Source of the DNA: Geobacillus thermoleovorans
GTDB taxonomy: Bacteria > Bacillota > Bacilli > Bacillales > Anoxybacillaceae
Reading direction: 5' to 3'
NCBI RefSeq assembly: GCF_001610955.1
Contig: NZ_CP014335.1
Location: 385,001 to 449,000, forward strand
Length of the DNA: 64,000 nt
This document shows positions 1 through 64,000 of the stretch, piece by piece. The first letter of the stretch is position 1. Every line of letters starts with the position of its first letter. The translations under genes were made by a program, and so were the position numbers. The notes under the pieces are model-generated. The model was not told the DNA's origin. It made no database searches and was given only the letters and a program-made list of their open reading frames with translations.

Positions 1-207
1 CTTGCGGCCGAGGGCGTCAGCGGTTCGGGGAAGCCAACGTGATTCCATCGCGCATGGCGAAGTGTGAAAGGGACGGGATGGGTCGTAGTCAACATCGTCA
101 AGAAACTTCGACCGTACCGACAAGCAGGATGGTCATCCCGTTCTCTGTCAACATCGGCGTGGGGAAACACAATGGATGGAAAGTTCAAAAAAATACAAAA
201 ACAACTA
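1..207. other. No recognisable gene at the left edge
   Basis: I see no reading frame with a ribosome binding site or family resemblance here. A short palindrome, GGATGGTCATCC, lies near position 125 and resembles the operator-like GTCATCTGATGAC found just downstream of the promoter. It may be a further regulator site, but this is weak. Confidence 0.4.
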
Positions 208-236
208 TTGTCTTTTGCTGAAAACGCTTTTATAAT
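208..236 (+). promoter_or_regulatory. SigA-type promoter overlapped by a CcpA cre site
   Basis: The sequence shows TTGTCT at 208-213, a 17-base spacer and TATAAT at 231-236. A cre-like sequence, TGAAAACGCTTTTA, spans 219-232 and matches the CcpA consensus TGWAANCGNTNWCA at all but one position, overlapping the -10 box. A cre in this position normally represses in glucose, so the permease and glycolate oxidase genes are probably under carbon catabolite repression. Confidence 0.7.
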
Positions 237-261
237 TTGAGACAGACGGCGTTCTTATCCG

Positions 262-274
262 GTCATCTGATGAC
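262..274 (+). promoter_or_regulatory. LutR/GntR-type operator palindrome
   Basis: GTCATCTGATGAC is a perfect palindrome around a central T. It contains TCATC-N-GATGA, the box described for the GntR-family lactate regulator LutR of Bacillus. It lies about 25-40 bases downstream of the -10 box, a position suited to repression. The regulator gene is not in this window. Confidence 0.55.
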
Positions 275-351
275 TGGAGGAGACGATCAAGGGGACGGAT
301 GACCGTTCGTGAACGCCGCCAAGTCGGGCACAAAGGGGAGGAGAAAACCGC

Positions 352-2025
352 ATGTGGAAGCAAGATTTTACACCAATCGCCGACCAGCTTTGGTTATCGG
401 CGATTGTCGCACTCATTCCGATTTTATATTTCTTTTGGGCGTTGGCCGTCAAGCGGATGAAAGGGCATGTTGCGGGGCTGACGACGTTGCTGCTTGCTGT
501 TGTGTTGGCTATAATCGCTTACAGAATGCCGGCTGGAAAAGCGGTTATGTCAGTGACGCAAGGCGCGGTGTACGGATTGTTGCCGATCGGCTGGATCATC
601 ATCACCTCTGTCTTTTTATACAAGCTGACGGTGAAAACAGGCCACTTTGACATTATCCGCAATTCGGTTGTCTCGCTCACCGAAGACCGCCGGCTGCAAG
701 CGTTGCTGATTGCCTTTTCGTTTGGCGCCTTTTTGGAAGGGGCAGCTGGGTTTGGCGCGCCAGTGGCGATTTCAGCGGCGCTTCTTGCGGGGTTGGGGTT
801 CAACCCGCTGTATGCCGCGGGCATTTGCTTGATCGCCAACACAGCGCCAGTGGCATTCGGGGCGGTCGGGATTCCAATCATTTCGATGGAAGGACCGACT
901 GGCGTGCCGGCGATGGAAATCTCAAAAATGGTTGGGCGGCAGTTGCCGTTTTTATCAGTGTTCATCCCGTTCTATCTCGTGCTCATTATGGCCGGGTGGA
1001 AAAAGACGATGGAAGTGTTGCCGGCCATTATCGTTTCCGGTGTTTCGTTTGCGCTGACGCAATATTTCACCTCGAACTTTTTAGGACCGGAGCTGCCGGA
1101 CATTTTGTCCTCGCTCGTTTCGATCGTCGCGTTGGCTGTCTTTTTGAACTATTGGAAGCCAAAAAGCACATTCCGCTTTGCAACGGAGTCGGAAGTGGCG
1201 GCCGCTGGGCAAGTTGCTCGCGCGACGCAACGCGGCGGGGAAGTATTCCGCGCTTGGTCGCCGTTTCTCGTGCTGACGGCTTTGATCTCGCTGTGGGGCA
1301 TCCCGCAAGTGAAGGCGGCGCTCACCGGCCATTATGAAGGGACAAACGGCTTGTTGAAGTTGGTCAACGCTATCGGCGTCCACTTGACGTTTATGCCGCC
1401 TGTGCCGGGGCTCAACAACCAAATTTTGAACCCAAGTGGCCAGCCGATCGCTGCGGTGTATAAGCTTGAGCTGCTCGGCGCGGCTGGGACGGCGATTTTG
1501 GTGGCGGCGGTCGTCACAAAGTTCATCATCGGCATCTCGTGGAAAGATTGGGCGCGTACGTTTGTGGAAACGCTTAACGAATTGAAATTCCCGATCATCA
1601 CGATCGCTTCGGTTGTCGGCTTTGCCTATATCGCCAACTCGTCAGGCATGAGCACGACGCTTGGAATGGCGTTGGCCAAAACAGGCCCGTTGTTCCCGTT
1701 CTTCTCGCCGATTTTAGGATGGCTCGGCGTGTTTATCACCGGTTCCGACACGTCGTCGAACTTGTTGTTCGGCAACCTGCAAAAAGTGACGGCGACATCG
1801 ATTGGCATGGATCCGGTGCTGGCGTTGGCGGCCAACTCATCAGGCGGCGTCGTCGGGAAAATGATTTCGCCGCAATCGATCGCTGTCGCCTGTGCGGCCG
1901 TCGGTTTGACCGGCAAAGAATCCGACTTGTTCCGCTTCACGATCAAACATAGCGTGTTCTTAATCATCTTGATTGGCGTTCTCGTTTACTTGCAATCGAC
2001 GGTATTGTCGTGGATGATTCCATAA
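352..2025 (+). CDS. L-lactate/glycolate permease, LctP family
   Basis: This 557-residue protein has the many hydrophobic helices and length of the LctP/LldP/GlcA family of 2-hydroxycarboxylate:proton symporters in the cell membrane. Family-typical segments are FLEGAAGFGAPVAIS near residue 123 and the C-terminal stretch FITGSDTSSNLLFGNLQ. The ATG follows GGGGAGGAG at a good distance. It heads an apparent operon with glcD and glcF, so the imported substrate is likely glycolate or lactate. The cre and LutR-like sites upstream suggest glucose repression and substrate induction. Lactate cannot be told from glycolate by sequence alone. Confidence 0.9.
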   Translation: MWKQDFTPIADQLWLSAIVALIPILYFFWALAVKRMKGHVAGLTTLLLAVVLAIIAYRMPAGKAVMSVTQGAVYGLLPIGWIIITSVFLYKLTVKTGHFDIIRNSVVSLTEDRRLQALLIAFSFGAFLEGAAGFGAPVAISAALLAGLGFNPLYAAGICLIANTAPVAFGAVGIPIISMEGPTGVPAMEISKMVGRQLPFLSVFIPFYLVLIMAGWKKTMEVLPAIIVSGVSFALTQYFTSNFLGPELPDILSSLVSIVALAVFLNYWKPKSTFRFATESEVAAAGQVARATQRGGEVFRAWSPFLVLTALISLWGIPQVKAALTGHYEGTNGLLKLVNAIGVHLTFMPPVPGLNNQILNPSGQPIAAVYKLELLGAAGTAILVAAVVTKFIIGISWKDWARTFVETLNELKFPIITIASVVGFAYIANSSGMSTTLGMALAKTGPLFPFFSPILGWLGVFITGSDTSSNLLFGNLQKVTATSIGMDPVLALAANSSGGVVGKMISPQSIAVACAAVGLTGKESDLFRFTIKHSVFLIILIGVLVYLQSTVLSWMIP

Positions 2026-2035
2026 CGGCAGCGAA

Positions 2036-2087
2036 GGGGGACGAGGCTTGGCCTGGATGGAAACAGACGCCAAGCCCGGCCCCTTTT
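2036..2087 (+). terminator. Hairpin with U-tract between permease and glcD
   Basis: The arms GGCTTGGC (2045-2052) and GCCAAGCC (2069-2076) pair perfectly. They are flanked by GGGGG and CCCC runs that can extend the stem, and TTTTCC follows. It probably acts as a partial terminator that lowers glcDF expression relative to the permease. Confidence 0.55.
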
Positions 2088-2130
2088 CCGCTGTCGGCGA
2101 ATGCAAATGGATGTGGAAAGGGTGAGACCA

Positions 2131-3543
2131 TTGATTCCAAATGAAGCGAAAAAACGGTTGATTCAAGTCGTGGGAGCTGAAAACTACGATGACACGAAAA
2201 CGGGGCGGCTCGTCTATTCGTATGATGCGACTCCGCAGTTTCAGTCGCTCCCCGATGCGGTCATTGCGCCGCGAAATACGAAAGAGGTCGCGGAAATTGC
2301 GAAAATTTGCAACGAGTATCGCATCCCGATCGTGCCGCGCGGGTCAGGAACGAACCTTTGCGCCGGCACGTGTCCGGTCGAAGGCGGGATCGTTCTCCTG
2401 TTTAACCATATGAACCGCATTTTGGAAATTGATGAGGAAAACTTAACCGCGACCGTTCAGCCAGGAGTGGTGACGCTTGATTTGGCGAAAGCCGTTGAAG
2501 AAAAAGGATTGTTTTATCCGCCGGATCCGGGGTCGATGAAAATTTCAACGATTGGCGGCAACATCAGCGAAAACTCAGGCGGCTTGCGCGGCCTGAAATA
2601 CGGGGTGACACGCGACTATGTGCTCGGGTTGGAAGTCGTCTTGGCGAACGGCGATGTCATCCGCACCGGTGGCAAGCTGGCAAAAGATGTAGCTGGCTAT
2701 GACTTAACCCGTCTGTTTGTCGGATCGGAAGGAACGCTTGGCATTGTCACCGAAGCGACGTTAAAACTTATTCCGATGCCAGAGACGAAGCAGACGATGC
2801 TCGCTCTTTATCAAGATTTGGAGGCGGCCGCCCGTTCGGTGTCGAAAATCATCGCCAACAAGATCATTCCAGCGACGCTCGAGTTTTTGGACCAGCCGAC
2901 ATTGGAAGTGGTCGAAGATTTCGCCCGCATCGGCTTGCCGACCGATGTGAAAGCCGTTTTGCTCATTGAGCAGGATGGGCCGAAGGAAGTGGTAGAGCGC
3001 GATATGAAAAAGATGGCCGATATTTGCCGGGCCGAGCAGGCGGTGTCCGTTCAACTCGCCCGTTCGGAGGAAGAAGCAGAGGCGCTGCGGACGGCGCGGA
3101 GGGCGGCGCTGTCGGCGTTGGCGCGCTTAAAGCCGACGACGATTTTAGAGGACGCAACCGTGCCGCGTTCGGAAATCGCCAAAATGGTCAAAGCAATCAA
3201 TGAAATTGCCGAGAAGTACCAGTTGAAGATCTGTACGTTCGGCCATGCCGGCGATGGCAACTTGCACCCGACCTGTCCGACCGACGCCCGCAATCGTGAA
3301 GAAATGGAGCGGGTGGAACGAGCGTTTGAAGAAATTTTCGCCAAAGCGATTGAATTGGGTGGCACGATTACCGGCGAACACGGCGTCGGGGTGATGAAAG
3401 CGCCGTATTTGGAATGGAAGCTCGGTCCGGCCGGCATCGCTGCCATGAAAGCGGTCAAGCAGGCGCTCGACCCGAACAATATTATGAATCCGGGCAAAGT
3501 GTTCGCCAAAAGCACGAGAAAACGGGTGGTGGTGACACGATGA
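2131..3543 (+). CDS. glcD: Glycolate oxidase FAD-binding subunit GlcD
   Basis: This FAD-linked oxidase (about 470 residues) oxidises glycolate or a related 2-hydroxyacid to the 2-oxoacid together with the iron-sulfur partner GlcF. The N-terminal FAD_binding_4 domain shows PIVPRGSGTNLCAG and DPGSMKISTIGGNISENSGG. The C-terminal FAD-oxidase domain carries FGHAGDGNLHP and the end motif GTITGEHGVG. I chose the TTG at 2131 because GGAAAGGGTGAG precedes it and the length then matches the family. An in-frame ATG at 2101 lacks a ribosome binding site. The stop overlaps the glcF start (ATGA), which indicates translational coupling. Confidence 0.9.
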   Translation: MIPNEAKKRLIQVVGAENYDDTKTGRLVYSYDATPQFQSLPDAVIAPRNTKEVAEIAKICNEYRIPIVPRGSGTNLCAGTCPVEGGIVLLFNHMNRILEIDEENLTATVQPGVVTLDLAKAVEEKGLFYPPDPGSMKISTIGGNISENSGGLRGLKYGVTRDYVLGLEVVLANGDVIRTGGKLAKDVAGYDLTRLFVGSEGTLGIVTEATLKLIPMPETKQTMLALYQDLEAAARSVSKIIANKIIPATLEFLDQPTLEVVEDFARIGLPTDVKAVLLIEQDGPKEVVERDMKKMADICRAEQAVSVQLARSEEEAEALRTARRAALSALARLKPTTILEDATVPRSEIAKMVKAINEIAEKYQLKICTFGHAGDGNLHPTCPTDARNREEMERVERAFEEIFAKAIELGGTITGEHGVGVMKAPYLEWKLGPAGIAAMKAVKQALDPNNIMNPGKVFAKSTRKRVVVTR

Positions 3544-4904
3544 CAACGAAGATAGAACGAGCGCTCATTCAGAAAGCGTTTCAAGAACGGATGGATGAGG
3601 ATGAACTGATGAACTGTATGCGCTGTGGCTTTTGCCTGCCATCATGTCCGACGTACATCGAATCGGGGCAGCAAGAAGCCCAGTCGCCGCGCGGACGGAT
3701 TGCCTTAATGAAGGCGGTCGTCGATGGACTGATTGAGCCGGACGAAGAGGTGGAGCGGGCGCTCAACTTATGTTTAGGCTGCCGGGCATGCGAGTCGGTC
3801 TGTCCGTCCGGGGTCCGCTACGGCCATCTGCTGGAAGAGGCGCGCGACATTATCGCCCAGCATAAAAAAATGCCGCTTCCGGTTCGCCTCATCCGTAAGC
3901 TTGTGTTTGCCGGACTGTTTCCGCATCAAGGACGGATGCGGAAGGCGACGGCGCTTCTCGGTTGGTATCAGCGCTCCGGCTTGCGGACGCTTGCCCGCAA
4001 AACGGGGCTGCTTCGCCTGCTTCCGGCCTCGTTCCGGCAAATGGAGCGCGTGCTGCCGGACGTGCCGACGGCAAAAGAGATGAAAAACCGGCCGCATCGT
4101 TTGAATCCGGACGGTACGGTGAAAAAACGGGTCGCCTTTTTCGCTGGCTGTTTGATGGATACGATGTTTATGGAAACAAACGATGCGACGCTGCGTCTAT
4201 TGCAGCTCGCCGGCTGCGAAGTCATCATCCCGCCGTCCCAAGGGTGCTGCGGGGCGCTGCACGGCCATGGCGGGGAAAAAGAGATGGCGAAAGAGTTGGC
4301 CAAGCGAAACATTTCCGCTTTTGAGCAGCTTGATGTCGACTGCATTGTGACGAACGCCGGCGGCTGCGGTGCGTTTTTGCTTGAATATGACCACCTGTTA
4401 AAGGATGATCCCGAATGGCGCGACCGGGCGGAGGCGTTTGCGGCGAAAATCAAAGACATTTCTGAAGTGTTGGTTGAACTCGGGTTTCACCAACTACCGC
4501 TTCGCGTGGCGCCGCAAACGATCACCTACCAAGATTCGTGCCATTTGCGCAACGTCATGAAAACGGCGGCCGCCCCGCGCCGTTTGTTGCGGGCGATTGA
4601 CGGCGTCGAGTTCCGCGAGATGAACGATGCTGACCGCTGCTGCGGATCGGCCGGCATTTACAACCTTGTGGAACCGGAGATGTCAATGCAAATTTTAGAC
4701 CACAAAATGGAAATGGCGAAACAAACGAAAGCGACGACGATCGTCACCGCCAACCCGGGGTGTTTGCTACAAATGAAGCTTGGCATTGAACGGGCCGGGC
4801 TGTCAGGAAGCGTCCGCGCCGTCCATATTGTGGATTTGCTGCTTGAGGCCGCCGAGGGAGCACAAGCAACGCAAGGGGAGGAGCGCATTCGGCAGACGTC
4901 CTAA
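3540..4904 (+). CDS. glcF: Glycolate oxidase iron-sulfur subunit GlcF
   Basis: The 454-residue protein is the electron-transfer subunit of glycolate oxidase. It has two N-terminal 4Fe-4S motifs, CMRCGFCLPSCP and CLGCRACESVCP, followed by two cysteine-rich CCG domains (GCCGALHGHGG and RCCGSAGIYN) typical of heterodisulfide-reductase-like and LutA-like proteins. Translation starts at the ATG overlapping the glcD stop. A strong terminator follows, closing the permease-glcD-glcF unit. It probably passes electrons to the membrane quinone pool. Confidence 0.9.
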   Translation: MTTKIERALIQKAFQERMDEDELMNCMRCGFCLPSCPTYIESGQQEAQSPRGRIALMKAVVDGLIEPDEEVERALNLCLGCRACESVCPSGVRYGHLLEEARDIIAQHKKMPLPVRLIRKLVFAGLFPHQGRMRKATALLGWYQRSGLRTLARKTGLLRLLPASFRQMERVLPDVPTAKEMKNRPHRLNPDGTVKKRVAFFAGCLMDTMFMETNDATLRLLQLAGCEVIIPPSQGCCGALHGHGGEKEMAKELAKRNISAFEQLDVDCIVTNAGGCGAFLLEYDHLLKDDPEWRDRAEAFAAKIKDISEVLVELGFHQLPLRVAPQTITYQDSCHLRNVMKTAAAPRRLLRAIDGVEFREMNDADRCCGSAGIYNLVEPEMSMQILDHKMEMAKQTKATTIVTANPGCLLQMKLGIERAGLSGSVRAVHIVDLLLEAAEGAQATQGEERIRQTS

Positions 4905-4960
4905 CACCACAGTGGGCGGCCTCTCCGTGCCAGGAATGCCCATAGCTGGTCTAACAAGAA

Positions 4961-4986
4961 CCCCCGCGATGGCGCGGGGGTTTTGA
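4961..4986 (+). terminator. Intrinsic terminator after glcF
   Basis: CCCCCGCG and CGCGGGGG form a perfect 8-base-pair stem with loop ATGG, followed by TTTTGAG. Confidence 0.85.
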
Positions 4987-5017
4987 GTTGATTCAATGAT
5001 CGGGAGTTGGAAATGAG

Positions 5018-6025
5018 CTACAGCGCTGCATCGAGGCGCTTTGGCATCGCCTGGAGCGCCTTCCCCGTGCCGATGGCGACCGCTTCAGCCGGATTGGGCG
5101 CGACATGCACCGGCACGTGCAGTTCCGTGCTCAGCCATTGCTCGATGCCATGCAGCAAGGCGCCTCCGCCGGTGAGCACGATGCCGCGGTCGATGATGTC
5201 GCCGCTCAGTTCGGCCGGGCATTCTTCAAGAACAGCGCGAACGGCTTCGGCAATTTGCCAAAGCGATTCTTTGAGGGCGGTTTGCACTTCGGTTGGGTCC
5301 AAGGAAACCGCTTTGAGGAAGCCGGTGACAAAATCGCGGCCATGGATCGTTACCGACTGATCCACGATCGTTCCTGGGGCGCTGCCGATCGCGAGTTTGA
5401 CCTGCTCGGCTGTCTGTTCGCCGATTAGCAAATTGTAGCGCTGGCGAACATATTGAATGATATCTTCATCGAGCCGATTGCCGCCGATGTGGAGCGAACG
5501 GCAGGCGACGACGCCGCCCAACGAGATGATCGCCGCTTCCGTTTTGCCGGCTCCAAGATGAACGACGACGTTGGCGACCGGCTCGCTGACCGGCAAGTCT
5601 GCGCCGATGGCGGCAGCGACCGGCTCTTCAATAAAATGGATGTGCTTCGCCCCGCAATGTTGGGCGATTTCATAAAACGAGCGGCGTTCGACCGAGGTGG
5701 CGTGAAACGGAACGCTCATCACGACGCTCGGCTTTTTGAAGGCGAGGCCGAGCGGGTTACCGACTTGCTTGAATACTTGCTGCAACAGCATTTTGGCGCG
5801 CTCAAAATCGGCAATAACGCCGTTTTGCAGCGGGTAGGTGACTTCGATGTGGGCCGGGGCTTTGCCGATCATCTGCTTTGCTTGTTGGCCGATCGCCATC
5901 AGCTTGCCTGTATGGCGGTTGTAGGCGACCGCAGCCGGTTCGTCAAACACAATCCCTTTTGTTTGGCTGAACAGCCGAACGTTCATTGTGCCTAAATCGA
6001 TGCCTAGCTCTGAAGAAGCGAACAA
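5018..6025 (-). CDS. MreBH-like actin homologue with altered phosphate-binding motif
   Basis: This 335-residue protein belongs to the MreB/Mbl/MreBH actin family that organises cell-wall synthesis along the membrane. Length and sequence are closest to MreBH. I chose the TTG at 6025 because AAAGGAGGTG lies just upstream, and the product then begins like the family (SSELGIDLGT). The EEPVAAAIGADLP segment and the adenosine motif LTGGGALL are intact. The phosphate-2 loop, normally DIGGGTT, reads HLGAGKT (residues 156-162), so the Asp is replaced by His. Phosphate-1 is DLGTMN rather than DLGTAN. Nucleotide hydrolysis or polymer dynamics may therefore differ. It is monocistronic. Confidence 0.85.
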   Translation of the reverse strand: MFASSELGIDLGTMNVRLFSQTKGIVFDEPAAVAYNRHTGKLMAIGQQAKQMIGKAPAHIEVTYPLQNGVIADFERAKMLLQQVFKQVGNPLGLAFKKPSVVMSVPFHATSVERRSFYEIAQHCGAKHIHFIEEPVAAAIGADLPVSEPVANVVVHLGAGKTEAAIISLGGVVACRSLHIGGNRLDEDIIQYVRQRYNLLIGEQTAEQVKLAIGSAPGTIVDQSVTIHGRDFVTGFLKAVSLDPTEVQTALKESLWQIAEAVRAVLEECPAELSGDIIDRGIVLTGGGALLHGIEQWLSTELHVPVHVAPNPAEAVAIGTGKALQAMPKRLDAAL

Positions 6026-6175
6026 CGGAAACACCTCCTTTGGCCGAAGCGAAGGAACGAACAACCAATCGCCATCTATACTATTCGGCAGAGATCGGTC
6101 ATTTATGTCTGCTAGGATCATTCGCCGTGCATAAAAATTTTTTGATCTCATGTATAAAAAACGAAAAGGGAGGAA

Positions 6176-6223
6176 ATGAATAATAGCGTAACGTTTTCCA
6201 AGTATTCCCCCGATCCCCTATGA
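6176..6223 (+). CDS. Possible 15-codon small ORF ahead of a terminator
   Basis: An ATG sits only a few bases after AAGGGAGGAA and opens a 15-residue frame ending in TGA. A strong plus-strand terminator follows within 15 bases, although no longer plus-strand gene lies nearby. The predicted peptide, MNNSVTFSKYSPDPL, matches nothing I recognise. The short ribosome-site spacing makes translation uncertain. The transcript could instead be a small RNA. Confidence 0.3.
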   Translation: MNNSVTFSKYSPDPL

Positions 6224-6235
6224 AATATAGCATTG

Positions 6236-6268
6236 GGCTCTCCGGTTTTGGAGGGCCGCTTTTTTTTG
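6236..6268 (+). terminator. Plus-strand intrinsic terminator
   Basis: GGCTCTCC pairs with GGAGGGCC (one G-U pair) around GGTTTT and is followed by GCTTTTTTTT. It serves no recognised plus-strand gene, only the possible small ORF just upstream. Confidence 0.8.
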
Positions 6269-6272
6269 CATA

Positions 6273-6312
6273 ATAAAAACCCCCTGTCTATTAAGCGGAC
6301 TTAATATGACAG
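6273..6312 (-). terminator. Intrinsic terminator of the NlpC/P60 gene
   Basis: Read on the minus strand, CTGTC-A-TATTAAG pairs with CTTAATA-GACAG across a TCCG loop, with one bulged base. GGGGGTTTTTATT follows. Confidence 0.8.
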
Positions 6313-6333
6313 AGAGCTTTTCCGACGGAGCTG

Positions 6334-6786
6334 TTACAGCCGTTTGGCTCCGATATACTTCGTTTTCCAGTAGCTGCTGTTTAAACTGTCGATTTTCACG
6401 CCACGGGAAACGGCATGGATGACTTGATTGTTGCCGATGTAAATAGCCACGTGGGAGACGCCTTTCGTCTGTTTGGAAGTGTCGAAAAACACTAAATCCC
6501 CTGGCTGTAATTGGGACTTATTTACGTATGTACCTTTTTTGTACATTTCTCGAGAGGTGCGAGGCAAGGTGACGCCAACTTTTTTATGGGTATAGTAGAC
6601 AAATCCTGAGCAGTCAAATCCTTTTGGCGTCGTCCCGCCATATCGGTAAGGAGTGCCGATCAGCTTTTTCGCTTCGATGATGAGCCGTGCTTTGTTGGCG
6701 GCTGCATCTGAATTGGAAGTGCTTACAAAGAAGGAGGAAAATAGAACGATCATGGATACGAACAGGAGAGAATACCATTTTTTCAT
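6334..6786 (-). CDS. Secreted NlpC/P60 peptidoglycan endopeptidase
   Basis: The 150-residue product has an N-terminal signal peptide (about 28 residues, ending near SNSDAAA) and a single NlpC/P60 catalytic domain. The nucleophile lies in FDCSGFV, the histidine in GVSHVAIYIG and the third polar residue in VIHA. Such enzymes cut D-Glu to diaminopimelate bonds in wall peptides. No LysM or SH3 binding domain is present, so it is a minimal secreted hydrolase. GGGGTTAGGGG precedes the ATG. It could serve in growth, cell separation or spore germination; the sequence does not decide. Confidence 0.88.
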   Translation of the reverse strand: MKKWYSLLFVSMIVLFSSFFVSTSNSDAAANKARLIIEAKKLIGTPYRYGGTTPKGFDCSGFVYYTHKKVGVTLPRTSREMYKKGTYVNKSQLQPGDLVFFDTSKQTKGVSHVAIYIGNNQVIHAVSRGVKIDSLNSSYWKTKYIGAKRL

Positions 6787-7130
6787 TTCCCCTAACCCCC
6801 GACAAAATCTTTTCCGATTCGACGTATCTCAACTAGAGTATAGCAGAGGAAACTAGACTTGTTTTTTACAGTTGGATTAAATAATGTTACAGCGCCGTTA
6901 CAAATATAGCACCTCGTCCTAAAGGCTTATACCAATAGATAGATATTTTCGTTTCGGCCGACCTGGCTTTATGGCCGTAAGCGTGGAAATGGTGTTTCAT
7001 ACCCGAGTCCTATGGCCGACAGATGAATGTCGTAAGCTGTCGAACAAATAGGAACGGTGGAGGGAGGCAGTGCGAAGAATGGCCGTCTTATAATGAAAGC
7101 AAAGCGTCGAAGAATCGATGACGGTGATGG
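6787..7130. other. 344-base intergenic region upstream of the EAL protein
   Basis: No gene is recognised. On the plus strand a TATAAT-like box lies at 7089-7094 without a clear -35. Between about 6955 and 7050 are short pairing arms, CGACAG/CTGTCG and GCTT/AAGC, and the repeated string TATGGCCG. This suggests a structured leader, but I could not match it to c-di-GMP or any other riboswitch class I know. Confidence 0.35.
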
Positions 7131-9587
7131 ATGATGTCGAACCAACTTGAATATATCTTGTATATTTTTGGCCTTTTTTTGACGGTCGGCGGTGTCTATG
7201 TATACGGCCATTGGATGGCAAAACGGCATTGGGGGGATGCGCCATGGCTGGCGGCGCCGAGACTGACTGTTGTGTTTGCCCCCGTTTCCCTGCTTTTTTT
7301 AGGGGCAGGAATGATCTATATCCATTATGCTGAAAAACAAGAACATCGTGAATATGAGGAAGCCGCAAAGCAAATCGCCGGCATGATTGCCGGCGATTTG
7401 GCCGCCATGGGGCACGAACGGCTCGATGAAAGGGCGGAACATTTGCCTGCGTATCACATGGTGATGGCGGTGCTGGAGCGTTGGCAACATTATGGCCGCG
7501 TGTTGAGTGTGTATACGTTAAAAAAGAATGAACGCGGTGAGCTATATTTCGTTGCAGCGCCAGCGACGGACTACAATCGGAACGGCCGCATTGACGGTGA
7601 AAAGGAACAAGCTGTTCCACCTGGGACGGTTTACCGCCGCCATTTTCCAGAGATCGAAGAGGCGTTCCACGGCCGGTTTGCGATGGAACAGCATCCGACA
7701 ACAGATGAATGGGGAAGAAGCATCAGCGCGTTTATGCCGATTCGTCAACCGGACGGGACAGTGGATGCGGTTATTGGCATCGATTTTGATGCCAAAACGT
7801 ATGAGAAACATTTGCAGCAAGGGCGGAAACAGGCGATGTGGACGATGATGGCCATGTTTTTGGCGACGGCGGTTGCCTATTTGCTCGCTTTGCATCAACA
7901 AATGGAACGGAAGGCGTTGGCTGTCTATCAAAAAACGCTTGCATCCAACGAGCATCGGCTGCGGCGGCTGGCGGAAATGACGATGGAAGGGCTGATCGTC
8001 TATGCGCATGGGAAAGTCGTTGAGGTCAATGAAGCGGCGTGCCGTTTGCTTGGCTATTCAGAAAGCGAGCTGATTCATTTGCCGATCGGGGAGTTAGTCG
8101 TTGATGGATCCATGAAACTGAATCGTCCGCATGAGGAACCGGAGCGCTTTGAAATCGAGCTGCGCCGAAAAGACGGCACCGCATTTCCAGCGGAAATCGT
8201 CCGGCGCCGCTACGATTATGAGGGGGAAAAAGTGACGGTGGCCGCCGTCCGCGATTTGACGGAACAAAAACAAAACGAAGAGCGGATGCGTTATATCGCC
8301 AATCATGATGAACTGACTGGGCTGCCGAACAAGGAGGCGATGTATAAAGCGGTGGAGCGCTGCCTTGTTGAGGCGAAACAGCATCGCCATGAAGCGGCAG
8401 TCATATTCTTAGAAGTGAGTGGGATGAAAACGATCAACGATTTTTATGGCTACGCAGTCGGGGACGAAGTGCTCCTCCATTTGGCGCAAGAATGGAAAGA
8501 AAAGCAAGGAATGACCGTCGGGCGCTGGAGCGGGAATGAGTTCATCGCATTGGTGCCAAACAGCACACATCAAAAGGCTGAAGAAATGGCGAAACAGCTC
8601 ATTGAGGCGGCGGACGAACCGATTGTCGTCAATGGGATGGAATTGTATGTGACCGTGAACATCGGCATCAGCGTCTACCCAAAAGATGGGGAGGATGCAA
8701 AAACGTTGATTCGCAAGGCGGATATTGCCCGCTACGAGGCGCGAAAAAAAGCGGCGAGCGATTTTCTCTTTTTCACGGAGCCGATGGCGATTCGTCTCAA
8801 TGAAAAGATGGCGATGGAACGCGACTTGCGGCGTGCGCTTGAAAATGAGGAATTTGAATTGTACTATCAGCCGCAAATTCGGCTTCACGACCGGCAAGTG
8901 ATCGGCATGGAGGCGTTGATTCGCTGGCGCCATCCGGAAAAAGGGATGGTTTCGCCGTCATTGTTTATCCCGGTTGCCGAACAGACCGGCATGATCATCC
9001 CGATCAATGAATGGGTCATCCGCACGGCTTGTGAGCAGACGAAGCAACTGCTTGATCGTTTTCCTGACTTGTCCGTTTCCATCAACTTATCGCCATATGA
9101 ATTTGAAAGCCGCCGATTTGTGGATAAACTCGCCCGCCTGCTCGCCGACGCCGGGCTGCCGCCGCACCATTTAGATCTGGAAATTACGGAGCGGATGACC
9201 ATGGATACAGAACGTGCGCTTGATATTCTCTCGAAACTGAAGGGGCTTGGTGTGACGATCAGCATGGATGATTTCGGCACTGGTTACAGTTCGCTCAGCT
9301 ACTTGACGGATTTGCCGATCGATCGGCTGAAGATCGACCGTTCGTTCGTTCAGCATATTCAAGGAAAAAAAGATGTCATCTTGCCGGCGATCATCCGACT
9401 CGGGCATAATATAGGTGTAAAGGTGCTGGCTGAAGGGGTCGAAACGGAGACCGAAGCGGCTTATTTGCAAGGAAAACGGTGCGACGAGGCGCAAGGCTAT
9501 TATTTTTCCCCGCCGCTTCCGTATGACGAGCTCGTCCGGTTCTTAAACGGGCAGCGCGTGAGGCGGCAGGCGCAGGAGCTGACGTAA
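7131..9587 (+). CDS. Membrane sensor PAS-GGDEF-EAL protein, probable c-di-GMP phosphodiesterase
   Basis: The 818-residue protein has two N-terminal membrane helices (about 8-28 and 44-64), an extracytoplasmic sensor region (65-232) and a third helix (about 235-255). A PAS domain (about 270-380), a GGDEF domain (about 385-545) and an EAL domain (about 560-805) follow. The GGDEF signature is degenerate, reading SGNEF at 467-471, so cyclase activity is unlikely. The EAL domain keeps EALIRW, DDFGTGYSSL, KIDRSFV and AEGVET, so c-di-GMP hydrolysis is likely. The sensor contains DYNRNGRID (147-155), which resembles an EF-hand calcium loop. The DUF1992 gene starts one base after its stop. Confidence 0.87.
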   Translation: MMSNQLEYILYIFGLFLTVGGVYVYGHWMAKRHWGDAPWLAAPRLTVVFAPVSLLFLGAGMIYIHYAEKQEHREYEEAAKQIAGMIAGDLAAMGHERLDERAEHLPAYHMVMAVLERWQHYGRVLSVYTLKKNERGELYFVAAPATDYNRNGRIDGEKEQAVPPGTVYRRHFPEIEEAFHGRFAMEQHPTTDEWGRSISAFMPIRQPDGTVDAVIGIDFDAKTYEKHLQQGRKQAMWTMMAMFLATAVAYLLALHQQMERKALAVYQKTLASNEHRLRRLAEMTMEGLIVYAHGKVVEVNEAACRLLGYSESELIHLPIGELVVDGSMKLNRPHEEPERFEIELRRKDGTAFPAEIVRRRYDYEGEKVTVAAVRDLTEQKQNEERMRYIANHDELTGLPNKEAMYKAVERCLVEAKQHRHEAAVIFLEVSGMKTINDFYGYAVGDEVLLHLAQEWKEKQGMTVGRWSGNEFIALVPNSTHQKAEEMAKQLIEAADEPIVVNGMELYVTVNIGISVYPKDGEDAKTLIRKADIARYEARKKAASDFLFFTEPMAIRLNEKMAMERDLRRALENEEFELYYQPQIRLHDRQVIGMEALIRWRHPEKGMVSPSLFIPVAEQTGMIIPINEWVIRTACEQTKQLLDRFPDLSVSINLSPYEFESRRFVDKLARLLADAGLPPHHLDLEITERMTMDTERALDILSKLKGLGVTISMDDFGTGYSSLSYLTDLPIDRLKIDRSFVQHIQGKKDVILPAIIRLGHNIGVKVLAEGVETETEAAYLQGKRCDEAQGYYFSPPLPYDELVRFLNGQRVRRQAQELT

Positions 9588-9588
9588 C

Positions 9589-9960
9589 ATGGACGGATTT
9601 TGGCGCATCGCCGAGGAGAAAATTCGCGAAGCGATGAAAAACGGCGAGTTCGACAACTTGCCCGGCTTCGGCAAACCGCTTGAGATTGAAGACCTTTCCC
9701 GCATTCCAGAGGAGCTGCGGCTCGGGTATTTGTTGCTGAAAAACGCCGGCTATGTGAGGGAAGAAGCGGAGCTGCGCAAAGAGCTTTTGACGCTCGAGGA
9801 CTTGCTTCGTTGCTGCGAGGATGATGAGGAAAAACGGGAGCTGGAGAAAAAGAGGACGGAAAAACAGCTTCGTTTGGCCGAATTGATGAAAAAGCGGGGG
9901 CAGACGAATTCGAAGGCGCTGCGCGACTACGGGCGGCGCATTGAGGAAAAATTTCGCTGA
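9589..9960 (+). CDS. DUF1992 (DnaJC28-like) family protein
   Basis: This 123-residue soluble protein shows the family start WRIAEEKIREAMKNGEFDNL followed by PGFGKPLEIED, the conserved core of DUF1992 proteins. The second half is a charged, probably coiled helix rich in Glu, Lys and Arg. Family function is not established; an eukaryotic member has a J-like domain fused to it. It begins one base after the stop of the EAL protein, so the two are cotranscribed. Start and length fit the family. Confidence 0.82.
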   Translation: MDGFWRIAEEKIREAMKNGEFDNLPGFGKPLEIEDLSRIPEELRLGYLLLKNAGYVREEAELRKELLTLEDLLRCCEDDEEKRELEKKRTEKQLRLAELMKKRGQTNSKALRDYGRRIEEKFR

Positions 9961-10136
9961 ATGCCAAGAAGGGGAGATTCGCTGAAAAGCCAATCTTCCC
10001 ATTTTTTATGCAAAAATGGCCAAAAAATGGGGAAAATAAGGGAGGACGATGAATGAAAGAAAGGAGGGAACGGGGGCATTCTCTTGATGGAAGAAATAGC
10101 AAGAACATCTCTAGACAAAAAAGGAGTGATGAAATC

Positions 10137-10706
10137 GTGAAAAACGTATGGTTAGCTTTTTTCACCGCCCTTGTGCTGACGATGCCGTCGACGGTGGCTG
10201 CTGCTGGCCAGAGCGGCGAAGCCGTTGATGTCCATATGCCGGCCGGCCATATGTGGAAGCACAGGGCGCTTGATGAGCAAAAGTGGATGGAAATGGTGCA
10301 AACGTACACGCCAGAGCAGATCGGTGAATGGAAAAAAGTGCTGGAGGAACGGAAAACGCTGCGCCAGCAGTTGGATGACGAAAAGGTGAAACGAGCGATC
10401 AAGGCACATTGCAAGCAAATGAAAAAAGAACGAGAAGCGGCGCTTGATCGACTCATCGACCAGCTTGCTGACAAAAAAATCACGAAAGAACAGTTCAAGC
10501 AAGAGCTGAAACAGTTACATAAAAAGAAACGCTGGATGACGAAAGAAGAAAAACAGCGGCTCCATATGCTTCATGAACAAACAAGACAGGCGATGGAGAA
10601 TAACGACAAGGAAGCGATGGCCAAACTGTTGCCGCAATGGCTCGATCATATGAAAAAGGAGAACGAGCGGTTGGCAAAATGGCTTCAGGAAGTCAAAGAA
10701 GGATGA
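10137..10706 (+). CDS. Secreted helical protein of unknown function
   Basis: I do not recognise the family. From the GTG at 10137, preceded by AAAAGGAGTGATG, the 189-residue product starts with a clear signal peptide (KNVWLAFFTALVLTMPSTVAAA). The rest is almost entirely charged helix, rich in Lys, Glu, Gln and Met, with motifs such as ITKEQFKQELKQL. It looks like a small extracytoplasmic helical-bundle or coiled protein, perhaps a periplasm-like chaperone or wall-associated factor, but that is inference only. A terminator follows. Confidence 0.65.
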   Translation: MKNVWLAFFTALVLTMPSTVAAAGQSGEAVDVHMPAGHMWKHRALDEQKWMEMVQTYTPEQIGEWKKVLEERKTLRQQLDDEKVKRAIKAHCKQMKKEREAALDRLIDQLADKKITKEQFKQELKQLHKKKRWMTKEEKQRLHMLHEQTRQAMENNDKEAMAKLLPQWLDHMKKENERLAKWLQEVKEG

Positions 10707-10721
10707 TATGATGATATAATG

Positions 10722-10757
10722 AAAAAAAGGCCGTGTGACGCACGGCTTCTTTTTTAT
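10722..10757. terminator. Bidirectional intrinsic terminator
   Basis: GCCGTG pairs with CACGGC around TGACG. The plus strand continues TTCTTTTTT and the minus strand continues CTTTTTTTTC. It ends the secreted-protein gene and would also end any leftward transcript from the possible small minus-strand gene. Confidence 0.85.
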
Positions 10758-10903
10758 CTCAACATCGCCTCCGTCGCGCCGAGCGGATGGCCAGGTGTTT
10801 GATCCACGATTCCTTCACCGCTTGGACGAACAGGAAAGGGACGGCGGTGTTCAAATGTTCCCATCGCCAAAAGTTGACGGAGGGAATTCGTGCATTTTAG
10901 CAT
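10754..10903 (-). CDS. Possible 49-residue minus-strand protein
   Basis: An open frame starting at ATG 10903 ends exactly at a terminator that has a long U-tract on this strand. The product is plausible (ending GIVDQTPGHPLGATEAMLR), but I recognise no family and see no good ribosome binding site before either candidate ATG (10903 or 10864). Terminator placement is the main support. Confidence 0.35.
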   Translation of the reverse strand: MLKCTNSLRQLLAMGTFEHRRPFPVRPSGEGIVDQTPGHPLGATEAMLR

Positions 10904-10934
10904 AAAGTGATTTCGTGGCGGGGAGGAAGAGGCA

Positions 10935-11576
10935 ATGGGATACCCGGTCATTCTTCATTTGCGCGGCCGTCGGGCGGTCGTTGTCGGCGGCGGGAAGGTG
11001 GCGGCAAGGAAAATTCATGGATTGTTAGAGGCAGGGGCGGAAATCGTGATGATTGCGCCTGAAGCGGAGCCGGAGCTTCAAGCGTTGGCCGCGGGGGGGA
11101 TGATCGTTTGGAAGAAAAAGCGGTTTGACCCAGACGATTTGGCGGAGGCCTTTTTGGTGATTGCCGCGACGAATGATCGCAAGGTGAATGAAGCGGTGAC
11201 GCAAGCAGCAGCACCCGGTCAACTCGTAAATGTCGTGGATGATCCGGAGCGGTGTGATTTTCACGTTCCCGCTGTTGTCCGCCGCGGTCCGCTCACAATT
11301 GCCGTGTCGACCGGAGGGGCAAGTCCGGCGGTTGCCCGCCGCATTCGCCGCGAGCTTGAGGAGAAGTATGGCGAAGAGTACAGGCTGTATCTTGAGTTTT
11401 TGCAGCGGGCCCGCGGCATCGTATTGCGCGAAGTGGAGGACGCTGAGGGACGGAAGCGGCTGTTTCAGGCGCTCGCTGCTGATTCCTTCCGGCAGCGCGG
11501 CCGATGGGATGAAGAGTTGGCCCAGCTATTGGCGAACGAAAAAGAACGAAACGGAGAAAGAGGGAAAGAGCAATGA
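10935..11576 (+). CDS. sirC: Precorrin-2 dehydrogenase SirC
   Basis: The 213-residue protein carries an N-terminal Rossmann fold with VVVGGGKVAARK and the family segment STGGASPAVARRIRRELE. These mark the NAD-dependent precorrin-2 dehydrogenase that makes sirohydrochlorin in siroheme synthesis. GGGGAGGAAGAGG precedes the ATG. In Bacillus subtilis the homologue ends the cysH operon, but here it is on the opposite strand, about 2.8 kb from sirB, with unrelated genes between. It still supplies the substrate for SirB, encoded in the minus-strand cluster. Its stop overlaps the start of a phzF relic. Confidence 0.88.
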   Translation: MGYPVILHLRGRRAVVVGGGKVAARKIHGLLEAGAEIVMIAPEAEPELQALAAGGMIVWKKKRFDPDDLAEAFLVIAATNDRKVNEAVTQAAAPGQLVNVVDDPERCDFHVPAVVRRGPLTIAVSTGGASPAVARRIRRELEEKYGEEYRLYLEFLQRARGIVLREVEDAEGRKRLFQALAADSFRQRGRWDEELAQLLANEKERNGERGKEQ

Positions 11577-11758
11577 ACATTCCGATGTATATTGTCGATG
11601 CGTTCACCGCGACGTTAGTCGGCTACCAAGCTTCAGCCCGCGGCGGCATTGTGCGGGTGATGGTGGCAGGCGAGAGGGTTCAGCTCGAAGGAAAAGCCAT
11701 CACCGTGCTGAAAGGGGATCTGGCCGCCGAGGCCGCTTTCGGATTGCAACCCATCTGA
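11573..11758 (+). pseudogene. Internally deleted PhzF-family gene (in-frame relic)
   Basis: The 61-codon frame begins like a PhzF-family isomerase (MNIPMYIVDAFTA). It then jumps straight to a PhzF C-terminus (GYQASARGGIVRVMVAGERV, then GKAITVLKGDL). Family members are about 260-300 residues, so some 230 residues covering the catalytic Glu and most of both domains are missing. The join is in frame. The ATG overlaps the sirC stop (ATGA). No enzymatic function is expected. Confidence 0.7.
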
Positions 11759-11849
11759 AACATTCCAGCGGAAACAATGCCTGTTCCGGATCCGGTTGGG
11801 CGGGCTGGTGTTTTCTTCACTGCCTATGCCAACGAAAAAGGCGCCCAAG

Positions 11850-11881
11850 CCTCACGTGAAAGGCGGGCTTCCTTTTTTCGG
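11850..11881 (+). terminator. Probable terminator after the phzF relic
   Basis: AAGCC pairs with GGCTT around a roughly 14-base loop and is followed by CCTTTTTTC. The stem is modest. Confidence 0.45.
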
Positions 11882-11940
11882 CGGCGGGCCGGCCGTGCCG
11901 GTTCAGCCAGCTTGGAGGTGCGGCCGGCGCCTGTATACGT

Positions 11941-12594
11941 TTAGTCATCCCACCGATACGTCCAAAACCGTTCTGTTTTGAGCCAAGCAAGTGCATCGCC
12001 GCGTTTGGATGCCGCTTGCATCAGTCCTTCGGTTTGCGAACGGTGGGCGCGAATGGCGGCCAGCTTCGTATCGATCACCGAGCTGACATCGCGCACGACA
12101 TCCGGCTGGCCAAGGTCTTGTTCGCAGTTTTTCGCAAACGCAACGCAATGGACGGTTGGCCGTTCTTCTTTCGGCCAGCGCTTTAAGGCGCGGATGACAG
12201 CGGCTCCACACGCATCATGGTCGGGGTGGACGCTGTAGCCGGGGTAAAACGTAATGACAAGCGATGGATTCGTTTCTGCCACGATGGCGGCGATCTGGTC
12301 AGCCAGCTCTTCTTCATCCTCAAACTCGACCGTCTTGTCGCGATAGCCGAGCAGGCGCAAATCATGAATGCCAAGAATGCGGCATGCTTCCTCCAGTTCT
12401 TGCTTGCGGATGTGTGGAAGCGTTTCGCGGTTGGCAAACGGAGGCACGCCCATATTGCGCCCCATTTCTCCGAGCGTCAAGCAAGCGTACGTCACCGGCG
12501 TGCCGTTTTGCGCATGCTCGGCAATCGTTCCCGACACACCGAACGCTTCATCGTCCGGGTGGGGAAAAACAACGAGCACATGTCGTTCGTTCAA
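11941..12594 (-). CDS. bshB2: Bacillithiol biosynthesis deacetylase BshB2
   Basis: The 217-residue LmbE/PIG-L family zinc hydrolase shows the metal-binding motif PHPDDEAFG and the downstream HPDHDACG. This fits the YojG/BshB2 enzyme, which deacetylates GlcNAc-malate during synthesis of the thiol bacillithiol. I chose the TTG at 12594 because AAGGAGGGAG lies just before it and the product then matches the family start (ERHVLVVFPHPDDE). yojF lies 13 bases upstream, the usual operon partner. BshB paralogues may also act on related conjugates. Confidence 0.87.
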   Translation of the reverse strand: MNERHVLVVFPHPDDEAFGVSGTIAEHAQNGTPVTYACLTLGEMGRNMGVPPFANRETLPHIRKQELEEACRILGIHDLRLLGYRDKTVEFEDEEELADQIAAIVAETNPSLVITFYPGYSVHPDHDACGAAVIRALKRWPKEERPTVHCVAFAKNCEQDLGQPDVVRDVSSVIDTKLAAIRAHRSQTEGLMQAASKRGDALAWLKTERFWTYRWDD

Positions 12595-12607
12595 CGGAAC
12601 TCCCTCC

Positions 12608-12955
12608 TTACACAAACGGTTCGTTGCTCAGTTCGAGAGCCACGGCCAATTTCCCTTGATCATCATGGCCTGCTAGCAGCAACTGTCCTTTTTCTGTCCA
12701 TTCCCAATGGGTCAGCCCTTCGGCGTACACCCAGCCAAGATCAAGCTTCAGTCCGACGCGATATGGCCCGGGGCCGGTGATCTTGCCGCGGGTGAAGCGG
12801 ATGCAGGCATTGCGGATGTAGGCGCCGACGGAATAAAAACCTTCGTTATGATGGGAGGCGTATGCTCCGTTCGTCGTTTCCAAATGAATATACACGTCAC
12901 GATTGGCAAAACGATTCAGCGCCTCTTGTACAGCGGCCGTGTCGATCGGTTGCAA
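12608..12955 (-). CDS. yojF: YojF family protein (DUF1806)
   Basis: The 115-residue protein starts at a TTG with AAGGAGGGAG upstream and matches the YojF family (YIHLETTNGAYASHH, then GPYRVGLKLDLGWVYAEGLT). The family almost always precedes bshB2 in Bacillaceae, as here, so a link with bacillithiol metabolism is inferred. Its biochemical role is not known. A TACAAT box lies upstream on the minus strand. Confidence 0.82.
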   Translation of the reverse strand: MQPIDTAAVQEALNRFANRDVYIHLETTNGAYASHHNEGFYSVGAYIRNACIRFTRGKITGPGPYRVGLKLDLGWVYAEGLTHWEWTEKGQLLLAGHDDQGKLAVALELSNEPFV

Positions 12956-13120
12956 GCGGCTCCCTCCTTGCTGTTTGTTTTTCTATTATTGTACATGACC
13001 GAGGCGTGTGAGCGGAAATATTTCGACTCCTATTGTATAATAAAAAAAGAGACACATCTTGGACTCATCCGCACCTACAAAGCGTTGAATGCTGATTCAA
13101 CGAAAGAAGGGTGATGATCG

Positions 13121-13888
13121 ATGGGGGTTCAAGGCAATGGTGTCACGATACTGAATTTTGACGGCGTGTACCGACCGCAAAAGCGGCTGTTTCAGTTTCC
13201 GCACGAATGGGTCGATCTTGCCGACGTGCCGGAGACGAATTTGTATTGCAGCGAAGCGGCGCTTGCTGAAATTGAGCGGCGGCTTGAGCGGCGGCGGAAG
13301 CGCGGGGCGGTGCTGATCGGCAGCGGCAACTATCATTATGTCACGTATTTATTGCTTAAAGAAATCAACGAACCGTTTACGCTTGTGCTTTTTGACCGCC
13401 ATACGGATGCTGAAGGAGGGGATGATGTCATTTCGTGCGGCTCATGGGTCTCCTATGCACTTAAGCATCCGCGGTTGCAAAAAGTCGTTATCGTTGGCCC
13501 AACTGCTTCTTCGCATCAACTCCGTTTATCTCCGAACATGACTGTTCTTCCATTTGATGATCATGATGAATGGCCAAAAGCGCTCATCGAGGCCATCCCG
13601 ACCGGAAGCATCTATATCAGCATCGATAAAGACGCTCTTCGCCGCGAAGACGCGGTCACGAACTGGGATCAAGGAGTGATTCCGCTATCCCAGCTGCTCG
13701 CCTGCCTGCGGTTGCTTTTATTCCATAAAAAAGTGCTCGGCGTGGACATATGCGGCGAATACCCGCCCTCCGCTGTCGACATGTTCGACCCGCTTTGTCG
13801 CGAAGCGCGGGGAAAAAATGAGCAGGCGAACATGGCCATCTTGGAGACATATTTCCACTATGCGGCGCCGCATTTGCGGCCGGCGTGA
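13121..13888 (+). CDS. Arginase/agmatinase-fold protein of unknown substrate
   Basis: The 255-residue protein has the two metal motifs of the ureohydrolase fold: LFDRHTDAE (canonical DAHxD) and SIDKDALRRED (canonical xDxDxxDP, with the final DP changed). It is shorter than arginase or agmatinase, so I do not assign a substrate. GAAGGGTGATG precedes the ATG. The gene stands alone between yojF and acyP on opposite strands. A TATAAT box lies near 13036. It could be a ureohydrolase or a divergent non-catalytic member. Confidence 0.65.
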   Translation: MGVQGNGVTILNFDGVYRPQKRLFQFPHEWVDLADVPETNLYCSEAALAEIERRLERRRKRGAVLIGSGNYHYVTYLLLKEINEPFTLVLFDRHTDAEGGDDVISCGSWVSYALKHPRLQKVVIVGPTASSHQLRLSPNMTVLPFDDHDEWPKALIEAIPTGSIYISIDKDALRREDAVTNWDQGVIPLSQLLACLRLLLFHKKVLGVDICGEYPPSAVDMFDPLCREARGKNEQANMAILETYFHYAAPHLRPA

Positions 13889-13970
13889 GCGGCGAGAAGC
13901 GCGGGAAAGGCAGAACCGCTTTTGGTTTGGCGATCAGAAAAGCAAGGAAGACGCTGTCCCTTCGGATTTT

Positions 13971-14006
13971 GGCCATCGGGCCGGCGCTTCTGCCGGCCCG
14001 ATGGCC
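13971..14006. repeat. Perfect 15-bp inverted repeat without a U-tract
   Basis: GGCCATCGGGCCGGC is followed after GCTTCT by its exact complement. It lies between two converging genes, so termination is the simplest role, but neither strand has a real U-tract (GAAAAAG on plus, AAAATCC on minus). Confidence 0.75.
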
Positions 14007-14050
14007 GAAAAAGCCGGGAAGGCCGCTGCTTGAGGGGATGAGCCTAGTTG

Positions 14051-14335
14051 TCAAAAGCCGCTCCCGTACATAATGCGAAATTGTTTTTCATCGGAGCGGA
14101 CATCGCGCGGCTCGATGTGCATGCGGGCGACTTTGGCAAACATCGTTCCGGCTTCAATGGTGTCCAAAAAGAGTTGAAGGGCGCTTTCATTCCCCTGAAC
14201 TTCCATTTCCACTGTTCCGTCATCATTGTTTTTCACCCAACCGGTCAGCTGCCGTTTTAGCGCTTCGTGTTGGACGAAGTATCGAAACCCGACGCCTTGC
14301 ACGCGCCCTTCCACGATGACATGAACTCTTTTCAC
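14051..14335 (-). CDS. Acylphosphatase
   Basis: The 94-residue protein matches acylphosphatase throughout. The catalytic Arg lies in GRVQGVGFRYFVQ near residues 10-22, and the Asn in the segment LTGWVKNNDDGTVEMEVQG. It hydrolyses carboxyl-phosphate bonds such as those of acyl phosphates in the cytosol. Length is normal for the family. It is transcribed alone on the minus strand just downstream of the siroheme/sulfate cluster. Confidence 0.93.
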   Translation of the reverse strand: MKRVHVIVEGRVQGVGFRYFVQHEALKRQLTGWVKNNDDGTVEMEVQGNESALQLFLDTIEAGTMFAKVARMHIEPRDVRSDEKQFRIMYGSGF

Positions 14336-14423
14336 GCCGATGAGTCCTCCTTCATCACGGTTGTTCTGCTTCCATCATATAATAGATGAGGCGGAAAATA
14401 CATGAAAAAAGGAGCTTGATGGT

Positions 14424-15170
14424 TCAAGCTCCTTTTTTTACGGATGATAGCGATAATACTTGTTGTTGAATGAGCAGCACAAGCCGCGGGTGATCGCCTA
14501 GGTAAGAGCATAAATGCCACTGCTTGTCGGAAACAGAGAACCCCTGCAGCCTCCGTTCGATCGTTTTCATTAAGACGCCGGTAAACAATAAGTACGGGAC
14601 GACAAACACACGCCGATACGCCGATGCGTGGGCCCGTTCGAGCCCTTCATCAAGCGTCGGGCGGATGGCAGCGAGAAAACAAACGTCCACGTGCGGCACG
14701 TTCGTTTTTTCTTTTAAAAGCGCAGCGATGGCGGACATGTCGCGCTTCGTGTCTGGATCACTGCTGCCGCGGCCGACAAGAAGGATCATCGATTCACCGT
14801 CAAGCGGTGCGGACTGTTCGCTGATGCGGTCGATCATGATGTCGATCATTGCTTCATGGACGCCGAACGGAGCGCCACAGAGGATATCAACGGACGGATG
14901 GCGCCGTCTCGCGATGTCCAATGCTGCTGGAATATCGTGTTTGGCATGCCCTGCAGAAAGAAGGAGAAGCGGAACGACGATGACGCGTGTCGCCCCTTGG
15001 GCGACACAACGGTCAACGCCGGTGACAATGTCCGGTTCCGCGAGCTCGACAAAGCATAGCTCTTGAATCGGAATATCGATGGCCCTCCGGCACTGTTCGA
15101 CGAAACGCGCCGCTTCATGGCGCGCGGCGGCAATGCGGCTGCCGTGGCTGACATATAAAACAGCTTCCAT
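14424..15170 (-). CDS. sirB: Sirohydrochlorin ferrochelatase SirB
   Basis: This 248-residue CbiX/SirB-type chelatase has two half-domains. The first carries YVSHGSR and SAGHAKHDIPAAL, which supply the metal-binding histidines; the second begins at ILLVGRGSSDP. It inserts Fe2+ into sirohydrochlorin to give siroheme, the cofactor of sulfite reductase. I prefer the ATG at 15170, which has GAGG eight bases upstream and lies ten bases after the sumT stop. An upstream start at 15227 would overlap sumT. Confidence 0.87.
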   Translation of the reverse strand: MEAVLYVSHGSRIAAARHEAARFVEQCRRAIDIPIQELCFVELAEPDIVTGVDRCVAQGATRVIVVPLLLLSAGHAKHDIPAALDIARRRHPSVDILCGAPFGVHEAMIDIMIDRISEQSAPLDGESMILLVGRGSSDPDTKRDMSAIAALLKEKTNVPHVDVCFLAAIRPTLDEGLERAHASAYRRVFVVPYLLFTGVLMKTIERRLQGFSVSDKQWHLCSYLGDHPRLVLLIQQQVLSLSSVKKGA

Positions 15171-15180
15171 CGCCATCGCC

Positions 15181-15957
15181 TCACGATGTTGCGCCAGCGG
15201 CTGCGGATGACGCAAGCAACGGCTCAAACCATTGAATGTTGGCGCGCAGCCGGACGACGTCTCCGATCATGATCATGCTCGGATTTTGGATGTTTTCCTT
15301 GGCGGCGATTCCGGCGATCGTCGCGAGCGTGCCGGTGACGGTGCGTTGAGCAGTTGTCGTTCCCCATTCGATGACCGCCGCCGGTGTCTCCGGCGCTTTG
15401 CCGTATTTCATCAGCTGGCCGCAAATGTATGGCAAGTGATGAACCCCCATGTAAATGGCGATCGTATCGATGCCTTTGGCGAGGCTTTCCCATTTGATCT
15501 CGTCACGACTTCCGTCGCGCCGATGCCCGGTGACAAAGGCGACGCTTGAGCTGAACGCGCGATGGGTGACAGGGATGCCGGCATAAGCCGCCGCCGCGAT
15601 GGCGGAGGTGATGCCGGGAACGATCTCAAATTCGATCCCATGTTTGGCCAGCGCCTCGGCCTCTTCGCCGCCGCGCCCGAACACGAACGGATCGCCGCCC
15701 TTTAAGCGGACGACCGTTTTTCCTTTTTTGGCATGCCAGACGAGCGCATGGTTGATCGTTTCCTGCTGCATGGCATGAAAGCCGGGCAGCTTGCCGCAAA
15801 AGATGAGTTCGGCGTCCGGCTTGGCATATGAAAGCAACTCTTCATTGATGAGACGGTCGTACAAAATGACATCCGCTTGCTGGATGCATTTTAATCCTTT
15901 GACGGTAATGAGTTCCGGGTCGCCGGGGCCGGCGCCGACAAGATATACTTTGCCCAT
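15181..15957 (-). CDS. sumT: Uroporphyrinogen-III C-methyltransferase SumT
   Basis: The 258-residue protein is a tetrapyrrole methylase. It starts with the SAM-binding loop VYLVGAGPGDPELIT and includes VVRLKGGDPFVFGRGGEE and the family end region IIGDVV-like. It methylates uroporphyrinogen III twice to precorrin-2, feeding SirC and SirB. The ATG at 15957 is preceded by AAGGGG and gives the family length. A further in-frame start lies 24 bases upstream. The 148-base gap to cysC holds no gene I can see. Confidence 0.9.
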   Translation of the reverse strand: MGKVYLVGAGPGDPELITVKGLKCIQQADVILYDRLINEELLSYAKPDAELIFCGKLPGFHAMQQETINHALVWHAKKGKTVVRLKGGDPFVFGRGGEEAEALAKHGIEFEIVPGITSAIAAAAYAGIPVTHRAFSSSVAFVTGHRRDGSRDEIKWESLAKGIDTIAIYMGVHHLPYICGQLMKYGKAPETPAAVIEWGTTTAQRTVTGTLATIAGIAAKENIQNPSMIMIGDVVRLRANIQWFEPLLASSAAAGATS

Positions 15958-16105
15958 CGTTGTTTCAGCCCCTTCGTGCATGATTCAGCCAGCCGCTGGA
16001 AAGCGGCATGGATGCTCGGCTGCTTTTATTGTAAATGGTCTCCCTTGGGATGAAAACGACCTTGTCAAATGACCTCCCGTTCTTTTTTGGCAGAGGACGG
16101 GGGAA

Positions 16106-16717
16106 TCAGTCTGTTTTCGCGGCCGGGATCATTCCTCGCTCGCGCAGGTAGGCGAGCACTTGCTCGGCACATTCGTCAACCGAATAACGGTGTGTTTCGA
16201 TCGTCAGCTCCGGTGCTTCCGGCGCCTCGTACGGCGAGTCGATGCCCGTAAATTCACGGATTTCCCCGCGGCGAGCTTTTTGATACAGCCCTTTCGGATC
16301 GCGCTTTTCGCATTCTTCAAGCGGGCAGTTGACGTAAATTTCGATAAACTCGTCTTCTTCGACTAAGCGGCGGACGAGCGCCCGGTCTTCGGCAAACGGC
16401 GAGATGAACGCCGTCAGCACAAACTGGCCGCTGTCGACAAACAGCTTTGCCACTTCGCCGATGCGGCGGATGTTTTCCGTCCGGTCGGCGGCGGAAAAGC
16501 CGAGATCTTTATTGAGCCCGTGCCGGATGTTGTCGCCGTCTAAGACATAATTCTGAATGCCGAGCTCAAACAGTCGTCTGGAGACAGCGTTGGCCACCGT
16601 CGATTTGCCGGAGCCGGACAGCCCGGTGAACCAAAGGATGGCGCTATGATGGCCGTTGCGCTTGCGACGATCTTCTTTTGTGACCGATGTGTGATGCCAA
16701 ACGATGTTCGTGCTCAT
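16106..16717 (-). CDS. cysC: Adenylylsulfate kinase CysC
   Basis: The 203-residue kinase has the P-loop [14 protein letters not shown] at about residues 30-43, followed by [17 protein letters not shown] and the lid segment [11 protein letters not shown]. It phosphorylates APS to PAPS. It follows sat by 12 bases in the same operon. The presence of CysC means the cell can make PAPS as well as APS for CysH. Confidence 0.93.
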
Positions 16718-16729
16718 CGCGATCCTCCT

Positions 16730-17890
16730 TTAGCGCGCTGACGGGGCGACCGTTTCGCGTTCTTGCAGCCCTTTGATCAAGACGGCTGCCACTTCCGGGC
16801 GGCTGAACGTGCTCGGCGGCACTTGGCCGTTGCGCAGCATTTCACGAACTTTCGTGCCGGAAAGGACGACATGGTATTTCGCGTCATGCGGACACGTTTT
16901 TGTCGATGCCATCCCTTCGCATTTCGTGCAGTAAAAGCTATGTTCGAAAAAGAGCGGCGTAATGCCAAGCTCTTCAGCCGTAAAGTTCAAGAAGATTTTT
17001 TGCGCATCATACGTACCGTAATAATTGCCGACACCAGCGTGGTCGCGGCCGACGATGAAGTGCGTGCAGCCGAAATTTTTGCGCACCATCGCGTGGAAAA
17101 TGGCTTCACGCGGACCGGCATAGCGCATCGCAGCTTGGAAGACGCCGAGGAAAACGCGGTCTTTCGGGTAATAGTTTTCCAGCAGCACTTGATAGCTTTC
17201 CATCCGGATGTCAGCCGGAATATCGTCCGCTTTCGTTTCGCCGACGAGTGGGTTTAAAAACAAGCCATCAACGATCTCGAGCGCGCATTTTTGAATGTAT
17301 TCATGGGCGCGGTGAACCGGATTGCGCGTTTGGAAGCCGACAACGGTGTTCCAGCCAAACTCAGCAAACTTTTTCCGCGTTTCTGCTGGATCAAAATAAA
17401 ACGAGGCGAATTGGCCTTTGTCGGTCCGTTTGACAAGCGTAATCTCCCCGCCGACATACACATCCGGTTTTTCAAACAGTTTGCGCACGCCTGGGTGAGC
17501 AAGTTCATCCGTTTTATAAACGAGCTTCGCTTCTTTCGTTTTGTCTGGGCGGTAAATGTCAGCGATCTCAATGACGCCGTAGACGTCGCCACGATAAACG
17601 AGTTTCGCCTTATCGCCGACGGCGAGCTCTTTCGCTTTTTCTTCTGTTACCGCGAGCGTGATCGGAATGCTCCAGACGGTGCCGTCAGACAGACGCATTG
17701 TTTCAACAACCGCGTCGTAATCCGTTTTCGTTAAAAAACCAGTGAGAGGGCTGTAGGCGCCCGTTCCGATCAGCTCCAAGTCGCTCAGTTCGGCTTTGGA
17801 GAGCTCGATCGTTTTGGTCGCCTCATCAAGCGGATAGTCCGGATTCCAACGATTGATCAATGTGCCGCCATGCGGGATGCTTACGCTCAT
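16730..17890 (-). CDS. sat: Sulfate adenylyltransferase
   Basis: The 386-residue ATP sulfurylase activates sulfate to APS. Diagnostic segments are [14 protein letters not shown] (the nucleotide-binding QTRNPxHRxH motif), [11 protein letters not shown] and the C-terminal [10 protein letters not shown] zinc-type cluster of cysteines lies in [14 protein letters not shown] chose the ATG at 17890, eight bases after AGGAGG. The ATG at 17896 sits only two bases from that site. It lies downstream of the broken cysP and upstream of cysC. Confidence 0.94.
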
Positions 17891-17961
17891 GTTCATAACC
17901 TCCTAGATTGATAGATGTTGTGAAATGCCGCTGCCATGTTCATGAGGCAAGCGTTCTTTTT

Positions 17962-18148
17962 TCAGGCTAATGACGCCAAGCAGACGCTCAAGATGGCGAT
18001 GACCGTATAGACGTCGCTGTCAAACAGCAGCTTGACGATTCGGAATGGCGTCCGATTCATCAGCGACGCCTATCGAGGCCGCCGCGCCGCTCGCCTCGAT
18101 GTTCATGGCGAAGAAAAAGGATGCGATCAAAGCAATGGCAAGGAGCAT
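17962..18148 (-). pseudogene. cysP: Remnant of sulfate permease gene cysP (PiT family)
   Basis: Sixteen bases after cysH, AAGGAGAG and an ATG open a frame reading MLLAIALIASFFFAMNIEAS and then GAAASIGVADESDAIPN, stopping at 18020. This is the first helix of a PiT-type permease, where the family has FFAMNIGASGAAASxGVAYGSGAI. Several Gly and Tyr positions have become Glu or Asp. In another frame the sequence then gives a hydrophobic tail (RIVKLLFDSDVYTVIAILSV) ending at 17962, consistent with the C-terminus. Some 300 middle codons are gone. The position between cysH and sat matches cysP of Bacillus. Confidence 0.75.
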
Positions 18149-18163
18149 ATCGTTTTTCTCTCC

Positions 18164-18871
18164 TTAAGCGAGATGGAGACCGCATTCCGTCTTTCCTTGG
18201 CCGGCCCAGCGCCCGGAGCGCAAGTCGTTCGGATCTGTAGCCGGAGCGGTGCACGGGGCGCAACCGATGCTCGGGTAGCCGCGGTCGTGGAGCACATTGT
18301 ACGGGAGATGGCGTTTGTACACGTAATTCCATACGTCTTTCCACGTCCAGTGAATGAGCGGACAGACTTTAATAGAACGGAACTTGTCGTCTTTGTTAAT
18401 GTACTCGACATGCCGCCGCGTCGGCGATTGCTCGCGGCGCAAGCCGGAAATCCACGCCGTCACCCCGGTCAGCACCTCGCGCAGCGGAATGACTTTGCGC
18501 AGCTCACAGCATTTGTTCGGGTCGCGTTTCCATAACTCGTCGCCAAACTGCGCCTTCTGTTCTTCCAACGTCAAGCGCGGCTGCTTCATCACGATGCGAA
18601 GCGACGGATATTTTTCTTTCACTTTCGCGATCGTATCGTACGTCTCTGGAAAATGCAGGCCGGTATCCAAAAAGACGATTTCGGCGTCCGGTTTGACTTG
18701 GGAGATGAGATCAATCAGCACAATCCCCTCGATGCCGAAGCTGCACGCGTATACGATCTCATCGCCGTATTCGCGATACGCCCAAGCAAGGACGTCAAGC
18801 GCCCCTTTTGTTTCATTATCGGACGGAAAAGACGGTTTTTCCGCCTTTTCCCACTGATCATACGTGAGCAT
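18164..18871 (-). CDS. cysH: Phosphoadenylyl/adenylyl-sulfate reductase CysH
   Basis: The 235-residue thioredoxin- or bacillithiol-linked reductase reduces APS or PAPS to sulfite. It has the C121-C122 pair in NKCCELRK and the C204-x-x-C207 pair in GCAPC, which together mark a 4Fe-4S form able to use APS. The catalytic Cys is in the C-terminal ECGLH (C230). GAGGAGGAG precedes the ATG. It is the first gene of the minus-strand sulfate/siroheme operon and lies behind a SAM riboswitch and promoter. Confidence 0.92.
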
Positions 18872-19017
18872 CGGTTTCTCCTCCTCACAAAATCAAAGAA
18901 AATCCACGTAATTAGTCGGATATATAGCGGCCAAACGGCAATTCGGCGGCGAAAATCCTTCCTTGCATGAATCAGAAAGAGCGGGAGAAAGGGTGCCCCT
19001 TATTTTACTAAAGATCT

Positions 19018-19110
19018 TCTTTAGCTGGAATTGGCACTTTGCTATAGGCGGCAGGTTGACGGAGTTCATTGAGCCAATTCCTCCCTCACTCCCGAGCAAC
19101 GTATGCAACG
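19018..19110 (-). ncRNA. SAM-I riboswitch (S-box) upstream of cysH
   Basis: On the minus strand the conserved core is recognisable: CGGGAGTGAGGGAGGAATTG, then GGCTCAATGAACTCCGTCAA, then CCTGCC and, after a short arm, AGTGCCAATTCCAGC. This is the SAM-I pattern of kink-turn, GGCTC..ATGAA helix and GTGCCAATTCC strand. In Bacillus the cysH operon is an S-box unit, so control by S-adenosylmethionine is expected. After the aptamer CTAAAG/CTTTAG can pair, but I see no textbook U-tract terminator, so the expression platform is unclear. Confidence 0.8.
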
Positions 19111-19131
19111 CATGTCATTTAATTGATTAAA

Positions 19132-19159
19132 ATTTTAGCACAATTGACGATAATGTCAA
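19132..19159 (-). promoter_or_regulatory. SigA promoter of the cysH operon
   Basis: Minus strand: TTGACA (complement of 19154-19159), a 16-base spacer and TAAAAT (complement of 19132-19137). It lies just upstream of the S-box aptamer. Confidence 0.75.
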
Positions 19160-19230
19160 TCATAGTTTTTCGATAGGAATTGTTTTTATACGAAACAGCT
19201 GCATTGCCTGCCTAGCAGCAGATGGGAGCG

Positions 19231-19455
19231 TTATTTTTTGCGCAGGCTTCCGAGCTCTTCGACAATCGCCTGCATTTCGCTTGGGCTGAACGTCTCGCGT
19301 TTCATCACCATCTCGTAAATGTCTCTCAACTCATCGTACCATTCCTCGGAAAAATGGGACGGCTTGATGGCATCCAAGTTCAGCACTTTCAACTTTTGCT
19401 TCAACTGTTCGATCATGTAGGCGACGTTTTCCGCCGACCGTTTTGATAAATCCAT
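19231..19455 (-). CDS. yfkK: DUF1128 family protein YfkK
   Basis: This 74-residue soluble protein matches the YfkK/DUF1128 family ([17 protein letters not shown], then [19 protein letters not shown]). The ATG at 19455 has GAAAGGAGT in front and gives the family length. Function is unknown. It is divergent from the tyrosine phosphatase gene, the same neighbour as in Bacillus subtilis (yfkJ). Confidence 0.85.
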
Positions 19456-19804
19456 TCGTTTACTCCTTTCATGGCAAGTTACTATGTATTGTACCATAGG
19501 TGCAGGAAGAATGGGGAGAGATTGCCTGGCTTGCTTTTCTGATGAAAAACGGATGATGTGGTAAAATGTAGGTGCACATGCATAGTGCCAGTCTAAAAGG
19601 TTGGTGAAACACCTCGTTTTCTTCAAAATGGTTGTCGTGAACGCGCACAAAAGTTGTTGGCCCATTCGCACACGCTCCCCCGCTGGAGTTGTTTTTTCGT
19701 TACATCCCCGTCCTTCTAGGGACAAAAAGGGCTAGATGAAAAGAAATGAAGGAAAACTAACGGTGGAAAGCACCGTGGACATAGAGAGAGGGGTGGCTGT
19801 TTGG
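19456..19804. other. 349-base divergent intergenic region
   Basis: A TACAAT box for yfkK lies near 19492 on the minus strand and a TAAAAT box lies near 19561 on the plus strand, each without a clear -35. Otherwise I see only short inverted repeats, such as GTCCTTCTAGGGAC near 19710, and no gene or known RNA. Confidence 0.35.
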
Positions 19805-20293
19805 ATGATTAAAGTGCTGTTTGTTTGTCTTGGAAACATTTGTCGCTCGCCGATGGCGGAAGCGGTCTTCCGTCATTTGGTGAAAGAGCGGGGGCTTGAC
19901 GGTCTGATTGCCGTTGATTCGGCGGGAACAGGCAGCTGGCATGTCGGTGAGCCGCCGCATGTGGGGACAAGAAGGGTTTTGACTGAAAATAAGATCGACT
20001 ACTCCGGCATCCGCGCCCGGCAAGTGAATCATCGTGACTTGGAAGAATTTGATTACATCATCGCCATGGACGCAGCCAACTTGAACGATTTGCGCCGATT
20101 GGCTGGATCCCGTTCGAAAGCGGTGCTCGCCCGGTTGCTTGACTTTGTTCCCGACCGGGAAAAAGACGATGTGCCTGATCCGTATTATACCGGGAATTTT
20201 GCCGAAGTGTATCGCCTCGTCCGCTCAGGGTGCGAGCATTTGCTTGAGAGGATCATCCGCGACCATCGACTTGGTGTGGAGGAAACAAAATGA
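19805..20293 (+). CDS. yfkJ: Low-molecular-weight protein tyrosine phosphatase
   Basis: The 162-residue protein carries the catalytic P-loop VCLGNICRSP just after the start and the general-acid loop VPDPYYTG near residue 125. It dephosphorylates tyrosine, possibly arginine, on proteins. The ATG at 19805 is preceded by AGAGGGG and fits the family start (IKVLFVCLGN). The upstream in-frame extension lacks similarity. The next gene is the YihY/YfkH membrane protein, as in Bacillus subtilis. Confidence 0.9.
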   Translation: MIKVLFVCLGNICRSPMAEAVFRHLVKERGLDGLIAVDSAGTGSWHVGEPPHVGTRRVLTENKIDYSGIRARQVNHRDLEEFDYIIAMDAANLNDLRRLAGSRSKAVLARLLDFVPDREKDDVPDPYYTGNFAEVYRLVRSGCEHLLERIIRDHRLGVEETK

Positions 20294-20344
20294 CTTTGAG
20301 GGCGGCGCACCCGTCTAGGGAAAAACGGGGAAGGAGGGCAGCCG

Positions 20345-21178
20345 ATGGTCGTAAATTTGGCGTTCATCCGTGAGTTGGCCCGCCGTTTTACGGAAGATGA
20401 AATCCCGCGTTTGTCGGCGGAATTGGCGTATTACTTTCTTCTGTCGCTCTTTCCGTTTTTGTTGTTTTTAATGACGCTGTTGGCGTATTTGCCGATTCCG
20501 CATGAAGATGTGCTTGCGCTCGTGCGGCAATACGCCCCGAAAGAGGCGCTTCACCTCATCGAGACGAACGTTTATCGTCTCATGAATGAGCAAAATGGGG
20601 GATTGTTGTCGTTTAGCATCATCGCAGCTATTTGGTCAGCGTCTAATGGCATGAGTGCCATTATGAGGGCATTCAACCGCGCTTATGATGTGCAAGAAGA
20701 CCGGCCGTTTTGGATCGTACGCGGGCTGTCGATTGTGTTGACGCTCGGCATGATCGTTGTCATCATCGTTGCCCTCGTGCTTCCGGTCTTCGGGCGGATA
20801 ATCGGGCTGTTTTTGTTCTCTGCTCTCGGGTTGTCGCAACAGTTTTTGGAGGTTTGGAACGCGTTTCGTTGGGTGACGAGTTCGCTGTTATTGTTTGCTG
20901 TCTTTACTGCCCTTTATTATTTCGCGCCGAACAAACAGCTTCGCTGCGTCAACGTCGTGCGCGGCGCGCTGTTTGCCACCGCCGGCTGGATTGCGGCGTC
21001 GCTGGCGTTCGCGTATTATGTCAACAACTTTGCCGATTACACGGCGATGTATGGCAGCCTTGGCGGGATGATCGTGTTGATGGTTTGGTTTTATTTGTCC
21101 GGCATGATTCTTGTCTTGGGCGGGGAACTCAACGCCATGTTTGACTGTGAGCGCGAAGGGAAAAGACGGCAGCGTTAG
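20345..21178 (+). CDS. yfkH: YihY/BrkB family inner-membrane protein (YfkH)
   Basis: The 277-residue protein has about six membrane helices and the family motifs ELAYYFLLSLFPFLLFL, IWSASNGMSAIMRAFNRAYD and the C-terminal YGSLGGMIVLMVWFYLSG. Members were once called ribonuclease BN in error; the true function is unknown, perhaps envelope or transport related. GAAGGAGGGCAG precedes the ATG. It lies 51 bases after the phosphatase gene. Confidence 0.88.
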   Translation: MVVNLAFIRELARRFTEDEIPRLSAELAYYFLLSLFPFLLFLMTLLAYLPIPHEDVLALVRQYAPKEALHLIETNVYRLMNEQNGGLLSFSIIAAIWSASNGMSAIMRAFNRAYDVQEDRPFWIVRGLSIVLTLGMIVVIIVALVLPVFGRIIGLFLFSALGLSQQFLEVWNAFRWVTSSLLLFAVFTALYYFAPNKQLRCVNVVRGALFATAGWIAASLAFAYYVNNFADYTAMYGSLGGMIVLMVWFYLSGMILVLGGELNAMFDCEREGKRRQR

Positions 21179-21246
21179 CGTGCATAAACGGTGCCGAGGC
21201 GGGATATCGTAACAATGCAGGGGATCTTGGCATAGGGGGGATCAAG

Positions 21247-21351
21247 ATGACGAAACATACGAAAAAAGACGGGGGCACGAAGCAAAAAGGAAAAAACAGA
21301 CCAAAGCATAAGACGAGTGGCAGTGCCAACGGCCAAAACGGCTATCATTGA
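21247..21351 (+). CDS. Small basic hydrophilic protein, 34 residues
   Basis: An ATG after AGGGGGGATCAAG opens a 34-codon frame, too short for most gene finders. The product is rich in Lys, Gly, Gln and His (starts MTKHTKKDGGTKQKGKNR) with no hydrophobic part. Its composition recalls small spore or nucleic-acid-binding peptides, but I cannot place it in a named SASP family. Confidence 0.5.
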   Translation: MTKHTKKDGGTKQKGKNRPKHKTSGSANGQNGYH

Positions 21352-21447
21352 AAGAAGCTGCCTCAAAAGGTGGTTCTTCGTTCAACATAGCACAACATAT
21401 TGTAATATTGTGCCCCGGCGGTCGTTTTATGTGTATAGATGGAAATC

Positions 21448-21484
21448 AAAAAAAGGTGCCCTTCCCTTTTTGGAGGGCACCTTT
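21448..21484 (-). terminator. Intrinsic terminator of the BH0509-like gene
   Basis: On the minus strand GGTGCCCTCC pairs with GGAAGGGCACC (one bulge) and is followed by TTTTTTTGATTT. Confidence 0.8.
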
Positions 21485-21523
21485 CCTTTCATGCAAACAC
21501 AGGCGCATCGAGCCGCCGCCGCT

Positions 21524-21670
21524 TTATTCAACGATTTCTTCGTGATGGTGGTAATAGCGCTCATAAATGTATTCAATTTCTGCATCGGTCATATAGGCGA
21601 GTTCCTCGCGCGACAATCCCCGCACTTTTTCGATAAACTCGATCATATTTTTCCGTTCCGTTCTGCTCAT
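21524..21670 (-). CDS. BH0509-like small protein, 48 residues
   Basis: AAGGAGTGG precedes an ATG opening a 48-residue acidic helical protein (SRTERKNMIEFIEKVRGLS, then DAEIEYIYERYYHHHEE). The pattern fits the BH0509 family of short Bacillaceae proteins with no known function. A strong terminator follows. Too short for standard annotation, but well supported by signals on both sides. Confidence 0.68.
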   Translation of the reverse strand: MSRTERKNMIEFIEKVRGLSREELAYMTDAEIEYIYERYYHHHEEIVE

Positions 21671-21787
21671 GATCGCCACTCCTTTATACTGTTTTAAAAC
21701 AGAAACTTGATATCTTGGTTTTATTATATAACAGAGGGAACAAAATGGTCAACGATTTTTTTGAAAAAAATAAAAAACAAAAAACGG

Positions 21788-22921
21788 TCAAGCCGCTGTT
21801 TCCTGTTCCCGGCGGCTGACGAGGCAAATGGCCGGAACGAGGAGGACAGCGCTGACCGCAAGGAAAAAGGCGCGAGCAGAGAGATCAACCACGCTGCCGG
21901 CAAGCGGCGGGCCCGTCATGCTGCCGAGACTGTATAGCATCCCGCACAACAAATTGCCGGCGGGAAGCAGCTCTTTCGGCAACAGGTCGGTCATATAGGC
22001 GATGCCGAGCGAGAAGAGCGAGCCGGTAAACATGCCAGCGGTGAACAAACAAGCAGCCAACCCAACCGTGGACGCACCGACAGTGAGGGCAATCAAAAAA
22101 CAACCGGCGCCGGCCAAGAGTGCACCGGTGATGATCTCGCGCCGCCCGAACCGGTCGCTGAGCGCTCCGAGCGGAAGCTGAAAGATGATGCCCCCAAGCG
22201 AGAAGCATGGCAAGATGAAGGCGATCTGCTCAGCGCTCATCCGCTCACGCAAGGCGTACAGCGGGAAGATGGAATGGACAGCCGCTTCTAAAAAACCGTA
22301 GGCAAACGGCAACAAAAGCGCTGGCCATGCCTGTTTCCAAGCGCCAATAAACCGACCGGCCGCCGACGAAGAACGTTCAAGCGGCTTTGGTTTTTCGTTC
22401 GGCAGCCAAAAGACGCCGATCCAACCGGCGAAACTAAGGAGAGCAGCTAAATAAAACGGAAGCGCCTTCTCGACCGAAGCGAGTGAAGCCAACAGCGGGC
22501 CGATGGTGAAGCCGAGGCCGAACGCCCACCCATACAGCGACAATCGCCGTCCGCGTTCAGTCGGCGGCGAAAAGTCCGTAATCCATGTTTGTGTCGCAAA
22601 ATGAAGCATATGATCGCCGATGCCGATGGCAAAGCGAAGAACAAGCCAAAAGAAAAGAGAAGGAAAAAGTGGAAAAAGAATAAGCGAACATATTACAATG
22701 AAACCACCAAGGAGAATGAGGAGCCGATAGCCATAGCGTCTCAGCGGCCGTTCCAAAAATGGCGAAATGGTCAAGACACCGATATACAGGGCGGCGGCGT
22801 GCGCCCCGTTAACGGACGAAGAGACGCCGTTTTCATCAAGAAGCATCGCCAAAAGCGGCAGCAACATCCCTTGCGATAGACCAGAGACGGCGACAATCCC
22901 GGTTAAGATGGCAAAACGCAT
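21788..22921 (-). CDS. Major facilitator superfamily transporter (YfkF-like)
   Basis: The 377-residue protein has about twelve membrane helices and the MFS loop motif GALSDRFGRREIITGALLAG between helices 6 and 8. The ATG at 22921, following GGGGATG, gives a standard MFS start. The longer frame adds 29 residues without family character. It is divergent from the calcium/proton antiporter gene, matching yfkF-yfkE of Bacillus subtilis. Substrate is unknown; drug or metabolite efflux is a guess from the family. Confidence 0.83.
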   Translation of the reverse strand: MRFAILTGIVAVSGLSQGMLLPLLAMLLDENGVSSSVNGAHAAALYIGVLTISPFLERPLRRYGYRLLILLGGFIVICSLILFPLFPSLFFWLVLRFAIGIGDHMLHFATQTWITDFSPPTERGRRLSLYGWAFGLGFTIGPLLASLASVEKALPFYLAALLSFAGWIGVFWLPNEKPKPLERSSSAAGRFIGAWKQAWPALLLPFAYGFLEAAVHSIFPLYALRERMSAEQIAFILPCFSLGGIIFQLPLGALSDRFGRREIITGALLAGAGCFLIALTVGASTVGLAACLFTAGMFTGSLFSLGIAYMTDLLPKELLPAGNLLCGMLYSLGSMTGPPLAGSVVDLSARAFFLAVSAVLLVPAICLVSRREQETAA

Positions 22922-23067
22922 CGTGCATCCCCATTTCAGTTGAAATCGCAGGCCAATCAAACAAGCGAGGCCGGATGTTTCCCAGGGCGAATGAATGCCC
23001 TTATCCATCGTACATAGAAACGGCGGTCAATGCAACGAAAACAATCAAGAGGAAAGGTGGAAGAGAA

Positions 23068-24120
23068 ATGAACAAGGTGTTTGCTTGGATGACATGGATC
23101 GGCGTGCCGGTGTCGGTCATCGGCGGGTTTCTTCATTGGCCGACTGTCTTGATGTTTGTGCTGTACTGTTTGACGATCATTGCGCTCGCCAGCTATATGG
23201 GGCGAGCGACGGAAAGCTTGGCGATCGTCGCCGGACCGCGCATTGGCGGGCTGTTGAACGCGACGTTTGGCAACGCGGTCGAGCTGATCATTTCCATTTT
23301 TGCCTTGCAGGCTGGACTCGTTGACGTCGTGCTCGCTTCCTTAACTGGTTCGGTGCTCGGGAACTTGCTTTTGGTGGCTGGGCTATCGTTTTTTGTCGGC
23401 GGACTAAAATATAAGCGGCAAGAATTCAACATTTATGATGCTCGTCATAATGCCGGGCTGCTGACTTTTGCTATCTTCATCGCTTTTGTCATTCCGGAAG
23501 TGTTTACCATGCATATGAATCACAGCGAACAAGTCGCGTTGAGCGTTGGCATTTCGATCATCATGATCTTGCTTTACGCCGCTGCCCTTTATTTCCGGCT
23601 TGTCACCCATCGCGGCGTATATCAGCATAAATCAGAAGAAGTGGAAGAACATGAAGAGCCCGAATGGGGCAAAGGGAAAGCGACCGCCATTTTGGCGCTG
23701 GCGACGGTTGCGGTCGCCTATTTATCGGAACGGCTCGTTCATACGTTTGAAACGGTCGCCGAGTCATTCGGCTGGAGCGAGCTGTTTATCGGGATCATCA
23801 TCGTGGCCATCGTCGGCAATGCGGCGGAGCACGCTTCCGCGGTGATTATGGCGTACAAAAACAAAATGAATGTCGCGGTGGAAATTGCCGTCGGCTCGAC
23901 ATTGCAAATCGCCATGTTCGTTGCGCCGGTGCTTGTGCTCGTTTCGCTTTTGTTTCCGGAAAAAATGCCGCTTGTCTTTTCACTTCCTGAGCTGGTGGCG
24001 ATGGCTGCTTCCGTCCTTTTGATGATCGTGCTGTCAAATGATGGTGATACGAACTGGTTTGAAGGAGCAACATTGCTCGCTGCCTATACGATCATGGGCA
24101 TCGGTTTTTACTTGCTGTAA
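23068..24120 (+). CDS. chaA: Calcium/proton antiporter, CaCA family (YfkE/ChaA)
   Basis: The 350-residue protein has about eleven helices and the two inverted alpha repeats of the CaCA family. The first contains LLNATFGNAVELIISIFAL, the second GIIIVAIVGNAAEHASAV, each with the acidic residue that binds calcium. A charged loop rich in Glu and His (KSEEVEEHEEPEWGKGK) separates the halves. GGAAAGGTGG precedes the ATG at 23068. It expels Ca2+ in exchange for protons. Confidence 0.92.
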   Translation: MNKVFAWMTWIGVPVSVIGGFLHWPTVLMFVLYCLTIIALASYMGRATESLAIVAGPRIGGLLNATFGNAVELIISIFALQAGLVDVVLASLTGSVLGNLLLVAGLSFFVGGLKYKRQEFNIYDARHNAGLLTFAIFIAFVIPEVFTMHMNHSEQVALSVGISIIMILLYAAALYFRLVTHRGVYQHKSEEVEEHEEPEWGKGKATAILALATVAVAYLSERLVHTFETVAESFGWSELFIGIIIVAIVGNAAEHASAVIMAYKNKMNVAVEIAVGSTLQIAMFVAPVLVLVSLLFPEKMPLVFSLPELVAMAASVLLMIVLSNDGDTNWFEGATLLAAYTIMGIGFYLL

Positions 24121-24126
24121 GTGACT

Positions 24127-24160
24127 GCATCCGGGTATTCGCCGTCCGGGTGTTTTTTTG
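24127..24160 (+). terminator. Intrinsic terminator after chaA
   Basis: CATCCGG pairs with CCGGGTG (one G-U pair) and is followed by TTTTTTT. Confidence 0.75.
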
Positions 24161-24272
24161 GCGGGTGCGGGAAGTGGGGCGCCAAACGGGGAAAATTTTC
24201 ACCGCCGCGGATAAACGGCGCATTTTGAAAGAAACTAACAGTGAATAACGTGGGAAGAAAGGAGTGAAGACG

Positions 24273-25061
24273 ATGAAAAAGTGGGCTGTTTCGCTGTTCG
24301 TGAGCGTGCTTCTTCTTTATGCGGCGGCGTTTTCGGCGCTGGCGGCTGCCGGCAAACCGGCGCCCGGTGCGGTGATTGATATATCGAAAGAAAATACGTA
24401 TCCGAACCCGACACAAGATTTGCCGCATTTGGAACCGAGCTCGTTTACAAAACAGCTGTTAAGATCGGCGAATGTGAAAATTGAGAATCCCGAATTGATC
24501 CATCTCTTTAATGAATCTTCGGCGACCGACACGCCATGGGCCGTTGGCTATCGAGCGACGATTTATTTAGGCCAATGGCCGCTCAATTACCAGTCGATCG
24601 AAACGTCGACGAACTGGGAATATCAAAAGGTCAACACGAATTTCCTTGATAACCGCGGCGGCGATACGGCGCAAAAGTTGTACTATAAACAAGAAATGCA
24701 AAAATACGTCCGCGGCGGGTTGACGGTGAAAGTGCCGAATGAAGACGCGGTTAAGCGGATGATGTTAAACAAAGCGATGGAAAAGACGAACTTGCCGCTC
24801 TCTTTCAGCACGGTTGTCGGCCTTGGCACGAAAAAAGACCAACCGTACAACGTACCGGCGAAAAAAATAGGTTATTTGTACGCGTACGCTCCGGCGGTGA
24901 ATGAAAAAGGGAAAGTAACATACGGGGAAGTGTACGTCGTGCTCAAAGGAAACAAAAAGAAAATTGTCGTCAAAAACGTGACGACAAGAGGGGTTGGGGC
25001 GTGGATTCCGGTGCAGGATCGCCTGTACATGTCATATGTGGTGAGTGAACAGCCAAGATAA
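24273..25061 (+). CDS. yfkD: YfkD family secreted protein
   Basis: The 262-residue protein starts with a signal peptide (KKWAVSLFVSVLLLYAAAFS, cleavage likely after ALA) and continues with the YfkD family body. That body includes ATIYLGQWPLNYQSIETSTN and a conserved end (RGVGAWIPVQDRLYMSYVV). AAGGAGTG precedes the ATG at 24273. Function is unknown; export suggests a surface or wall-associated role. Its order after chaA and before the converging yfkAB matches Bacillus. Confidence 0.85.
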   Translation: MKKWAVSLFVSVLLLYAAAFSALAAAGKPAPGAVIDISKENTYPNPTQDLPHLEPSSFTKQLLRSANVKIENPELIHLFNESSATDTPWAVGYRATIYLGQWPLNYQSIETSTNWEYQKVNTNFLDNRGGDTAQKLYYKQEMQKYVRGGLTVKVPNEDAVKRMMLNKAMEKTNLPLSFSTVVGLGTKKDQPYNVPAKKIGYLYAYAPAVNEKGKVTYGEVYVVLKGNKKKIVVKNVTTRGVGAWIPVQDRLYMSYVVSEQPR

Positions 25062-25094
25062 AACGTCAAGGAAAAGCTCCTTGACGTTTTTTAT
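25062..25094. terminator. Bidirectional terminator between yfkD and yfkAB
   Basis: AACGTCAAGGA and TCCTTGACGTT form a perfect 11-base-pair stem with loop AAAGC, followed by TTTT on the plus strand. It lies directly between the two converging stops. Confidence 0.82.
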
Positions 25095-26215
25095 CGGCCA
25101 ATGCGCGCGGACCGCTTCGTAAAATCGACGCCGCGGTAATACGTCTGCTTCACAAGGACGTTCGGTCCGAGGCAGCGTGCCGACGGGCAGTGGCAAAGAA
25201 GCTCCCTAGCAAGCTTTGAGCGCCGCCATTTGTCATACACGTCTGGCAGCGAATCGTGAATGATGTTGCCAAGCGGCGGTTCATCACCGAAATCGGTGAC
25301 GATGACATCGCCGGTGAAAATATTGACATTGAGCCGTGAACGTCCGTCTGGATCGTTGCGCACGGTGACGTTTTTGCTTTCATACAGCCGCTTCAATAGG
25401 CGCACATCTTCTTCGTTGTCGCTGCACGGGTAAAACGGCAGCGTGCCAAACAGCATCCAGACGTTTTCGTCGCGAATGTCAAGCAAATGGTGAATCGCTT
25501 CGCGCAATTCGTCCAAGCTCAACGTCTCTAAAGCGCTGGCAAAATCGCTCGGATACATCGGATGGATTTCATGGCGCCGGCAACCCATTGCCTCGACAAC
25601 TTGGCGGTGGATCGTTTCCAAGTGGCGGACGGTTCGTTTGTTTAACATCGTTTCCGCCGATACCATCACGCCGGCATTTGCCAGCGCTTTTGCATTGTCA
25701 AGCATGCGCTGGAAGTATTTCTCGCGTTGGGCGCGCGTCGGCTTCCGCTCCATCATGGCAAAACCACCTTCGACAAAGTCGTCGATCGTCCCCCAGTTGT
25801 GCGAGATATGGAGCACATCCAAATACGGAATGACTGGTTCATAGCGAGACAAATCCAACGTCAAGTTCGAATTGAGCTGCGTCCGCACCCCGCGCTCGTG
25901 CGCGTAGCGGAGAAGGGGAACGACGTATTGTTCGACGGATTTTAATGACAGCATCGGCTCGCCGCCGGTGATGCTTAATGACCGCAAATGCGGAATTTCC
26001 TCGAGCCGGCGGAGCAACATATCAAGCGGCAGCGCCTCGGGATCTTTCATTGTCAACGTATAGCCAACAGCACAATGCTCACAGCGCATATTGCAAAGCG
26101 TCGTTGTGGTAAACTCAATATTCGTCAGTTGTAGTTTTCCATATTCTTCAATATCGACGTACGCTTCCCAAGGGTCATACGCCGGTGTAATGGCTGGCAT
26201 GGTGGATGAGCGCAT
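25091..26215 (-). CDS. yfkAB: Radical SAM protein YfkAB
   Basis: The 374-residue protein has the radical-SAM cluster motif CNMRCEHC near residue 40, the SAM-binding glycine motif LSITGGEPML and a C-terminal YfkB-like domain with cysteines in LLCHCPSARCLGPN. These may hold an auxiliary iron-sulfur centre. AGGAGAAG precedes the ATG at 26215, giving the length of the fused Bacillus protein. The reaction is unknown. A much longer frame extends upstream but lacks family similarity. Confidence 0.88.
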   Translation of the reverse strand: MRSSTMPAITPAYDPWEAYVDIEEYGKLQLTNIEFTTTTLCNMRCEHCAVGYTLTMKDPEALPLDMLLRRLEEIPHLRSLSITGGEPMLSLKSVEQYVVPLLRYAHERGVRTQLNSNLTLDLSRYEPVIPYLDVLHISHNWGTIDDFVEGGFAMMERKPTRAQREKYFQRMLDNAKALANAGVMVSAETMLNKRTVRHLETIHRQVVEAMGCRRHEIHPMYPSDFASALETLSLDELREAIHHLLDIRDENVWMLFGTLPFYPCSDNEEDVRLLKRLYESKNVTVRNDPDGRSRLNVNIFTGDVIVTDFGDEPPLGNIIHDSLPDVYDKWRRSKLARELLCHCPSARCLGPNVLVKQTYYRGVDFTKRSARIGR

Positions 26216-26444
26216 GGTCTTCTCCTCTTTCCATTCAAAGTCCCAACGTTCATTATCGGCAACAGTCACTCCGCTTGTCAATCGTTTTGGCCGCTGATCC
26301 TCTATCCCATTCCTATGAGGCGGGCGGGGGACTGATGAGACAGAAAAGAAAGATTTTTTCCATAACCGAGAAAAAGCAGTATAATAGAAGAAGATGAGAC
26401 AACTGCCAATAGGGCGATCCAAAAGGAAAGGGCGTGGAATCAGC

Positions 26445-27992
26445 ATGGAAAAATTCCAGCAAAGCATGTATGACTTGATCGTTGAGACATCAACGAAGCT
26501 GCCGAAGGACGTTCGCCGAGCGATCGCTCGAGCGAAAGTGCGCGAAAACGCCGGCACGCGGGCGGCCATGGCGCTCGATACGATCGTCGAGAACATTCAA
26601 ATGGCGGACGAAAACGTGTCGCCGATCTGTCAGGACACCGGCTTGCCGACGTTTAAAATCAAAGTGCCGGTCGGCGTGAATCAAATCGAAATGAAAAAAG
26701 CGATCCGCGCCGCCATTGTCGAAGCGACGAAAAACGGCAAGCTGCGTCCGAACTCGGTCGACTCGCTCACCGGCAAAAACAGCGGCGACAACTTAGGGGA
26801 AGGCGTGCCGGTCATCAAATTTGAACAATGGGAAAACGATTACATTGACGTTCGCCTTATTTTAAAAGGCGGCGGTTGTGAAAACAAAAACATTCAATAC
26901 AGCCTTCCGTGTGAACTCGAGGGGCTCGGCCGCGCCGGCCGCGACCTTGACGGCATCCGCAAATGCATTTTGCATGCGGTGTACCAAGCGCAAGGGCAAG
27001 GATGCAGCGCCGGCTTTATCGGCGTCGGCATCGGCGGCGACCGCTCATCGGGCTATGAGTTGGCGAAAGAGCAGCTGTTCCGTTCGGTCGATGATGTCAA
27101 TCCGATTGAAGAATTGCGCCAACTCGAAGAATACATTATGGAAAACGCCAACAAACTTGGCATCGGCACGATGGGCTTTGGCGGCGAATCGACGCTGCTT
27201 GGCTGTAAAATCGGCGTTATGCACCGCATCCCGGCGAGCTTCTTCGTTTCGGTCGCCTACAACTGCTGGGCGTTTCGGCGCATGGGCGTGAAAATCGACC
27301 CGGCGACCGGTGAGATCATCGAATGGCTGTACCAAGACGGCGAAGACGTCGATTTTGCAAAAGAGTTGGAAAAAGCGGAAGCAGCCGCGGCGCTTGAACA
27401 AGGCGACACACGCGTCATCGACCTTGTTCCGCCGCTGTCGGAAGAACAAGTGCGCCAGCTTCGCGTCGGCGACGTCGTCCGCATCAGCGGCATCATTTAC
27501 ACCGGCCGCGATGCCATTCATAAATATTTGATGGACCATGACGCGCCGGTCGACTTGAACGGGCAAATCATTTATCATTGCGGCCCGGTCATGTTAAAAG
27601 ATGAAGAAGGCCGCTGGCACGCCAAAGCTGCCGGCCCGACGACAAGCATCCGTGAAGAGCCGTACCAAGGCGACATCATGAAAAAATTCGGCGTTCGTGC
27701 TGTCATCGGCAAAGGCGGCATGGGCGCGAAGACGCTGCAAGCGTTAAAAGAACACGGCGGCGTGTATTTGAACGCGATCGGCGGCGCGGCGCAATATTAC
27801 GCCGATTGCATCAAATCCGTGGAAGGCGTTGATTTGCTGGAGTTTGGCATCCCCGAAGCGATGTGGCATTTGCGCGTCGAAAACTTCACTGCTGTTGTCA
27901 CGATGGATTCGCACGGCAACAGCTTGCATGAAGATGTGGAAAAATCGTCGCTTGAAAAGCTGGCTCAGTTCAAAGAGCCGGTGTTCAAGTAA
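26445..27992 (+). CDS. Class I fumarate hydratase (4Fe-4S)
   Basis: The 515-residue enzyme contains both the alpha part (cluster cysteines in ICQDTGLPTF, GGGCENKN and LGCKIGV) and the beta part (GVRAVIGKGGMGAKTLQALK, then YLNAIGGAAQYYADC). It interconverts fumarate and malate in the citric acid cycle and is oxygen sensitive. I chose the ATG at 26445; AAGGAAAGGG upstream is slightly distant. A TATAAT box lies at about 26380. It replaces or complements class II FumC, which is not in this window. Some homologues act on mesaconate or tartrate. Confidence 0.9.
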   Translation: MEKFQQSMYDLIVETSTKLPKDVRRAIARAKVRENAGTRAAMALDTIVENIQMADENVSPICQDTGLPTFKIKVPVGVNQIEMKKAIRAAIVEATKNGKLRPNSVDSLTGKNSGDNLGEGVPVIKFEQWENDYIDVRLILKGGGCENKNIQYSLPCELEGLGRAGRDLDGIRKCILHAVYQAQGQGCSAGFIGVGIGGDRSSGYELAKEQLFRSVDDVNPIEELRQLEEYIMENANKLGIGTMGFGGESTLLGCKIGVMHRIPASFFVSVAYNCWAFRRMGVKIDPATGEIIEWLYQDGEDVDFAKELEKAEAAAALEQGDTRVIDLVPPLSEEQVRQLRVGDVVRISGIIYTGRDAIHKYLMDHDAPVDLNGQIIYHCGPVMLKDEEGRWHAKAAGPTTSIREEPYQGDIMKKFGVRAVIGKGGMGAKTLQALKEHGGVYLNAIGGAAQYYADCIKSVEGVDLLEFGIPEAMWHLRVENFTAVVTMDSHGNSLHEDVEKSSLEKLAQFKEPVFK

Positions 27993-28060
27993 GAAGGAGA
28001 GCTGAATTTCAAGCACATGGCTATTGGTATTCAAACAAGCTGATCCCGTTTTCTTCTCTG

Positions 28061-28093
28061 TCCCCAAAGCGTTTGCTTTTGGGGCCTTTTTTT
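28061..28093 (+). terminator. Intrinsic terminator after fumarase
   Basis: CCCCAAAGC pairs with GCTTTTGGGG (one extra T) around GTTT, and CCTTTTTTT follows. Confidence 0.82.
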
Positions 28094-28174
28094 GCAAAAA
28101 ATGGCGCGCGTAAAGCGGTCAGGGGTGAAAACAATAAGAAAGAGGAAAAGATGGCGGCCAAGGAGGAACTAGGC

Positions 28175-28966
28175 ATGAGATGGCTCATTTCTCTCGTTTT
28201 AGCGCTCGCGCTTTTTCCCGCCCCTGCTTTTGCCATAAGCAATGCGCCGATCCATTGGGGATTTAAGAGAAGCGAAAACCACGAGCCCCCATCGGCGGGA
28301 AAAGAGCTCGATGAACTGCTCGCCAAATATGACGCCTTTTATTTAGGCGACACGAGCGAAAAAACGATCTATTTAACATTTGACAACGGGTATGAAAACG
28401 GCTATACGGCGCAAATTTTGGACGTGTTAAAGGAAAAACATGTGCCAGCCGCCTTTTTTGTCACTGGTCATTATTTGCAAACAGCGCCCGATTTAGTCAA
28501 ACGGATGGCGGCGGAAGGGCATATCATCGGCAACCATTCATGGCACCATCCCGATTTGACGGCGGCAAGCGAAGAGCGGTTCCGTGAAGAGCTGGAAAAA
28601 GTAAAAGAAAAGACCGAGGAATTGACCGGGCAAAAAGGGATGGCGTACCTTCGCCCGCCGCGCGGCATTTTCAGCGAACGGACGTTATCTCTCGCCCGCG
28701 ACCTTGGCTATTATCACGTCTTTTGGTCGCTTGCGTTCGTCGACTGGCAAACTGACCGCCAGCGCGGCTGGCAATATGCTTACGACCAAATCATGAAACA
28801 AATCCATCCGGGGGCGATTTTGCTGTTGCATTCCGTGTCCAAAGACAATGCCGAAGCGCTGCCGAAGGTGATCGACGACTTGCGCAAACAAGGGTATACG
28901 TTTGCCAGCTTAGATGAGTTGATGGTGAAAAAGATGGGCCTCCATCCGCGGCTGTTTCGCCCATAA
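28175..28966 (+). CDS. pdaA: Spore cortex deacetylase PdaA
   Basis: The 263-residue polysaccharide deacetylase has a signal peptide (RWLISLVLALALFPAPAFA) and a NodB domain. The domain shows the PdaA form of the first motif (YLTFDNGYE, with Asn-Gly for the usual Asp-Asp), then GNHSWHHPDLT, LRPPRGIFSERTL and the late LLLHSVSKDN. In sporulation it removes the acetyl group from N-acetylmuramic acid before muramic-delta-lactam forms in the cortex. AAGGAGG precedes the ATG at 28175, and length equals that of the Bacillus enzyme. Confidence 0.92.
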   Translation: MRWLISLVLALALFPAPAFAISNAPIHWGFKRSENHEPPSAGKELDELLAKYDAFYLGDTSEKTIYLTFDNGYENGYTAQILDVLKEKHVPAAFFVTGHYLQTAPDLVKRMAAEGHIIGNHSWHHPDLTAASEERFREELEKVKEKTEELTGQKGMAYLRPPRGIFSERTLSLARDLGYYHVFWSLAFVDWQTDRQRGWQYAYDQIMKQIHPGAILLLHSVSKDNAEALPKVIDDLRKQGYTFASLDELMVKKMGLHPRLFRP

Positions 28967-29144
28967 GCCGCTTTCATCACTTGAGCGCAAAAGTGGTACG
29001 AAACGTTGTGTGTTGGACCATTCGAAAACCCGCCTCGTTCTGTCAACCGAACCATATGCCGCTGCCTCGTCCTGCCAACAAGTTGGTTCGACGGGGCGTT
29101 TTTCGTTATAATAGGGGCACGGACAAATGAGAAAGGTGAGAACG

Positions 29145-30011
29145 ATGTGGAAGCAAACGATTACCGTGCCCGCGCCGTACGATTTTGCGCATGCGTTGGA
29201 GCGATTGGCGCTCGATCCGCTGCTGGCGGTTGATCTAGAGCGGCAGCGCGTCACCGTGCCGCTTCATCTCGATGACGTAAAGGTGCCTGTCGTGGTGGAA
29301 AGCATCGGCGCGAAAGACGCCCCGCGCTTTATCGTGTCGGGGCCGCATCCCGAGCGGCAACAGGAGATCATCGAACGGATTTCTCATCTGTTTCAATGGC
29401 GGACGCCCCTTGCCTCGGTGCACGGCTACTTTCAGGCGACCGAGCTGGCGCCGCTGTTTGCCCGTTATGAGGGGCTGCCGTTGGTGCTTGATTTTGATTT
29501 GTATTTTTGCCTCGTCAAATGTTTGATCCACCAACAGCTTCATCTCAAAGTCGGCTATCGGCTCACAGAGCGGTTTGTGAAAACGTTCGGCGAGGAGCGG
29601 GACGGCGTTTGGTTTTACCCGCGCCCAGAAGAGATCGCGGCCCGCTCGTACGAGGACTTGCGCGCCTTGCAGCTGAGCGGGCGGAAAGCCGAATATATCG
29701 TCAATGTGTCGCGCCTCATTGCCGAGGGGAAGCTGCGGCTTGATGAACTCGAGCAGATGGAAGACGGCGAGGTGATGGAGAGGCTGACCGCCGTGCGCGG
29801 CATCGGTCCGTGGACCGTGCAAAATTTCCTCCTCTTCGGCCTCGGCCGCCCAAACGTCTTCCCGCCGGCGGATATCGGTTTGCAGCGGGCGGTCGAAAAA
29901 TGGTTCGGGCTTCCGAAGCGGCCGACCACAAAAGAGATGGCGGCGCTTGGCGAACGATGGAAGCCGTACGCCAGCTATGCGGCGCTTTATTTATGGCGAA
30001 GCATTGAATGA
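29145..30011 (+). CDS. yfjP: DNA-3-methyladenine glycosylase II (AlkA-like, YfjP)
   Basis: The 288-residue base-excision enzyme carries a helix-hairpin-helix and Gly-Pro-Asp loop of the AlkA/EndoIII superfamily: [20 protein letters not shown], then [13 protein letters not shown] with the catalytic Asp. It removes alkylated purines from DNA. AAAGGTGAG precedes the ATG at 29145. It overlaps or abuts rlmCD, which starts 11 bases after its stop, the same pair as yfjP-yfjO in Bacillus. Confidence 0.9.
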
Positions 30012-30022
30012 GAGGGACCGAT

Positions 30023-31411
30023 ATGGCAAAGCAACAAATGAACATCAAAATCAAAAAAGGCGAGCAATTTCCCGTGACGATTCAACGGATCGGCATTAAC
30101 GGCGAAGGGGTCGGTTATTTCCAAAAACAAGTCGTCTTCGTCCCCGGCGCCTTGCCGGGTGAAGAAGTCATCGTTGAGGCGACGGACATCCACCCAACCT
30201 ACGCCGAGGCGAAAATCAAGCGCATCCGCAAGCGCTCGCCAAACCGCATCAAGCCGCCCTGTCCGCTCTATGACCAGTGCGGCGGCTGCCAGTTGCAGCA
30301 CTTGGCGTACGAGGCGCAGCTCGAGGCGAAGCGCGACATTGTCATCCAGGCGCTCCGCCGCCATGCCCGGCGCCTCGATGTCGACAAGCTTGACATCCGC
30401 CCGACGATCGGCATGGACAACCCGTGGCATTACCGAAACAAAAGCCAGTTTCAAGTTGGAATGAAGGAAGGGAAGGTGCTCGCCGGCCTGTACGGCCTCA
30501 ACTCCCACCGGCTCATCGATTTATCGGAATGCCGCGTCCAGCATCCGCAAACGACGCGCGTCACGAACATCGTGAAAACGATTTTGCAAGACTTGCACAT
30601 CCCGATTTACAACGAGCGGACAAGAATGGGCGTCGTGCGGACGATCGTCGCCCGCGTCGGCTTTCATACCGGCGACATCCAGCTTGTGCTTGTGACAGCG
30701 ACAAAAGACATTCCGCGCAAAGAGCTGTTGATCGAGGAAATCCGCCGCCGTCTTCCAGAAGTGAAATCGATCGTGCAAAACATCAACGGCGAAAAAACGT
30801 CGCTTATTTTCGGCGACGAGACAGAAGTGCTCGCCGGCGACGAATACATTCAAGAAACGCTCGGCGATTTGTCGTTTGAACTGTCGGCGCGCGCCTTTTT
30901 CCAGCTCAACCCGTTGCAGACGGTGAAATTGTACGACGAAGTGAAAAAAGCGGCCGCCCTCACCGGAACGGAGCGGATCGTTGACGCTTACTGCGGCGTC
31001 GGCACGATCGGTTTGTGGCTTGCTCGCGATGCCAAAGAAGTGCGCGGCATGGACACGATTCCGGAAGCGATCGAAGACGCGCAAAACAACGCCAAAAAGC
31101 ATGGGTTCACCAACACGCACTATGTCGTCGGCAAAGCCGAATATTGGCTGCCAAAATGGGTGAACGAAGGCTGGAAGCCGGACGTCATCATCGTCGACCC
31201 GCCCCGCGTCGGCTGCGACCGGGCGTTGCTTGAAACGATTCTCCACGTCCGCCCGAAAACAGTCGTCTACGTCTCATGCAACCCGTCCAGCCTCGCCCGC
31301 GATCTCGATGCCTTGGCTGCACAATATCGCGTCGACTACATCCAACCGGTGGACATGTTTCCGCACACGGCGCATGTGGAAGCGGTGGCGAAATTAACGC
31401 TGCAATTTTGA
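30023..31411 (+). CDS. rlmCD: 23S rRNA (uracil-5-)-methyltransferase RlmCD
   Basis: The 462-residue protein has an N-terminal TRAM domain (about 5-65), an iron-sulfur motif [15 protein letters not shown] and a C-terminal SAM-dependent methyltransferase domain. That domain contains [14 protein letters not shown] and the catalytic cysteine loop [14 protein letters not shown]. In Bacillus the YfjO homologue methylates U747 and U1939 of 23S rRNA. I chose the ATG at 30023 behind AGAGGGACC; the ATG at 30008 overlaps the yfjP stop. Confidence 0.9.
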
Positions 31412-31444
31412 CACTCCACACGTCTTCAGCCGTGTGGAGTGTCA
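31409..31444 (+). repeat. Perfect 14-bp inverted repeat spanning the rlmCD stop
   Basis: TGACACTCCACACG, which includes the TGA stop, pairs exactly with CGTGTGGAGTGTCA around TCTTCAGC. No U-tract follows (ATGGAAAATG). It may be a transcript-end stabiliser or a protein-dependent terminator. Confidence 0.75.
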
Positions 31445-31558
31445 ATGGAAAATGAAATCGGGTTCTTCCACTCCTTTTTGGGAGAAAGAAGAGAGGGAGA
31501 AAAAGTGGGGGAACCCTTGGAAAAGCAAGGAAAAAAGATCGAAATGAGAGAAAAATGA

Positions 31559-31762
31559 ATTAAGCCAGAGGCAATAAAATATCTGTTCGTGACACACTTC
31601 CATCCTGATCATGCCGGCATGGTAGAAAACATTAAGAAATTCGGAACTTCCTTTATTTTGTTTGAACATACAGATGTCCATGAGCAATTTTTGCTCTCCC
31701 TCCATCATGAAAATGGCAACTCAAGGAGCGCACATTCTCATAGAAAACCAGAGCAAGGCTGA
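31559..31762 (+). pseudogene. Fragment of a metallo-beta-lactamase-fold hydrolase
   Basis: In one frame the sequence reads IKPEAIKYLFVTHFHPDHAG, then MVENIKKFGTSFILFEHTDV. The first stretch contains the HxHxDH metal motif of MBL-fold hydrolases. A TGA stop sits directly upstream in the same frame and the frame ends soon after, so both the N-terminal strand region and the rest of the domain are missing. No start codon fits. It is a decayed remnant in an otherwise empty 640-base gap. Confidence 0.65.
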
Positions 31763-31850
31763 GCGCGCATTTTTCAATCACGGCCATGATGTGGAGGAGG
31801 GTCATGCCATCAAGTGAAACGTTTGCCTCACCTATTGCATCAACAAGAAA

Positions 31851-31890
31851 TTCCTTCTAACAGGGCTCGCCGTTAGAAGGGATTTTTTAT
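31851..31890 (+). terminator. Intrinsic terminator upstream of the lia operon
   Basis: CCTTCTAAC and GTTAGAAGG form a 9-base-pair stem around a 10-base loop, followed by GATTTTTTA. It probably ended the now-broken MBL-fold gene. Confidence 0.8.
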
Positions 31891-32052
31891 TTGGAAAAAT
31901 AAGACGCTGGCCGCTTCGAATTCAGCAAAAGGGAAGCTGAGGCATTATATCTTAGCAAAAATACGCCTCGAGTCGTAGACAAAATATATCTTTGGAACAT
32001 GATGGGATTCGGGTTGTCTGCGGTACGATGGAAGACGAAAGGAGGCGAAAGG

Positions 32053-32412
32053 ATGGCAAAAAAGATCGGGCTGTTCGTTGCCGGCGCGGTGGCGTTGCTT
32101 GTGCTGCTGTTTCATCTTGGGCCGCTTGTCGGGTTGGCAATCACGCTGGCGGTGCTGTACTATGCGTTCAAGAAATGTTTGAAAGCCCCGTCGACGTTCG
32201 GGAAAATCGTGTGGGCATTGATTGGCTGTGCAGCGTTAGTTGTCAGCGCTTCGAATGTGCCAGCGCTCATCGCGCTTGTCGCGGCGTATGTGTTGTATGT
32301 CGTGTATAAAAAATGGAATGGAGTGAAAGACGAGCGCGTCGTTCCAGAAGCAGACGACCCGTTTGTCAACTTTGAAAAACAATGGGCGGAGCTGCAAAAG
32401 CATTATTCATGA
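32053..32412 (+). CDS. liaI: LiaI-like membrane protein
   Basis: The 119-residue protein has about four short hydrophobic segments and a charged C-terminal tail (VNFEKQWAELQKHY). That tail resembles the acidic/aromatic tail of LiaI, the membrane anchor for the PspA-type protein LiaH. GGAGGCGAAAGG precedes the ATG at 32053. It is first in a liaIH-FSR operon. Upstream, the palindrome GTCGTAGAC (31972-31980) and a TACGAT -10 (32024) without a -35 fit an activator-dependent promoter; LiaR is the obvious candidate, by inference. Confidence 0.72.
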   Translation: MAKKIGLFVAGAVALLVLLFHLGPLVGLAITLAVLYYAFKKCLKAPSTFGKIVWALIGCAALVVSASNVPALIALVAAYVLYVVYKKWNGVKDERVVPEADDPFVNFEKQWAELQKHYS

Positions 32413-32436
32413 AATCAATGGAAAAGGAGCGAATCG

Positions 32437-33063
32437 ATGATGAGTGTGTTCTCACGTTTGAAAACGATCATTGAAGCCGATCTCCATGAATGGCTTGACG
32501 AAAAAGAAAAGAAAAACCCGATCGCGCTTCTCAATCACTATTTGCGCCAATGTGAACAGGAAGTCGAGCGGGTGCGGCAGCTGCTCGAGCGCCAATATGT
32601 GCTGAAAGAGCAATTTGCCCGCGAACATCGCGAAGCCGAACAGATGGTGGAAAAACGAAGCAAGCAGGCGGAGGTGGCGGCGCAAGCCGGGGAAATGGAG
32701 CTGGCCGAATTTGCGCGGCGCGAACAAGCGCAATACGCGGAGCGGGCGGCCCGCTTAAAACAGCTGCTCGAGCAAGCGAGCCGTGAGCTGTTTGAGTTAG
32801 AAGCGAAATATGAAGAAATGAAGCATAAGCTGAAAGATATGCAAATGCGGCGCATGGAGCTGATGGGGCGGGAGAATGCGGCTCGGGCGCACTGCCGCAT
32901 CCATCGGGTGGTCAACGGGGACGCCGGCCCGGCGTTGGCGGCGTTTGCTGATGCGGAAGTCTACCTTGACCGCCTTGAGCGGCAAGTTCGTTCCGATTAT
33001 TACCGAAGCACGATCGATGCGCGCATCGCTCAGCTGGAAAAGCAGTTGCAGGAAGGAAAATAA
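32437..33063 (+). CDS. liaH: PspA/IM30 family phage-shock protein LiaH
   Basis: The 208-residue protein is a nearly continuous coiled coil, beginning with the amphipathic family start SVFSRLKTIIEADLHEWLDE. The long helical hairpin contains AREHREAEQMVEKRSKQAEV. PspA-family proteins form large oligomers on the inner membrane face and protect it during envelope stress, such as lipid-II-binding antibiotics. AAGGAGCG precedes the ATG. It follows liaI by 24 bases. Confidence 0.9.
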   Translation: MMSVFSRLKTIIEADLHEWLDEKEKKNPIALLNHYLRQCEQEVERVRQLLERQYVLKEQFAREHREAEQMVEKRSKQAEVAAQAGEMELAEFARREQAQYAERAARLKQLLEQASRELFELEAKYEEMKHKLKDMQMRRMELMGRENAARAHCRIHRVVNGDAGPALAAFADAEVYLDRLERQVRSDYYRSTIDARIAQLEKQLQEGK

Positions 33064-33074
33064 CCGGATATGCT

Positions 33075-33100
33075 AAAGGCGTACATGGTTACGCCTTTTT
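33075..33100 (+). terminator. Weak internal terminator between liaH and liaF
   Basis: AAAGGCGTA pairs with TACGCCTTT around CATGGT and is followed by only a short T run. It should let strong liaIH transcription drop to a lower level for the regulatory genes. Confidence 0.7.
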
Positions 33101-33127
33101 CATTTTGGACAACAGGGGGCTCCCCAC

Positions 33128-33859
33128 ATGCTTGATCAACGGAAGAAAACTGACTATGTCAGTTGGGTTGTTTTGGTGACACTGCTCCTTTTTGCAATCG
33201 AAATTTCGTTTTTTCGCCCGGGCGTGCTGTTTTCGTTAAGTATATCGGTCTGTTTGATTTATGTTGGAAGGAAAAAATGGCATCGGCGGAAAGGAAAATG
33301 GCTGTTTTGGCTTGGCTGCATCATGTTGGCCATTCATGTGTTAACGATGATGGCCGCTCGTTTTGTCATGGTCGCGCTGTTGGGTTATGCCCTTTGGCAA
33401 TTGTTTCAGTCGAAGCGGCATCCGACGGTGATCCGCCCGACTATGGCTGAGAACTCGTATGGGGGAGAGGAAATCGTGCGCCGTCAACCACTGTTTCAAA
33501 ATGTATGGGTTGGCCGGCAAGCGACCTCAGAACGGGTGTATGAGTGGAATGATGTCAATATCCAAACGGGGATCGGGGATACGGTCATTGATGTCAGCTA
33601 TACTGTGCTTCCGAAAGGGGAAGCGGTCATTATCGTGAGAGGGTTGATCGGCAACATTCGAATTCTCGTTCCGTACGAAATTGAAACACGGCTCGTTCAT
33701 TCCGCCATTTTTGGTGTTGCCTCGCTGTTTGGCAAGGAACAGGAGAAAATGTTCAACGAGACGCTCATTTATCAAACTTCTTCGTATGATCAAGCGGAGC
33801 AAAAGCTAAAAATCGTCACCTCGATGATCATTGGCAATGTCGAGGTGACACGCGTATGA
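33128..33859 (+). CDS. liaF: LiaF, membrane inhibitor of LiaRS signalling
   Basis: The 243-residue protein has three or four N-terminal membrane segments (about residues 8-95) and a C-terminal beta-rich LiaF/DUF2154 domain with WVGRQATSERVYEWNDVNIQ and IGDTVIDVSYTVLPKGEAV. LiaF keeps the kinase LiaS inactive without cell-wall stress. Its stop overlaps the liaS start (ATGA). liaG, found between liaH and liaF in Bacillus subtilis, is absent. Confidence 0.9.
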   Translation: MLDQRKKTDYVSWVVLVTLLLFAIEISFFRPGVLFSLSISVCLIYVGRKKWHRRKGKWLFWLGCIMLAIHVLTMMAARFVMVALLGYALWQLFQSKRHPTVIRPTMAENSYGGEEIVRRQPLFQNVWVGRQATSERVYEWNDVNIQTGIGDTVIDVSYTVLPKGEAVIIVRGLIGNIRILVPYEIETRLVHSAIFGVASLFGKEQEKMFNETLIYQTSSYDQAEQKLKIVTSMIIGNVEVTRV

Positions 33860-34890
33860 GCCGACCGATGCTCGCTTCTGTTTTGCTTGCGCTTGCGCTT
33901 GCTGTGGCGTTGCTCATTTCCTTTCTCTATTTCCTTCCGCCTGGAATGTGGTCGTCTTTGTGGGATCAAACTGTGATGGGGTTGCCGTTTTTGTTGTTTG
34001 TGTTCGCTGTAAGCCTGTGTATGGGGATTGCTGTTGGACTTATGCTTGATTCCTTCTTTCGCCAGCAATGGCAAGCGGTTGTGCAGGCGCTTCGGCACAT
34101 TGAACAAGGAGAGATGGGGGAGTTGCATCGGGAAGAGCCGCCGCCGGAACTGCAAGAGCTTTGGCGGCAAATCGTGAAGCTGCAAGCGCAATGGCGCGCG
34201 CAAACGAAACGCGTGCAAAAGTTAGCGGCGGAAAAGGCCGAACAGGAAGAACGGCTCGTTGAACGCATTCTTTCCGAAGAACGCACGCGGCTGGCGCGGG
34301 AACTGCATGATTCCGTAAGCCAACAATTGTTCGCCGCTTCGATGATGATGTCGGCCGTCATGGAAACGATGCCGCCGGATGATGAACGGCAGCGCAAACA
34401 ATTGGCCATGGTCGAGCAAATGATTCACCAGTCGCAATTGGAAATGCGGGCGCTGCTTCTGCACTTGCGGCCGGTGCAGCTGAAAGGCAAATCGCTTCAA
34501 GAAGGGATGACCGAACTGCTCACGGAATTGGCGGGCAAAGTGCCGCTCGAGATGAAATGGAACATCGAAGACGTTCCGCTCGATAAAGGGGTGGAAGATC
34601 ATCTGTTTCGCATTTTGCAAGAGTCGCTTTCCAACACGCTGCGCCATGCGAAAGCGAAGTCGTTGGAAGTATTGCTCATCGAACGGGACGGGTTTGCCAT
34701 TTTGCGCGTCACCGACGATGGCGTTGGCTTTGATGTGGAACGTTCGAAAAGCGGCTCGTACGGGTTGCAGCACATGTATGAGCGGGCGGCGGAAATCGGT
34801 GGGATGTTGAAAATTGTCAGCTTAAAAGGTCAAGGAACGAGGTTGGAAGTGAAAGTGCCGCTTTTGCACAGGGGGGATGACCGTGATTAG
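33856..34890 (+). CDS. liaS: Sensor histidine kinase LiaS
   Basis: The 344-residue kinase has two N-terminal membrane helices with almost no external loop, a HAMP-like linker (about 75-125), a HisKA_3 phospho-acceptor region ([20 protein letters not shown]) and a HATPase domain ([30 protein letters not shown]). It is an intramembrane-sensing kinase for envelope stress that phosphorylates LiaR. The start overlaps liaF, so LiaF and LiaS are translationally coupled. Confidence 0.92.
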
Positions 34891-35515
34891 GGTACTGCTT
34901 GTCGATGATCATGAAATGGTGCGGCTTGGCGTGTCGGCGTATTTATCCGCCCAACCAGATATGGAGGTGATTGGCGAGGCGGAAGATGGTAAAAAAGGGG
35001 TGGAGCTCGCCCTCCAGTTGCGTCCGGATGTCATTTTAATGGACCTCGTGATGGAACCGATGGACGGCATTGCGGCGACGCGCGAAATCATCGGCGCGTG
35101 GCCGGAGGCGAAAATCATTGTCGTGACGAGTTTTTTGGATGATGAAAACGTGTTTGCCGCGCTTGAAGCAGGGGCGACGAGCTATTTATTGAAAACATCG
35201 AAAGCGAGCGAAATTGCCGACGCCATTCGCGCCACGTTCCACGGGCAATCGGTGTTCGAACCGGAAGTGGCCGGAAAAGTGATGCGAAACTATCGGAAAC
35301 AAGAAGAGCGCCTGCCGCATGAGCAGCTCACGAGCCGGGAGATGGAAGTGCTTTTGTTGATGGCGCAAGGGAAAACGAATCAAGAAATGGCCGATGAATT
35401 GTTCATTTCACTTAAAACGGTGAAAGTGCATGTAAGCAACATCCTCGCCAAACTCGGCGTCCAAGACCGGACGCAAGCGGTCATTTACGCGTTTCGGCAT
35501 GGCTTGGTGAAATGA
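34883..35515 (+). CDS. liaR: Response regulator LiaR
   Basis: The 210-residue NarL/FixJ-type regulator has a receiver domain with the acidic pair in [10 protein letters not shown], the phospho-acceptor Asp in [13 protein letters not shown] and the Lys in [10 protein letters not shown]. The C-terminal LuxR-type helix-turn-helix is [20 protein letters not shown] then [13 protein letters not shown] prefer the GTG at 34883, six bases after AGGGGGG, which gives the family start ([10 protein letters not shown]). The ATG at 34877 lies inside that site. It overlaps the liaS stop. Confidence 0.92.
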
Positions 35516-35592
35516 GGAGCGTGTGAGTGGCACAAGCGCTATGCATTGAGAGTATGCTATGTCGAACGCGATTCATTTTTTGATAGGGAGTA

Positions 35593-35609
35593 GGTGTTCT
35601 GTGAACACC
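35593..35609. repeat. Short perfect palindrome GGTGTTCTGTGAACACC
   Basis: Seven-base arms flank TGT between liaR and its terminator. It could be an operator or an extra hairpin; no gene starts immediately downstream on the plus strand. Confidence 0.5.
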
Positions 35610-35665
35610 AAAACCGCTCCGTTTCATCACGATGAACATGGAAGATGAAACGGAAGCGGTTTTTG
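35610..35665. terminator. Long bidirectional terminator between liaR and the coiled-coil gene
   Basis: AAAACCGCT-CCGTTTCATC pairs with GATGAAACGG-A-AGCGGTTTT, a 19-base-pair stem with one bulge and a 15-base loop. U-tracts exist on both strands. Confidence 0.85.
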
Positions 35666-35707
35666 ACGTGCGGTGGACAGGGAAAATGGCTGGCTAACTG
35701 AGAGGAG

Positions 35708-36208
35708 TTACGCTTGCTTGGTCAGTTGGCGAAGTTTTCGGTCGTGGTGGAGCACTTTTGTTGTCAACACTTCGACCGAGGCTTGAGTATCTGTTAATTC
35801 TTCTTCAAGGTGGTCGATTCGTTCGTTCAGTTGTCTGTTCATCTGTTGCATTTCCTCACGAAGGGAGTCGATTTTGGCCTCAAGCCGAGTCTCAACAGCG
35901 TGGATTTCTGCCCGAAGCTGTTGCCCCATTTCTTGCATCTCGCTGCGGAGTTGTTGTCCCATTTCTTGCATCTCGTTGCGGAGCTGTTGTCCCATCTCTT
36001 GCATTTCATTGCGGAGCTGTTGTCCCATCTCTTGCATTTCACTGCGGAGTCGTTGCTCCATTGTTTGCATTTCATGGTGAAGTCGCTGTTCCATCGTTTG
36101 CATTTCATGATGCAGTCGTTGCTCCATTTCCTGCATTTTCGAGCTAATTTTGTCAGAATGCTGTTCGAGCGCTTGAAGCACCGCTTGAATGATTGTTTTC
36201 TCTTCCAC
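35708..36208 (-). CDS. Coiled-coil protein built of 11-residue repeats
   Basis: I do not recognise a named family. The 166-residue product is entirely charged helix. Residues about 26-102 consist of seven tandem 11-residue units of the type QEMxQxLxxEM, encoded by near-identical 33-base DNA repeats at about 35903-36133. Hendecads form right-handed or straight coiled coils, so a rod-like oligomer is expected. The C-terminal part ([18 protein letters not shown]) is a more ordinary heptad coil. The start is a GTG after AGGAGGTGAG. There is no signal peptide or membrane segment. Confidence 0.7.
35903..36133 (-). repeat. Seven tandem 33-bp coding repeats
   Basis: Successive 33-base units encode the hendecads of the coiled-coil gene. 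Units 4-6 are nearly identical in DNA, which suggests recent duplication and possible copy-number variation between strains. Confidence 0.8.
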
Positions 36209-36401
36209 TTTTTCTCACCTCCTCACAGGTATTATACAAAGAAACGGGGCGAGAAAGAAAGAGAAAATATGGTGGTTTTCGTCGAACGTTGACGGTTCGG
36301 TTTTTGGTTTAGGATCGCGCGTTTTCGGTTTATCATGCCGCCCGCTTTGCCGTACAATAAACTCATATAAAAAGGCTGTTTTGGCCGCAAAGGAGATGAC
36401 G

Positions 36402-37859
36402 ATGTTGGACGCAGGATGGAAGTTCGACAACAGTTATGCAAGGCTGCCAGAGCGCTTTTTCAGCAAAGTCCTCCCCACGCCGGTGCGCGCGCCGAAGCTT
36501 GCGGTGCTCAATCGTTCGTTGGCAGTCAAGCTTGGGTTGAATGAGGAAGCGTTGCGAAGTGAAGATGGGGTGGCTGTGTTCGGTGGAAACCAAATTCCAG
36601 GCGGAGCTGAGCCGCTGGCGCAGGCGTATGCAGGGCATCAGTTCGGTTATTTTACGATGCTTGGCGACGGACGGGCGGTGTTGCTGGGCGAGCACGTCAC
36701 CCCAAGCGGGGAGCGGGTGGACATCCAGCTGAAAGGCTCGGGCCGGACGCCGTATTCGCGCGGCGGCGATGGGCGGGCGGCGCTTGGGCCGATGCTGAGG
36801 GAGTACATTGTGAGCGAGGCGATGCACGCGCTTGGCATCCCGACAACGCGAAGTCTTGCGGTCGTCACAACGGGAGAGACCATTATGCGCGAAACGGAAT
36901 TGCCTGGGGCGGTGTTGACCCGTGTCGCCTCGAGCCATCTGCGCGTCGGGACGTTTCAATACGCGGCGCAATGGGGGACGATAGAGGAGTTGCGCGCTCT
37001 GGCCGATTATGCGCTCTGGCGCCATTTTCCTGGCTTTGAGGAAGCTGAGAACCGCTATTTGTTTTTGCTTGAACAAGTGATCGAACGCCAAGCGGAACTG
37101 ATCGCGAAATGGCAGCTTGTCGGCTTTGTCCACGGGGTGATGAACACGGACAATATGACGATCAGCGGGGAAACGATCGACTATGGGCCGTGCGCGTTTA
37201 TGGACACATACAGCCTGGAGACGGTGTTCAGTTCGATTGATACGGAAGGGCGGTATGCGTACGGAAACCAGCCGTACATCGGGGGCTGGAATTTGGCAAG
37301 GTTTGCGGAAAGCTTGTTGCCGTTGCTTGATGAGAATGAAGAAAAAGCGATCGCGCTTGCCCAAGGGGCGCTTGATGAGTATCCGAAGCGGTATCACCAC
37401 CATTGGCTTAGCGGGATGCGGGCGAAGCTCGGCCTTGCCGAGGAGCAGGAAGGGGATCAGGAGCTCATTGCGGATTTATTGCGGCTGATGGAGGCGCATC
37501 GCGCTGATTACACGAACACGTTCCGTGCGTTGACGTTAGGCGAGTATACGGGAATGGCGCTGTTTGATTCCGCTGAGTTCCGGGAGTGGCAGGAGCGCTG
37601 GCAGACAAGGCTCAGCCAAGAATCGGTGTCAAGGGAAGAAGCGTATGAGCGGATGCGCCGCCATAATCCAGCTGTGATCCCGCGCAACCACCGGGTTGAA
37701 GAGGCGTTGGCCGCCGCGGTCCATGACGGCGACTACAGCGTGATGGAGCGTTTCCTTGAAGCGCTGTCTGACCCGTACGCCTACTCGCCGGAACAAGAGA
37801 AATACGCGGAACTGCCTCCGCCGTCCGACCGCCCGTACCGGACGTTTTGCGGGACGTAA
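36402..37859 (+). CDS. selO: SelO (YdiU/UPF0061) protein adenylyltransferase
   Basis: The 485-residue pseudokinase-fold protein shows the family start [19 protein letters not shown], then [19 protein letters not shown] (ATP-binding region) and [20 protein letters not shown] (metal-binding Asn and Asp). SelO transfers AMP from ATP to Ser, Thr or Tyr of target proteins during oxidative stress. AAAGGAGATG precedes the ATG at 36402. The C-terminus (TFCGT) holds Cys where some eukaryotic forms have selenocysteine. It is monocistronic with a terminator downstream. Confidence 0.92.
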
Positions 37860-38194
37860 TGGTGATGGCGTTTTCGTTTAGCGGCAAAGGAGAAACGAAT
37901 CACCTTTTGCATCGTCTAATTTGGATAGAGATGAAAGATCGTTAAGCAGCAGGCGGCTCGCCCTAAGAATAGGCGGGCCGCTGTTTTTGCTGGTGATGGA
38001 TGAAGAGGATGGGTTTGCGGTACAATCAAAATGGTGCATAGGGGTCGTTTTAGAACAAAGGCAAGGACTGAACATTGCTATGGAAGTGTCACGCAGAATC
38101 CATTAGGCATGGCTGGGCATTCTTGGAGTTGGATCCAATTCTGAAAGGTGTCTGTTAGAAGTAGGAGTCAAGGGAAAAAGAAAGGGATGGTTGG
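37860..38194. other. 335-base gap between selO and the ABC-class ATPase gene
   Basis: Apart from the selO terminator I see no gene or known RNA. No clear promoter for the downstream ATPase gene is visible. Confidence 0.35.
37953..37989 (+). terminator. Intrinsic terminator after selO
   Basis: GCGGCTCGCC pairs with GGCGGGCCGC (one G-U pair) around CTAAGAATA, followed by TGTTTTTG. Confidence 0.82.
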
Positions 38195-39901
38195 ATGGAA
38201 ACACTGAGACAACGGCTGCGGTCGATCGACCAAAAAGGCTATAAGGCATATAAAGCGATCGAAGGTACGTATCGGTTCCCAACGTTTACGCTTGCAATTG
38301 ACCATGTGCAAGGCGATCCGTTTGCCGAACCGTCCAAGGTGCGGGTGATCGTGCCGCGGGCGAAAACGGCGCTGGCAGCGGAGTGGACCGATACGAAACC
38401 GCGCCGCACTCGCTGTGAGGATTTGCTTTTGCGCCGCGTCCACCGCGAATTGCGGCAATGGCCGCTGCGGGCGCGCGGGTCGGGAAAAAGTGGACTCGTC
38501 TTGATTGATGCGCCGGGGCAAAAAGTGCTCGAGCGGACGGCGGTGCAAGTGGCTGACGAGACGATTACGGTTTGTTTATCGGTCGGTTTGCCGGCGAATG
38601 GACGGCGCATTTTGGCGAAAGAAGCCGAGGCCATCTTTTTCGAGCAAATTCCATCCGTCATTGAGCGAGCGGTGTACGGCCTTCGGGAAGAAGACATCCG
38701 CCCGGCGGTGGAGCTGGCCGATCAGCAGCACGCCATTCGCCGTTATTTGCGCGAGCATGGTTTGGTGGCGTTTGTCAAAAACGGCGCGATTTTGCCGCGG
38801 GAGAGCGGAGTGAGCGACAAGCCGCTGCAATGCGAGGCCGTACCGTTTCAAAGCCCGCCAGAGCTGGAGATCGCGATCCCGATCCCGCACTGCACCGAGC
38901 CGGTGAAAGGCATGGGCATCCGAAAAGGCATTACGCTTATTGTCGGCGGCGGGTATCACGGCAAATCGACGCTGCTTCAGGCGTTAGAGCACGGCGTGTA
39001 TGACCATATCGCCGGCGACGGGCGGGAGTTTGTCATCACCGACAGCGGGGCGGTGAAAATTCGCGCCGAAGACGGCCGGAGCGTCGCCAGTGTTGACATT
39101 TCGCCGCTCATTGGCGCGTTGCCGTACGGCAAAGAGACAACGCAGTTTTCGACGGAAAACGCGAGCGGCAGCACCTCACAGGCCGCGAGCATGATCGAAA
39201 TGATTGAAGCGGGGGCATCGGCGTTTTTGATTGACGAAGATACAAGCGCAACGAACTTGCTCATCCGCGATGGACGCATGCAGGCGCTCGTGGCGAAAGA
39301 AGCCGAACCAATCACGCCGTATATCGACAAGGCGCGTCAACTATTTCGCGATTACGGCATTTCGACGGTTCTTGTCGTCGGCGGGTTGGGGGATTACTTG
39401 GATATCGCTGATTGCGTGATCAAAATGGAGCAGTACGTCCCGTTTGATGTGACCGGGGAGGCGAAGCGGATCGCTGCAGAGATGCCGTCGGGACGGAAAG
39501 CGGAAGGCGGAGAGTCGTTCGGCCGCATTCGCGAGCGCATTCCCCTGCCCGAAAGTTTGAACAGCCAAAAAGGAAAAAAAGCAAAAGCCGTCGCGCGCGG
39601 ACGGCACGTTATTCAGTACGGGCAAATCGATCTATTGCTTTATGCGCTTGAGCAGCTGGTCGATGACAGCCAGACTCGGGCGATTGCCGCGGCGCTGCTG
39701 TATATGGAACGAAAAGGATGGCTCGACGGGAAGAAAACCATCCGCCAACTACTTGATGCGATCGAAGAACAATGGGACCGTCAAGGGCTAGGCTCAGTTT
39801 CGTTCCGAAAAGGGAATCCGGGTGAACTTGCTCGCCCGCGCCGCTTCGAGCTGGCGGCGGCGCTGAACCGGCTGCGGTCGCTCCGGTGTATCCAGCAGTA
39901 G
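38195..39901 (+). CDS. Predicted ABC-class ATPase (COG3044 family)
   Basis: The 568-residue protein matches the family of soluble predicted ABC-class ATPases. It has a conserved N-terminal part (KAIEGTYRFPTFTLAIDHVQ), a Walker A loop GGGYHGKSTLLQALEHGVYD near residues 250-270, an acidic Walker B-like segment ASAFLIDEDTSATNLLIRD and a C-terminal helical region. There are no membrane helices or partner permease, so it is not a transporter; nucleic-acid or stress roles have been guessed. AAAGGGATGG precedes the ATG. Confidence 0.82.
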   Translation: METLRQRLRSIDQKGYKAYKAIEGTYRFPTFTLAIDHVQGDPFAEPSKVRVIVPRAKTALAAEWTDTKPRRTRCEDLLLRRVHRELRQWPLRARGSGKSGLVLIDAPGQKVLERTAVQVADETITVCLSVGLPANGRRILAKEAEAIFFEQIPSVIERAVYGLREEDIRPAVELADQQHAIRRYLREHGLVAFVKNGAILPRESGVSDKPLQCEAVPFQSPPELEIAIPIPHCTEPVKGMGIRKGITLIVGGGYHGKSTLLQALEHGVYDHIAGDGREFVITDSGAVKIRAEDGRSVASVDISPLIGALPYGKETTQFSTENASGSTSQAASMIEMIEAGASAFLIDEDTSATNLLIRDGRMQALVAKEAEPITPYIDKARQLFRDYGISTVLVVGGLGDYLDIADCVIKMEQYVPFDVTGEAKRIAAEMPSGRKAEGGESFGRIRERIPLPESLNSQKGKKAKAVARGRHVIQYGQIDLLLYALEQLVDDSQTRAIAAALLYMERKGWLDGKKTIRQLLDAIEEQWDRQGLGSVSFRKGNPGELARPRRFELAAALNRLRSLRCIQQ

Positions 39902-40332
39902 CCAGCTTGGAAAGGAGAAAGCCGGTTTGCTTTTTCTTGGCGACGTTTCCGTGCAGGTTGGATTACGGGGTTATTGGGGAGGAGGAATGGCTTGGTTTTT
40001 GTTTTTCCCAGCTGCAACAAAAAATAGGGCCGCAGGATGTGAGGCAAGGGCGTTTGTTTTCCCTGCTGGCCAACGGAACAACGGACGCTCTTGTTTCAAC
40101 AGGGGCGGCCGTGTGCCGGTATCGACCCAGGCGCGATCGGTGCGGGGCCGCTGCTCTTGTTCCAATAGACGATGCCTCATGCCTCAGGCAAAACGCGAAT
40201 GAATCCGCTTTCTGTCGGCGCCTTGCCCATTTTGCTCTAGCGCTATCCACCAATTACGGCTATAATAATGTTTATCAGTGCAACGTGGCGGATGGCGGCG
40301 GGAAGCCGCGGGTTGGTTAGGGGGATCAGGGC
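39902..40332. other. 431-base region without a recognisable gene
   Basis: Open frames exist on both strands but none has a ribosome binding site or family resemblance. A TATAAT box near 40260 probably belongs to the promoter of the DUF2294 gene; its -35 is unclear. Confidence 0.4.
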
Positions 40333-40701
40333 ATGAACAAGTCAAAAGGTTGGATGGAATCGGAAATCAGCAAAGCGTTGACGAAATGGGAAAAAGATTT
40401 TCTCGGCCGCGGCTCGGTGTCGGTGAAAACCGATATTTTGCGTGATATGATTATCGTTTCCCTGCATGGCATCTTGACACCTGCTGAGTACGCTCTTTGT
40501 GAATCGAAGGAAGGGATGCTGGCGGTGAAACGGTCGCGGACGAGTTTGGTGGAATCGGGCGTCGATGATTTGAAGAAGATGATTTTGGAAATCACGGGTG
40601 AAAAAGTAAAAAGCTTTCATACCGATTTAAGCACCCGAACGGGTGAGCGGATTATTGTCTTTAAGCTGTTCAACGATTTGGAGAAACAGTTGACAAAATA
40701 A
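40333..40701 (+). CDS. mpsC: DUF2294 / MpsC family protein
   Basis: The 122-residue protein matches DUF2294 (SEISKALTKWEKDFLGRGS, then VKTDILRDMIIVSLHGILTP and ERIIVFKLFNDLEKQL). In staphylococci the same family is MpsC, encoded with MpsAB, the two-subunit bicarbonate/CO2 transporter; here the homologues of MpsAB lie 330 bases downstream. Its molecular role is not known. GGGGGATCAGGG precedes the ATG. A promoter for the dab leader lies just after its stop, so dab can be transcribed separately. Confidence 0.8.
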   Translation: MNKSKGWMESEISKALTKWEKDFLGRGSVSVKTDILRDMIIVSLHGILTPAEYALCESKEGMLAVKRSRTSLVESGVDDLKKMILEITGEKVKSFHTDLSTRTGERIIVFKLFNDLEKQLTK

Positions 40702-40709
40702 ATTTTTCC

Positions 40710-40738
40710 ATGACAAATCAACAAAGTTATTGTATAAT
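40710..40738 (+). promoter_or_regulatory. Promoter of the dab leader RNA
   Basis: ATGACA (40710-40715), a 17-base spacer and TATAAT (40733-40738). Transcription should start near 40746, giving a leader of nearly 290 bases before dabB. Confidence 0.72.
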
Positions 40739-40778
40739 TGAAACAACTTTTGTATAGTAAGTATAGAATAAAATAGTG

Positions 40779-40914
40779 GACGATGCTGTCGGGAGCCCTT
40801 CAAAAAACCTACGTGGGCTTAGGTTCGTTGAAGGGAAACCGACCGTCGCCTGCCGCGCGACAACGAACGGGAGATCTTCAAACAATCGAGCGATGATTGG
40901 TTGAAGGTAAACCG
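40779..40914 (+). ncRNA. Duplicated structured RNA motif in the dabB leader
   Basis: Two copies of one motif are visible. Copy 1: GTCGG-GAG-CCCTTCAA ... TTGAAGGG-AAA-CCGAC (40788-40843), closed further by GACG/CGTC and holding an inner AACCTA/TAGGTT hairpin. Copy 2: CGG-GAG-ATCTTCAA ... TTGAAGGT-AAA-CCG (40868-40914), with an inner CAATC/GATTG hairpin. Both have an 8-bp helix, a GAG/AAA internal loop and a CGG/CCG helix outside it. Apical parts differ, so the shared parts are likely the functional core. I cannot assign it to a known riboswitch class. Confidence 0.65.
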
Positions 40915-40990
40915 GCTATGGGCAATCGATAGGCAATGGAACGGCCTTTTTCGGCCGTTTTGCCTGATTGACATAGCCGGTTTTTTCTTT
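40911..40990 (+). terminator. Large intrinsic terminator in the dabB leader (attenuator)
   Basis: ACCGGCTATG (40911-40920) pairs with CATAGCCGGT (40972-40981). Inside are CAATC/GATTG, AGGCAA/TTGCCT and ACGGCC/GGCCGT helices, and TTTTTTCTTTTTT follows. The CCG at 40912-40914 also closes RNA motif copy 2, so motif and terminator are mutually exclusive there. Confidence 0.82.
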
Positions 40991-41034
40991 TTTCTCTCGA
41001 ACGATGTGCAAGCAGATGAGGGGAGGAGATGGCA

Positions 41035-42540
41035 ATGGGGAACGAATGGTTCGCATGGGGATGGCTGGCGGCGATTGCGGTCGTTTTCCTAAGTGCGATC
41101 GTGTGGCTGTTTCCGCGCGTGTCGGAACGATATGTGCATGTGCACGTTTGGCTGTTGCTGTTGCCGGGGACGGCGGCGCTATTCGGATGGATCGGCGCCG
41201 GCGGCGCGGTCGACATCGGCCCGTGGCGGTTTGATGCGACGAGCTGGCTGTCCGCCGTTTATATTTCGCTTCTCAGCTGGGCGATTCAACGGTTTGCGGT
41301 TCGCTATTTGCACGGCGACCGCCGCTATCGGCTGTATTTCTCGCTCTTGACATGGACGTCATTTGCCGCTTCGCTCACGTGGGCGGCCGGCGACTTGCGG
41401 TTGATCGCAGTGTGCTGGGGGCTGCCGCTTGTGGGGCTTGTGGCGTTGACCGCGTTGAAAAAAGAATGGGAGCCGGCTCAGTTCGTTGCCTGGCAGATGG
41501 GCATGCTGTTTTTGGCAAGTTGGATTGCTGTGGCCCTCACCGCTGTTTGGCTTGGGGCGAGAGTCGGTGAATGGACGCTCGTCTCGGCGTTGTCGGCGGA
41601 ACGTTTAGCTCGTCTCGCTCTATGGGAAAGGGCGGTGATGAGCGGATTGCTCATGTTGGCTGCCGTCATTCCAGCTGGGCAATGGCCGTTTCATCGCTGG
41701 CTAATGGAATCAGCCGTGACGCCGACGCCGGTGTCAGCGGTGATGCATGCCGGTCTTGTCAACGCTGGGGGGCTCTTGCTTTGGCGCTTTTCTCCGCTCT
41801 TTAACGAAACGTGGGCGCATGTGGCGCTGTTTCTGATCGCTTTTGCCTCGATTTTGATTGGCACGGGCGTTAGCTTTGTTCATGTTGACTATAAGCGCCA
41901 GCTCGTCGGTTCGACGATGGCGCAAATGGGCGTCATGCTTGTGCAATGCGCCCTGGGCGCTTACGGGGCCGCAGTAGTGCATTTAGTGTTGCACGGGTTG
42001 TTTAAAGCGACGCTCTTTTTGCAGTCCGGGTCCGTCGTGCCGCCAGTCGGTCGGGCAGGATTGCGAAAAACAGGCAGTTCGTGGCCGGGCGGCATCATCC
42101 TCGGCGTGCTGTTTGGGTGGGGCTTTTGGCAGGCGGCTCCGCACGAACCGGCCCGGTTGTTGAGCGCGCTTTTGCTTGCGGCCTCGGCAACGGTTGCCTG
42201 GGGACGGCTTACGGATTTTCGCGAAGGCCGTTGGCTGGGCTTTGCGGTTGTCGTTGCTTTGGCGTTGGCGTCCGAAACGGTGCGCCATCAATTTATGGCG
42301 CTGCTTCATAACGGGATGCCGTCCGCGTTTCTGCCGCCCGCTTCGTTCGAATGGCTTGTCTGCGCTCTGTTTGTTGCCGCGGCGCTGGTTGCTGTATGGA
42401 TCGCGAACCGGCGCAGTTCCATGCTTGCCATTCAGCTGTACATGTGGCTTGTTCACCTTGGTGAACCGCGTCCGGCGGCGACCGAAGCACACCCGCGTTA
42501 TTTGGCGTCCTATCTAAAGGAGGGGATGGCTCATGAGTAG
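41035..42540 (+). CDS. dabB: Inorganic-carbon transporter membrane subunit DabB (MpsA, NuoL-like)
   Basis: The 501-residue integral membrane protein has about fourteen helices and resembles the proton-conducting NuoL/NDH-5 subunit. The core contains PAGQWPFHRWLMESAVTPTP, then SAVMHAGLVNAGGLLL, and the segment VHLVLHGLFKATLFLQSGSV with the helix-breaking His/Lys. With DabA it forms the cation-driven CO2/bicarbonate accumulation complex. I chose the ATG at 41035, eight bases after GGAGG; the ATG at 41029 touches that site. It overlaps dabA by eight bases. Confidence 0.9.
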   Translation: MGNEWFAWGWLAAIAVVFLSAIVWLFPRVSERYVHVHVWLLLLPGTAALFGWIGAGGAVDIGPWRFDATSWLSAVYISLLSWAIQRFAVRYLHGDRRYRLYFSLLTWTSFAASLTWAAGDLRLIAVCWGLPLVGLVALTALKKEWEPAQFVAWQMGMLFLASWIAVALTAVWLGARVGEWTLVSALSAERLARLALWERAVMSGLLMLAAVIPAGQWPFHRWLMESAVTPTPVSAVMHAGLVNAGGLLLWRFSPLFNETWAHVALFLIAFASILIGTGVSFVHVDYKRQLVGSTMAQMGVMLVQCALGAYGAAVVHLVLHGLFKATLFLQSGSVVPPVGRAGLRKTGSSWPGGIILGVLFGWGFWQAAPHEPARLLSALLLAASATVAWGRLTDFREGRWLGFAVVVALALASETVRHQFMALLHNGMPSAFLPPASFEWLVCALFVAAALVAVWIANRRSSMLAIQLYMWLVHLGEPRPAATEAHPRYLASYLKEGMAHE

Positions 42541-45145
42541 AAGCGTCATATCACTTGAACGGTCAACGGAGGCAAAAAAAGCAGCCGCTTGTCCGCTCGA
42601 GGCGATCGTCAGCGAAGCGGCGAAGGTGATCGCTCCGCTTTGGCCGATTTCCGCGTTTATCGCCCGCCATCCGTGGATGGGGATGGAAAACAAGTCGTTT
42701 GTCGACGCGGCTGACCGACTGCAAGAAGCTTACGGCATCGACTTGTATCCGCCAATGGCCGTTTTTCATGCGGCGCTATCCAAAGGGGAGATTGACGTTT
42801 CCTTCATCGAGCGGCGTCTGCAACGATGGTTGGATGACGAGCCGCTTCCTGCGCCGCGCCATGAAGCGGAACGGCTATGCCGCGCCCTCCTTTGGAACGA
42901 TGCGGTGCCCGAAGAAGCGCTTCAGATGCCGAAACTGATCGAGTTGGCCGCCGCTATGCCGCTGCGCTCTGTTTCCATCCGCACGCGGTCTGTGCGCCTT
43001 GGTTTGGAAAAGCGGTTGGATCAACAAATGATCAAATGGTGCAAGCTGTTTTACGATCGGGGAGAGGCGGTGTGGGCGCTGCCGCATCGTGAACACGGCT
43101 TTTACGGGTCTTGGCGTCGTTTGGCGCCTCTTGATCCGTCCTTGTCCAAGGAGGAGCGGAAACGGCTTTTCGATTGGCCTCACCATCCAGAGGAGGCGCT
43201 GCAACGGGCGCTTGAGCAGCTCGGGGTGCAGGATGAGGAAGCCGTGGCCTATTTAGAAGCGCATTTATTAGCTCTGCCCGGCTGGGCGGGGATGATGGTC
43301 TGGCAATCGCGCCGTGCAGGTGACGAAATCGGCGGGCTGATCAACTACTTGGCCGTTCGTTTGTCGCTGGAGTGGGTGTTCACAGCGCCCCATCTGCCGC
43401 TGAAGGAGGAAGAAAACGAAGACGATCGTGCGGTTGGGCCGCTGTTGGCCGCCTGGATCCACTGGGGCGGCATGACGCTGGACGACTGGCGGCGCCTTCC
43501 GCTCGAAGACCGCCAAGCTCGTCTGGTGTTCGCCGATCGGTTCTGGCGAATTGGCCGCCGCCATCTTTGGCTTGAGGCGTGGGAAGATACGTATGAAGCG
43601 AAGCTGAAAGAAGCGGTTCTCACCCGTCAACCTGAGGAGCCAAAAGAGCAGGCGGCAGCGCAGCTATTGTTTTGCATTGATGTGCGCTCCGAGCCGTTCC
43701 GCCGTCATGTAGAGGCGGTCGGCCCGTTTGAAACGTACGGCTGCGCTGGCTTTTTCGGCTTGCCGATCCAAACGCGCGTGCTTGACAGCGATGACGCCCA
43801 TCCGTCTTGCCCGGCGATTGTGGCGCCGCGGCATGAAATCAACGAAACCGCTTCTCCCGAAACGGCGGCGCCGTACCGCCGGCGGCGCGATCTGTTCCGC
43901 TTTGTCGGCCGGACGTTTAAAAAAATCAAGCAGCATCTGCTGGCTGGTTTGCTGCTTCCGGAAATGAGCGGCCCGTGGCTTGGTTTGCATACGATCGCCC
44001 GCAGCGCAGCGCCGGCTTGGGCCGGGCAAGCCATTCATCAGGCGGAAATGTCGGCGCAACAAAAACCGAAGACGACGCTGTCGCTTGATTGCCAAGGGCA
44101 TGACGAAACGACTGGGCTGCCGATCGGGTTGACAAAAGAAGAGCAAGTGCAATACGTAAAACAGCTTCTCGTGAACATCGGCCTGACGTCCTCATTTGCC
44201 CCGCTTGTCGTCGTCTGCGGCCATGAGAGCGAGACGACAAATAACCCGTATGCGTCCGCGCTCGATTGCGGGGCGTGCGGCGGCGCGGCTGGGGCGTTCA
44301 ACGCCCGCGTATTCGCCGCGTTGGCCAACTTGCCGCACGTGCGGGATGGATTGGCGAAAGAGGGAATCGTCATCCCGGATGAGACAGTGTTCGTCGCCGC
44401 TGAACATATCACGACCGTTGACGAGTTGCGTTGGGTGGAAGTGCCGCCGTTGTCCGAAGCGGCTGAGGCGGCGTTTCGACAGCTGAAACAGGCGCTTGCC
44501 GGCGTCAGCCGCCAAGCCAATGCTGAGCGGATGGCGAAGCTGCCGCATGTCGGCGCCATGCCGCGCGATCCGGTTGCCGAAGCCCGACGCCGCGCCGTCG
44601 ACTGGAGTGAAATTCGTCCGGAGTGGGGATTGGCGGGGAACGCCGCTTTCCTGATTGGGCGGCGGGCGTTGACAAAGGGCGTTCATTTAGACGGCCGGGT
44701 GTTTTTGCACAGCTACGATTGGCGCGAAGATCCGACCGGTGAGGCGCTGGCCGGCATCATCGCTGGGCCGGCCACGGTTGGGCAGTGGATCAACTTGCAA
44801 TATTATGCTTCGACAGTGGCACCGAATTACTATGGAAGCGGCGACAAAACGACCCAGACGGTGACCGGCGGCATCGGCGTCATGCAAGGGAACGGAAGCG
44901 ACTTGCTAGCCGGCTTGCCGTGGCAGTCCGTCGCCGCATCTGACCGTGAGTGGTTCCACTCTCCGCTTCGGTTGCTCGTCATCATTGAAGCGCCGTTTTC
45001 CTATATCGAGCGGTTGCTCGATGAAAACAGCGAATTTCGGCGCAAAGTCCAAAACGGCTGGCTCCGTCTCGCCTCGATTGACCCAGACAGCGGGGCGTGG
45101 GTGAACTGGGAGGCAGGCCGTCTTGCGTCGGTACAGCAGCGCTAA
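42533..45145 (+). CDS. dabA: Inorganic-carbon transporter catalytic subunit DabA (MpsB, DUF2309)
   Basis: The 870-residue cytosolic subunit is a DUF2309 protein. It keeps the beta-carbonic-anhydrase-like zinc site: C381 and D383 in LLFCIDVRSEPFRRH, H564 in VVCGHESETTNNPYA and C579 in LDCGACGGAAGA. Coupled to DabB it is thought to hydrate CO2 vectorially and trap bicarbonate in the cell, supporting carboxylases at ambient CO2. AAGGAGGGG precedes the ATG, which overlaps the dabB stop. Length is usual for the family. Confidence 0.93.
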   Translation: MSRSVISLERSTEAKKAAACPLEAIVSEAAKVIAPLWPISAFIARHPWMGMENKSFVDAADRLQEAYGIDLYPPMAVFHAALSKGEIDVSFIERRLQRWLDDEPLPAPRHEAERLCRALLWNDAVPEEALQMPKLIELAAAMPLRSVSIRTRSVRLGLEKRLDQQMIKWCKLFYDRGEAVWALPHREHGFYGSWRRLAPLDPSLSKEERKRLFDWPHHPEEALQRALEQLGVQDEEAVAYLEAHLLALPGWAGMMVWQSRRAGDEIGGLINYLAVRLSLEWVFTAPHLPLKEEENEDDRAVGPLLAAWIHWGGMTLDDWRRLPLEDRQARLVFADRFWRIGRRHLWLEAWEDTYEAKLKEAVLTRQPEEPKEQAAAQLLFCIDVRSEPFRRHVEAVGPFETYGCAGFFGLPIQTRVLDSDDAHPSCPAIVAPRHEINETASPETAAPYRRRRDLFRFVGRTFKKIKQHLLAGLLLPEMSGPWLGLHTIARSAAPAWAGQAIHQAEMSAQQKPKTTLSLDCQGHDETTGLPIGLTKEEQVQYVKQLLVNIGLTSSFAPLVVVCGHESETTNNPYASALDCGACGGAAGAFNARVFAALANLPHVRDGLAKEGIVIPDETVFVAAEHITTVDELRWVEVPPLSEAAEAAFRQLKQALAGVSRQANAERMAKLPHVGAMPRDPVAEARRRAVDWSEIRPEWGLAGNAAFLIGRRALTKGVHLDGRVFLHSYDWREDPTGEALAGIIAGPATVGQWINLQYYASTVAPNYYGSGDKTTQTVTGGIGVMQGNGSDLLAGLPWQSVAASDREWFHSPLRLLVIIEAPFSYIERLLDENSEFRRKVQNGWLRLASIDPDSGAWVNWEAGRLASVQQR

Positions 45146-45157
45146 AAAGCAACGATA

Positions 45158-45192
45158 TGCCGCTTGCCGGGTTTGTCTGGCCGGCGGCTTTT
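45158..45192 (+). terminator. Intrinsic terminator after dabA
   Basis: GCCG and GCCGG pair with CCGGC and GGC around a loop of about ten bases, followed by TTTTTTT. Confidence 0.75.
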
Positions 45193-45296
45193 TTTCGTTG
45201 ACTGCCAAATGAGGCAGGGAAAATGGATGCACGCCGCGAAATAAGATAGCAGCTGGTATAACAGCAACAGGAAAGACGAGGAAAGAGGGAAAGCGG

Positions 45297-45614
45297 ATGA
45301 AAACGCAGTTTATCGCCGGTCATGCGCGGCTGCCGGCCGGAATGGCGGCGAAAAGCCTTTACGATACGCTGACGATCACAGCGGAAATTGATAAAAAATA
45401 CGGGGTGATCGTGGAGGCATCATGCACACTGGCTACTGAACATGGGCGCGATTACGTGGCCCGCCTGCTTCGCGGCCATTCGCTGCGCGATGGCATCGAC
45501 GGTCTGCTCGCCGAGCTTGACGAAGGGTATTTAGGGAAAGCCCATTCTGCTCTGTGCGCGGCGCTAAAAGATTTGTACAAACAATATTGCAAAATGGAGG
45601 AGAAAGAGCCATAA
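45297..45614 (+). CDS. DUF3870 family protein
   Basis: The 105-residue soluble protein matches DUF3870 (FIAGHARLPAGMAAKSLYDT, then KKYGVIVEASCTLATEHGRD). Members are often encoded near acyl-CoA dehydrogenases and CoA-transferases, as here, where it converges on such an operon. Function is unknown. AGAGGGAAAG precedes the ATG. A TATAAC box lies near 45256. Confidence 0.8.
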   Translation: MKTQFIAGHARLPAGMAAKSLYDTLTITAEIDKKYGVIVEASCTLATEHGRDYVARLLRGHSLRDGIDGLLAELDEGYLGKAHSALCAALKDLYKQYCKMEEKEP

Positions 45615-45615
45615 G

Positions 45616-45655
45616 CCGCTGCCCCTCATCGGTTGATGGGGGTCAGCGGCGTTTT
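45616..45655. terminator. Bidirectional terminator between DUF3870 and the acyl-CoA dehydrogenase
   Basis: CCGCTGCCCCTCATC pairs with GATGGGGGTCAGCGG, fifteen positions with one mismatch, around GGTT. GTTTTGG follows on the plus strand. Confidence 0.75.
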
Positions 45656-45698
45656 GGTGCGGGTCAGCGGCTTGGCCGCCCATGATTTCGTTGGTGAT

Positions 45699-46898
45699 TC
45701 AGTTTTCAGCCGGCCGCCATGCCGGCAGCGTTTTGCGCAGCGGTTTGTCTTGGCGGTAACCGAGCACATATTCGGCCTGCATGATCGTATGAATTTCCCG
45801 TGTTCCTTCGTAAATGACCGGCGCTTTCGAGTTGCGCAAGTAGCGCTCGACCGGGTATTCGTTCGAATAGCCGTAGGCGCCATGGATTTGCACGGCATCG
45901 TCGGCCGCCTGGTTCGCGTAGTCGCAGGCGATCCATTTGGCGAGCGATGTTTCTCTCGTGCAACGCCGGCCTTCGTTTTTGAGAAAGCCGACTTTGTAAA
46001 CGAGCAGGCGGCTGATTTGCAAACCAGCTTCCATGCGGGCGATCATTTGCTGGACGAGCTGATGGCGGCCGATTTCTTTGCCGAATGTTTTTCGTTCGTG
46101 GCAGTATTTCACGCTCGCCTCAAGACATGCCATAATGAGGCCGACCGCGCCGGCGGCGACGGTGAAGCGGCCGTTGTCAAGCGCTGACATGGCGATTTTG
46201 AATCCTTCGCCTTCTTCCCCGAGCAAGTTTTCTTTCGGGACGCGGACGTTGTCAAAAAACAGCTCGCCCGTATTGCCAGAGCGGATGCCAAGTTTCCCTT
46301 TAATCGGGCGCGACGAAAAGCCGGGCATCGTCCGTTCGACGATAAAGGCGGAAATGCCGCGGTGCTTTTTCGATTTGTCCGTATAGGCGAATACGAGAAA
46401 ATGGTCAGCGATGTCAGCGAGGGAAATCCATGTTTTTTGTCCGTTTAAAATGTAGTCATCTCCGTCGCGGACGGCTGTCGTCTGGATGGAAGCGACGTCT
46501 GAGCCGGCATTCGGTTCGGTCAGGCCGAATGCGCCGATTTTTTCCCCGCGCGCTTGTGGGACGAGATATTTTTGCTTTTGTTCTTCAGTTCCCCACTGAA
46601 GGAGCGTCAAACTGTTCAGCCCGGTGTGAACCGATACGGCGGTGCGAAACGCCGTATCGCCGCGTTCGAGCTCTTCGCAGACGATGGCAAGCGAGTTGTA
46701 ATCCATGCCCATGCCGCCATATTCTTCGGGAATGCAGACGCCCATTAAATTGAGCTCAGCGAGCCGCTTGAAAATGTTGCGGTCAAATTCGCCCCGCTCA
46801 TCCCATTCTTTGATATAAGGCATAATTTCTTTATCGACGAATTTGCGCACCGTTTGCCGCAGCATTTCCTGTTCGGGTGTAAAGTCGAAGTTCATCAT
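45699..46898 (-). CDS. Acyl-CoA dehydrogenase
   Basis: The 399-residue flavoprotein has the full family set: an N-terminal helical domain (FDFTPEQEMLRQTVRKFVDK), the FAD/substrate segment AFGLTEPNAGSD, WISLADIADHFLVFAYTD, and the C-terminal loop with the catalytic Glu in VIYEGTREIHTIMQ. It oxidises an acyl-CoA to the enoyl-CoA and passes electrons to ETF. AGGGGG lies nine bases before the ATG at 46898. It follows the CoA-transferase gene, so a non-standard acyl-CoA made by that enzyme is a likely substrate. Chain length cannot be read from sequence. Confidence 0.9.
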   Translation of the reverse strand: MMNFDFTPEQEMLRQTVRKFVDKEIMPYIKEWDERGEFDRNIFKRLAELNLMGVCIPEEYGGMGMDYNSLAIVCEELERGDTAFRTAVSVHTGLNSLTLLQWGTEEQKQKYLVPQARGEKIGAFGLTEPNAGSDVASIQTTAVRDGDDYILNGQKTWISLADIADHFLVFAYTDKSKKHRGISAFIVERTMPGFSSRPIKGKLGIRSGNTGELFFDNVRVPKENLLGEEGEGFKIAMSALDNGRFTVAAGAVGLIMACLEASVKYCHERKTFGKEIGRHQLVQQMIARMEAGLQISRLLVYKVGFLKNEGRRCTRETSLAKWIACDYANQAADDAVQIHGAYGYSNEYPVERYLRNSKAPVIYEGTREIHTIMQAEYVLGYRQDKPLRKTLPAWRPAEN

Positions 46899-47007
46899 CG
46901 TTTCCATCCCCCTATGCAACTGTTTGTTTTTCATGGTTTTTTCGTGTCAACGTTCGTTTCCCTTGTTTCAGCGGGCGCTGAAGCGGTTGAGGAGAACAAC
47001 GGTTTAT

Positions 47008-48192
47008 TCATTGGCTTTTGTCGTGCGGACCGTTTTCAGCGGCCGGTTTGCCTTGCCATCCAGCTTCGACCTCGCGGTTATGCTCGCCGGCCAGCGGGGG
47101 CGGCAGCCGATAAGACACCGCCGTGTCAGACAGTTTCAGTGGGCTGGCGACAAGCGTTAACGGACCGACGATTGGATGGTGCACCGTGACTGTCATCTCG
47201 CGCGCCGCCGTTTGCGGATGGCGGAACAGTTCATCGAGCGTCTGCACCGGTCCGCATGGAATGCCTTTCTCGGCGAGAAGGCGCTGCCACTCGGCCCGCG
47301 TCCGCCGCTTGATTTCCTCGTTCAGCCGCCGGTTTAGCTCTTCGCGATGGGCGACTCGGCCGGGATTGGTTTGAAAGCGCGGATCGGTTCCAAGCGAGTG
47401 ATCGGACAACAACGAGCAAAGCGCTTGAAATTGTCGGTCATTGCCGACGGCGATGACGATCGGACCGTCGCTTGCCATGTACGTTGAGTATGGCACGATG
47501 TTCGGGTGTTCATTGCCGAGCGGCTTCGGGACGTCGCCGGATAACAAATAATTGGCGGCGACATTGACAAGCGCACTCACGGCGCAGTCAAACAGTGCGA
47601 GATCAATTTTTTGCCCGCGCCCCGTTTTCTCGCGGGCCAAAAGCGCCGCTTCGATCGCGATGGCGGCATACAGGCCGGTGAACACATCCGTGACGGCGAC
47701 GCCGACTTTGAGCGGGCCGGTGTCCGCAGTGCCGTTAATGCTCATCCAGCCGCTCATTGCCTGAATGATATAGTCGTAGCCGGCTAATGGAGCGAGTGGT
47801 CCTGTCTCGCCAAACCCGGTGATGGAGCAGTAGATGAGACGTGGGTTGAGGCGTGACAACGATTCATAGCCAAGTTCCCACTGTTCCATCGTTCCGGTCT
47901 TAAAATTGTGAATGAGGACATCAGCTGTTTCGGCGAGGCGGCGAATCGTCTCTTGTCCTTCTGCCGATTTTAAATTGACGGTGATGCTTCGTTTGTTTCG
48001 ATTGACGGCGGTATAGTAAGCGCTCATGCCGTTTTGGAACGGCGGCCCCCAAAACCGGGTGTCATCCGACCCCCCGGGCGCTTCGACTTTGATGACATCA
48101 GCGCCTAAATCGCCTAAAATCATCGTCGCATACGGACCAGCCAACACGCGCGACAAGTCGAGCACGCGCACGCCATCGAGCGCTCCTGGCAT
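47008..48192 (-). CDS. CaiB/BaiF family III CoA-transferase
   Basis: The 394-residue protein starts GALDGVRVLDLSRVLAGPYA, the classic family III opening. It has FGETGPLAPLAGYDYIIQAM and the catalytic Asp in LALFDCAVSALVN. It moves CoA between carboxylic acids, for example from succinyl-CoA to glutarate or similar diacids in known relatives. AAAGGAGGG precedes the ATG at 48192. It is cotranscribed with the acyl-CoA dehydrogenase and lies behind a 240-base leader with a terminator. Confidence 0.9.
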   Translation of the reverse strand: MPGALDGVRVLDLSRVLAGPYATMILGDLGADVIKVEAPGGSDDTRFWGPPFQNGMSAYYTAVNRNKRSITVNLKSAEGQETIRRLAETADVLIHNFKTGTMEQWELGYESLSRLNPRLIYCSITGFGETGPLAPLAGYDYIIQAMSGWMSINGTADTGPLKVGVAVTDVFTGLYAAIAIEAALLAREKTGRGQKIDLALFDCAVSALVNVAANYLLSGDVPKPLGNEHPNIVPYSTYMASDGPIVIAVGNDRQFQALCSLLSDHSLGTDPRFQTNPGRVAHREELNRRLNEEIKRRTRAEWQRLLAEKGIPCGPVQTLDELFRHPQTAAREMTVTVHHPIVGPLTLVASPLKLSDTAVSYRLPPPLAGEHNREVEAGWQGKPAAENGPHDKSQ

Positions 48193-48433
48193 CGATTTCC
48201 CTCCTTTCTGTTTACATGCAAAAAGCCGGTTCCTATACAGCGTGCAAGATAGGAACCGGCTTGAACGGACTGAGAAGGCATTCCGGCGCGGAGATGCCGT
48301 CAGGCCGTACAGTTCTTTTTGTGGTCGATGCATAAAAGCTGCCAACGCTGCCTGTCAGGCAACGGGGCTATCGGACAGATGGCAGGGGCCGTCCGGTCTG
48401 CACAAGCGGCCAAGCTGGCAGGAGACGGCTTAT
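48193..48433 (-). ncRNA. Structured leader with attenuator upstream of the CoA-transferase
   Basis: Between the promoter and the gene lies a GC-rich leader with many short complementary arms, ending in a perfect 14-bp hairpin (AAGCCGGTTCCTAT and its complement, 48223-48262) followed by TTTTGC on the minus strand. The terminator sits right before the ribosome binding site. I tested it by eye against T-box, S-box, TPP and lysine patterns and found no match. Confidence 0.55.
48219..48262 (-). terminator. Attenuator hairpin in the CoA-transferase leader
   Basis: Perfect 14-base-pair arms with a 12-base loop and a short U-tract, about 27 bases before the start codon. A conditional terminator is the natural reading. 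Confidence 0.78.
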
Positions 48434-48439
48434 ACGTTT

Positions 48440-48468
48440 ATTATAGTGATTTGTTTGATAATTGTAAA
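48440..48468 (-). promoter_or_regulatory. Strong SigA-type promoter for the CoA-transferase operon
   Basis: Minus strand: TTTACA (complement of 48463-48468), a 17-base spacer and TATAAT (complement of 48440-48445). Confidence 0.8.
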
Positions 48469-48676
48469 TAGTCGAACAAGAAATTCGCCAGCGAAAGCCG
48501 GCTGGCGAGGAGAAGATGCACGTAGCCGCGTGAATAGCTCTTCGATACAAATGAATGAAAAGAAATCGATCGCGCGGTCGGACAATTTGGCATGAAAAGA
48601 GCGCAACATTCACCTAAATTTCTATATAATTGTAGAGAAAGGGGAATCGATGACGCAAAAAAGGAAGTGATGGTGC

Positions 48677-49507
48677 GTGTTCCATGTGTTAGTGACGACA
48701 GACGCCAATTATCTTCCGCCGCTGAGAGTCTTGATGCATTCGCTGTTTTGCAACAACCGGCGCCCGTTTACGTTTTACTTGCTTTACTCGCGCATTGCCG
48801 AGGAAGAGATTCAGGCGCTTGGCGAGTTTGTTCGCCGGCAGGGGCATGAGCTCGTGCCGATTTACGTTGATCCGCAACTGTTTCATGATGCGCCTGTTTT
48901 CCGCCACTATACGGTGGAGATGTATTACCGTCTGGCGGCGCATTTGTTTTTGCCGCCAGACGTCGACCGTGTCTTGTACCTTGATCCGGATATTGTGGCG
49001 ATCAACCCGATGGATGAGCTGTATGACATGGATTTCGAAGGGAACTTGTTCATTGCGGCTGAGCATACCCATTCGACGAAGGTGGCAAACTTGTTCAACA
49101 AGTTGCGGTTAAAAACGCCGAACGCGAAAGGGTATTTCAACACGGGTGTGATGATGATGAACATTGCGATGATGCGCGAACACGTTCGGCTTGCGGACAT
49201 TTACCAGTTCATTCGCGACAACCGGTTCAAGCTTGTTCTTCCTGACCAAGACGTGTTAAATGGGTTGTACTGGGACAAAATTAAACCGGTCGACTGCTAC
49301 CGCTACAACTACGACGCGCGCTATTATGACTTTTTGCAGCTTTTGCCCAACCCGAAACACGATTTAGCTTGGATTGAGGAAAACACCGTTTTTATCCATT
49401 ATTGCGGCAAGGAAAAACCGTGGAAAGACAATTACAAAGGGGAGTTGGGGCGGTTTTACAAACGGTACAGCCAAGTGTTGGAGCTCGAGGGCGAGGCGAC
49501 GGTGTAG
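48677..49507 (+). CDS. Family 8 glycosyltransferase
   Basis: The 276-residue protein is a GT-A fold transferase of family GT8. It has the DxD metal motif in RVLYLDPDIVAINP, the substrate loop AKGYFNTGVMMMN and the late metal-binding His in VFIHYCGKEKPWK. GT8 enzymes use UDP-sugars, often UDP-glucose or galactose, to build surface polysaccharide. The start is a GTG behind AAGGAAGTGATG. A TATAAT box lies near 48624. It stands alone, so the acceptor is unknown. Confidence 0.9.
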   Translation: MFHVLVTTDANYLPPLRVLMHSLFCNNRRPFTFYLLYSRIAEEEIQALGEFVRRQGHELVPIYVDPQLFHDAPVFRHYTVEMYYRLAAHLFLPPDVDRVLYLDPDIVAINPMDELYDMDFEGNLFIAAEHTHSTKVANLFNKLRLKTPNAKGYFNTGVMMMNIAMMREHVRLADIYQFIRDNRFKLVLPDQDVLNGLYWDKIKPVDCYRYNYDARYYDFLQLLPNPKHDLAWIEENTVFIHYCGKEKPWKDNYKGELGRFYKRYSQVLELEGEATV

Positions 49508-49616
49508 CGCGGCTTGAGAGACGCGTTTCACAAAGAAAGTCTCTCACTCCAAGCAAAGCGAAGTGGAAGCGGTTCACAGGAAAAAGGCGCCCCATCAAAG
49601 CGGGCGCCATGTTCGA

Positions 49617-49802
49617 TTACTGTTTGCGCTCTTGCCGGCGGATGCCGGCTGCCGCAGCGCGCGCCTGTGCTTCAAGGTCTTCATGGTCGGCAAATTCTGC
49701 CGAGTATTCCACATCGATGCCGTCAGATTTCAGCTGTTTCGGCACTTGCGGCAAAGTCGCCTTGTTTTTGTCGCGCGTCCGTTGTCCGCGAGAACGGCCC
49801 AT
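49617..49802 (-). CDS. yfhD: YfhD family small protein
   Basis: The 61-residue hydrophilic protein matches YfhD (GRSRGQRTRDKNKATLPQVP, then DVEYSAEFADHEDLEAQARA). GGGGG lies about eight bases before the ATG. The family is limited to spore-forming Bacillaceae and has no known function. It is followed, in Bacillus-like order, by yfhE and yfhF on the same strand. Confidence 0.8.
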   Translation of the reverse strand: MGRSRGQRTRDKNKATLPQVPKQLKSDGIDVEYSAEFADHEDLEAQARAAAAGIRRQERKQ

Positions 49803-49891
49803 CATCCATGCCCCCTATCCAAAAGTGTGAATCGTACGATTCAATCATTAGGATGGCATGGACGGCGCCAGCGTATAAATAGCAATCGTTT

Positions 49892-50020
49892 CTAGTGGCG
49901 CGCCTTTTTGGCCGTATAGCCGCCCGCTTGGTCCGCCATTTTAAAATCCCGGGCATAGCTTACTTCTTGGGCGCTTGTCAGCGTATGCTTCGATTTTTCG
50001 CGTTTTCGTTTTTCCGCCAT
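49892..50020 (-). CDS. yfhE: YfhE-like small protein
   Basis: This 42-residue basic protein (AEKRKREKSKHTLTSAQEVS, then YARDFKMADQAGGYTAKKA) has the YfhE pattern. GCGAGGGAAC precedes the ATG. It is too short for standard gene calls, but its context next to yfhD supports it. Confidence 0.68.
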   Translation of the reverse strand: MAEKRKREKSKHTLTSAQEVSYARDFKMADQAGGYTAKKARH

Positions 50021-50091
50021 CGCTTGTTCCCTCGCTTTGCATCAATATTCCTTTAGTTCCATTTTGCGCAAAACCAGCCGTTTTTATGCGT

Positions 50092-50127
50092 AAAAAAGAG
50101 GATGTCCGTTTGGACAGCCTCTTTTTG
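50092..50127. terminator. Terminator of the acetyltransferase gene
   Basis: AAAAAGAGG-A-TGTCC pairs with GGACA-G-CCTCTTTTT around GTTT. T-runs exist on both strands; on the minus strand it follows the GNAT gene. Confidence 0.8.
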
Positions 50128-50150
50128 CATCAGATGCGCTCTTGCGCGGC

Positions 50151-50705
50151 TTATGCCTCTTTGCGCTGTTCTTCATTGTGGGCAAAGGAAGGATGGCGCA
50201 TTGTATAGAGCGTGTAGTTGTCTTTTGTAATTTCGTACAAATTGTATACATCCGCGCCGATTTGCTCGAGCAACGCCCGCCGCGTTTCATTGGCCGGCGT
50301 GACGTACGGCAGTTTTTCCGCCGCTTTGATCGAGCGGACGTTGACTTTGCGAATGCGCAAAAACACGGTCTCGATCGACAGCTCATAAAACAGCTCATGG
50401 AAAAACGCTTCTTTGGCGCGCCGATTGTAACCGAGCCCGTGATACGGCTTGCCGAGCCACGTGCCTAAAAAGCCGGCGCCATCTTGGATATCAAAGAGGC
50501 TGATTGTGCCGATCGGGTTTCCCCATTCGTCTAAAATCGTGCGCGAAATCAATTCGCCGCGTTCTTCCGCCTCCATGAGCTGTTTTGTCATGAATAAAAA
50601 CTCTTCGTACGAGCTGGCTTTTTGGCGCACGAAAGGGAAGACGTCCGGATGCACCATCAGCTCGTACAGCGCATGGCAGTCTTGCAGCTCGCGTTTTTTC
50701 AACAT
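50151..50705 (-). CDS. GNAT family N-acetyltransferase
   Basis: The 184-residue protein has a GNAT fold of the RimJ/RimL type: the acceptor-binding start (LKKRELQDCHALYELMVHP), beta strand NPIGTISLFDIQ and the acetyl-CoA loop GTWLGKPYHGLGYNRRAKEA, followed by FLRIRKVNVRSIKAAEKL. The substrate, a protein N-terminus or small amine, is unknown. AAAGGAGGGA lies eight bases before the ATG at 50705. Immediately upstream is an unusual hairpin and tRNA-arm-like sequence. Confidence 0.85.
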   Translation of the reverse strand: MLKKRELQDCHALYELMVHPDVFPFVRQKASSYEEFLFMTKQLMEAEERGELISRTILDEWGNPIGTISLFDIQDGAGFLGTWLGKPYHGLGYNRRAKEAFFHELFYELSIETVFLRIRKVNVRSIKAAEKLPYVTPANETRRALLEQIGADVYNLYEITKDNYTLYTMRHPSFAHNEEQRKEA

Positions 50706-50744
50706 GGCCAATCCCTCCTTTGGATGCCGAGGGCAGCCTCCCAG

Positions 50745-50860
50745 CGGGAACCCACCCTCGAAATTTTTTTATTAAAACTTCATTAAAAAAATTTCGGGGT
50801 GGGAATCGAACCCACTAGGACCAGCGCGAGCGCTGGTGACGCACCATTTGCCTTCCCCTT
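50745..50860 (-). other. tRNA T-arm-like element and long A/T-rich inverted repeat
   Basis: Minus strand, 5 to 3: a CCAGCG-CTCG-CGCTGG hairpin, then GTGGG-TTCGATT-CCCAC, a perfect tRNA T-arm, then CCCGAAATTTTTTTA. That last part folds back on TAAAAAAATTTCGAGGGTGGG across a 12-base loop. No matching acceptor strand lies upstream, so it is not a normal tRNA. The A/T part would work as a strong terminator for a short RNA ending here. It sits just before the acetyltransferase gene. Confidence 0.5.
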
Positions 50861-50949
50861 GTTCCTGTCCGTATGCGATTATGACGACAACTAGCCTAAG
50901 GTCTCCTTTATCATACACGATCGGAGGAAAAAAGGGAATTGTTTTTTTG

Positions 50950-51867
50950 TTAATTTTTTTTGGATATTTTTTGTCGGTCATGGGGCAAAAGCAAATCGGT
51001 GAGACAGCCTTCCAACGTTGGAAACGAAAAGCGGAAGCCGTCTTGCAATAGCTTCTCTGGAATGACGCGTTGCCCTTCGGTGACAAGCATGCTCATTTCG
51101 CCAAGGAGAAGGCGAAGCGCCCAAGCGGGAACCGGAAGCCAATGCGGGCGGTGAAGAAGCCGGGCGGCGGTCAGTCCAAATTCTTCCATTTGTACTGGAT
51201 GGGGCGCGGTGAAATTGATGGGGCCGGACAATTCCTCGTGTTCGATGATGTACGAGACCGCGCGCACGACGTCTTCAAGATGAATCCACGACAGCCATTG
51301 CCGTCCGCTGCCGATTGGGCCGCCGACAAACAGCAGATACGGCTTGATCATCATCGGCAAGGCGCCGCCATGTCGGGCAAACACGACGCCAAAGCGAGCG
51401 TAGACGGTGCGGATGCCAAGCTGCTCAATCGGACGGGCCGATGCTTCCCATGCTTGGACGGTCTGGGCTAGAAAGTCGCCGCCGTAATCGGTCGTTTGCT
51501 CGGTAAATGTTGCGGAGTCCGAAGTGCCGTAAATGCCGATGGCGCTGGCGTTGATAAACAACGACGGGGGGCGGGACAGTGAATCGATGCAGCGGCCCAT
51601 CGCTTCGGTGGCGCGAAGGCGGCTGTCAAGGATGATCTCTTTTTGCTTCGCCGTCCAACGTTTTCGATTGAGCGGCTCCCCGGCTAAATTAATGGCGACA
51701 TCGACAGCTTCAGGCTTTCGGTGGTTGTCGAAGGAAAGGTAATGAATGTTGCCTTCGGAAGGTTTGGGAGAGCGGGTGAAAATGTAGATCTCATGTCCTT
51801 GTTTGGAAAAATGGCGGGCGAGCGCCTGGCCGATCAGCCCAGTGCCGCCGTTGATGGCGATGCGCAT
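50950..51867 (-). CDS. yfhF: NAD-dependent epimerase-like protein YfhF (TIGR01777)
   Basis: The 305-residue protein has an N-terminal Rossmann motif ([16 protein letters not shown]), [19 protein letters not shown] and the C-terminal DUF1731 domain ([20 protein letters not shown]). This is the YfhF/SulA-like family of nucleotide-sugar epimerase relatives. The reaction is unknown. AAGGGG precedes the ATG. It is divergent from recX, as in Bacillus subtilis. Confidence 0.88.
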
Positions 51868-51960
51868 CTTGATTCCCCTTCCATTGGTTTATTTTATGAC
51901 TTCGCTTTTGGTGTCAGAAGTTCCTGCTTATGATACGATAAAAGATAAGGGGGACAAACA

Positions 51961-52770
51961 ATGGGAACGATTGCCGACATTGCCGCAACCGAACAAAATG
52001 CTGAACGATTTTGGATTGTCGTGCACCGTGACGGCGCACCATCGTTGAGATTGACAGTTGATCAAGATGTATTGCTTCAATTCCGCTTGAAAAAAGGGAT
52101 GGAGATCAGCGACGACCTGCTTCAACATATTGTGTATGCCGATGAGGTGAAAAAGGCGTATCAACAGGCGCTTTACTTTTTGGCGCACCGGATGCGTTCG
52201 GAGCATGAGGTCGCCGCACACTTGCGAAAAAAAGGCGCTCCGGATTCGGTGATTGATGAAGTGCTCAAAAAACTTCGCGCCGAGCGGTATGTCGATGACG
52301 AGGCGTTTGCCGCCGCTTATGTGCGCACGCAAAAAAAGACGGCGGCGAAAGGGCCGCTTCTTGTGCGCGCCGAACTGGAACGGCTCGGCGTTCCCGACCG
52401 CTTGATCGAGCAGAGTTTGGCGGAGTATACGTTGGATGAACAGATGGCCATCGCCCGCTCGCTTTACGAAAAAGCGAAAAAACAGCGCCGGGCTGAATCG
52501 GCTCGCGCGTTTTTGGAACGGGTGCGGCAGCAGCTGATGCGCAAAGGATTTCCGCATGAGGTGATTGCCGCCGTTTTGGCGGATGGCGGCACTCATACTG
52601 AACAAGAAGAACGGGAGGCGCTCAGTGTTCAGGCGGAGAAAGCGCACCGCCGTTATGCGCACCACCCGCGGCCGCTTTATGAGCAAAAGATGCGCCAAGC
52701 CCTGTACCGAAAAGGATTCGCACTTGACTTGATCAATGAATGGCTGCGCATGCACGGTAATGACGAGTGA
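51961..52770 (+). CDS. recX: RecA regulator RecX
   Basis: The 269-residue protein consists of repeated three-helix modules, seen in ALYFLAHRMRSEHEVAAHL, VIDEVLKKLRAERYVDDEAF and later LIDEQ-like modules. It has the Gram-positive length, longer than proteobacterial RecX. It binds RecA filaments and modulates recombination. AAGGGGGAC precedes the ATG. Confidence 0.9.
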   Translation: MGTIADIAATEQNAERFWIVVHRDGAPSLRLTVDQDVLLQFRLKKGMEISDDLLQHIVYADEVKKAYQQALYFLAHRMRSEHEVAAHLRKKGAPDSVIDEVLKKLRAERYVDDEAFAAAYVRTQKKTAAKGPLLVRAELERLGVPDRLIEQSLAEYTLDEQMAIARSLYEKAKKQRRAESARAFLERVRQQLMRKGFPHEVIAAVLADGGTHTEQEEREALSVQAEKAHRRYAHHPRPLYEQKMRQALYRKGFALDLINEWLRMHGNDE

Positions 52771-52938
52771 TCTCGAATGAAAGGATTTGAAAAAATGGGA
52801 TATATTATCAGTTTTGTTGTTAAATGTTGATCACAAAATCGTTCCAGTTCCATAAATCAAGAGATGTTCTGAGCCTTTTGCCGAGTTCCATGTGGATGAA
52901 AACGATCCATCGGGAATGCTCAAAAAGGAGGCTTGCCT

Positions 52939-53280
52939 ATGATCAAAGGAGAACAAAAACGGTACAGCGAAATGACGAAAGAAGAACTGCAACAAGAAAT
53001 CGCCATGTTGACGGAAAAGGCACGCAAGGCGGAGCAGATGGGGATGGTGAACGAATACGCCGTCTACGAGCGGAAAATCGCCATGGCGAAGGCGTATATG
53101 CTTAATCCAGCTGATTTTCATCCTGGGGAGATTTATGAAATTGAAGGGGCGCCTGGAGAGTATTTTAAAGTGCGCTATTTAAAAGGAGTGTTTGCCTGGG
53201 GATGGCGGTTGAAAGGAAACGGAGAGGAGGAGGCGCTGCCGATTTCACTGCTTCGTAAACCGAATTTGCCTCAATCATGA
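52939..53280 (+). CDS. yfhH: YfhH family protein
   Basis: The 113-residue protein matches YfhH of Bacillus subtilis closely (KRYSEMTKEELQQEIAMLTE, then AMAKAYMLNPADFHPGEIYE). It combines a short N-terminal helical part with a C-terminal SH3-like beta domain (FKVRYLKGVFAWGWRL). AAGGAGG lies nine bases before the ATG at 52939. Function is unknown. Confidence 0.85.
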   Translation: MIKGEQKRYSEMTKEELQQEIAMLTEKARKAEQMGMVNEYAVYERKIAMAKAYMLNPADFHPGEIYEIEGAPGEYFKVRYLKGVFAWGWRLKGNGEEEALPISLLRKPNLPQS

Positions 53281-53322
53281 CGGGCGGGACAAGTTCACAG
53301 TCGGACGGAAAGCGAGCCTAAA

Positions 53323-53349
53323 AACCTAGGGAGGGTGTCTCCCTAGGTT
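53323..53349. terminator. Terminator shared by yfhH and the ypzG-like gene
   Basis: AACCTAGGGAG and CTCCCTAGGTT form a perfect 11-bp stem with loop GGTGT. The minus strand continues TTTTTAGG, so it mainly ends the leftward gene. Confidence 0.8.
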
Positions 53350-53355
53350 GTTCCG

Positions 53356-53517
53356 CTACGACTGCTTGCGCGTCTGCCGCTCTAAAATGATGAGGTCAAG
53401 CGTTTGCTGCGTTTCGCCGTTCACTTGCGAGTGGGCGTGTTTTGGATTGGCCCACGGCTGCTGAAACGGGTTCGAATAAAAGTTGTCATAAAATTTTTTG
53501 TGCCGATGGTGACCCAT
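53356..53517 (-). CDS. YpzG-like small spore-related protein
   Basis: This 53-residue protein (HHRHKKFYDNFYSNPFQQPW, then ANPKHAHSQVNGETQQTLDL) has the NPFQQPxANPKHAxSQVNGETQQT signature of YpzG-like Bacillaceae proteins. GAGGTG precedes the ATG. It sits downstream of sspK on the same strand, consistent with sporulation expression. The exact function is unknown. Confidence 0.72.
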   Translation of the reverse strand: MGHHRHKKFYDNFYSNPFQQPWANPKHAHSQVNGETQQTLDLIILERQTRKQS

Positions 53518-53545
53518 GATTGTTCACCTCGCTGCGGAATGTGCC

Positions 53546-53578
53546 GGGGGAGTGCGGCGAACGATGCCGTGCTCCCCC
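53546..53578. repeat. 13-bp GC-rich hairpin between sspK and the ypzG-like gene
   Basis: GGGGGAGTGCGGC pairs with GCCGTGCTCCCCC (two G-U pairs) around GAACGAT. No U-tract follows on the minus strand. Confidence 0.7.
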
Positions 53579-53584
53579 TTCATG

Positions 53585-53746
53585 TTAAAAGAAATCGCTT
53601 CGTTCGCCGGAGGCGCGCATCCGTTCTTGCGGGTGGGTGTTGGTCGTGCCGTCGGCCCGCTTCGAGGCGTACTCGGCCTTGGCGCGCGGTTCGCCTTCGA
53701 GCTTGTTGTTGTTTTGGTTCGGGAAGTTGTGCGCTTTGTTCCGCAC
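53585..53746 (-). CDS. sspK: Small acid-soluble spore protein K
   Basis: The 53-residue product carries the SspK signature ([20 protein letters not shown], then [13 protein letters not shown]). SspK is a minor SASP made in the forespore. The start is a GTG behind AAGGAGGGAATG; the nearby ATG is out of frame. The gene is short and basic, as expected, and its position near yfhH and yfhP matches Bacillus. Confidence 0.88.
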
Positions 53747-53853
53747 GGCACATTCCCTCCTTAACGGCGTGCTCGTGTTGGATGGCCAACACGTATTTTT
53801 ATTATGGGACACCCTGTAGCGCTTATGTGTGGCAATGATTGGGGCGGAGCCCA

Positions 53854-54837
53854 TCAGCCGTTTGGAGCAAGTTCGAGCTTTTTGCGCAGTTTGCCTTCGC
53901 TGAAAATCCAGCCGGTGTATGAGCTGACAATATTGAGATCGCGGTCGAGCTGGACGACAGCGACAAACGGGTAATACCCTTTGCTTCGATAGCGTAAATC
54001 AGTAAAGCGCACTTCGTAGTAATCATCGTATTCGTTCATTTCCCAACGGTAAACCGGGGAAAAAGATAAGAAAGCGGCGATATTTTCGTCGCGTTTGGCG
54101 GCGTTCATCACCGGATGGTCGGGAAGCGCACGCTTTTGGAAGCGGTCAAGGATGATGAGCTCGCCGCGTTTGACGCGGGCGACGTAAAATTTGTCGCAGG
54201 TTGAAATGGCTAAATGCCATTCGCGCGGCCGCCATGTCGGTACGGTGATGATCTCGGTCACCCCGGCGATCGAGGCGTGCACGAGCCGTTTGATGTTGGC
54301 CTGCTGGCGGAAGCGAAGCCCATAATACGCAGCGATAAGCACGTAGACGACAAGAAACGTATAACCGGGATGGGCGCCGAGAAACAAGCCGCCGACGCCG
54401 ACCAAATGAAGCCCAAAAATGACCGGATCAAACGTATGAATCACGCCAAGGGCGATCCATTTTTTTGTAAACGGACGCAACGCCTGGGTTCCGTAAGAGT
54501 TAAAAATGTCAACAAATACGTGCAAGGCGACGGCAACAAACGTCCAAAGCCAAACGCGAAGCCAATCCGTTTTCGGATAGATGGCAGCCATCACGCTGAC
54601 GATGAGCAACGGCCAAAGAACGACGGCGGGAATCGAATGGGTGATGCCGCGATGGTTGCGAATATATTGGGCGTTGTTGCGCAATTTGAAAATCGTGTCG
54701 ATATCCGGCGCTTGCGAGCCAGCGAGCGCGCCGATCAACACAGCGTGGGATAAGAGCGGATCATGGGCGATCGCAGGGTCAAGTGAAGCAAGACTGCCGA
54801 GCGCCACCCCCATCAAAACATGTGTGCCTGTATCCAA
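53854..54837 (-). CDS. yfhP: YfhP membrane-bound metal-dependent hydrolase family protein
   Basis: The 327-residue protein belongs to the YdjM/DUF457 family. The membrane part contains the conserved metal-binding histidines and acids in [35 protein letters not shown] and [18 protein letters not shown] soluble beta-rich C-terminus follows. The TTG at 54837, ten bases after AAGGAGG, gives the length of Bacillus YfhP. In Bacillus YfhP has been linked to control of the yfhQ/mutY and fabL region; activity is unproven. Confidence 0.87.
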
Positions 54838-55349
54838 CGTGAAGGCGCCTCCTTCTTGCAGCATCGTTGCATGTTCGGATGGAAACTGTCTGTTGTCTCT
54901 CGGCCGGAGCACATCTTTCTTTTTCATGCAACTATTAGTATGCCCCACCTTGTGTTCAGCCAATAACCGTTTGAGGCATTGGCCGAAAGGAGGCGAGAGA
55001 CAAACAAGGTTATGGCTAGTGTATCATAGAGAGACAATCGTTGGCGAGAGGCGGAACGACCAATTTCACAACGATTCAAAAAAGGAAACGATTGATAGAC
55101 AGTGGAGTGAGAAAAAGAAAACAGGAAGCAAGCCGTTCGTCAGACGAAAAGGGAAGCGCTTCAACCAAAAACGAAAAGCGCCCCGCATGAGGCGGGACGT
55201 TTTGTTGATCATCTCGGACCGAGAAGCTCCCCACTTCAACGTCTATAAGGTGTAAGTGGGGAGCATTCCATGCTGATGGAAGATCGGTTCACCATCCGTT
55301 CTTTTGGCGGCTCATTGGTCAACTGTCCTTTTCTCTGCAAGCCGATCGA
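54838..55349. other. 512-base region with hairpins and no clear gene
   Basis: I see no supported gene. A 27-codon basic frame starting at a GTG near 55108 is possible but weak. CCCGC/GCGGG followed by ACGTTTTG at about 55184-55207 resembles a terminator. A second, longer hairpin lies at 55226-55264. Confidence 0.4.
55226..55264. repeat. 11-bp inverted repeat resembling a TnpB/IS605-type end hairpin
   Basis: GCTCCCCACTT pairs exactly with AAGTGGGGAGC around a 17-base loop, followed by ATTCC rather than a U-tract. Hairpins of this kind are common at the ends of IS200/IS605 and TnpB elements in these bacteria, but no transposase or second end is visible here. Confidence 0.45.
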
Positions 55350-55838
55350 TTAGCCGTCATTTCTGAACCGTTTGCCGATCGCTTTGAGAGCGGACAGGAA
55401 AAAGCGGATCGCGCGGTTGATGTCCGGGTCATTGAGCGCTTTAAGCAAATCAAACAACCCGATTTTTTTTGTTTCGGCGGAGTTTTGTTCGTACGCCTCC
55501 AGCGCGCCGGCGGCGATGTGCTCAAGCAGTTTCGCCGTTTTCTCCGGATCAAGTGAAGCAACAAGGCCAGCTATGGCGAACGCATGGTTGATCATCGTTG
55601 TCACCGGTTTTTGGTTGAGCTGGCCGACGACGATTTTCGCCACGTCTTCCCGCGCTTTTAACAAGGCGTTGGCCGCTTCGAGCAGGCCGCTTTCATGGAG
55701 CTGCTCGATGAACGCCAAGAGCTCGCGAACTGCCTCTTCACTGTCGCCGACAGCGGCTTTTAGCTTGGCCAGCGCTTCAGTTCGTTTTTCTTCCTCCGTC
55801 ATTTGGCGCTTTTGAATGGTGGTAATCGGCTTAGCCAC
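55350..55838 (-). CDS. DUF1641 protein, formate dehydrogenase accessory subunit (YrhD-like)
   Basis: The 162-residue soluble helical protein matches DUF1641 (VRELLAFIEQLHESGLLEAA, then AIAGLVASLDPEKTAKLLEH). Its gene overlaps the fdhA stop by eight bases, as yrhD does yrhE in Bacillus subtilis. It probably forms a complex with FdhA or aids its maturation; the biochemical role is not established. Confidence 0.85.
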   Translation of the reverse strand: MAKPITTIQKRQMTEEEKRTEALAKLKAAVGDSEEAVRELLAFIEQLHESGLLEAANALLKAREDVAKIVVGQLNQKPVTTMINHAFAIAGLVASLDPEKTAKLLEHIAAGALEAYEQNSAETKKIGLFDLLKALNDPDINRAIRFFLSALKAIGKRFRNDG

Positions 55839-58794
55839 CGATCGTCACCCCCTTGTTTTCCTCGGTGAGCGGCACGTAGTCGCTTCGCCGCCACTTCCGC
55901 TCCACCTCGACGCCGTTTTGCGGATGCCGCTTTTTAAAGCGCGGATTTGTGCGCGGCAGCGGCGTCTTGCCGGACCGTTCAATGACTTCCATGCGCACTC
56001 GGGCTTGTTTGTAAGCCGGCGTGTTCGTGCGATGGTCGGTTTGCGGGCCGGTCAGCATGTTAATGGCGCTCTCATTGGCTGTGGAGTGCATCGGCAAGAA
56101 CAGTTCATTGCCTCTGACTCGATCGGTGACGAGCACGCGCACTTTGACGCGGCCGTACGGCGAGATGAGCCGAACGAGCGCCCCATCTTCAATGCCGCGT
56201 TCTTTGGCGAGTTCAGGGGATACTTCGACAAACACTTCTGGGAATTTATGCTCGATGCCTTTGGATTTGTACGTCAAGTTTCCTTCATGGAAATGTTCGA
56301 GCAATCGGCCGTTGTTCACAAGCAAATCGTACTCTTCCGGATATTGCACCGGTTCGACCCAATCGGCTAACGCAAAGCGGGCTTTGCCGTCCGGGAAGTT
56401 GAACCGCTCTTTGTACAACAGCGGCGTGTCAGCCCCGTCATGGCTGCCCCAGCATAAGCTGTTCCAGCCCTCGAGCCGGTCGTAATGCGCTTGTGAGTAC
56501 AGTGGGGCGAGGCTGGCGATTTCATCCATGATTTCTTTCGGGCCAGCGTAATTCCAATCGGCGCCAAGCCGCTTCGCGATTTCTTGAATGATCCACCAGT
56601 CTGGCTTGGAGTCGCCAAGAGGCTCCAGCGCTTGGTAAAACCGTTGGATGCGGCGCTCGGTATTCGTGAAAGTTCCTTCCTTTTCCAAACTTGGCGCTGC
56701 TGGCAAGATGACATCAGCAAATTGCGCTGTTTTTGACAAGAAAATGTCTTGAACGACAACAAAGTCAAGCTTCGCCAACGTCTCTTGCACATGGTTGGCG
56801 TTGCAGTCGACAAGCGCCATATCTTCGCCGATGATATACATCGCTTTCAGCTCGCCGCGCTCGGCCGCTTCGAGCATTTGGATGTTGTCAAGGCCTGGTT
56901 TCGCATCGATGCGGACGCCGTACGCTTTTTCAAACTTCGCTCGCGCCTCATCATCGGTGACATGTTGGTAGCCAGGCAGCCAGGCAGGAAGCGAACCCAT
57001 GTCGCAGGCGCCTTGGACGTTGTTATGGCCGCGCAATGGGAACGCGCCCGCCCCCGGACGACCGTAGTTGCCGGTTGCCAAAAGCAAGTTGGAAATCGCC
57101 GCCGATGTATCGCTGCCGCCCGTGTTTTGCGTGACCCCCATGCCCCAGAGGACGCACGTGCCGTCTGCTTCGTGGATCATCTCGGCGATGCGGATGAGAT
57201 CGGCTTTGGCGATGCCGGTCACTTGTTCAGCATAGTCGAGCGTATATTTTTCGAGCAGCTGTTTAAACTCGTCAAAGAAATGGACGCGCTCGCGAATGAA
57301 TGCTTCATCATGCCAGCCTTGGTCGATGATGTATTTTGTCACGGCCATCAGCCATACTTGGTCGGTGCCTTGTTTCGGGCGGATGAACAGGTCAGCCCGC
57401 TCGGCCATTTCATTTCGGCGCAAGTCCGCAACAATGAGTTTTTGGCCAAACAGTTTATGCGCCCGTTTGACGCGGGTAGCGAGCACCGGATGCCCCTCAG
57501 CTGGATTGGCACCGATGATGATGACAAGCCCCGCGGTGGCGATGTCGTGAATCGTGCCGGAGTCGCCGCCCATGCCGACCGTACGGAACAGGCCGTCTGT
57601 TGCCGGCGACTGGCAATAGCGCGAACAGTTGTCGACATTGTTCGTTTCAAATACTTGCCGTGCCAACTTTTGCATTAAATAGTTTTCTTCGTTGGAAATT
57701 TTTGATGATGAAATAAAGCCGATGGCGTTGCCGCCGTATTGCCGCTTGATCGCCCCGAGCTTTTCCGCGACCAAGTCGAGTGCTTCGTCCCATGTCGACT
57801 CGACGAATACGTCGCCTTTGCGAATGAGCGGTTTCGTTAGGCGCTCTTCGCTGTTGACGAAATCCCAGCCGAATTTTCCTTTGACGCATGTGGAAATGGC
57901 GTTGACCGGAGCTTCGGATACCGGCTGGATTTTTAAAATTTTCCGCCCTTTCGTCCACACTTCAAACGAACAGCCGACGCCGCAGAACGTGCAAACCGTT
58001 TTCGTCTTTTTGATCCGTTGTTCGCGCATGGCGGCCTCGATTTCAGAAATGGCGAAAATACTCGTATAGTTTGGCTCGACTTCCTTGACAAAATCGATCA
58101 TCGGGTTGAGGACGTCTTTGTCCAAGCCGGTGAGAAAGCCCGCTTCGCCAAGCATCGATTTTTCCATTAACGCGTTGCACGGACAGACGGTGACGCAATG
58201 CCCGCAGCTGACGCACGACGATTCGTTGATCGGCACCCCACCGTCCCAAACGACGCGCGGCCGTTCCGCTTCCCAATCGATCGAAAGCGTTTCGTTCACT
58301 TGCAAGTTTTGGCAGGCTTCGACGCATTGCCCGCAGGCGATGCATTGATTCGGGTCGTAGCGGTAGAACGGATGCGACATGTCCACCTCGGACGGGTCGA
58401 CTTTCGGCCGGTACGGATATGTTTGATGTTCAATTTGCATCATTTCCGCCGTGTTGTGCAGCTTGCAGTTGCCGTTGTTGTTGTCGCACACCGTACAGTA
58501 CAAGAGATGATTTTCCAACAGGCGGTCCATCGCTTCTTTTTGCGCTGCCTTTGCCCGCGGCGAGCCGAGTTCGACGACCATGCCGTCCTCAACCGGCGTC
58601 GCACAGGCGCGAAGCAGCGTTCCGTTGACTTCAGCGATGCACGTGTCGCATGTCTGAATGGCGCCAAGCTCCGGCGTATAACAAACTTGCGGATGCGGAA
58701 GACCGTGTTCATTGACGACTTCCAAAATCGTCATCCCGGGCTTGGCGCGGTAGGCACGCCCGTTGATGGTTACCGTCACCATTTGCGCTTCCAT
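55831..58794 (-). CDS. fdhA: Molybdopterin formate dehydrogenase alpha subunit
   Basis: The 987-residue protein oxidises formate to CO2. Domains in order: 2Fe-2S (C38, C49, C52, C64), NuoG-type His/Cys 4Fe-4S (H96, C100, C103, C110), two ferredoxin 4Fe-4S (C151-C161 and C194-C204), Mo-domain 4Fe-4S (C268, C271, C275), then the molybdopterin domain. The Mo ligand is Cys394 in SRYCQSPATDG, not selenocysteine. The C-terminal dinucleotide-binding domain includes GPQTDHRTNTPAYK. There is no Tat signal, so it is cytosolic. AAAGGGGGAG precedes the ATG. A terminator hairpin sits in the leader. Confidence 0.92.
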   Translation of the reverse strand: MEAQMVTVTINGRAYRAKPGMTILEVVNEHGLPHPQVCYTPELGAIQTCDTCIAEVNGTLLRACATPVEDGMVVELGSPRAKAAQKEAMDRLLENHLLYCTVCDNNNGNCKLHNTAEMMQIEHQTYPYRPKVDPSEVDMSHPFYRYDPNQCIACGQCVEACQNLQVNETLSIDWEAERPRVVWDGGVPINESSCVSCGHCVTVCPCNALMEKSMLGEAGFLTGLDKDVLNPMIDFVKEVEPNYTSIFAISEIEAAMREQRIKKTKTVCTFCGVGCSFEVWTKGRKILKIQPVSEAPVNAISTCVKGKFGWDFVNSEERLTKPLIRKGDVFVESTWDEALDLVAEKLGAIKRQYGGNAIGFISSSKISNEENYLMQKLARQVFETNNVDNCSRYCQSPATDGLFRTVGMGGDSGTIHDIATAGLVIIIGANPAEGHPVLATRVKRAHKLFGQKLIVADLRRNEMAERADLFIRPKQGTDQVWLMAVTKYIIDQGWHDEAFIRERVHFFDEFKQLLEKYTLDYAEQVTGIAKADLIRIAEMIHEADGTCVLWGMGVTQNTGGSDTSAAISNLLLATGNYGRPGAGAFPLRGHNNVQGACDMGSLPAWLPGYQHVTDDEARAKFEKAYGVRIDAKPGLDNIQMLEAAERGELKAMYIIGEDMALVDCNANHVQETLAKLDFVVVQDIFLSKTAQFADVILPAAPSLEKEGTFTNTERRIQRFYQALEPLGDSKPDWWIIQEIAKRLGADWNYAGPKEIMDEIASLAPLYSQAHYDRLEGWNSLCWGSHDGADTPLLYKERFNFPDGKARFALADWVEPVQYPEEYDLLVNNGRLLEHFHEGNLTYKSKGIEHKFPEVFVEVSPELAKERGIEDGALVRLISPYGRVKVRVLVTDRVRGNELFLPMHSTANESAINMLTGPQTDHRTNTPAYKQARVRMEVIERSGKTPLPRTNPRFKKRHPQNGVEVERKWRRSDYVPLTEENKGVTIGG

Positions 58795-58810
58795 CGTCGC
58801 TCCCCCTTTG

Positions 58811-58864
58811 TCAAAATAAAAAACTCCACCAGCGACGAGACGAATGCTTCATCGTGGGTGGAGT
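58811..58864 (-). terminator. Terminator hairpin in the fdhA leader
   Basis: On the minus strand ACTCCACC (58864-58857) pairs with GGTGGAGT (58830-58823). A smaller GATGAA/TTCGTC hairpin lies inside, and TTTTTTATTTTG follows. It lies 17-70 bases before the fdhA start, so it should act as an attenuator. Confidence 0.72.
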
Positions 58865-58917
58865 AGTTCTTTAGCATAACGATACTAAACAACCAATCCA
58901 AACTTTTTATATTTAGT

Positions 58918-58955
58918 AGAAAAATAACAAGGCCGCTTCTTGCCTTATTATTTTT
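58918..58955. repeat. Imperfect A/T-rich hairpin in the fdhA-DUF2294 intergenic region
   Basis: AAAATAA-C-AAGGC pairs with GCCTT-A-TTATTTT around an eight-base loop. It lies in the divergent promoter region, with A/T boxes such as TATAGT near 58975. It may be a regulator site or a terminator of antisense transcripts. Confidence 0.45.
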
Positions 58956-59060
58956 CCACTATGTATACATTTGCTATAGTTTATTATAGTACGGCAAAAC
59001 GAAGAACACAACGGATGGGCTGGAACTTTTTCTGGTGGCTTTCGGAAAGGGGGAAGAAAA

Positions 59061-59408
59061 ATGTCCAAAAAAGAAGCCGCTTTCAACGATATTGTGCGCA
59101 AAGTGCGCAAACAGCTGTTTGGCAAAGGGCCGGAACGGATTAAAACGTATTTCGTCGACAATTTGGCAATTACGATTTTGCACGGCAATTTAACGCCGAC
59201 GGAAAAATTTATCGCCCGCACCCCGGAAGGCCGAGAGATGGTGCATGCAGCGAGAACGAAAATGATCCAAGATGTGTACGCCCAACATGTGCCGGACGGC
59301 ATGGAAGAGCTCATCGGTTCGAAGCTTCTTTATTTGTTCAGCGACATTAAAGTGGAAGAAGATATGGCCGTATCGGTGTTCGTGTTTGAAAAACCGATTG
59401 AATTGTGA
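59061..59408 (+). CDS. DUF2294 / MpsC family protein, second copy
   Basis: The 115-residue protein is another DUF2294 member (EAAFNDIVRKVRKQLFGKGP, then LAITILHGNLTPTEKFIART). It shares the pattern of the copy beside dabBA but is clearly divergent. It lies divergent from fdhA and upstream of fdhD, so a link to formate or CO2 metabolism is inferred from position only. AAAGGGGGAAG precedes the ATG. Function is unknown. Confidence 0.8.
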   Translation: MSKKEAAFNDIVRKVRKQLFGKGPERIKTYFVDNLAITILHGNLTPTEKFIARTPEGREMVHAARTKMIQDVYAQHVPDGMEELIGSKLLYLFSDIKVEEDMAVSVFVFEKPIEL

Positions 59409-59429
59409 CGATTTTGTGAACAGAAACAA

Positions 59430-59458
59430 TTGTTTTTCGTTACTGTTCGTGGTATGCT
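59430..59458 (+). promoter_or_regulatory. Possible promoter of the fdhD leader
   Basis: TTGTTT (59430-59435), a 17-base spacer and TATGCT (59453-59458). Both boxes are imperfect. Confidence 0.45.
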
Positions 59459-59464
59459 TATGAA

Positions 59465-59646
59465 TAGTTAGCACGATGAAAATAGTAGAAGCCTTGCCGG
59501 CTAAACGGTTTCGCCGCTTGGCAGGCAGGTTTCGGAAACGGATGTGCGTTGGTTTCGCTGCAGAAGTGCTGGGCGCAAACTACCGCCGCTTTTCGCTGAC
59601 AGGGGCGAGTTTGTCCTCTTGTCCGGAAGGCGGCGGTTTTATTTTG
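59465..59646 (+). ncRNA. Structured leader with terminator upstream of fdhD
   Basis: This GC-rich leader of about 200 bases contains many complementary arms: GCC..TGCC with GGCA..GGC, CGG-TTTCG-CCG and GTTTC-GG-AAAC. It ends in CCGCCGC (59583-59589) pairing with GCGGCGG (59630-59636) and TTTTATTTT. The terminator lies about 20-30 bases before the fdhD start. A molybdenum- or tungsten-cofactor riboswitch would make biological sense, but I could not match the Moco consensus. Confidence 0.45.
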
Positions 59647-59668
59647 CATGGAAAGGGGGAATGGCAAG

Positions 59669-60460
59669 GTGAGCGGGTTTGCGGCGAAACGGCGACCGAT
59701 TGCGAAATACCGGAACGGGCGCTTTGTTGAGGAAGAGGACGAGATCGCGCTCGAGTTTCCGTTGACCATAACGGTCAATGGCGAGGAGTTTGCGACGATC
59801 GTTTGCACGCCGGCGCATCTAGATGAATTGGTAATCGGATTTTTGGCTTCGGAAGGAGCCATTCGGACGTGCAGCGACATCAAAGGGATGACCATTGATG
59901 GTGAGCGGGGCTTTGCTTATGTCGAACTCGCCGCAGGCGGACTGCCGGCCAAACAGTTTTATGCCAAGCGGTTCATCGGCTCGTGCTGCGGAAAAAGCCG
60001 GCAATTTTATTTTTACAATGACATGAAGACGGCGAAAACGATCGTCGGCGGCATCACGGTGAAGGCGGATGACTGCATTCGCCTCATGAAAGCGCTGCAC
60101 GAGCGGTCGACGGACTTTGCGGCGACGGGCGGTCTTCACAACGCCGCGCTCGCCACACCGGATGAGATGGTCGTGATTCGTTCTGACATCGGGCGTCACA
60201 ACGCGCTCGATAAGCTGTATGGCTATTGCCTGCGTCATCAAGTTGCGATGAAAGACAAGCTCATTGTATTCAGCGGCCGCGTTTCATCGGAAGTGCTGTT
60301 AAAGGCGGCGAAAATGGGAGTGAGCGTCCTGCTCTCAAAATCGGCGCCGACGACGCTGGCCTTGGATTTGGCGGATGAACTCGGCATAACCGTCGTTGGC
60401 TTTTTGCGCGGGCAGGCGTTTAACGTGTATACGCATGAGAGTCGGATCATCATCGGGTAA
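59669..60460 (+). CDS. fdhD: Formate dehydrogenase sulfurtransferase FdhD
   Basis: The 263-residue protein transfers sulfur to the molybdenum cofactor so that formate dehydrogenase becomes active. It has the family core EFATIVCTPAHLDELVIGFL, the sulfur-carrying cysteine region FIGSCCGKS and the conserved VIRSDIGRHNALDKLYGYCL. The start is a GTG behind AAAGGGGGAATGG. It is followed 16 bases later by the OFA transporter gene, forming a formate unit with fdhA on the other strand. Confidence 0.92.
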   Translation: MSGFAAKRRPIAKYRNGRFVEEEDEIALEFPLTITVNGEEFATIVCTPAHLDELVIGFLASEGAIRTCSDIKGMTIDGERGFAYVELAAGGLPAKQFYAKRFIGSCCGKSRQFYFYNDMKTAKTIVGGITVKADDCIRLMKALHERSTDFAATGGLHNAALATPDEMVVIRSDIGRHNALDKLYGYCLRHQVAMKDKLIVFSGRVSSEVLLKAAKMGVSVLLSKSAPTTLALDLADELGITVVGFLRGQAFNVYTHESRIIIG

Positions 60461-60476
60461 AAGGGGAGGAGAGGCT

Positions 60477-61742
60477 GTGAAAAACCGTTGGCTCATTGCG
60501 TTATCGGCTGTCGGCATTCATATTTCGATTGGGTCTGTTTATGCGTGGAGCAATTTTACCAATCCATTAAAACAATTGTTTGGATGGTCGGACCAGGAAG
60601 TGGCGCTCACGTTCAGCATTGCGATCTTGTTTTTAGGATTGTCGGCTGCGTTCCTTGGCCATTTTGTTGAAAAGCACGGACCGCGGAAATCCGGACTATT
60701 GGCCGCCATCTTCTTTGGCCTCGGGGTGACTGGTTCTGGATTAGCTGTTGCTCTCGGTTCCAAGTATCTGCTTTATCTGTTTTATGGCGTTTTAGGTGGG
60801 ATCGGGCTCGGCGTCGGGTATATTGCGCCAGTGTCAACGCTTGTCAAATGGTTTCCAGACCGGCGCGGGTTGGCTACAGGGCTGGCGATTATGGGATTCG
60901 GTTTTGCCGCAGCGATCGCGAGTCCGGTGATGAACAGTTTGATTGCCTCCGTCGGCGTCCAAAATACGTTTTTCATTTTAGGCATTACGTATTTTGTCAT
61001 TATGACGTTATCTTCTCTTTATTTAGAAAAACCGCCAGAAGGATGGCTGCCGGAAGGATTTCAGGAAAAAGTGAAGGCCGGAAAAGCCAAACCTTCGCTT
61101 GATTTGGCGCAGTTGACGGCCAATGAGGCGGTTAAAACAAGACGTTTTTGGTATTTATGGTTCATGTTGTTTATTAACGTGACGTGCGGCATTGCCGTTT
61201 TAGCGGTGGCCAAACCGTTGGCGGTGGAAAGCATCGGCATCAGCCAAACGGCCGCGGCGGCATTAGTTGGCGCCATTGGGGTGTTTAACGGGTTAGGGCG
61301 CATCGGTTGGGCATCGGCTTCTGATTATATTGGGCGACCGAATACGTATACGACGTTTTTCGTTTTGCAAATCTTGATTTTCTTCCTGTTGCCGAACGTG
61401 TCCATCAAATGGCTGTTTGTTGTGATGCTGACGATTGTGTATACGTGCTACGGCGGCGGATTCGCCTGTATCCCGGCGTATATCGGCGATTTGTTCGGCA
61501 CGAAGCAGCTTGGCGCCATCCATGGTTATATTTTGACCGCTTGGGCCGCGGCTGGTCTCGTCGGACCGATGTTTGCTGCGTATATTAAAGACACGACCGG
61601 TTCTTATGAAGGAAGTTTGGCCTTTTTTGGCGGATTGTTTGTCATCGCTTTCATCATCTCGTTGCTCGTGCGCATCGATATTCGCCGATTGCGCGCCCAG
61701 CATGAACAAATCGCCTATGTTTCGGCGGCTAAGGAAAGTTGA
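60477..61742 (+). CDS. OFA-family MFS transporter, probable oxalate/formate or monocarboxylate carrier
   Basis: The 421-residue protein has twelve membrane helices and the OFA family start IALSAVGIHISIGSVYAWSN. It also shows GIGLGVGYIAPVSTLVKWFP, then DRRGLATGLAIMGFGFAAAI, and the late YGGGFACIPAYIGDLFGTKQ. Members exchange oxalate and formate or carry other small acids. Coexpression with fdhD suggests formate import or oxalate:formate exchange for FdhA. The start is a GTG after GGGGAGGAGAGG. Confidence 0.85.
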   Translation: MKNRWLIALSAVGIHISIGSVYAWSNFTNPLKQLFGWSDQEVALTFSIAILFLGLSAAFLGHFVEKHGPRKSGLLAAIFFGLGVTGSGLAVALGSKYLLYLFYGVLGGIGLGVGYIAPVSTLVKWFPDRRGLATGLAIMGFGFAAAIASPVMNSLIASVGVQNTFFILGITYFVIMTLSSLYLEKPPEGWLPEGFQEKVKAGKAKPSLDLAQLTANEAVKTRRFWYLWFMLFINVTCGIAVLAVAKPLAVESIGISQTAAAALVGAIGVFNGLGRIGWASASDYIGRPNTYTTFFVLQILIFFLLPNVSIKWLFVVMLTIVYTCYGGGFACIPAYIGDLFGTKQLGAIHGYILTAWAAAGLVGPMFAAYIKDTTGSYEGSLAFFGGLFVIAFIISLLVRIDIRRLRAQHEQIAYVSAAKES

Positions 61743-61763
61743 GAACGATTTCCTTCCGTCTTC

Positions 61764-61798
61764 CCTCGGCGTGCGGCAAGCCACGCCGGGGGTTTTTT
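61764..61798 (+). terminator. Intrinsic terminator after the OFA transporter
   Basis: CCTCGGCGTG pairs with CACGCCGGGG (one T-G pair) around an 8-base loop, followed by GTTTTTTG. A TATAAT box for mutY follows immediately. Confidence 0.85.
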
Positions 61799-61847
61799 GA
61801 TATAATAAGGTGGATATGGATCATAGGCATCATGGGGGAAACGTTGA

Positions 61848-62948
61848 ATGACAAGAGAAACAGAGCGATTTCCAGCGCGCGAGTTTCAGCGCGATTTGCT
61901 TGACTGGTTCGCCCGCGAGCGCCGCGACCTGCCGTGGCGGAAAGGCCGCGACCCATATAAAGTATGGGTGTCGGAAGTGATGCTGCAGCAAACGCGCGTC
62001 GAGACGGTCATTCCGTATTTTGAACAGTTTATCGATCGGTTTCCGACGCTGGAGGCGCTTGCTGACGCTGATGAGGACGAGGTGCTGAAGGCGTGGGAAG
62101 GGCTCGGCTATTACTCGCGCGTGCGCAATTTGCACGCGGCGGTGAAAGAAGTGAAAACGCGCTATGGCGGCAAAGTGCCGGACGATCCAGATGAATTTTC
62201 TAGGCTGAAAGGAGTCGGACCGTATACGGTCGGGGCGGTGTTGAGCCTCGCTTATGGCGTCCCGGAGCCGGCTGTTGACGGCAACGTAATGCGTGTCTTG
62301 TCGCGTCTGTTTCTCGTGACAGACGATATTGCCAAACCGTCGACGAGAAAACGATTTGAACAAATCGTCCGCGAAATTATGGCGTACGAAAACCCGGGAG
62401 CGTTTAACGAGGCGCTGATTGAGCTTGGCGCTCTTGTTTGCACACCGCGCCGCCCGTCGTGCCTTCTTTGTCCGGTGCAAGTCTACTGCCAAGCGTTCGC
62501 CGAAGGGGTGGCGGAAGAGCTGCCGGTGAAAACGAAAAAAACAGCGGTCAAACAAGTGCCGCTCGCAGTAGCGGTGCTGGCCGATGATGAAGGCCGCGTT
62601 CTCATTCGCAAGCGCGACAACACCGGTTTGCTTGCGAATTTATGGGAGTTCCCCAGCTGCGAAACGGACGGTGCAGATGGAAAAGAGAAGCTCGAGCAAA
62701 TGGTTGGGGAGCAATACGGTTTGCAAGTAGAGCTTACAGAACCGATCGTTTCGTTTGAGCATGCGTTTTCCCATTTAGTCTGGCAGTTGACCGTGTTTCC
62801 CGGCCGCCTGATCAGCAGCGAGTCCACCAAGGAGCCTTTTCGGCTTGTGTCTGAAGATGAGCTTGAAGCGTACGCCTTTCCGGTGTCCCATCAACGTGTT
62901 TGGCGCGAATATAAAGAATGGGCGGGCGGAGTACGCCGCCCCGATTAA
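61848..62948 (+). CDS. mutY: A/G-specific adenine DNA glycosylase MutY
   Basis: The 366-residue repair enzyme removes adenine mispaired with 8-oxoguanine. It has the EndoIII-type domain (WVSEVMLQQTRVETVIPYFE), the HhH motif LKGVGPYTVGAVLSLAYG with catalytic Asp in PAVDGNVMRVLSR, and the 4Fe-4S loop CTPRRPSCLLCPVQVYC. A C-terminal NUDIX-like domain recognises 8-oxoG (FEHAFSHLVWQLTVFPG). GGGGGAAACG precedes the ATG. It overlaps the converging yfhS by four bases. Confidence 0.94.
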   Translation: MTRETERFPAREFQRDLLDWFARERRDLPWRKGRDPYKVWVSEVMLQQTRVETVIPYFEQFIDRFPTLEALADADEDEVLKAWEGLGYYSRVRNLHAAVKEVKTRYGGKVPDDPDEFSRLKGVGPYTVGAVLSLAYGVPEPAVDGNVMRVLSRLFLVTDDIAKPSTRKRFEQIVREIMAYENPGAFNEALIELGALVCTPRRPSCLLCPVQVYCQAFAEGVAEELPVKTKKTAVKQVPLAVAVLADDEGRVLIRKRDNTGLLANLWEFPSCETDGADGKEKLEQMVGEQYGLQVELTEPIVSFEHAFSHLVWQLTVFPGRLISSESTKEPFRLVSEDELEAYAFPVSHQRVWREYKEWAGGVRRPD

Positions 62949-63169
62949 TCAGGCACCGGCATCGTGCCGTGTGTATACGTTGCTTCACGGCGCCCAAGGC
63001 CGCCGCGCGCTTCGATTTCCTCGATGATTTCACGGTGAATCGTCTGCCCTTCGACGTTTAAATATGGAGCGATTTGTTGGAACGAATGATGAAAATAAGC
63101 GAGTTCGTCATCGGTCCATTCCGTTTTCGGAATCATCGACAGCTCAGTCATATCGCGGCCGACGTACAT
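62945..63169 (-). CDS. yfhS: YfhS family protein
   Basis: The 74-residue protein matches YfhS (YVGRDMTELSMIPKTEWTDD, then LAYFHHSFQQIAPYLNVEG). GAGGGAGGGG precedes the ATG at 63169. The family is small and found in spore formers; function is unknown. It lies between mutY and fabL exactly as in Bacillus subtilis. Confidence 0.83.
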   Translation of the reverse strand: MYVGRDMTELSMIPKTEWTDDELAYFHHSFQQIAPYLNVEGQTIHREIIEEIEARGGLGRREATYTHGTMPVPD

Positions 63170-63217
63170 AGGCAGCCCCTCCCTCATCTATGGAATTCGG
63201 CTATATTATATGTATAA

Positions 63218-63979
<762 letters not shown>

Positions 63980-64000
63980 CGTCAGCGGATAGAACGATCA

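Follow-up and report, generated by a model that had tools for sequence, protein, structure and literature searches.

The window analysed here is a stretch of 64,000 nucleotides (64 kb) from Geobacillus thermoleovorans, and coordinates below are positions in it. A leader lies in this window between the small gene mpsC and the inorganic-carbon transporter genes dabBA, with the following features:

40333..40701, plus strand: mpsC, encoding a small PF10057 protein (also DUF2294/YbcI; Pfam E value 2.4e-39), the candidate RNA-binding partner
40710..40738, plus strand: sigma-70-like promoter ATGACA-17-TATAAT (consensus scan, 11/12 matches), the probable leader start
40788..40843, plus strand: motif copy 1, the upstream tandem unit, without terminator overlap (74.4 bits with covariance model R1)
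40866..40916, plus strand: motif copy 2, the predicted antiterminator, whose 3' strand AAACCG is common to the terminator (R1, 65.1 bits)
40909..40992, plus strand: intrinsic terminator predicted by folding, with a stem at about 40909-40983, a U-run from 40981, and a U-rich tail
41029..42540, plus strand: dabB (mpsA/ndhF-like membrane subunit), the first gene past the terminator (Proton_antipo_M, E value 1.1e-40)
42533..45145, plus strand: dabA (mpsB), inorganic-carbon transporter subunit (PF10070 DabA, E value 5.5e-267)

The original prediction described two motif copies in this leader, each with its own hairpin. Indeed, the pattern CGGGAGNNCTTCAA-N(10-40)-TTGAAGGNAAACCG has exactly two matches in the window, one per copy (40790-40841 and 40868-40914), and is absent from 100/100 shuffled sequences. 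The copies are separated by 26 bases, close to the predicted spacing of about 25. Folded in isolation, both are more stable than their shuffles (z = -4.55 and -4.90, with 0/200 shuffles equally stable), and the corresponding values for the terminator and the entire leader are -5.60 and -7.29. The CCG that closes copy 2 (40912-40914) belongs to the terminator stem as anticipated. The terminator does not stand directly before dabB as had been claimed; its stem ends about 45 bases before the ATG at 41029. The promoter call reflects agreement with the consensus, which by itself is no evidence of function. A dyad, AAAGTT-N-TTGTATAATTGAAACAACTTT, lies across the -10 box of this promoter (40723-40750) and might serve as an operator or fold into an early hairpin; similar dyads are also visible in related leaders.

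Each unit of the motif comprises a short lower helix of GG/CC that is extended in some cases, followed by a 3x3 internal loop (N-A-G/A-A-A), an 8-bp helix, a 2x2 loop (A-N/N-G), and a variable upper hairpin. Covariance model R1 was built from 23 copies in relatives of the window (loci L001 to L019) with near-duplicates excluded, and R2 from 90 matches; two weak A3 rows (the window minus strand and L068 1386-1432) were removed from A4 by a stricter cut-off. In a sequence-only alignment of 23 rows, double changes occur in 7/15 pairs, and 0/500 shuffles are as good. With 89 distinct rows, double changes rise to 13/15 pairs in an alignment that was fitted to the model and is biased towards structure. 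Loop columns A8, G9, A22, G67, A76, and A77 are near-invariant (88 to 89 of the 89 rows), giving a candidate binding core from which related leaders depart with variant loops. Both the compensatory changes and the loop conservation that a covariance-model check had been expected to reveal are therefore found and, judged by its sequence, the hairpin is a real RNA family with compensatory changes.

The element had been described as matching no known RNA family, and our scans agree. None of 4227 Rfam families reaches its gathering threshold in the leader, and the best hit of a permissive scan of the leader (E ≤ 10) scores 16 bits against the 51 needed, which is chance level; thus no family unrelated to carbon uptake was matched either. 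The T-box covariance model likewise has no match in the Rfam scans of the leader or the window. Across the whole window, the sole Rfam match is a SAM (S-box) riboswitch at 18997-19101 on the minus strand, just over the gathering threshold.

Motif folding and termination were proposed to compete, and in silico they do so in the window and in nearly all related leaders. Forming the copy 2 lower helix in the window costs 9.3 kcal/mol (-93.3 versus -102.6), and forcing it results in loss of the U-proximal terminator pairs. When identical leaders are taken once, the terminator 5' arm has at least three bases in common with the motif 3' strand in 120/126 distinct leaders (by a script rule). In 119/126, the terminator persists when motif and terminator are folded together to minimum energy. 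The script detected no overlapping terminator in four leaders; L043, L044, and L053 are each the first copy of a tandem, and L106 has a terminator by eye that the script's U-run rule missed. Among the 120, L079 (where sbtA starts 26 bases past the motif) and L174 show no convincing terminator by eye. Since nearly all leaders fold more stably as the terminator, the folding models place the default state at OFF, with a clamp needed for ON. We are highly confident that the element is a cis-acting antitermination switch, whatever the clamp may be.

In the window's own genome, R1 finds two plus-strand matches, both at the dabBA leader, and a weak third on the minus strand of copy 1. The motif occurs in 23/41 genomes of the family, all 23 with two or more matches. 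R1 finds it in at least 78/397 genomes of the order at E ≤ 0.01 and in at least 68 at E ≤ 1e-4, and R2 in at least 41/398 genomes of the class (E ≤ 0.001), including 28 that do not belong to the order. At least 4/299 genomes of the phylum carry it, one being the window's own and one already known from the class search. These order, class, and phylum counts are lower bounds, since 14 to 19 candidates were scored per genome; four genomes missed by R1 in the order search (G015, G023, G046, and G152) were found by R2 in the class search. The tandem arrangement, which the original prediction read as the hallmark of a riboswitch, is typical of the window's family, but most loci elsewhere are single copy, so it does not mark the element as a whole. 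Outside the class, genome G834 carries together the tandem motif, dabB, and an mpsC with 81% identity to that of the window, as if the module travels whole, and G952 has a motif-like remnant after mpsC with no terminator or transporter beside it.

Genes downstream of the element were recounted by script, with Pfam run on representatives. Among 69 loci from the order and the family, 32 have dabB and 29 an SbtA-type gene as their next gene (61/69 together; two of the 29 are of a second SbtA type), 4 have isocitrate dehydrogenase, and 3 have DUF6671; the remaining locus is L067. L094 has Sbt_1 by Pfam followed by a PII-like gene. The class search gives dabB or sbtA as the next gene in 20/21 loci. 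A pattern scan of named genomes yielded 114 stretches, and the 80 listed were searched with R2, which matched 63 and left 17 without a match. In the 60 listed named loci with a best match of at least 43 bits, the next gene is dabB in 28 and sbtA in 27 (one behind another small gene), or 55/60; the remainder are DUF6671 (2), isocitrate dehydrogenase (1), a contig end (1), and L201 (1). The order and named sets share species and are not independent. The predicted link to dabBA homologues is thus borne out and extends to SbtA, a transporter family unrelated to dabB. Three weak matches outside Bacilli (L190, L202, and L237) were rejected as chance; they lack carbon genes, and no terminator convincingly overlaps them.

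Several neighbors of the element may be useful to record. An intact motif and terminator with no gene close by (L201:817-863) and another between genes that look transposase-like by eye (L067:1501-1551) are possible orphan sites. DUF6407, a protein of about 100 amino acids, is encoded in both a motif-sbtA operon and a motif-DUF6671-isocitrate dehydrogenase operon (L089:1797-2102 and L098:1053-1346, both minus strand). A protein of about 160 amino acids without a Pfam match follows sbtA in several motif operons (L076:1503-1991, minus strand, and L062, L066, and L098); by eye only, its core faintly resembles beta-carbonic anhydrase.

The element appears to be an antitermination switch, off by default, that belongs to an inorganic-carbon regulon, and the hairpin probably switches uptake genes on when inorganic carbon is short. 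In the mechanism we infer, the promoter just 3' of mpsC would produce a leader RNA that by default forms a strong intrinsic terminator ahead of dabBA (OFF). The terminator-proximal hairpin could instead hold its own 3' strand, AAACCG, in the lower helix and the 3x3 purine loop. Clamping of the lower helix would leave the terminator without its U-proximal pairs, and dabBA would be transcribed (ON). Across Bacilli, the element would likewise act on sbtA and on a small number of genes linked to CO2 (isocitrate dehydrogenase and DUF6671). The clamp would most likely be MpsC, binding the internal loops under inorganic-carbon shortage. MpsC as the clamp is our leading guess and is favored over a small-molecule riboswitch; an antitermination switch with this protein as its partner is a plausible reading that we hold tentatively.

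Co-occurrence is the main evidence that points to MpsC. PF10057 is present in 23/23 motif genomes of the family, in 68/68 genomes of the order with a motif at E ≤ 1e-4, in 9/10 order genomes with weaker motifs, and in 27/27 class motif genomes tested outside the order. The 28th of these, G780, has the weakest class match (E 7.3e-4, partial), with no query genes in the 7 kb surrounding it. The order genome G317 (motif E 0.007) has no PF10057 gene, and its match is probably due to chance. Further, mpsC is immediately upstream of the motif in 31/69 order and family loci and in 41/63 listed named loci, and elsewhere it follows dabA. In three genomes of the window's family (G019, G020, and G027), a close MpsC is encoded at least 9 kb from the motif. 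The predicted fold of MpsC (pLDDT 94.4) has no clear match in the PDB, where only weak ribosomal-protein-like and TRAPP-like rows were returned.

We also examined 40 MpsC loci from genomes that were initially motif negative, comprising 23 close MpsC loci (at least 53% identity to the window's) and 17 paralogues (at most 43%). The motif is found at none of the 17 paralogue loci (R1 only). Of the 23 close loci, 12 have an R1 or R2 match at the transporter (3 of these in extra upstream stretches), 4 retain the 3x3/8-bp/2x2 layout but differ in their loop letters, and 3 have a related terminator-armed spacer by eye, for a total of 19/23 with variants included. The motif is absent from L118, which is mpsC-sbtA, and from L121, L122, and L123, where mpsC has no motif or transporter nearby (L122 by R1 only). 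Among order genomes without a close MpsC, none of 40 encodes DabA or SbtA; these were chosen because their PF10057 matches were weak, in the paralogue range, or lacking altogether. MpsC thus tracks the transporters, and its presence alongside the motif would be expected both of an RNA partner and of a protein that serves carbon uptake in general.

The window itself encodes a second PF10057 paralogue (59058-59393, plus strand), 23% identical to the first MpsC. It is flanked by a molybdopterin oxidoreductase gene (56002-58794, minus strand) that resembles formate dehydrogenase by eye and by fdhD (59648-60460) and an MFS transporter gene. The mpsC genes of L121, L123, L152, and L310 adjoin similar-looking MFS genes, and these neighbors hint at a link of the PF10057 family to formate/CO2.

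A riboswitch, as put forward in the original prediction, would use the 3x3 and 2x2 loops to recognize an ion or small molecule indicating inorganic-carbon shortage, and this binding would clamp the lower helix with no protein. We consider this possible but less probable than an MpsC clamp. The prediction stands in that a conserved, covarying element excludes a terminator ahead of inorganic-carbon genes, and near-invariant loop residues with an 8-bp helix between them, a widespread single unit of about 50 nucleotides, and tandem units sharing one terminator in the window's family would all be in keeping with it. It fits less well in that a clamped, ligand-bound ON state does not agree with bicarbonate repressing its own uptake, so that a separate starvation signal would be required. 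Loop letters, including those of the 3x3 loop, also differ in several lineages that share the same architecture, which is unusual for a ligand pocket. The variants UUG/AAG, UUG/AGG, UCG/AAA, AUG/AAA, and GAG/AGA occur with MpsC proteins of 56 to 64% identity, a pattern that would suit protein-RNA co-evolution. Canonical loops also occur with MpsC of 58 to 61% identity (L063, L168, and L169), which weakens the co-evolution argument, and ancestry may explain the variants. A protein-bound antiterminator, named in the original prediction as the alternative, is at least as likely as a riboswitch given that mpsC is found in all strong-match genomes tested.

Published work on Staphylococcus aureus bears on the choice between MpsC and a riboswitch in both directions. 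MpsC is dispensable for transport itself and was judged to be no functional part of the system (PMC6689103), pointing to another role for this protein. Growth in air requires mpsAB, but a strain without mpsC grows as the wild type does (PMC6689103); this silent deletion speaks against an essential MpsC and would be compatible with a riboswitch. The S. aureus operon has the same genes, mpsA, mpsB, and mpsC, and the words riboswitch and leader are absent from the available text (PMC6689103). In our class set, DabA is present in 38/250 genomes, 21 of which have an R2 match, and the terminator arm of the dabB leader starts with AACC or AGCC in 14 of the other 17. Leaders of the f56/g147 genomes, which are perhaps Staphylococcaceae-like judging by size and gene order, have an arm of this type in 4/6 cases and a degenerate hairpin in 3/6. 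In L313, L315, and L317 from this group, a degenerate motif (GGTAGC...GAAGCC) missed by R2 accompanies the same overlapping terminator. If the S. aureus leader is alike, MpsC would not be strictly required.

Clamping by another trans factor, either a different RNA-binding protein or a small RNA, with MpsC part of the carbon-uptake module for some other purpose such as tuning transporter activity, is unlikely. Co-inheritance of MpsC with the transporters and the presence of MpsC paralogues beside formate dehydrogenase-like and MFS genes with no R1 match would be expected from such an arrangement, but no regulator-like gene other than mpsC recurs at the loci by eye. It is very improbable that the leader is an unregulated, fixed attenuator whose hairpin is decorative, as the loop residues and the overlap register are conserved between genera and ahead of transporters from two unrelated families.

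Antitermination by an MpsC-clamped hairpin would have parallels in known systems. RAT hairpins of the BglG/LicT type overlap the base of a terminator, the bound protein stabilizes the antiterminator, and the regulator gene is often beside the operon. The element described here similarly lies over the base of an intrinsic terminator, and its candidate regulator gene is often beside the target operon. It differs in being longer, with 3x3 and 2x2 loops 8 bp apart, and in its association with carbon uptake rather than sugar PTS. Membership in the RAT group was rejected because the adjacent gene, mpsC, encodes only PF10057, with no CAT/PRD domain. ANTAR leaders contain two hairpins with conserved hexaloops before an overlapping terminator. 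The paired hairpins ahead of an overlapping terminator are a shared feature, but an ANTAR leader was rejected because the apical loop columns here are variable and mostly gapped, with conservation in the internal loops. Terminating riboswitches, including tandem ones, also have a conserved 5' leader element, a mutually exclusive terminator, and a coherent regulon, whereas here there is no Rfam match, the internal loops have variants, and one protein family is always present.

Reported expression data for these genes vary. In one study, S. aureus mpsA mRNA is 1.7- to 2.5-fold lower in 5% CO2, significantly so in 1/3 strains (PMC6689103). With NaHCO3 plus oxacillin, a second study reports an increase in mpsA of about 2-fold in 2/4 strains in mid-exponential phase; the remaining two strains showed a 2-fold decrease in early stationary phase (PMC10269494). 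The NaHCO3 plus oxacillin results do not match the CO2 effect, and the reported regulation is mixed. In Bacillus subtilis, ndhF-ybcC is reported to be up 7-fold without c-di-AMP (PMC7857571).

In the open-access literature searched, no such element is described upstream of dab/mps or sbt genes, and we found no account of inorganic-carbon sensing or control of DabAB/MpsAB and SbtA in heterotrophic Firmicutes. We think it fairly probable that the element is the output of a carbon circuit undescribed in the literature searched, built either on PF10057 proteins as CO2/bicarbonate-responsive RNA-binding antiterminators or on a new riboswitch class. The element would provide a single testable control point common to two unrelated transporter families and outlines a candidate regulon whose further members are isocitrate dehydrogenase and genes of unknown function (DUF6671 and DUF6407). 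It further offers a possible function for MpsC/DUF2294, a widespread protein.
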